From Promethearchaeota archaeon (GTDB taxonomy: Archaea; Asgardarchaeota; Lokiarchaeia; Sigynarchaeales; SOKP01), in the NCBI GenBank assembly GCA_030605085.1, contig JAUWBH010000085.1:1-23933 (forward strand): a stretch of DNA of 23,933 nucleotides. The letters run 5' to 3'. Below are positions 1-23,933 of the stretch, one piece after another. The notes under the pieces were generated by a model that saw only the letters and a program-made list of their open reading frames with translations, had not been told where the DNA came from and searched no databases. Numbering within the stretch: the stretch's first letter is position 1; every line of letters starts with the position of its first letter. The translations under genes were made by a program, and so were the position numbers.

Positions 1-2
1 AC

Positions 3-320
3 TCCGTTCAAGTGATAGCTCAAAAAATCTGTAACCTCAAGGAAATATTTCTACCTATTTACAAGTGGTTGTTCTCACAATTCGAGGATTCTGAGCCTCG
101 TTTGAAAAAGAGCAGTCCCTACCGTAAATAGTTTGAGTTACGAGAATTTTTTGAGCATTGCGGGATGACTTCCTTCAAGACTTCCGAAGTACTGCAAAGA
201 ACATTACAAATGAAGTATGTCTTGAACTCGGCGACGAGTGAACAACCTGATAACCTTAGGGCTGGTCTTTCCTCTAACGGAGAGATTGAGGATTATCATA
301 AATTTTGGAATTTTATATAA
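3..320 (+). pseudogene. Decayed ORF remnant of unknown family
   Basis: One forward frame (codons starting at position 3) reads to a TAA at 318-320 with only one internal stop, a TAG at 129-131. It enters from beyond the left window edge. The stretch is visibly richer in G and C than the intergenic DNA around it, and the other frames are broken by many stops, so it looks like former coding sequence. The translation includes YKWLFSQFEDSEPRLKK before the TAG and LREFFEHCGMTSFKTSEVLQ after it. I do not recognise the family. A transposase remnant is possible but cannot be shown. Two short hairpins lie inside it (CGAGG/CCTCG and CGTAA/TTACG); the second spans the TAG but does not make a BHB motif. 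Confidence 0.35.
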
Positions 321-349
321 ATTTCCAATTTTTATAAATAATTAGAAGG

Positions 350-1378
350 TTAACTTACGAATAGAATTTTATTATCTTTTTCAATTCTTTTTACTTCATT
401 CTTATTTTCTAAATAAATCAAATGAACCATAACTTCGCTAAGTGCCAAAAAGGAATTCAATTCATCTAAGTCGTCTCCAAAATGGATCAATGAAATTTTA
501 AAGGGTGTTAATGGATTATCTTTAATGACACTTAAAATCTCTCGAAGTCTATTATCGTGATGTCCTTTTATTTCTTGTATACGTTCGTGTGGATTATAAA
601 TTATCTCTTGATGCGCTGGAAAAATTATTTTTGAATTTAGCTCATCAATTCTATCCAAAGAATTTAAATAATGGTTTAAAATATCATCAAAATCGTATTT
701 TTCGCTAATTTCAGGATTTACGAGAAAGTTACCGATGTGAGGCGTTATCCTCGAAAGAATATGATCGCCTGAGAATAGATATTGTCTATTTTGATCAAAA
801 ACACAAATATGACCTAAAGCATGGCCAGGAGTCCAAATTACTTTTAATTTATTTGTTTTAAAAGAAATTTCGTCCCCGTCATGTAAAAGTTTATCTGGCT
901 TATGATATTTCCTGAGCTTTGGCCACATTGTAAACCATTCAACTAATCTTTTTCCTTGATTTTCACTTATTCCATATTTAATCACTTGTCTGGCTATTTC
1001 TTTCGCGCCTTCCTCCAATTCCTCGTAATTTTCAGGATTAGTTTCCCATTTAAGGGTATCATGAGTTGCCTCTGACATCATTATTTGAATATTTGGATTG
1101 ATGCTTTTAAACCTAAGTGCTAATCCTGTATGATCCGTATGCTCGTGTGAAATAAAGCAATAATCAATTTCTTTAAGAGATATACCTATTTTATTGAGAG
1201 CCGAAAAAAATCTTTTAGGCCAATTACCCATATCTAAACCAGCATCGAACATAACATACGAGTCATCAACCTGAAAAATATACACACAAACATACTTAAC
1301 TGGAAAAGGCACATCAATCTTTATTTGATAGACTCCTTGTATTTCATTCGTCTCAGATTTATAGCTATGGGCAAACAA
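350..1378 (-). CDS. Metallo-beta-lactamase-fold hydrolase
   Basis: This 342-residue protein belongs to the metallo-beta-lactamase superfamily (glyoxalase II-like branch). The zinc-binding HxHxDH motif is seen as HEHTDH at residues 78-83, preceded by the FDAG strand at 44-47. Later family landmarks are TPGHALGH near 184-191, SGDH near 205-208 and a PAHQE motif near 254-258, which carry the further histidine and aspartate metal ligands. Two metal ions and hydrolysis of a thioester, lactone or phosphoester are expected from the family, but the substrate cannot be read from the sequence. There is no signal peptide, so it should be cytoplasmic. It stands alone, divergent from the membrane-protein gene at 1633, with about 250 bp of AT-rich promoter DNA between them. 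Confidence 0.85.
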   Translation of the reverse strand: MFAHSYKSETNEIQGVYQIKIDVPFPVKYVCVYIFQVDDSYVMFDAGLDMGNWPKRFFSALNKIGISLKEIDYCFISHEHTDHTGLALRFKSINPNIQIMMSEATHDTLKWETNPENYEELEEGAKEIARQVIKYGISENQGKRLVEWFTMWPKLRKYHKPDKLLHDGDEISFKTNKLKVIWTPGHALGHICVFDQNRQYLFSGDHILSRITPHIGNFLVNPEISEKYDFDDILNHYLNSLDRIDELNSKIIFPAHQEIIYNPHERIQEIKGHHDNRLREILSVIKDNPLTPFKISLIHFGDDLDELNSFLALSEVMVHLIYLENKNEVKRIEKDNKILFVS

Positions 1379-1632
1379 AATTTAGACCATTTATAAATGA
1401 TTCTTTTTGTGTTATATATTGAATAAATAAAGACATAATTTCAACTTTCTCATTTTTTAAACCTAAGATATTAAAAAAAAAGCCTAGACCAAATTGATAA
1501 TTAGTTTTGGAAATTTTAACAAATAAAAAAATTTGAACACATATATGCTTAAGATTTTAAATATCAAGTTCTTTTATTTTTACTATACACATTTTAAAAA
1601 AATTCTAATTAAAAATAAAAGATGATATACAA

Positions 1633-3114
1633 ATGGAGCCCGCATTAGAAAAAAATTTAAGAAAAGTAAAGAGATTAGAACGCACTCAGGCAATGTATAT
1701 GAGTTATATTAAAACAATAGGAAAAGCTTTATTATATATACTACCGATAATATTAGTTATAATTACTGTTCTTGCTATACTTGAATTAGTTAGGTTGGTT
1801 GATATTATCTTAGTAATTGTTTTCTTTATCGTTCTAACTGTTTACTTTATAAATAGCTTAATACTTTTCTTAGGCGCAAGGGCAACCAATAGATCGATAA
1901 ATAGAAGATTGAAGTTTGAAAGAATAAGAGGAAGGCCAATTGATAGTCTAGATGGATTCGAATTATTAGATAATAATGTTAGAAAAGTAATATCTTTACT
2001 CAAAATTATAGCATTATTATGTTGGGTTACTCTAGCACTATTTATTACAATGATTATTATTGATATGCTACAAATAGGATTCGCAGCTATTGGTTTTGCT
2101 CTATTTGGTTTTGGTCTGGCATTATTAGTCAGAAGCTTGAATCTTAATCTCAATGACGTAAATGGCTTGCAAGACTTCTACAAACCCACTACTCATCAAA
2201 TATTCTTAGACAATTATTTCTCAGATGTCTTATCCAATCATTTGGATCCTATAACATTTCTGAAATGGGACGAGTATTTAGCAATTATCAACAAAATTTT
2301 AAATCCTAGTTTTGTTGAAATTGTAAAAGGACGAGAATCGGAAGAATTACCTATTACATTTGCTACAGAAAAAATTCTCTTCTTATATTATTTAAAATAT
2401 CATGAGGTCCTAACAGATGAACAACTTCTTGGAGAAATAAAAGAAGTACTAAATGTCAATTCAAAAAATTTTGATATTGAGAAGGGAGCATTAATAGAAG
2501 ATAGGTGGTATTTCTCAATGAAAGACATCTACAATATATTTGAATATATTAAAAGATTTAATCCCGGCTTTTTCAATATAATTGATAGGTTACAATTAGA
2601 ATTGGCAGACAACATCGAACGCTTGGCAAAAGACCCAATATACATGGATTCATCCGCTCAAGAAGTTGTGTATAAAAACACTGAGCTTAATGTTATGATC
2701 TATCTTTATAATAACGCTGAAGAAGCTAAAGAATATCGTATTAGAGTTATTGCACCTGGTTTTGATCCAAAAGAAATTATACTTAACATTAATGTTGAGG
2801 GGAGAGGAGTTTATAAGATACCAGAAAAACCAATTCCTTTGTTCTCTACTGGAGATGATATTGTTGGAACAATGTCAATAATGTTAGAAAATGGAGATAC
2901 CACATGGCTTACATTGGAACCAAGAGAAATTGGAGAGCAGACAATTCAAATCTTTCTAGAAACAGCAGATGGAACTATAATAGAAGGTAAAACAAGATCA
3001 GTAAAAGTTGCTAAAGATCTAAAATCTCAAATAAAGAAATTAACCTCTATTGGCTCAATACTTGGTGGTATAGCAACTCCCGTTGGGAGAGTTCTTATGG
3101 GTGGTCTAATTTAA
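1633..3114 (+). CDS. Four-helix membrane protein with C-terminal Ig-like domain, unknown function
   Basis: I do not recognise this 493-residue protein. Four hydrophobic segments are visible at about residues 31-53, 56-80, 119-143 and 146-166, with a basic loop (residues 86-101, RATNRSINRRLKFERIRGR region) between the second and third. A helical soluble region of roughly 170 residues follows. Residues about 345-465 are rich in beta-strand patterns (alternating hydrophobics, VMIYLYNN, IRVIAPGF, GRGVYKIPEKPIP) and resemble an Ig-like or CARDB-like adhesion fold. It is a stand-alone gene with its own upstream region, followed by a long T-rich tract. The domain order suggests a membrane-anchored protein with a large non-membrane part. 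Orientation and role are unknown. Confidence 0.7.
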   Translation: MEPALEKNLRKVKRLERTQAMYMSYIKTIGKALLYILPIILVIITVLAILELVRLVDIILVIVFFIVLTVYFINSLILFLGARATNRSINRRLKFERIRGRPIDSLDGFELLDNNVRKVISLLKIIALLCWVTLALFITMIIIDMLQIGFAAIGFALFGFGLALLVRSLNLNLNDVNGLQDFYKPTTHQIFLDNYFSDVLSNHLDPITFLKWDEYLAIINKILNPSFVEIVKGRESEELPITFATEKILFLYYLKYHEVLTDEQLLGEIKEVLNVNSKNFDIEKGALIEDRWYFSMKDIYNIFEYIKRFNPGFFNIIDRLQLELADNIERLAKDPIYMDSSAQEVVYKNTELNVMIYLYNNAEEAKEYRIRVIAPGFDPKEIILNINVEGRGVYKIPEKPIPLFSTGDDIVGTMSIMLENGDTTWLTLEPREIGEQTIQIFLETADGTIIEGKTRSVKVAKDLKSQIKKLTSIGSILGGIATPVGRVLMGGLI

Positions 3115-3172
3115 TTTTTCTTTTTTTTATATTTTTTAATTTATTTTATATTTTTTTTTTTTTTTAATATTT
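3115..3172 (+). terminator. T-rich transcription terminator
   Basis: Immediately after the stop codon of the membrane-protein gene there are several runs of T, including one of about 15 at roughly 3150-3165, on the coding strand. Archaeal RNA polymerase terminates at such oligo-T tracts without needing a hairpin, and no strong hairpin is seen here. It separates this gene from metV. Confidence 0.55.
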
Positions 3173-3257
3173 TTAGCTTTTGATGAGGTTTATTAATTTA
3201 ATAATTCATAATCATTCTCATTAATATGGATAAAAAATATTGATTAATGATTAAAAA

Positions 3258-3920
3258 ATGGTAGTCATAACTACAAAGAAACCTTTCGAGGAAGTATTAA
3301 GTGCATTACAAGGTTTAAAACGGATTGCGATTGTTTCTTGTGGTTCCTGTGCAGCCTCATGTCAGACTGGAGGAACGGAAAGTGCAAAAGAGATTGATGA
3401 GAAATTAAGAAATGAGGGATTCGAAATTACTGCTGTCCTTGTTTCTGAAGAAATTTGCGATACTCGGATAATGACAAAAGATTTAGAGCGAATTGATGAC
3501 GAACTAAGGGAATCTGAAGCGATTTTAACGCTAGGTTGTGGTCTTGGCTCACAGTCTATAGTTGAGGTTCTTGCAGATAAATATCCTAAAAAACCAGTAA
3601 TTATAGCTAATAATACAGAATTTATGGGGATAACAGAAACTGGTCGCTTTTATCAAAGATGTGCTGGCTGCGGGGATTGTTTATTAAACGAAACAGGCGG
3701 AATTTGTCCCATAACTACATGTGCTAAGTCTTTAATGAACGGTCCATGCGGAGGAATGGTACAAGGGAAATGCGAAGTAGGCAATTACGAAGAAGATTGT
3801 GGCTGGATTTTAATTTTTAAACGTTTAAAGGAATTAGGTAAATTAGATTTATTTTCTAAATTGAGAGATCCCCGGAATTGGACAGATTCCGGTCATCAAA
3901 GAAAAGTGGTATTGAGGTAG
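3258..3920 (+). CDS. metV: MetV-type methylenetetrahydrofolate reductase C-terminal/Fe-S subunit
   Basis: This 220-residue protein matches the MetV (MTHFR C-terminal) family, the small iron-sulfur/zinc partner of MetF in acetogen-type methylenetetrahydrofolate reductase. The N-terminal half has cysteines at 28, 31 and 35 (SCGSCAASC), 67 and 94 (GCGLG). The C-terminal half holds a second cluster, CAGCGDC at 135-141, then C150, C155, C164 (MNGPCGG), C172 and C181. The NGPCGG-containing signature is typical of the family. It lies 7 bp upstream of metF on the same strand, so the two are almost certainly one operon and one complex. Known MetVF complexes pass electrons from NADH, ferredoxin or Hdr-type partners to methylene-THF; the partner here is not visible. 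Confidence 0.88.
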   Translation: MVVITTKKPFEEVLSALQGLKRIAIVSCGSCAASCQTGGTESAKEIDEKLRNEGFEITAVLVSEEICDTRIMTKDLERIDDELRESEAILTLGCGLGSQSIVEVLADKYPKKPVIIANNTEFMGITETGRFYQRCAGCGDCLLNETGGICPITTCAKSLMNGPCGGMVQGKCEVGNYEEDCGWILIFKRLKELGKLDLFSKLRDPRNWTDSGHQRKVVLR

Positions 3921-3927
3921 AGTAAAA

Positions 3928-4845
3928 ATGCCATATTCAAAATTAGGAGAGAAATTAGTTAAAGGAGAGTTCATTTTAACCGGTGAATTAGAGCCAGAGA
4001 AGACTTGCGATCTTTCGCGTACTATACAAGAAGCTAAAGAATTGGCACCATATGTCGTTGCTGTGAATGTAACGGATAGTCCTCTTTCGATTGTAACAAT
4101 TAATTCCATGGCTGCTTCTCACATCATTCAAAAAGAAAGCGAAGTAGAAGTTATTTGGCAATTAACAACTCGAGATGTAAATAAACTTGGCATAGCAGGT
4201 ATGATTATGGGCGCTTATGCTTTAGGGATTAACAATATTCTTTCTCTTACAGGAGATCACCTCTCTTTAGGGGATATGCCTGAGTCAAAACCCGTGTTTG
4301 ACCTTGATTCAGCTACATTAATCAAGCTCGTAAGAGAGATGGTTGATCAAGGTTCTATTAACGGAAATAAAATCGAATCGCCTCCTAAAATGCATGTTGG
4401 TGCCGCAGCAAATCCAAATGCTGATCCCATTGAAGCTGAGATCTTAAAAATTGGTCGAAAAGCAGATGCTGGAGCAGAATTTTTACAAACTCAAGCAGTA
4501 TACGATATCGATAAAACTATTGAATTTTTAAGGGAAATTCAAAAATATAAAATCCCTGTTTTACTTGGAATCTTCCCAATGAAAAACTACGCAATTGCAA
4601 AAGGATTTGATAAGTCTGTCCCAGGCGTTGATGTACCTAAGGAACTTCTTACAAAGTGGAAGAATGTTGAAACAGATATTATTGATAAAGCAGAAAAAAA
4701 GAAAGCTTACGACCAATTAAATTATGACTTCTTCAAATATTTCATTTCGGAGATTAAATCTAAAAAACTAATAGCCGGTGTTCATTGTATGGCTGTACAT
4801 TACGCAAGAATTTTCTCTAAACTACATGATGTTATTAAAGGTTAA
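3928..4845 (+). CDS. metF: Methylenetetrahydrofolate reductase, catalytic subunit
   Basis: At 305 residues this is the usual length of MetF, an FAD-containing TIM-barrel enzyme that reduces methylene-tetrahydrofolate (or a related pterin) to the methyl form. Visible family features are the N-terminal TGELEPEKTCD strand with its acidic residue, NVTDSP near residue 48, the LSLTGDH segment near 109-115 that contacts the flavin, GAAANPNADP near 155-164, and FLQTQAVYDIDK near 187-198. It follows metV with a 7-bp gap. In archaea the H4MPT-specific reductase is normally the unrelated Mer, and MetF-type enzymes are the alternative. With an FwdF-like gene in the same window, this probably closes the methyl branch of a Wood-Ljungdahl-like pathway. 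Confidence 0.9.
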   Translation: MPYSKLGEKLVKGEFILTGELEPEKTCDLSRTIQEAKELAPYVVAVNVTDSPLSIVTINSMAASHIIQKESEVEVIWQLTTRDVNKLGIAGMIMGAYALGINNILSLTGDHLSLGDMPESKPVFDLDSATLIKLVREMVDQGSINGNKIESPPKMHVGAAANPNADPIEAEILKIGRKADAGAEFLQTQAVYDIDKTIEFLREIQKYKIPVLLGIFPMKNYAIAKGFDKSVPGVDVPKELLTKWKNVETDIIDKAEKKKAYDQLNYDFFKYFISEIKSKKLIAGVHCMAVHYARIFSKLHDVIKG

Positions 4846-5074
4846 TTCTTAAAGAGTAATTCTTTTTAACTTTATACTTCTTATTCTTTCTTCTTTTGTT
4901 ATGTTCTTTTATTAAAACATTTCTATAGATAAATATTCAGAGATCTATTTTTCTTCGAATTCATTTTAATTTAGGAAGATTAATAACCAAAATTCAATTA
5001 TATCTCCGATTTCAAAATTGATCTTTAATATATCATAAAAATGTTTAAAAATAATAATTGTTCTTAATGAAATT

Positions 5075-6586
5075 ATGGAAACTTACGATCTTGTGGTTAT
5101 TGGGAGTGGAGCTGGATTAAATATAGTAAATACAGGGCTTCAAGTTGGCATGAAATGTGCTCTTGTGGAGGATACTAAAATAGGGGCTACATGTTTAACG
5201 CGAGGGTGTATCCCATCAAAAGTTTTAGTTCATCCTGCGGATTTAATTCGGGAAGCTCAACACGCAACTAAAGTCGGTATTCAATTTGATATTAAAGGAA
5301 TTGATTGGGATTTAATTTCAAAGCGAATGTGGGAACAGATAAACGAGAGTGAAAAAATGGAAAAAGGTTTGTCAACTGTTCCAAACCTTACATTATATCG
5401 TGGCATAGGCGAATTCATTGGAGATTACAAAATGAGGGTAAAATTAAATGACGGATCTGGGTATAGTGAATCATTTAAAGGAGAGAGATTTGTAATTGCA
5501 TCAGGGGCTCGCTCGTTTATTCCCCCCATTGAGGGCTTAGATAAAACAGGATATATAACTAACGATAGTTTTTTTGGAGATAAATTTCCTAGTAAACCTT
5601 GGAAAAACCTTATCATAATTGGTGGAGGCGTAATTGCAGCAGAATTCGCACATATTTTCTCCGCTGTTGGAACAGATGTTTCTATTGTGGAGATGTTACC
5701 CCGATTAGTTGCTACTGAAGAGCCCGAAATCAGTGCTTTTTACGAACAGAATATTAAGAAGTTTATGACAGTTCTAGTTAACTATAAAGCGATTAAGACG
5801 CATAAGAAAGGGGATTTAAAAGTAGTTAAAATTAAAAACATGAAAACGGGCGAAGAAAAAGAAATTAAGGCAGAAGAAATTCTCGTGGCAACGGGGCGTA
5901 AATCAAATGCCGATTTGTTAAAAGTAGAAAAAACTGGTGTTAAATTAGATGAACGAGGGTGGATTAAAACTAATCAATTCTTAGAAACTTCAAAAAAGAA
6001 CATATGGTGCATAGGAGATGCTAACGGTCTTTATCAATTCCGTCACAAAGCAAATTACGAGGCAGAAATTTGCACTAATAACATTTTCGGTTCAGAAGAA
6101 CAGCGTAAGTCAGTAGATTATTCTGCCGTTCCTTGGGCGATTTTTTCCTATCCTCAAATTGGACATGTTGGATTGACCCAAGAAGAAGCAATAGAAAAAG
6201 GATTCGAAATTTTCGTTGCCAAGAAACATTATTCATCAGTTGCGAAAGGATTTGCTATGGGTTATGAGGATCATGACGACGACGATGGATTTGTCAAATT
6301 GATCGTTTCTAAGTCTTATAAAATTTTAGGTGCCCATGTAGTAGGCCCACATGCTGCTATTTTAGTTCAACCATTTGTCTATTTAATGAATTCGGGTTAT
6401 TCATGCGTTCTACCTGAATTTTCTGAAAAAACGGATATACCAAAATTGGCGCGTGCTTGTCCTGAAGGTGGTTCATTTATGCCAATTTATCATTCTATGA
6501 TAATTCATCCCTCTCTTAACGAGGTAACAGGTTGGGCTATTGGATCTTTAAGACCAGTAAATATAAAAAAGGAACACAATCATTGA
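5075..6586 (+). CDS. Dihydrolipoamide dehydrogenase-like flavoprotein disulfide reductase
   Basis: This 503-residue protein is a class I pyridine-nucleotide disulfide oxidoreductase. The N-terminal FAD dinucleotide fold is IGSGAGLN (9-16). The redox-active disulfide is C40/C45 in GATCLTRGCIPSK. A second nucleotide fold, IIIGGGVIAAEF, is near 185-196, and the FAD-ribose motif CIGDANG is near 313-319. The C-terminal dimer-interface His-Glu pair is seen as HPSLNE at 478-483, as expected for dihydrolipoyl dehydrogenases. An unusual acidic run, DHDDDDG, lies near 401-407. The protein is somewhat longer than the usual 460-475 residues. No 2-oxoacid dehydrogenase or glycine-cleavage gene is adjacent, so the disulfide substrate is open; a lipoyl protein is the default guess. 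Confidence 0.85.
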   Translation: METYDLVVIGSGAGLNIVNTGLQVGMKCALVEDTKIGATCLTRGCIPSKVLVHPADLIREAQHATKVGIQFDIKGIDWDLISKRMWEQINESEKMEKGLSTVPNLTLYRGIGEFIGDYKMRVKLNDGSGYSESFKGERFVIASGARSFIPPIEGLDKTGYITNDSFFGDKFPSKPWKNLIIIGGGVIAAEFAHIFSAVGTDVSIVEMLPRLVATEEPEISAFYEQNIKKFMTVLVNYKAIKTHKKGDLKVVKIKNMKTGEEKEIKAEEILVATGRKSNADLLKVEKTGVKLDERGWIKTNQFLETSKKNIWCIGDANGLYQFRHKANYEAEICTNNIFGSEEQRKSVDYSAVPWAIFSYPQIGHVGLTQEEAIEKGFEIFVAKKHYSSVAKGFAMGYEDHDDDDGFVKLIVSKSYKILGAHVVGPHAAILVQPFVYLMNSGYSCVLPEFSEKTDIPKLARACPEGGSFMPIYHSMIIHPSLNEVTGWAIGSLRPVNIKKEHNH

Positions 6587-6747
6587 TCCTGTTTTGAATA
6601 CCTTAGGAGGAATAGAATATTAAAAATCCTCCCAACTTTAATTTTAGTTTAAAATATTACCTTTTTTTAAAACACGAATATTACAAAATGTTAAAATAAT
6701 TAGAAACAATTAAATTACTATAATAATTTAAAACTTCTCTTATTATC

Positions 6748-7749
6748 ATGGATTTAGATTATTTAGATAAATTTAAAGGATCATTATTAGGGGTGGCTAT
6801 AGGAGATACATTAGGACACCCGTTTGAGGGAATATTGCGTAATGCAATACATTCTAAATTTGAAACTTTTGAAGAATTTATAAACAATAATAGAAGATTG
6901 TTTAGTACATATACTGACGATTCGCAATTAACAATACACACAGCAGAAGCTCTAATAAAGGGCAAAGGATTTAATCTCAATAATTTTATTACCGAATACA
7001 TCAGATGGTTAGACGATCCCCCTATTGGTCCCGGGTATGGATGCATTTCTTCTATTACAAAACTAAAATCTGGAGTTTCATGGAAAAAAGCCGCTTCAAA
7101 TTCAGGTGGGAATGGAACTGTTATGAGAATAGCCCCAATTGGATTGTTTTTTTGTAAGGATTTAAAGGGGCTAAAGTATGCGTCAATAAAATCAAGTGCA
7201 ATTACGCATTCTCATCCTGCTGCTTCGGCTGGTGCTATTGTAATAGCAAGAGCTATAGCCTATTTAATTGATAAGGACCCAAAAATTGGATTTTCTATTG
7301 ATAATTTTTTCGATGTGATAATTTCTTTTATTTCTGGATCCCAAGAAGATGTTTGGAAAGAATTTATCCAGATACTAAAAAAATTAAAATCTAATCTCGA
7401 TTTATCTATTGAAGCAGGATTAATAAAATTCTCTCAAGTTGGAGTAAAATCGCCTTTTTTTATTGAACAATACTTAGGTAAATCTTTCGTACATCCTTAT
7501 GCTCTGAGTACTGTTGCTTGTGCAATTTTTATTTTTTTAAAACGATTAAAATCTTTCAAAGAGTGCATTTACGAGCTGGCAACGGCAGGAGGAGATAGCG
7601 ATACGGTTGGAGCTATTGGGGGGAGTTTAGCAGGCGTTTATTTTGGTATGAAAAATATTCCAATTGAATTAATTAAGATTGTGAAAAATAATAAGAAAAT
7701 TTTCAAACTAAGCGAAGCTCTTTATAAAACATTTGTAGAATCTTATTAA
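6748..7749 (+). CDS. ADP-ribosylglycohydrolase (DraG family)
   Basis: This 333-residue protein fits the DraG/ARH family of metal-dependent hydrolases that remove ADP-ribose from proteins or nucleic acids. The N-terminal GSLLGVAIGDTLGHPFEG (11-28) is diagnostic. Metal ligands are seen in TDDSQ (56-60) and in GGDSDTVGAIGG (281-292), where D283, D285 and T286 match the C-terminal metal site. NGTVMRIAPIG at 122-132 and ITHSHPAA at 152-159 are further family blocks. No ADP-ribosyltransferase or macrodomain gene is near it. It converges on the archaemetzincin gene with only 21 bp between the two stop codons. Confidence 0.9.
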   Translation: MDLDYLDKFKGSLLGVAIGDTLGHPFEGILRNAIHSKFETFEEFINNNRRLFSTYTDDSQLTIHTAEALIKGKGFNLNNFITEYIRWLDDPPIGPGYGCISSITKLKSGVSWKKAASNSGGNGTVMRIAPIGLFFCKDLKGLKYASIKSSAITHSHPAASAGAIVIARAIAYLIDKDPKIGFSIDNFFDVIISFISGSQEDVWKEFIQILKKLKSNLDLSIEAGLIKFSQVGVKSPFFIEQYLGKSFVHPYALSTVACAIFIFLKRLKSFKECIYELATAGGDSDTVGAIGGSLAGVYFGMKNIPIELIKIVKNNKKIFKLSEALYKTFVESY

Positions 7750-7770
7750 AAAGTGATTTTTCCTTCTTTT

Positions 7771-8367
7771 CTATTTTAAATCATGCTTATTTTTTCCTGA
7801 AAAAAATAGTTTCAGGTCAGAAATGCAATCATTGCAAAATTTAGCAGGCTTCTCGTCAATATTGGTTAATGGATAATTCTCAGGTTTTGAACCAGCAGAG
7901 CGCATTACGCAAAAATTGTTACAGTGTTTTAAATTAAATGTGTGTCCAAGCTCGTGAATCGCTTCTTTTAAGATTCTTAATTCAAATAAAGCTTTATTTT
8001 CGGGTTTTTCCAAAAAGCTTTCCCTAAGACGGGCTATCGCTATTAATGCTATTCCATAAGATTTCGAAAGCCTTTTCCCAAAAATGATTTTTGAAGTCTT
8101 AAAATATATATCCTTATCTATTACTCCTAAGATCCGAAAATAATTCCCATTTTTAAAAGTTCTAATTATTTCTTTTAATATTAAGTCATTGAATTGCATT
8201 CTCTTAGAGTTATATTCAAAATCAGCTATAGGAATAATTTCACGTAAAATTTTTACTGAATTTATATAATCATTTAAAGACTTTTTTAAATTTCTTTTTA
8301 ATTTTTTTAAAATTGCTGAATCTAAATCTCCAATTTTTTGAAGATAGATAATTTTTTTCATTTTCAA
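7771..8367 (-). CDS. amzA: Archaemetzincin-like zinc metalloprotease
   Basis: This 198-residue protein has the archaemetzincin zinc signature: H138, E139 and H142, then H148 and C149 (HELGHTFNLKHC), followed by C153, M155 and the late pair C178/C181 (FCNDC). The three histidines bind catalytic zinc and E139 is the general base. The cysteines form the family's second, structural zinc site. Two departures from the usual HExxHxxGxxHC-x4-CxM pattern are visible: the glycine position is N145, and only three residues separate C149 from C153. The length is typical for archaeal AmzA. It is transcribed alone, converging with the ADP-ribosylglycohydrolase gene. Substrates of archaeal members are unknown. 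Confidence 0.88.
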   Translation of the reverse strand: MKMKKIIYLQKIGDLDSAILKKLKRNLKKSLNDYINSVKILREIIPIADFEYNSKRMQFNDLILKEIIRTFKNGNYFRILGVIDKDIYFKTSKIIFGKRLSKSYGIALIAIARLRESFLEKPENKALFELRILKEAIHELGHTFNLKHCNNFCVMRSAGSKPENYPLTNIDEKPAKFCNDCISDLKLFFSGKNKHDLK

Positions 8368-8502
8368 TTTAATATAAATTCCTTAGTAGATAAAAAAAAA
8401 AATAAAGAATCGAAATTTTATTTTTCTTTACCTATTATAAGAGACTAATCTTTTTTTTCTTAATAAAAATATTTAAAAAAACTTTTTAATTTTCCTTGAA
8501 TA

Positions 8503-8512
8503 CAATAAATAT
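8503..8512 (+). promoter_or_regulatory. Possible TATA box for tRNA-Pro
   Basis: The sequence AATAAATATA lies about 20-29 bp upstream of the mature tRNA 5' end at 8532, close to the spacing of an archaeal TATA box from a start site just upstream of the tRNA. The whole region is AT-rich, so the assignment is tentative. Confidence 0.3.
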
Positions 8513-8559
8513 ACCTCTTAGATTATATTATGGGAGGGTAGTCTAGCTTGGTATGATTC

Positions 8560-8589
8560 ATAGGTTAGGATTTAGCTAAGTTAGTCGAA
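8560..8589 (+). other. 30-nt BHB intron at tRNA-Pro position 27/28
   Basis: The ends are fixed by the tRNA fold (C27 = 8559, 28 = 8590); shifting either way breaks the anticodon stem. The junctions form a bulge-helix-bulge. The central helix is TGAT (8554-8557) with GTCG (8584-8587), giving two Watson-Crick and two G-U pairs. The bulges are TC|A (8558-8560) and AA|T (8588-8590), each cut after its second base. The intron hairpin is 8561-8568 with 8576-8583 (one G-G mismatch), with a 7-nt loop. The outer helix is weak (two pairs), so this is a relaxed BHB. Confidence 0.88.
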
Positions 8590-8614
8590 TTGGTTTGGGA
8601 CCAAGGGGCCGGGG

Positions 8615-8644
8615 AAAGTCTATCATGCCGATAGACTTCTGGAA
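8615..8644 (+). other. 30-nt BHB intron in the T-stem (52/53) of tRNA-Pro
   Basis: The boundaries are unique given the five-pair T-stem. The BHB is canonical. The central helix is CCGG (8609-8612) with CTGG (8639-8642). The bulges are GG|A (8613-8615) and AA|G (8643-8645). The intron hairpin AAGTCTATC/GATAGACTT (8616-8624 with 8630-8638) is 9 perfect pairs around a 5-nt loop. The outer helix is GGG (8606-8608) with TTC (8646-8648), including G-U pairs. This is the expected substrate of archaeal tRNA splicing endonuclease. Confidence 0.92.
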
Positions 8645-8665
8645 GTTCAAATCCCCCCTCTCCCA

Positions 8666-9321
8666 TAAATTATGTAATTCTATTTATTATATCCTAATTA
8701 AAATTAGTATATTTTCTCGAATTTACTTTTGAAATAAAAGAAAATTATAGTTTAAAAGCCAAAAAAATAAAGACACTATTAAGATTAGATGAGATTTAGT
8801 GATTCGATATTTTTCATAGAATCTTCCGTAAAATAAATTTCAGGTATTAGGTCATGGATGGTAGAAAAAAGAGACATAATAATTGCGGGATTTTCAGAAG
8901 AAACTTTATAAAATTTGTGAAATCTTCTTTTCTCTGAAATTTTTACATTGTTTTTAAAAAAATCAAAGATTTGCTTTATATCTTTGTTAAAGTCTTTATC
9001 TTTTTGAATCCAAGCCGTAATTTTTTTTTTTTCCTTCCTTTTATTGCTATTGATTTATAATTTCAAAATCATGGTTAAGCTAAATTATAGTAATTTCTAT
9101 TTAATTAATTTAAAGCGATATTATAATTATCTAAGAAATTATATAAACTGATAACATTTTGAAAAAAAATAAAAGAAATTTTGGATTATGACGATTTTTT
9201 ATTTGATTAATAACGTTAAGGCTGCTGAAACTGCCAATGCAATGGATAAAATGAGGTTCCAGAATATATTTTATTCTGTATAACTATTTTCTTTCTATTT
9301 TCGATTATTTTACTCCAGCAA
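8666..9321. other. AT-rich gap holding one small damaged ORF
   Basis: This 656-bp gap between the tRNA and the polyferredoxin gene contains the damaged minus-strand ORF described separately (8785-9072). A further minus-strand stretch at about 9209-9280 encodes a hydrophobic tail, NLILSIALAVSAALTLLIK, ending in TAA but with no start codon before an upstream stop. It may be the remains of a membrane-anchor segment. The same bases on the plus strand encode a 32-residue ORF from ATG 9188 with no recognisable feature. I see nothing else. Confidence 0.4.
8785..9072 (-). pseudogene. Small ORF of unknown function with an in-frame stop near its start
   Basis: The minus-strand frame ending in TAA at 8787-8785 is open for at least 79 codons and reads as a convincing helical protein (WIQKDKDFNKDIKQIFDFFK, then RRFHKFYKVSSENPAIIMSL). 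No ATG, GTG or TTG lies at its natural beginning. The nearest in-frame ATG is at 9072, but codon 6 from there is TAA (9057-9055), and a run of 12 A residues follows at 9032-9021. Either translation begins at a rare codon such as ATT at 9021, just after an AAGGAAGG purine tract, or the gene is damaged, or the homopolymer is miscounted. I do not recognise the family. Confidence 0.4.
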
Positions 9322-10389
9322 TTAACTGAGATACTTTTTTAATTCTTTTGAAACTTTATCAGATTTTCCATCTTTTATCCAATATCGAATCTTTTTTGAT
9401 CTCAATAAAGCTTGAATTTTATCGTTTAATTCGTTCAATTTTTTCCGATCTTCCTTAGATAATTGAGGGACCTCTTCAATTATTTTTTCCTTTACTTTTT
9501 CGATTTCTTGTTCAATAATAGGAATATCAATTTGCTCTTTTCCTTCAATTAATCTTTTTCTTAAGATTTCTTTTATACTATTAACCCAACCTTTAATCCA
9601 AGGGAAGTGCCCTTGTTTCTTAGGATCTAAAATTTGAATGTGCTTTCGCTCTACGACAATTAAATCATCAGGGCAAGAATTTTCGCAAGCTCCACAATAA
9701 AAGCACTCGTCTTCGTTGCATGCAATCTTTCCGTACTTTTTGACATTTTCTGCGCTTTCTGGAATAAAAAAAGACTCTGTAGGGCAAATATTAACGCACG
9801 CCTTGCACCCTTGGGGATCGCATTTGTGGAGCATATTTTTTTTAATTATAACCTCTCCTTCAATAGGAGAATCGATATAAAAACATTCTTTAGGACATTC
9901 CTTTGAAAGTTTAAAATAATCTTTTATATTGTTTCGATCCCTTACTTTTAAACACAATTGACATATCTCATTATTAGAATCTTCAACGCATTTATCCATA
10001 TCAATTTTATAAAATTTGCCAATAGAGGGGTACTCATCTAACAAAATTTGTTCCTCAGGCGTAATACTCTCTCGGAAGGCGTCGTTCGGGCAAACTATTG
10101 CACATACCATACAATAACAACATTTATCATAATCAATAAGTAATTTAGGATTAGTATCTTCTAAAATCCCTTGGGCGATTTCTGGTATAGGACCAAGTTC
10201 TATCGCATCTACAGGACAAACTAATTTACAAAGACTACACCCAATACATTTCTTAATATCATAGGTAAGCTTTTTATCTACATCTTTAAAATGCCACTTA
10301 AGAATAAGTTTTTCCGGTGAGATTTCTATATTTTTCTCAATTCCTTCATCTTGAATCTCATCGTTTATAGAAGAATTCGAAATGTTAAT
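9322..10389 (-). CDS. fwdF: FwdF-like polyferredoxin; start codon unresolved
   Basis: This frame encodes about 355 residues of multi-cluster [4Fe-4S] ferredoxin resembling FwdF/FmdF, the electron-carrying subunit of formylmethanofuran dehydrogenase. Numbered from codon 10389, cluster motifs are C48-C51-C54-C58 (CIGCSLCKLVCP), C90-C93-C96-C100 (CCYCMVCAIVCP), then CxxCK-type motifs around HKCDPQGCKACVNICP and ECFYCGACENSCP, plus a less regular cysteine group. The block VDAIELGPIPEIA after the first cluster is characteristic. The C-terminal ~100 residues are charged and helical. The first in-frame ATG (10110) falls inside the second cluster and would destroy two clusters, so it cannot be the true start. 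Upstream only ATT or ATA codons are in frame before a TGA at 10392-10390. Rare start, frameshift or sequence error are all possible. Confidence 0.65.
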   Translation of the reverse strand: MNISNSSINDEIQDEGIEKNIEISPEKLILKWHFKDVDKKLTYDIKKCIGCSLCKLVCPVDAIELGPIPEIAQGILEDTNPKLLIDYDKCCYCMVCAIVCPNDAFRESITPEEQILLDEYPSIGKFYKIDMDKCVEDSNNEICQLCLKVRDRNNIKDYFKLSKECPKECFYIDSPIEGEVIIKKNMLHKCDPQGCKACVNICPTESFFIPESAENVKKYGKIACNEDECFYCGACENSCPDDLIVVERKHIQILDPKKQGHFPWIKGWVNSIKEILRKRLIEGKEQIDIPIIEQEIEKVKEKIIEEVPQLSKEDRKKLNELNDKIQALLRSKKIRYWIKDGKSDKVSKELKKYLS

Positions 10390-10571
10390 TCAACCACTCT
10401 TAGTTTTTTGATTCTATGCATCTAAAAATATCTTAAATAATTAATTTTAACTCTTTTTATTGATAAATAAAATTAAAATTATTGATCTTAAATTATTAAT
10501 CTAGATAGTTGAGAAATCTTTAATCAATCGAATTACCCAAGGATTGATATTTGGTGTTGTTTTTGTATTAA

Positions 10572-11072
10572 TTAAGAATAGTAGGAATAGCTCTCTTTAT
10601 CAAAGCCGCTTATATACTCGATAGAAAGTCCATCGGGACTGAGTTCAGGGGGAGCATATATTAAGCGTAAATTAGGAAAATAAGTACCAATCCCTTTTTG
10701 TGCGAGAATTATTGCCGGATGGTCTGCCTCTTTAAATATTTCCTCGCTAATCTTAAGAGTTATAGTTCGACACATCTGCTCGTCCCATATGCCTAATGAA
10801 TGGATGTATTCGTGCAAAAGTATGTGATAAGTGTAAGCCCAAACAATCTCGTAAGGGTGCTGCTCTATAATTATTTTTAATGGGGTTTTGTTCATAACGA
10901 TATCCGTACCTGGAGGGAAATGCATTCCTCCTATAAACGCACCTTTATACATGCCCATCGAAACTAATCCTAAGCTTAATCCTGCTCGATGGCGTCCATA
11001 TACTTTTTTAACATCTCCTCTAACCATTTCAAAAATTGCAGGCATTTCTTTTTTTAATCCTTGAAGATCCAT
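10572..11072 (-). CDS. Putative HExxH metallopeptidase, unknown family
   Basis: This 166-residue protein carries a zinc-protease type motif, LLHEYIHSLG, with H87, E88 and H91, inside a predicted helix. Downstream W96, D97, E98 or E111 could supply the third ligand, but none can be assigned with confidence. There is no signal peptide or membrane segment, so it would act in the cytoplasm. The N-terminal half is glycine- and methionine-rich (GLVSMGMYKGAFIGGMHFPPG). I cannot place it in a named family. The ATG at 11072 is preceded by AGAGGTATGTAAA, which supplies a purine-rich ribosome site. It lies between the polyferredoxin gene and the winged-helix regulator on the same strand. It is the second HExxH protein in the window, unrelated to the archaemetzincin. 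Confidence 0.65.
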   Translation of the reverse strand: MDLQGLKKEMPAIFEMVRGDVKKVYGRHRAGLSLGLVSMGMYKGAFIGGMHFPPGTDIVMNKTPLKIIIEQHPYEIVWAYTYHILLHEYIHSLGIWDEQMCRTITLKISEEIFKEADHPAIILAQKGIGTYFPNLRLIYAPPELSPDGLSIEYISGFDKESYSYYS

Positions 11073-11122
11073 TTTACATACCTCTAATTTTTATTTTAAA
11101 ATAAAATTATCATATTGTATAT

Positions 11123-11905
11123 TTAGATGTCAAAAAACCAATCATCCTCGTCTTCATGGAGGAAATCCATAACTTTTGATAAATCTCTTAGTAAATGCTT
11201 AATTGAAACTATGCTTTGGTCCCTTCGAATTAGATCCATATCTGAAAAAAACATATCTTCTAATAAATTATTAATATTTATTCTTTGATGGTATTTTCCT
11301 GGATTGAAAAACAAAGTATAGAATATTTCTTGGATGAGATTATTTAAAACAGGCCGTTCTTTTAATAATTGAGTTTTATATTGATTTTCCATTATTTTTT
11401 TTAGTTCAACTATCATGCATTGTTTATTTTGTAATAAGTCACTCCGCTCTTTTTCCAATTCTCCGATGTTCTCTTCAATTTCCTTAATTCTTACGCCTAA
11501 AAACCTTATCTTTTCGTTTGGTGCTTGAATATTTTTGAAATCTGTAGAACAGCTGATATCCTTAAATTTAAATCCCTCAGCATCATCGATGATTTCGGCT
11601 ATATTATATTTTAAACCGTAATAATCAGGGGAAACATCTATTCTCAACGATAAATTACTTTTTATACGATATTTTCCACCGCGCCTTTCAGTTCCAATTC
11701 GTTCAATTATATTGTTATTCATTAGAATTTCTAATTGGCTATGAACCGCTTGTCTTGAAATGTTCAATGCTTTAGCCAATTCTGAGGTAGAGTGTGGAAC
11801 CTTTGCTAATTTTGATAAAATAATTCTTCGTGTCGGATTACCTAATATTTCTAATAAATTGTCTATACTAATCGATTTATCATTTTTTTGTATAGCTATT
11901 TTCAC
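11123..11905 (-). CDS. ArsR-like winged-helix transcription regulator with coiled coil
   Basis: This 260-residue protein has an N-terminal winged helix-turn-helix at about residues 17-80: LLEILGNPTRRIILSKL, then the recognition helix region in STSELAKALNISRQAVHSQLEIL and the wing ERRGGKYRIK. A likely coiled coil of about 40-50 residues follows near 133-180 (RIKEIEENIGELEKERSDLLQ), then a helical C-terminal part. The start is a GTG (11905-11903) preceded closely by GAGGAG. It sits 57 bp downstream of the cdc48 gene on the same strand. The pairing with a Cdc48 and an Hsp20 gene recalls Phr of Pyrococcus furiosus, an ArsR-like heat-shock regulator of hsp20 and an AAA ATPase gene. That parallel is inference; this protein is larger. 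Confidence 0.82.
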   Translation of the reverse strand: MKIAIQKNDKSISIDNLLEILGNPTRRIILSKLAKVPHSTSELAKALNISRQAVHSQLEILMNNNIIERIGTERRGGKYRIKSNLSLRIDVSPDYYGLKYNIAEIIDDAEGFKFKDISCSTDFKNIQAPNEKIRFLGVRIKEIEENIGELEKERSDLLQNKQCMIVELKKIMENQYKTQLLKERPVLNNLIQEIFYTLFFNPGKYHQRININNLLEDMFFSDMDLIRRDQSIVSIKHLLRDLSKVMDFLHEDEDDWFFDI

Positions 11906-11962
11906 TCACTCCTCTTTTTGGTTAAAGTTTAAAAATATTATTTTATAATTAAAAAGATGTAA

Positions 11963-14191
11963 TTATCCGAACATTCCTTCCGATTCTTTTGAATATTTTT
12001 CGTGAACTAGTTTCGCTCGAACTGCAGATTTAAGTGTTTTTTCAATCGCTTGCTCAAAATCGGATTTTGAAATTTTTACATTTTTTACAGAGTCTGCGTC
12101 TTTTGTATTAATGCTCGTATCAGCAACCGCCCTCCGAATAGTCAAAAGGGTGGCTTCTTCGCAAATAACTTGAATATCTGCTCCAGTATAATCCTTCAAC
12201 GCTTCTGCCATTCTATTAATATCAACATCTTTATTCAATGGTTTATTTCTAAGATGAATTTTAAATATTTCCTTCCTTGTTTCCAGGTCTGGCATTGGAA
12301 TCTGAATATGTCTACCGAATCTTCCAGAACGCAACATAGCTGGGTCAAGCATATCTACTCTATTAGTAGCAGCAAGTAAAATAACGTTTTTTAGTCCCTC
12401 TAAACCGTCCATTTCAGTTAATAATTGGGAAACTACTTGCTCAGTAACATGGGAACCAATAGATCTTCCTCGCATTCCCGCAATGGCGTCTATTTCATCG
12501 AAGAAAATGATACATGGAGCCGCAGACCTGGCTTTTCGAAATGTTTCTCTTACTGCTTTTTCACTTTCGCCAACCCATTTTGATAAAAATTCAGGACCTT
12601 TTACCGATATGAAATTTATTTCGCTTTCGTGAGCTAAAGCTTTCGCTAGTAATGTCTTACCACTTCCAGGAGGACCGTGTAATAAAATACCGTTTGGAGG
12701 TTTTGAACTCAAATGTTTATATAATTCAGGATACTTCAATGGCCATTCTATAACTTCCCTTAATTGCTGTTTGGCATCTTCTAAGCCCCCAACATCGTCC
12801 CAAGTCTCAGTAGGTTGTGTAATCAATACTTCTCTTAAAGCTGAAGGTTCAATACTATTTAGAGCAGATTCAAAGTGGATCATTTCAATTTGAAGATTAC
12901 TTAAGATTTCAGGTGGAATGGGTTTATCTAAATCTATTTTAGGTAAGATTTCTCTAATTGCTAACATCGCCGACTCTTTCACCAATGATTCAACATCTGC
13001 TCCCACAAAACCGTGAGTTCTTTCCGCCATTGATCGAAGATCCACATCGTGAAATAAAGGCATTCCTCGTGTGTGAATTAGTAATATCTCGTATCGTCCG
13101 TCTGTATCTGGAACTCCGATTTCTATTTCACGATCAAACCTTCCTGGCCTTCTTAACGCAGGATCAATGTCGTTAACTCTATTTGTTGCTCCAATAACTA
13201 TAATTTCTCCTCTACCTTCTAAACCATCCATTAGCGAGAGTAGTTGAGCAACGACCCTCCTCTCAACTTCGCCAGTTACTTCACCTCTTTTAGGGGCAAT
13301 TGAATCCAATTCATCAATAAAAATTATTGAAGGTTGCATTTCTTTCGCTTCTTCAAATCTTTTGCGAAGATTTTCCTCGCTTTGACCGTAAAACTTGCTC
13401 ATTATTTCGGGACCACTAATTGTTATAAAATGAGCATCTGTTTCATAAGCAACGGCTCTTGCCAGTAATGTTTTTCCGGTACCGGGTGGTCCATGAAGTA
13501 AAACACCTTTAGGTGGGTCAATTCCAATTCGTTTGAATAATTCGGGATGTCTTATCGGCAACTCAATCATTTCTCTTATTTTCTGTATTTCCTCTTCTAA
13601 ACCTCCAATGTCTTCGTATGTTACCCTAGATTTTTCTAGCTCTTCAAGTTCCCGTTGACTTTTTTCGGATAAAATAACTTTTGTATCTAAATGTATTCTT
13701 ACTGCGTCAGATCTCGGAGAGTAATCAACGACTACAAGATCGACCCTACGACCATACGAATAAAAACTTAAAATATCACCCTTGGTTATGACTCGATTTT
13801 CTAACTTTCTCGCCAACTGCTGAGAATTTCTTAATATCACCGCCTCTTTTAATCCAGCAAAAGTTATCTTGTCGGCTAAAGCAGTTTTTATTTTTCGAAC
13901 TTCCACGATATCGTCAATAGATACGTTTAAGTTTCTTCTTAAAGATTGGTCCATCCGGATTATACCAGATCCTTTGTCTTCTTTCCTTCCAGGATATAAT
14001 AACGCCGCTGTCCTTTTTGTTGGTTGAATAATTTCCATAACATCTCCCGTCCTTAGATTTAATTCGGCAATTATGTCAGGATCAATTCTGACGATTCCCC
14101 TTCCAGCATCTTCCTTAAAGGCGTCCTTTACTCTTAACTTCTTGCCTCTTCCTTCATACCCCCTTGTAATTCCACTCATCTTTTTATCCAC
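11963..14191 (-). CDS. cdc48: Cdc48/VAT-type double AAA+ ATPase
   Basis: This 742-residue protein has the full archaeal Cdc48 (VAT, p97 homologue) layout: an N-terminal substrate/cofactor domain (about 10-185, double-psi barrel motifs [15 protein letters not shown] and [13 protein letters not shown]), D1 and D2. D1 has Walker A GPPGTGKT (234-241), Walker B SIIFIDE (288-294) and second-region-of-homology arginines near 347-354. D2 has Walker A GPPGSGKT (506-513), Walker B CIIFFDE (560-566) and arginines near 621-627. Pore aromatic positions are seen as SKFYG (265-269) and SKWVG (537-541). It forms hexamers that unfold ubiquitin-like-tagged or proteasome-bound proteins. The open frame starts at GTG 14191; ATG 14179 (MSGITRG) is an equally plausible start. 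Confidence 0.96.
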
Positions 14192-14316
14192 TTATTTTAT
14201 TTCCTATTAATATAATTTTTCTCCCACTTATTAAAATGATTATTTAGTAATATTTCCTACTTTTTTATTTTCTAATTTTTCAAAAAAATGATAAGAGTAC
14301 GTATTTAATCCTATTT

Positions 14317-14919
14317 TTATCCCCTTTTAACCTTTAAAGTTGCAATTCCATTGTTAACATCTAAGGCATAATCATCTATAGAAGACTTAAAAGGTAAAGA
14401 AATACGCTTAAGATAATTTCGATTTTTACTCTTTGCGGAGAAAGTTAGTTTTCTTCCACCTTCATCGAAGCTTATAATAATATCTTTTTTTTCAATTCCT
14501 GGAACTTCGAGAATTATTTCAGAGAACCTTTCAAAATCGCTAATTTCTGTATATGGTTCCATAACGCGGGCTTTTAAATCTTGTTTCCCAGATTCTATTG
14601 AAAGTTCACTTGCGTCAATCTCTCCTTTAGGAACAGCAGAGATTAAGTTCATAAACTTTGGATTCTGGTTAAAATTCTTTAGAAAATTTGGAATGTCTTT
14701 CTCGTCAATGTCGCCTTCAATCTTTATCTCTGGATCGTCCATCCCTGTTTCGTAATGATACGATATTTTAAATCCCTTTACATTTTTCTTATTAAAATTT
14801 AAATCTTTATCTGATTCCGGAAAAAAGAAAATATCTGTATCAAACAAATCCGGACCAAATTTAAAAAACTTTTTTATCTCGTCAATAATATCGTCTGGTA
14901 TATCAAAATCGTCTGACAT
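14317..14919 (-). CDS. Hsp20/alpha-crystallin family small heat-shock protein
   Basis: This 200-residue protein ends in an alpha-crystallin domain at about residues 121-199. The conserved pattern is EIILEVPGIEKKDIIISF, then ISLPF, and the NGIATLKV box (190-197) typical of Hsp20. The usual C-terminal I-x-I oligomerisation tail is missing; the protein stops three residues after the last strand. The long acidic N-terminal region (1-110) includes FKISYHYETG and a DIDEKDIPNFLKNF helix, as in several archaeal Hsp20 variants. It acts as an ATP-independent holdase. It lies 125 bp upstream of cdc48 on the same strand with its own promoter region, which supports a shared protein-quality-control role. 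Confidence 0.82.
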   Translation of the reverse strand: MSDDFDIPDDIIDEIKKFFKFGPDLFDTDIFFFPESDKDLNFNKKNVKGFKISYHYETGMDDPEIKIEGDIDEKDIPNFLKNFNQNPKFMNLISAVPKGEIDASELSIESGKQDLKARVMEPYTEISDFERFSEIILEVPGIEKKDIIISFDEGGRKLTFSAKSKNRNYLKRISLPFKSSIDDYALDVNNGIATLKVKRG

Positions 14920-15058
14920 CTTTTTTTCACCATATATTCAAAAATTTGTCAACCTCTAGTTTACTTATGTTAGCTTGACTATTTAAAGTTACCTTTTATA
15001 AATATAAAATCAATTATAAAAATCTATTGCATTTTAAAAAAAAGTTACTAAATAATTA

Positions 15059-15958
15059 TTAAGAATTAGTCCAACCCCCGGGATATTGAAAAACAATTTT
15101 AAATTTAGTTCTATTTAAAAATGGAGGAATTTCTTTAATATTATTACTTCTAATATAAAAATCTTTTAGCGACTTAAAATTCTTTATAGATTCTGGAAGA
15201 GATGAAATATAATTATTACTTAGAGATAAAAACTCTAGGGACGGCAATTGCAGTAATGATTCGGGAAAATCCGTAAATTCGTTGTAATTTAAAAAAAGCA
15301 TTTTTAAAGATTTTAAATTGATTATCTCGTCGGGAATGTGAGCGAGCTGATTATGTTCTAAAGCTAGCGATTCTAAATCTTTAAGCTCAAAAATTTTCTC
15401 TGGTATTTTTTTTAATCCCCATCCTTGTAAAAGAATGTGCTTCACACCGTAAATCTTTCCGGATTTGCAGAATTCGTTAAATTGATTGATCCCTACTACA
15501 ACATCCGAAGAGTTTTTTATGTAAAGTTCTCGATCCCCATTAAAATATATGAGTCGGATGGGATGAAGTTTCTGTCCAGCTTCATGGATATAAATTTTCT
15601 CGGTAAAGTCTCTGAGATAAATTTTCCTTTCTAACTCATCTATTCTATCAAGCCAGCGTACTTGTTTTTGCTCGTGCTCCCAGGAGGATTCATATAGAAT
15701 GTCATACCTGAGGCTTTCTGGCATGTAGGCACCAATCACGAGAATTAGGTAGCCTATGACAAAATAGGGTGCCCGTCGAAACGAACGGTTGTCTACCATC
15801 TTTCTAAGAAAAATAAAATTTTTCTCGAAATTTTCCCTTGTTAGAACACGTTCGTCTTCGAAAAAATCACTAGAGTCAATACCGCAAGCCTCTAGCATAA
15901 AGGCTTTGAGATCTTGTTCCTCATCGTCGTCTAATATACGAGCGCTACCCCTTGCCAT
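15059..15958 (-). CDS. Leucine-rich-repeat protein with unknown N-terminal domain
   Basis: Residues about 170-285 of this 299-residue protein are five to six leucine-rich repeats of roughly 23 residues (LKDLESLALEHNQLAHIPDEI, then LKSLKMLFLNYNEF, LPSLEFLSLSNNYISSLPESI, FKSLKDFYIRSNNIKEIPPFL), close to the plant/SDS22-like type. The first 165 residues are a separate domain with an acidic start (LDDDEEQDLKAF), one hydrophobic segment YFVIGYLILVIGAYM at about 65-79, and a charged helix EHEQKQVRWLDRIDELERKIYL. I do not recognise that domain. LRR proteins mediate protein contacts and are abundant in Asgard archaea. The gene is not tightly coupled to its neighbours. Confidence 0.8.
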   Translation of the reverse strand: MARGSARILDDDEEQDLKAFMLEACGIDSSDFFEDERVLTRENFEKNFIFLRKMVDNRSFRRAPYFVIGYLILVIGAYMPESLRYDILYESSWEHEQKQVRWLDRIDELERKIYLRDFTEKIYIHEAGQKLHPIRLIYFNGDRELYIKNSSDVVVGINQFNEFCKSGKIYGVKHILLQGWGLKKIPEKIFELKDLESLALEHNQLAHIPDEIINLKSLKMLFLNYNEFTDFPESLLQLPSLEFLSLSNNYISSLPESIKNFKSLKDFYIRSNNIKEIPPFLNRTKFKIVFQYPGGWTNS

Positions 15959-16022
15959 AATCTATTCCTGGTAATATTGATTTTCTCTATATATAAATGA
16001 AAAAAACACGCAAATAAAATTA

Positions 16023-17084
16023 TTATCTATTAACCTTTTTTACTTCTTCAATAACCTCATAAGTTCGATGGAGTAATTCATAAGCGACTTCTGGAATCCT
16101 CCATCCCATTAAGCTACAATCGGGACCAATATATTTTAATCGATCATCATAGAGTTTTAAAGCATCTAATAAATTCTTTCTAATTCTATTTTTTGAGTCA
16201 ATTAGACTTAACATGCCTTCATAAGTTTTAATTTCATCCCAATTTTTTCCTACTTCAATTTTTTCTCCAATTATATTATCTATATTAGTTCTAGTTATAC
16301 CTACTCGAATGAATTTATCATATTGACTCAATTCTTTTTTTAGAATTTTATTAGTTGGATCAGACGCATATTCACAGGTTAAAACATCAATGTTTTCGGC
16401 CTGTAAAGGCACATCTGCTTGTTTTAAAGAATGAAGGTGAATTTGATTCACGGCGTTAATCCTTTCAAGTGATTTATCAAAAATTCTTATAAGATCATCG
16501 TTATTGACATTAAACAGGTCCACATAGCCAAAGGAAGGTTCATCAATGGAAACTACTGATGTCTCCACATACTTATTATTAATTATTGAATTTTTTAAGA
16601 ATGAGTTTACGGATTTAGCAAAATTTAAGGCCAAATCTGAATAAATTGTAAAGTTATGCTTTTTTATGTATAGTTCTATTGGTCCTGTTATACAAATTTT
16701 TACTTTGAGAGATTTGCCTGCTTCATTGTAATGTTCTTTAGCAAATTTTTCTATAACAAACATCTCAGGAATATGCGCTTTTTCAGGCTCAATTAAATCT
16801 GGTTCAATTTCAAAATCAGCTATGGGTTTTAAAAATTGAATTATCATATCCATAAGTTGAGGATAATTAATAATTTCGAGTCCGGATTTTAATTTTAATT
16901 GGAACGATTTAGTAATAGGAATAATAAAATGTTGTTTTATCCCTCTATGTTCTGATAAAATTTCATCATTTTTATTGGCAAGAGCTTTATATGCTGCCCA
17001 ATAAAACCGTTCAAATGCTTCCTTGTCTATATTTGGGGGTAATGGGAAGCCTCCAACATCGTCGTATTTGGGAAATTCGCTCAA
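16023..17084 (-). CDS. Core-MetE-like cobalamin-independent methyltransferase
   Basis: This 353-residue protein resembles the catalytic barrel of MetE and the archaeal short (core) MetE enzymes, which move a methyl group to homocysteine from a corrinoid protein rather than from methyl-THF-triglutamate. Recognisable blocks are GGFPLPP (11-17), ITGP (132-135), the homocysteine-contact strand SIDEPSFG (179-186), IHLHS (215-219), LTCEYASD (235-242) and GPDCSLMGW (320-328). Expected zinc ligands are H216, E238 and C323. The usual second ligand, Cys in HxC, is replaced by H218 (HLH). The protein may therefore use a His,His,Glu,Cys site or act on a different thiol. It sits alone between the LRR and methylase genes, about 12 kb from metVF. 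Confidence 0.75.
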   Translation of the reverse strand: MSEFPKYDDVGGFPLPPNIDKEAFERFYWAAYKALANKNDEILSEHRGIKQHFIIPITKSFQLKLKSGLEIINYPQLMDMIIQFLKPIADFEIEPDLIEPEKAHIPEMFVIEKFAKEHYNEAGKSLKVKICITGPIELYIKKHNFTIYSDLALNFAKSVNSFLKNSIINNKYVETSVVSIDEPSFGYVDLFNVNNDDLIRIFDKSLERINAVNQIHLHSLKQADVPLQAENIDVLTCEYASDPTNKILKKELSQYDKFIRVGITRTNIDNIIGEKIEVGKNWDEIKTYEGMLSLIDSKNRIRKNLLDALKLYDDRLKYIGPDCSLMGWRIPEVAYELLHRTYEVIEEVKKVNR

Positions 17085-17157
17085 TTAAAATCTACCTTGT
17101 TTGATTTATTGTATTGTTTTTAAAAGTGGTTAATTTAATAAAAAATTATACTTTCAA

Positions 17158-19092
17158 TTAAAATTGGTAATATTTTTCAATTAAATAATCAATCTCTTTT
17201 TCTTTTAAATCTAATAATTGAAAAAAGAGTTTATCAATAACTCTCCGGATAAAATGACATTCCCTATTTTCTAAAGCAGCTATAATTTTTTGTATTAATT
17301 CATCTTGTTTCGTTATTGAAAAATAACTTAAATTGGATAATTTATCTTTTACCTTAATTGATTGATTAGAGCGATTAAGTTCTATTAACCAATACGAGAG
17401 AAGTTTAATTAACGATATAATCGAAGCTTTTTTTTTGGATTTAAATTTATTTAAATCTAAGATGGGCAATCCATCTTCGAGTTTTGTCTTACTCCTTTTA
17501 ATAGAAATATTTTTAGCTTTAAATAAGAAATTAACTATTTTGGAATTTAAATAAGCAATCATAAATAGGTAATCTATATCATTCTCAGAATATTTCGGCC
17601 ATAGGAAATAAGTATCTGAAGTGGCGAAATAAGATTCATCCGAATACCCAAAGATATTTTTATCAGAGATATATTTCAAAAATACTTTTTTACCATGACT
17701 ATATAGAGGTTCTAAATCGACCAATTTTTCCTCTTTTCTGTCCTCAAACTTTCTAATAAATGTGCCTCTTCTTGGAAAATAAAAATCGTTTGGATTTTCT
17801 TTAGCGTTTATTAATATTTCTCGTAAATCTTTCTCAAATTGTTTTAAATACGCTGTTAATACGGGATATTTCTCATCATACAAGTAATTTCTTTTATCTA
17901 TTCGTTGGGAGTTAAACTCACTTTTATTAAAAAAGATTGCATACCCAATAAATTCATTCTGGAAATAACTATAAGGTTTTATGGATTTACTTTTGTAAAT
18001 TTTCTTAAGTCGTCTTTTTTCCACATCAGAAAGTTTAATAAATATTTTGTTAACTTTAACGAAAAAATTGTTATTTTCGACTTTTAAATTTTTTCCATCT
18101 TTTAAAATAAAGATATTATCTTTAATGAATATTAAACCGTTGCGAATTACAAAATAATCTTTTAAAAGAGTAATATTTCTTTTGTTTGAGCAATAAATTT
18201 CAATTTTATCAACAAGAATCTTAACTTTTTCAGGATAAAGTAGATTCCAGCTAGAATCTTCTTTTAAATCATTATTTGTTAACGCAGATTTATATTTATT
18301 AATGTATTTCGATTCTTTATTCTCGATTAAACCAGTGAAAATTCTTTTATTAAAATCTTCGTCTGATTGGTTTAAGTCCTTTTTTTTACCTACTTGTATA
18401 ATTTCTATACTTTTATTTACGCGATGTGTTTTTTCGTAAGCAGTTTTTTTCTTTAAAAGAAAAATACAGTTATGCTGACCAGTAGCATTTTTAAAAAGCT
18501 TTAAACTTGATAAGTCAATGTATTGGAGGATATAGCACTCATTTAATACATGTGGTTTGAGCACTTTTATTCCTGTTTTTTTAGATTTAGTAATCCAATA
18601 ATTTGTTGTTATGAACGAGAGAATTCCTCCGGGGTTTAATTTTAATATTCCTAAATGGATAAAATAATAAAATAAGTCCATGTTTCCTACAAAAAACTTT
18701 TCGCAAACAGGATATTTTTCTACATAGTCTTGAAAAATCTTTGAATTATTTGAGGGATTACTCCCTAAATAAGGTGGGTTTCCAATTATTAAATCAAATT
18801 TCTCATTTATCTTAGAACCTAAAAAATTATTAAAATATAACTTTACCTCTGGGAAATTCTTTTGTAATTCATTCTTCAATTTTTTATCTATTTCATAAGC
18901 CGTTATATCTGAAAAATTATATTTTTTTAAATATTTTAAAAAAATTCCCTTTCCTACAGCTGGCTCTAATATTTTGACATCATATTTTTGACTCTTAAAT
19001 TCTCTAAAATAATCCACAATATTTTTAACCATGAATTTAGCAATATATTTAGGAGTAAAGAATTGACCTATAACTTTTTTTTTAATTTTCAT
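17158..19092 (-). CDS. Eco57I/TaqI-type N6-adenine DNA methyltransferase
   Basis: This 644-residue protein is an amino-methyltransferase of the N6-adenine gamma class. The N-terminal FFTPKYIAKFMV (11-22) resembles motif X, EPAVGKG (43-49) is the SAM-binding motif I, and the catalytic motif IV is NPPY (105-108, in IIGNPPYLG). The C-terminal half matches TaqI-type target-recognition regions (IKPYSYF, FPRRGTFIRKFEDRK and SDTYFLWP with IAYLNSKIVNFLFK). No nuclease motif is obvious and no restriction gene is adjacent. It is either an orphan methylase, a type IIG/BREX-like relative with unseen partners, or a remnant of a lost system. It is very lysine- and AT-rich and borders decayed DNA, consistent with horizontal acquisition. 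Confidence 0.85.
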   Translation of the reverse strand: MKIKKKVIGQFFTPKYIAKFMVKNIVDYFREFKSQKYDVKILEPAVGKGIFLKYLKKYNFSDITAYEIDKKLKNELQKNFPEVKLYFNNFLGSKINEKFDLIIGNPPYLGSNPSNNSKIFQDYVEKYPVCEKFFVGNMDLFYYFIHLGILKLNPGGILSFITTNYWITKSKKTGIKVLKPHVLNECYILQYIDLSSLKLFKNATGQHNCIFLLKKKTAYEKTHRVNKSIEIIQVGKKKDLNQSDEDFNKRIFTGLIENKESKYINKYKSALTNNDLKEDSSWNLLYPEKVKILVDKIEIYCSNKRNITLLKDYFVIRNGLIFIKDNIFILKDGKNLKVENNNFFVKVNKIFIKLSDVEKRRLKKIYKSKSIKPYSYFQNEFIGYAIFFNKSEFNSQRIDKRNYLYDEKYPVLTAYLKQFEKDLREILINAKENPNDFYFPRRGTFIRKFEDRKEEKLVDLEPLYSHGKKVFLKYISDKNIFGYSDESYFATSDTYFLWPKYSENDIDYLFMIAYLNSKIVNFLFKAKNISIKRSKTKLEDGLPILDLNKFKSKKKASIISLIKLLSYWLIELNRSNQSIKVKDKLSNLSYFSITKQDELIQKIIAALENRECHFIRRVIDKLFFQLLDLKEKEIDYLIEKYYQF

Positions 19093-19645
19093 TATTAATT
19101 AAGACTACCTCATAGTAACATGTGTAAAAATGGTCTTTATATTTAATTGTCAATAATTTTTTAAAGTATTTTAGGAATAGTATATGTCTCTTTAATATCT
19201 TCTAGTGTCATTTGGAAAAAATCTTTAAAGAATAATATAAAATCTTTTTGGGGATAATACTAGTGGAAAATAGGTTTAGTAATCTATTTCGTAAACAGAC
19301 GGTCTAAGGTGTCGATCATTCAGGAAATCGAAAGGGGAGTACACGCCAGTTGGACCCAAACGGGAATTAAGATACTGTCAGATCTGCGCGCAGGTTTGTC
19401 CTATCGGGAACAAGCCACAGAAACGAAATAACACGCAGAAATTTGTCCTAAATTGCTAATTCAGGAACCATAAATTCAGCAACGAATTTAGGCATAAATG
19501 CTTGCCCGATTGGGTTATTTTAATTATTATTTTGCTTTTTCAAATCCATCTGATCTTAAATATAGCATATAAAATCTAAATAGATGATGGTTTTATTTAT
19601 TCTTTAATTAATTTTAAAAGTAAAACTAGCAAAATATTTTATAAA
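19093..19645. other. Intergenic region with decayed coding remnants
   Basis: This 553-bp gap contains no intact gene. An island richer in G and C at about 19266-19470 stands out and carries the remnant listed separately (19288-19422). The rest is AT-rich and shows no tRNA-like fold, no tandem repeat and no obvious terminal inverted repeat. Confidence 0.5.
19288..19422 (+). pseudogene. Short decayed ORF, possibly transposase-like
   Basis: One forward frame reads VNRRSKVSIIQEIERGVHAS followed by WTQTGIKILSDLRAGLSYRE and QATETK before a TAA near 19422. A second frame upstream (VENRFSNLFRKQTV) runs into it as if a frameshift had occurred around 19300. The LSYREQA segment resembles the helix-turn-helix of transposases or recombinases, but this is weak. 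GC content and codon use differ from neighbouring intergenic DNA. No start codon or terminal repeats were found. Confidence 0.3.
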
Positions 19646-20005
19646 CTAAAATCGTGGAAAAACGGTGTATTGAGAAGTTTTTAATACTTTTTCAATTTCT
19701 TTTATTAAATCTACATAGCTAAAAGGTTTTTCCAAAAAACTAGAAGCCCCGATCGATAAGGCTAAATCTTTTACGCTCTTATCAGCGCTCGCAAAAATTA
19801 TTTTTGAATAGTTTTTAGATTGTAAGATCTCTTTTGTAGCTTCAATTCCATTTTTGATTGGCATTCTATGATCCATCAATATAATTTGAGGTTTATCTTG
19901 GAACGAGTTGTACATTCCTACAGCTTCTTGTCCGTTATTTGCGGTTCCAATAACATCAAATCCAGACGATTCTAAAATCATTTTATATAGTTGTTGCAAA
20001 GACAT
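19646..20005 (-). CDS. Single-domain response regulator (CheY-like), start uncertain
   Basis: This is a stand-alone receiver domain of 119 residues from the first ATG. It has the phosphoacceptor Asp in IILMDHRMP, the switch Ser in FASAD (Thr is more common) and the conserved Lys in LEKPF. The acidic pocket is missing from the ATG-started protein but is present just upstream in the same frame: VTIFIVEDD is encoded at 20032-20006, directly before the ATG. That frame continues to about 20041 and overlaps the stop codon of the upstream kinase remnant, but offers no ATG, GTG or TTG, only ATA. The functional protein must begin upstream at an unusual codon, or the start has been lost by mutation along with the decay of the kinase. 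Confidence 0.75.
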   Translation of the reverse strand: MSLQQLYKMILESSGFDVIGTANNGQEAVGMYNSFQDKPQIILMDHRMPIKNGIEATKEILQSKNYSKIIFASADKSVKDLALSIGASSFLEKPFSYVDLIKEIEKVLKTSQYTVFPRF

Positions 20006-20039
20006 GTCATCCTCTACTATAAATATTGTAACTATTTTA

Positions 20040-20810
20040 CTACACCCCCGATACCTCAGGAATTAAAAATATAAAATTGCTTCTCGGTGAGTAATCTCCT
20101 TGGACTTTATCCTCGACTCTAATTTTTCCGTTATACAGATCGATTATATTTTTTATGAGCGTTAATACCTAATAGTAGCGATAGATCTTTAGCCTTGTTT
20201 CCTATTAAAATGATTTGATTTAGAATTTCCAATTTCTTAAAAAGAGCACTGTATGTATCGTCCGATAAGCTTGAAATCTTTTCCATCTCGTTCAAAATAT
20301 CAAAATCGCCAAAATTATGTTTTAAAAATTTGGGCTTTATTTTTACGTATCAAATATCTTAGTGACAAAATGTATATTTAAAGATATCTTAGTGACAAAA
20401 TGTATATTTAATATGCCCTATTTAATAAAACTTAAAATACGATATTCAAAATCATCAAAAATTTAAATTTGTATTATGTCTAATAGCGTTTAAAAGTATA
20501 TTTTCAAAAACATTAATTAAGAGTTCATTTGCTTTTACAAAATATAAATTTTGAGGAGCTTGAATGCTAATATTTGTATTTTTGTGAGGATAACTACTTT
20601 TTGTAAATTCTATAGCATTTTTTAGGATTTTACAAATTTCAATTGAAACTAAGGGTGTTTTGATTTCTTCTAGTTCAATCAATTTAATAATAGAATTTGC
20701 TATAATAATTTAGTTCTAAATTTATTCCGAAACCAAAAAGAAACTTATCATATTTAACATTTGACATTAGTATCAGTAAATGTAGTACTTCTTCTTTTTT
20801 CTGTAAATTT
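20040..20810 (-). pseudogene. Fragmented histidine kinase
   Basis: Pieces of a histidine kinase lie in order on the minus strand but in different frames. 20709-20455 encodes the end of the dimerisation region and the N-box, ENILLNAIRHNTN. A frame at 20349-20131 includes ILIGNKAKDLSLLLGIN. 20159-20040 encodes the C-terminal end of the ATPase domain, LIKNIIDLYNGKIRVEDK, ending NFIFLIPEVSGV and TAG. A possible earlier piece at about 20810-20712 reads EEVLHLLILMSNVKYDKF. Stops, frameshifts and a tandem duplication separate them, and the G1 box (DxGxG) is not found. The kinase is therefore inactive. It was probably co-transcribed with the response regulator, whose frame overlaps its stop. Confidence 0.7.
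20354..20411. repeat. Two tandem copies of a 28-nt unit
   Basis: The 28 bases at 20354-20381 are repeated exactly at 20384-20411 (period 30, two spacer bases). The core is CTTAGTGACAAAATG. The duplication lies between the N-box and C-terminal pieces of the broken kinase and is consistent with slippage or a small duplication event during its decay. Only two copies exist, so this is not a CRISPR array. Confidence 0.9.
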
Positions 20811-20869
20811 CAAAAAGATTATTAAAAGGAAAAATTAAATTTTATTAAATCATTATATGCTTTATTCTT

Positions 20870-20876
20870 GGAGGTG
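20870..20876 (+). promoter_or_regulatory. Strong ribosome binding site of argG
   Basis: GGAGGTG is complementary to the 3' end of archaeal 16S rRNA. It lies 10 nt before TTG 20887, which is in frame with argG. An ATG at 20879 is only 2 nt away and opens a 6-codon dead-end frame (MEYWNN, stop), so the site supports TTG as the start. Confidence 0.65.
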
Positions 20877-20886
20877 TTATGGAATA

Positions 20887-22161
20887 TTGGAACAATTAGG
20901 ACCGAAAAAAGAAAAGTATGATAAGATTTTACTGATGTATTCAGGAGGATTAGAATACATACAATTGATGTATGTATGATCAAACACTTCCTGTATGATA
21001 AAATGGCTTCAAGAAACTTATAGTGCTAAAATATATGCATTTACAGCGGATTTGGGACAAGAATTTGCCGATCCTACGAGGCTTAAAGAAATAGAAGAAA
21101 AAGCGTATAAGTTGGGTGCCGTGAAGCATTTTACTGTCGATTGTAAAGAAAAATTTGTGAAAGACTATGTTTTCCCTACAATTAAAGCCAACGGTTTATA
21201 TCAAGGGATATATCCTTTAAGTACAGCAGTAGGAAGACCCTTAATTGCAATTGAAGCAATTAAAATTGCTAAAAAAGAAGGAATTTCTGTGATAGCCCAT
21301 GGATGTACTGGGAAAGGGAACGATCAAATTAGAATTAATATAACAGCAAACGCTTATGCTCCTGAAATCGAAGTATTACAACCCTTAATTGAGTGGAATA
21401 TGGGTAGAGATGAGGAAGTCAAATATGCAGAGAGACATGGAATTCCAGTCGATAGATATAAGAAATATAGTATAGATGAGAATCTTTTTGGAAGGAGTGC
21501 AGAATGCGACATATTGGAACGCCCCGAAATCGAACCTCCTGAAGACAGTAGAGATTGGACGGTTTCCCCACAAGAAGCTCCTGATGAACATGAATATATA
21601 ACCATTAACTTTGAAGAAGGAATTCCAGTGGGATTGAACGGGGAAAAAATGAATTCAGTTGAATTGATACGATCATTACATAATGTTGGATGTAAACATG
21701 GAGTAGGGAGAATAGAACACATGGAAGATCGAGCAATTGGATTAAAATCAAGGGAGACTTATGAAGTCCCAGCAGCTTTAATATTAATTAAAGCGCATAA
21801 GGATCTTGAAAAATATGTTTGTACTAAACATGAAAATTCGTTCAAAACGCTAGTTGACCAAAGATGGACTGAATTAGCATATGAGGGGCTTTGGGTTGAT
21901 CCGTTAAAAGATGCCTTAGAAGCATTCATAAATGAAGTAAATAAAAAGGTAACTGGCAGTGTTAAAGTAAAATTATTTAAAGGAAGCGCAGAAGTGGTCG
22001 CAAGAGAATCTCCTTACGGGTTATATGATTTAAATTTAGCAACATACGATACTGAAAGCACTTTCAATCAGAGATTAAGTTATGGGTTTATTCCTCTATG
22101 GGGAATGCAAAGTAAAATGGGTTTTTTAATTAAAAAGAAAATTGAAGAAGAAAAAAAATAA
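20887..22161 (+). CDS. argG: Argininosuccinate synthase, interrupted by a 30-nt BHB intron
   Basis: ArgG joins citrulline and aspartate using ATP in arginine synthesis. The continuous 388-codon frame from ATG 20995 begins inside the nucleotide-binding domain and lacks the P-loop. The missing part lies upstream in the same frame from TTG 20887 (EQLGPKKEKYDKILLMYSGG), but it is interrupted by 30 nt containing TGA (20977-20979). Removing 20954-20983 yields YSGGLDTSCMIKWLQ, the invariant pyrophosphatase loop, with D23 restored as a split GAC codon, and a 414-residue protein of normal ArgG length. Further family blocks are FTADLGQE, STAVGRPLIA, HGCTGKGNDQIR and ENLFGRSAE. Unspliced message would give only a 30-residue peptide. 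dapA follows 95 bp downstream. Confidence 0.93.
20954..20983 (+). other. 30-nt bulge-helix-bulge pre-mRNA intron in argG
   Basis: The insertion folds with its exons into a canonical BHB. The central helix is GATT (20948-20951) with GATC (20978-20981), three Watson-Crick pairs and one G-U. The 5' bulge is AG|A (20952-20954) and the 3' bulge is AA|A (20982-20984), each cut after the second base. The intron hairpin is ATACATACA (20955-20963) with TGTATGTAT (20969-20977), 9 perfect pairs around ATTGA. The outer helix is G20947-C20985, a mismatch, then three pairs (20943-20945 with 20987-20989). Cleavage at the standard positions gives exactly the in-frame GAC codon. The geometry equals that of the two tRNA-Pro introns. 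Confidence 0.88.
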
Positions 22162-22256
22162 AATCTTTTATTCCTTTAAAGGTTATTAATAAGGCTTATA
22201 TAGGATTCTTAACATTTTATATTTTAATCAACAGTTTAATTTTGAGTAGATGAGTT

Positions 22257-23156
22257 ATGTCAAAGTTAGAAAAATTAAAAAATGTTATTACCGCAATGAT
22301 TACTCCGCTTAAGGAAGATTTTTCTATTGATGAAGAAAAATATCGTGAATTTATAAGGTTTCAAATAGATAATGGTTGCCAAACCCTTACTATGGGAACG
22401 ACTGGAGAAAGCGCAACGTTATCCCATGAAGAACATCACATAGCAATTGATATTACCGTTGACGAGGCAAAAAAATGCGGAAAAGGCACATTTGTTTTAG
22501 CGGGAACGGGTAGTAATGCAACTCACGAAGCAATTTCTTTATCGCAATATGCTGAAAAAGCTGGTGCTGATGCGTGTCTTATTGTGGTGCCTTATTATAA
22601 TAAACCTGTTCAACACTCTTTAATAGATCATTTCTCTGCTATAGCAGATTCCGTTTCTCTCCCAATTATCCTGTATAATGTACCGAGTCGTACAGTACGT
22701 AATCTAGATCCAGATACTGTAGCTACATTAGCAAAGAAAAAAGATAATATTGTTGGGATTAAATGCGCAAGTGGAAATATTGACCAGATAACAAAGATTA
22801 TAAAGATGACTCCTGATGATTTTATTGTACTAAGTGGAGATGATGGAATGACTTACCACTTAATGGCTTTAGGAGGTGTTGGTGTAATTAGTGTTGCTTC
22901 TAATATAATTCCTGCGAAACTGATGGAATTTACAAAAGCTATGAACGCTGGTGATTGGGATAAAGCCAGAGAAATGCAATTAGAACTATATGATTTATTT
23001 AAAGTCCTATTCGTAGAGACCAACCCTGGTCCAGTGAAATATGCAGCGGAATTAATGGGAATAATGAATAAACGAATGAGATTACCCCTAACACCGCCTT
23101 TAGAGGAGAATCTAGTAAAAATTAATAAAGTTTTAGAAAATCTCAAATTAATTTAA
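22257..23156 (+). CDS. dapA: 4-hydroxy-tetrahydrodipicolinate synthase
   Basis: This 299-residue TIM-barrel aldolase condenses pyruvate with aspartate semialdehyde in the first step of the diaminopimelate/lysine pathway. The Schiff-base lysine is K169 (GIKCASG). The catalytic triad is completed by Y140 and T48 (GTTGE, 47-51), and R145 in VPSRT binds the substrate carboxylate. YYNKP at 113-117 is also typical. Sequence alone cannot exclude a related pyruvate aldolase such as a keto-deoxy-sugar aldolase, but the dapB gene 33 bp downstream and the full residue set favour DapA. It starts at ATG 22257 after a weak ribosome site. Confidence 0.93.
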   Translation: MSKLEKLKNVITAMITPLKEDFSIDEEKYREFIRFQIDNGCQTLTMGTTGESATLSHEEHHIAIDITVDEAKKCGKGTFVLAGTGSNATHEAISLSQYAEKAGADACLIVVPYYNKPVQHSLIDHFSAIADSVSLPIILYNVPSRTVRNLDPDTVATLAKKKDNIVGIKCASGNIDQITKIIKMTPDDFIVLSGDDGMTYHLMALGGVGVISVASNIIPAKLMEFTKAMNAGDWDKAREMQLELYDLFKVLFVETNPGPVKYAAELMGIMNKRMRLPLTPPLEENLVKINKVLENLKLI

Positions 23157-23189
23157 TTCTTTTTTTAAATTAAATCGGGGGATTAAAAA

Positions 23190-23933
23190 ATGATAAAATT
23201 ATTAATATTAGGTCCAACAGGTTCAATGGGAAGATTAATTAGTCAATTGGCTTTAGAGGATGATGATATCGATGTAGTTGCTGCTTGCGATGTTATAAAT
23301 ATTGATGATGAATTAGGTATTTTAGTAGGTAAGAAAGATCCTAATCACATAAAGATTATGAATATTACGGAACTTCAAAAAGTCATTGACGATACTAAAC
23401 CTGATGTTGCTGTTGATTTCACAATAGCAGAAGCAGCAGAAAAGAATTGTATGGCTTGCGTAGAAAATAATATTCGCTGTGTAATAGGAACTACTAGACT
23501 ATCTAAAACATTTTTGGAGGATTTTGAAAGAAAAATAAAAGAACATAAAGTCCCTACCGTTATCTCATCGAATATGGCAACGGGCGTTAACATTTTCTTC
23601 AAAATGGCGTCAATCCTTACTAGTTACTTAAAAGACTGGGATATTGAAATCATAGAAAGTCACCATATAAGAAAACGAGATAATTATTCAGGAACCAGTT
23701 TAACTTTAGCAAAAATAATTTGTGATACTCTTGGAGTTGAAATGGATGATGTTATTAAATATGGGCGTCCAAAAGGTCCAGCTTTAAGAAAGAAAGGTGC
23801 AAAGAAAGAAATTGGAATACATTGCATTCGAGCTGGCGATATTGTAGGAAATCATACAATACTATATGCAGGTCCAGGGGAATACATTGAACTGCAACAT
23901 AAAGCGATCAGTAGAGATTGCTTTGCAGAAGGA
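23190..23933 (+). CDS. dapB: 4-hydroxy-tetrahydrodipicolinate reductase (3' end cut by window)
   Basis: The frame opens at ATG 23190, 8 nt after GGGGG (23177-23181), and runs off the window after 248 codons; DapB is normally about 250-270 residues, so little is missing. The N-terminal NAD(P)H-binding motif is GPTGSMGR (8-15). VDFTIAEAA (75-83), IGTTRLS (99-105) and SSNMATGVN (126-134) are family blocks. The catalytic signature is ESHHIRKRDNYSGTS (156-170), matching the HHxxKxDxxSGT pattern with H158, H159, K162 and D164. Asn-Tyr replaces the usual Ala-Pro before SGT. It is probably co-transcribed with dapA. Confidence 0.93.
   Translation, partial: MIKLLILGPTGSMGRLISQLALEDDDIDVVAACDVINIDDELGILVGKKDPNHIKIMNITELQKVIDDTKPDVAVDFTIAEAAEKNCMACVENNIRCVIGTTRLSKTFLEDFERKIKEHKVPTVISSNMATGVNIFFKMASILTSYLKDWDIEIIESHHIRKRDNYSGTSLTLAKIICDTLGVEMDDVIKYGRPKGPALRKKGAKKEIGIHCIRAGDIVGNHTILYAGPGEYIELQHKAISRDCFAEG

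Follow-up and report, generated by a model that had tools for sequence, protein, structure and literature searches.

A probable bulge-helix-bulge pre-mRNA intron in the ATP-binding loop of argG in Lokiarchaeia, with counterparts in two further metabolic genes

In the genome of a Promethearchaeota archaeon, argG, the gene for argininosuccinate synthase, is interrupted by a 30-nt insert that is very probably a bulge-helix-bulge (BHB) pre-mRNA intron—one that would be cut in both of its 3-nt bulges by EndA, the endonuclease that splices tRNAs, and joined by the ligase RtcB, with the SGGLDTS motif of the ATP-binding loop restored in the process. The gene lies in what we call the window, the whole 23,933-nt stretch of DNA that was analysed. 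Such inserts also interrupt argG at the same site in related genomes, as well as two other metabolic genes, so that several mRNAs are likely spliced in these archaea. For the Lokiarchaeia more widely, we consider it quite likely that several mRNAs are spliced per genome, with short, ORF-less BHB introns placed in catalytic or cofactor loops of metabolic genes and repeatedly gained and lost at the same sites. The cutting and joining of the argG RNA, the enzymes involved and the timing of these steps we infer from DNA sequence.

The continuous argG ORF of the window (20995-22161, translation table 11) encodes 388 aa and starts past the ATP-binding loop. Upstream of it, the same frame reads LEQLGPKKEKYDKILLMYSGGL, then EYIQLMYV, and then TGA, amounting to 30 residues from the TTG at 20887. 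The insert splits the codons of SGGLDTS, and beyond it, with the Asp codon rejoined, the protein continues as DTSCMIKWL; a cut between the second and third base of each bulge restores SGGLDTSC and an argG frame of 414 aa. The joined protein matched Pfam family PF00764 from profile position 1 with 203 bits, as against a match only from position 16 and 173.9 bits for the continuous ORF, and it also matched PF20979. Several of these points had been made in the initial annotation from the letters of the DNA—an ORF without its P-loop, P-loop codons upstream in frame and split by 30 nt with a TGA, an exact frame after cutting at the standard bulge positions, an unspliced reading of 30 residues—and each was borne out. 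An unspliced mRNA would yield only the 30-residue peptide or, from an internal ATG, the 388-aa protein without the ATP loop, so that active argininosuccinate synthase would depend on splicing; as the initial annotation suggested, the intron might conceivably act as a switch. Among the best 80 matches listed, the closest argG sequences came from three Candidatus Lokiarchaeota genomes (78-84% identity), and the 11 argG-like loci on viral contigs reached at most 40% identity. Near the gene start (20870-20899) lies an SD-like GGAGG; the ATG after it, at 20879, is out of frame and opens a 6-codon ORF that overlaps the likely TTG start. In two relatives, L103 and L104, the ATG at this place is in frame.

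Table 1. Features of argG and its predicted intron in the window
Feature	Position	Strand	Basis or remark
argG, whole (exon 1, intron, exon 2)	20887..22161	+	414 aa without intron; TTG start inferred; PF00764, PF20979
Exon 1, ending ...SGGL and base 1 of the Asp codon	20887..20953	+	Start codon from comparison with relatives
Outer helix, 5' side	20943..20947	+	Partner strand 20985-20989, with a G.U pair and an A.A mismatch
Central helix, 5' strand GATT	20948..20951	+	BHB geometry, covariation
5' bulge AGA, with predicted cleavage after 20953	20952..20954	+	BHB geometry
Intron, 30 nt (predicted)	20954..20983	+	Canonical BHB cut; site shared by 7 of 45 loci in relatives
Inner helix (within intron), 5' strand of 9 nt	20955..20963	+	Both bases changed in 4 of the 9 pairs across seven sequences
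Inner helix loop, 5 nt	20964-20968	+	BHB geometry
Inner helix (within intron), 3' strand of 9 nt	20969..20977	+	BHB geometry, covariation
In-frame TGA within intron	20977..20979	+	Read from sequence
Central helix, 3' strand GATC	20978..20981	+	BHB geometry, covariation
3' bulge AAA, with predicted cleavage after 20983	20982..20984	+	BHB geometry
Exon 2 (remaining Asp codon bases, TSC..., stop)	20984..22161	+	Reading frame

The canonical BHB proposed for this site, with its GATT/GATC central helix, AGA and AAA bulges and 9-bp hairpin, is present in all its elements, with the qualifications that the outer helix holds an A.A mismatch and that the optimal fold of the free RNA is a different one. 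The outer helix also has a competing register, in which 20942-20947 pair with 20988-20993. When the window insert was shuffled with its dinucleotides kept, a BHB at least as good arose at the site in 3 of 20,000 trials, and for each of the seven 30-nt argG inserts known from the window and its relatives (see below) the figure lay between 0 and 3 of 20,000. In its lowest-energy fold, the isolated window RNA keeps the hairpin and pairs CAGGAGG with exon-2 bases, and so does not form a strict BHB. Across the seven 30-nt cases, again as isolated RNA, the strict BHB lay 7.6-17.0 kcal/mol above the optimum; a relaxed BHB with a 6-nt 3' bulge came to within 2.7 kcal/mol in five of the seven and stood 8.7-9.4 kcal/mol above it in the other two (L117 and L109). 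RNAalifold, run unaided, retained the hairpin and favoured a different outer pairing. For the one 32-nt insert (L105), the lowest-energy fold is itself a BHB, in which the outer helix has 4 bp and the bulges measure 2 nt on the 5' side and 3 nt on the 3' side. Binding by EndA may select the BHB over the fold of the free RNA. A self-splicing group I or group II intron is ruled out, since 30 nt is too short for a catalytic core and a search of the window against Rfam returned no family at the gathering score.

Comparison with relatives had been proposed as a check in the initial annotation. Among 196 genomes close to G001, which contains L001, an argG match was present in 46, one each, and 45 of these loci were readable; that of G012, a 37-residue fragment, was left out. 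An insert stands at exactly the window's site in 7 of the 45, and the remaining 38 have a continuous SGGLDTS. Six of the inserts are 30 nt long (L102, L103, L104, L109, L112, L117); the seventh, of 32 nt (L105, the same gene as L001), has another sequence and breaks the frame, yet cutting restores the same residues. In all eight carriers, the window included, the canonical cut yields SGGLDTSC. Pairing is complete among the seven 30-nt inserts (119 of 119 pair cells standard, window included) and falls to 21-58% when the stem partners are slid against one another. Four stem pairs are changed on both sides, with a covariation score reached by none of 500 shuffles; the count of further pair types in the stems was not above shuffles (221 of 500 reached the same). 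The covarying stems include G.U pairs, which speak for RNA.

These comparisons also bear on whether the insert is an artefact. The window stands as one sequence with no reads behind it, as would suit an assembly error, variation between strains or excision of the insert from the DNA. The eight carriers, however, share one site with six or more different insert sequences in independent genomes, one of them on a 381,755-base contig (L109), and the G.U pairs in the stems again point to RNA. We accordingly leave this explanation next to no probability, and assembly error, which the initial annotation had named as a possible objection, is very unlikely.

That the gene is a decaying one—the insert a lesion, and argininosuccinate synthase lost in the carriers—would fit the fact that the DNA as read encodes no active enzyme. 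Against this, exon 1 (18 codons) had a pN/pS of 0.16 in the eight carriers vs 0.25 in eight chosen intron-free genes, and the first 120 codons of exon 2 gave 0.14 vs 0.16; exon 1 is under purifying selection in the carriers. Reading frames are intact on both sides of the insert in 8 of 8 carriers, and the stems covary, all of which makes decay most unlikely. Nor was a second intact argG, the other objection raised at the outset, found above the cut-off in the seven carrier relatives: each genome has one PF00764 match at that level, which is the interrupted gene, and further matches in G007, G021 and G022 fall below it (20.6-25.6 bits). An argG BHB intron whose removal an active enzyme requires, as the initial annotation had it, is therefore supported by one splice position in eight carriers, covarying stems, and a single argG above the cut-off together with EndA in seven genomes.

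Protein databases appear to hold further carriers. We built a quick tree of 146 rows, comprising the window, 26 of the 45 argG loci and 119 proteins drawn from the best 120 of 7,999 scored (P0069 was left unclassified). Of the 119 classified entries, 25 start at or near the first Met past the splice site. A clipped start is a fair proxy for the insert, because entries identical to carriers read from DNA were clipped in three of three cases (P0045, P0072, P0111) and those identical to non-carriers read from DNA were full-length in 10 of 10, although contig ends could explain a few clipped entries. With these 25 and the eight carriers established by DNA, the tree has 33 carriers, and the carrier label changes 19 times, at least 12 of them forced by starred branches, in a count that takes gain and loss together; the DNA-read rows alone need six changes. 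Elsewhere in the window, a polyferredoxin ORF (9322-10110) was tried as another clipped gene and rejected, its frame continuing upstream without a gap. Within 9322-10400 (minus strand), this frame passes through more cysteine motifs 5' of its first ATG.

We scanned stretches of one carrier genome, G021, about 1.2 Mb in total, for further genes with the architecture seen in argG, requiring a stop or frame break, and obtained two. The first, with Pfam matches to Glycos_transf_3 and Glycos_trans_3N, is presumably AMP phosphorylase, as judged from its motif; an insert of 29-31 nt lies between DKHS-T and GG in 8 of 30 loci and is absent from 22, these 30 leaving out G045 and G047, with equally short open frames. 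Among the six inserts of 30 nt, pairing holds in 97.4% of 78 cells and both partners have changed in five pairs; the motif is a relaxed form of the BHB, since its outer helix is almost absent. The second gene, which we take from its motifs to encode the beta subunit of pyruvate or 2-oxoacid:ferredoxin oxidoreductase (PFOR beta; a weak TPP_enzyme_C match of 22.9 bits), carries an insert in 3 of 30 loci. All three inserts lie in the loop NTGIQES, at two positions separated by 6 nt, one used by L281 and L306 and the other by L280. Both sets of inserts sit in active-site loops. Introns in all three genes occur in G007 and G021. Other genomes have one or another: G002 and G015, for example, have one in AMP phosphorylase and none in argG, and G003 has one in PFOR beta and none in argG.

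The scan supplies candidates, and the claim is carried by homology, shared sites and covariation, because its raw counts were no better than those with wrong bulge sizes: 31 canonical ORF fusions vs 25, 31, 33 and 33, and, in another control, 412 vs 388, 465 and 428. Restricting to coding-like flanks (score >0.1) left 11 vs 8, 18 and 9, and an inner helix of at least 7.5 in addition left 4 vs 2, 8 and 1. With flanks >0.1, an inner helix of at least 8.5 and a length of 20-45, thresholds chosen once the three genes were known, three canonical cases remained (argG, AMP phosphorylase and PFOR beta) vs 0, 0 and 0. At a flank score >0.2 the result was 0 vs 0, 2 and 0, and a first coding model returned 2 vs 2, 3 and 3 and lost all three known cases. 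The final 20 stretches scanned gave no additional gene. A polymerase DP2 candidate (L181, minus strand) was rejected on reading by eye, as its cysteine-rich coding stretch continues in another frame, and a sulfatase candidate because its Pfam match starts downstream of the joint; the remaining candidates were dropped, most by eye only.

Two side observations concern the architecture of these genes. PFOR beta appears to be circularly permuted in these genomes (L263/L264, G021:C6 about 79300-80420; L281-L309), the C-terminal half (NEAFMNTG...GRFRHLF) preceding the half with GHGLCPGCG...GDGSTYDIGFQ, and a similar stretch recurs at both ends, as a tandem duplication would leave; in G002 (C59, C60) the region is split into pieces, one of which has an internal TAG, and this may reflect another intron, a duplicated copy or a break between contigs. 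Open frames of AMP phosphorylase are 419-431 aa long in G010:C46, G018:C143, G024:C8 and G028:C57, compared with the usual ~515, and may have a different start, be interrupted elsewhere or represent a shorter form of the protein.

Taken over the three genes, the canonical bulge cut restores the frame and the conserved residues in 19 of 19 introns (eight in argG, eight in AMP phosphorylase, three in PFOR beta), borders in relatives having been fixed from exon sequences first and compared with the geometry afterwards. All are 29-32 nt long and without an ORF, and all 19 have an in-frame stop, a count that is biased for the scan-found genes because the scan demanded a stop or frame break. The central helix is complete in 18 of the 19 and incomplete in L281; the inner helix is imperfect beside the bulge in L105 and L306 and has one mismatch in L231 and L250, and the outer helix is imperfect in argG.

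A coding gap with a hairpin and a stop codon is also what phage T4 gene 60 presents, where the ribosome hops over a gap with a hairpin and a stop codon after the take-off site. Translational bypassing of this kind, with no RNA removed, would accommodate the hairpin and the stop past the take-off site here, but the landing codon equals the take-off codon in 1 of 19 inserts (a matched codon is missing in 18), and the conserved junction residue would be kept on landing in only 3 of 19, being wrong in 16. It would moreover leave unexplained the central helix and the bulge geometry at the residue-restoring cut, found in 18 of 19. We regard bypassing as extremely improbable, and return to splicing of the RNA by protein enzymes.

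Matches to the enzymes that such splicing would use occur in the carriers. Matches to EndA (PF01974) number at least two in each of the seven carrier genomes and at least one in all 10 genomes examined. They fall into two paralogs, told apart by a histidine that we take to belong to the catalytic residues of EndA: paralog A has it in 7 of 7 sequences read (six from carriers), and it is missing from all eight sequences of paralog B (six from carriers). The best solved-chain matches of paralog A are 3p1z_B and 3ajv_B, presumably the heteromeric EndA of Aeropyrum pernix, and those of paralog B are 5x89_A and 1a79_A. In G021, introns of 18-41 nt occur in 8 of 18 tRNA calls (15 loci). As an observation apart, G022 carries a dense array of ~30 tRNA genes in 3 kb (G022:C22:30303-33334; L201, L203, L206, L208, L210), with no comparable array among the G021 matches; dense tRNA gene arrays are known from some viruses and mobile elements.

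For the joining step, RtcB was matched in six of the seven carriers—whole in G001, G007, G008 and G021, in two contig pieces in G027 and as a 44-position fragment in G032—and in one of three non-carriers examined; the draft genome of carrier G022 gave no match. EndA cutting followed by joining through another ligase, for example an ATP-dependent RNA ligase, would be in keeping with the gap in G022 and the fragment in G032, and archaeal enzymes of this type exist, according to the part of one report available to us (PMC9014305). Set against this, the RtcB family is fully spanned in four of seven carriers and present in the two pieces of G027, and its absence is weak evidence in draft genomes of uncertain completeness, so that another ligase seems unlikely and RtcB remains the better candidate.

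The nearest known counterpart is the cbf5 pre-mRNA intron of Crenarchaeota, described in the portion of the source available as a BHB intron of 16-44 bp without an ORF that breaks the codon of a catalytic residue, its splicing being supported by cDNA and tied to a hetero-oligomeric EndA (PMC2738675). Features of that account that recur here are a short, ORF-less BHB in a protein-coding gene, the cut between the second and third bulge residue, the broken catalytic codon and a patchy distribution among relatives (PMC2738675). The two EndA paralogs of the carriers, one without the catalytic histidine, resemble the heteromeric enzyme in this respect and may assemble likewise. What differs is the phylum and the genes, here three metabolic genes in Lokiarchaea, with all three interrupted in two genomes, and also the kind of support, cDNA for cbf5 and DNA sequence for the Lokiarchaea introns. 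The initial annotation had spoken of a new class of archaeal mRNA intron, which is too strong, because the cbf5 intron is of the same kind and, in the text available, likewise breaks a catalytic codon (PMC2738675); the part that stands is the new lineage and the involvement of several metabolic genes. In Haloferax, the mRNA of HVO_1309 has a BHB intron processed by EndA, similar in type but located in the 5' UTR, whereas a coding active-site loop is interrupted here; according to the available part of that paper, from 2020, cbf5 was the one other BHB mRNA intron reported in archaea (PMC7714728). Asgard tRNA introns were described as abundant in Atabeyarchaeia and Freyarchaeia in 2024, and the portion of the report available names no mRNA intron (PMC11291895); such archaeal tRNA introns are alike in the BHB principle and in size (18-41 nt in G021) and differ in lying in tRNA genes (PMC11291895, available part). 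No report of mRNA introns in Asgard archaea, in argG or in AMP phosphorylase was found among the matches listed, in a mainly open-access literature without bioRxiv preprints. The mechanism, then, is known from cbf5, and what is new is the Asgard lineage and the presence of several interrupted metabolic genes per genome.

If this reading is true, mRNA splicing would be part of everyday metabolism in some Asgard archaea, acting on argG, AMP phosphorylase and a PFOR subunit, and gene callers would be clipping intron-bearing genes, as in the 25 clipped argG entries among 119. In the archaea nearest to eukaryotes, protein enzymes would then splice the pre-mRNAs of several genes, and EndA would gate the supply of active enzyme. 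The gain, loss and tolerance of introns in protein-coding genes without a spliceosome become testable in Lokiarchaea, as does, in the carriers, the idea that splicing tunes enzyme supply.
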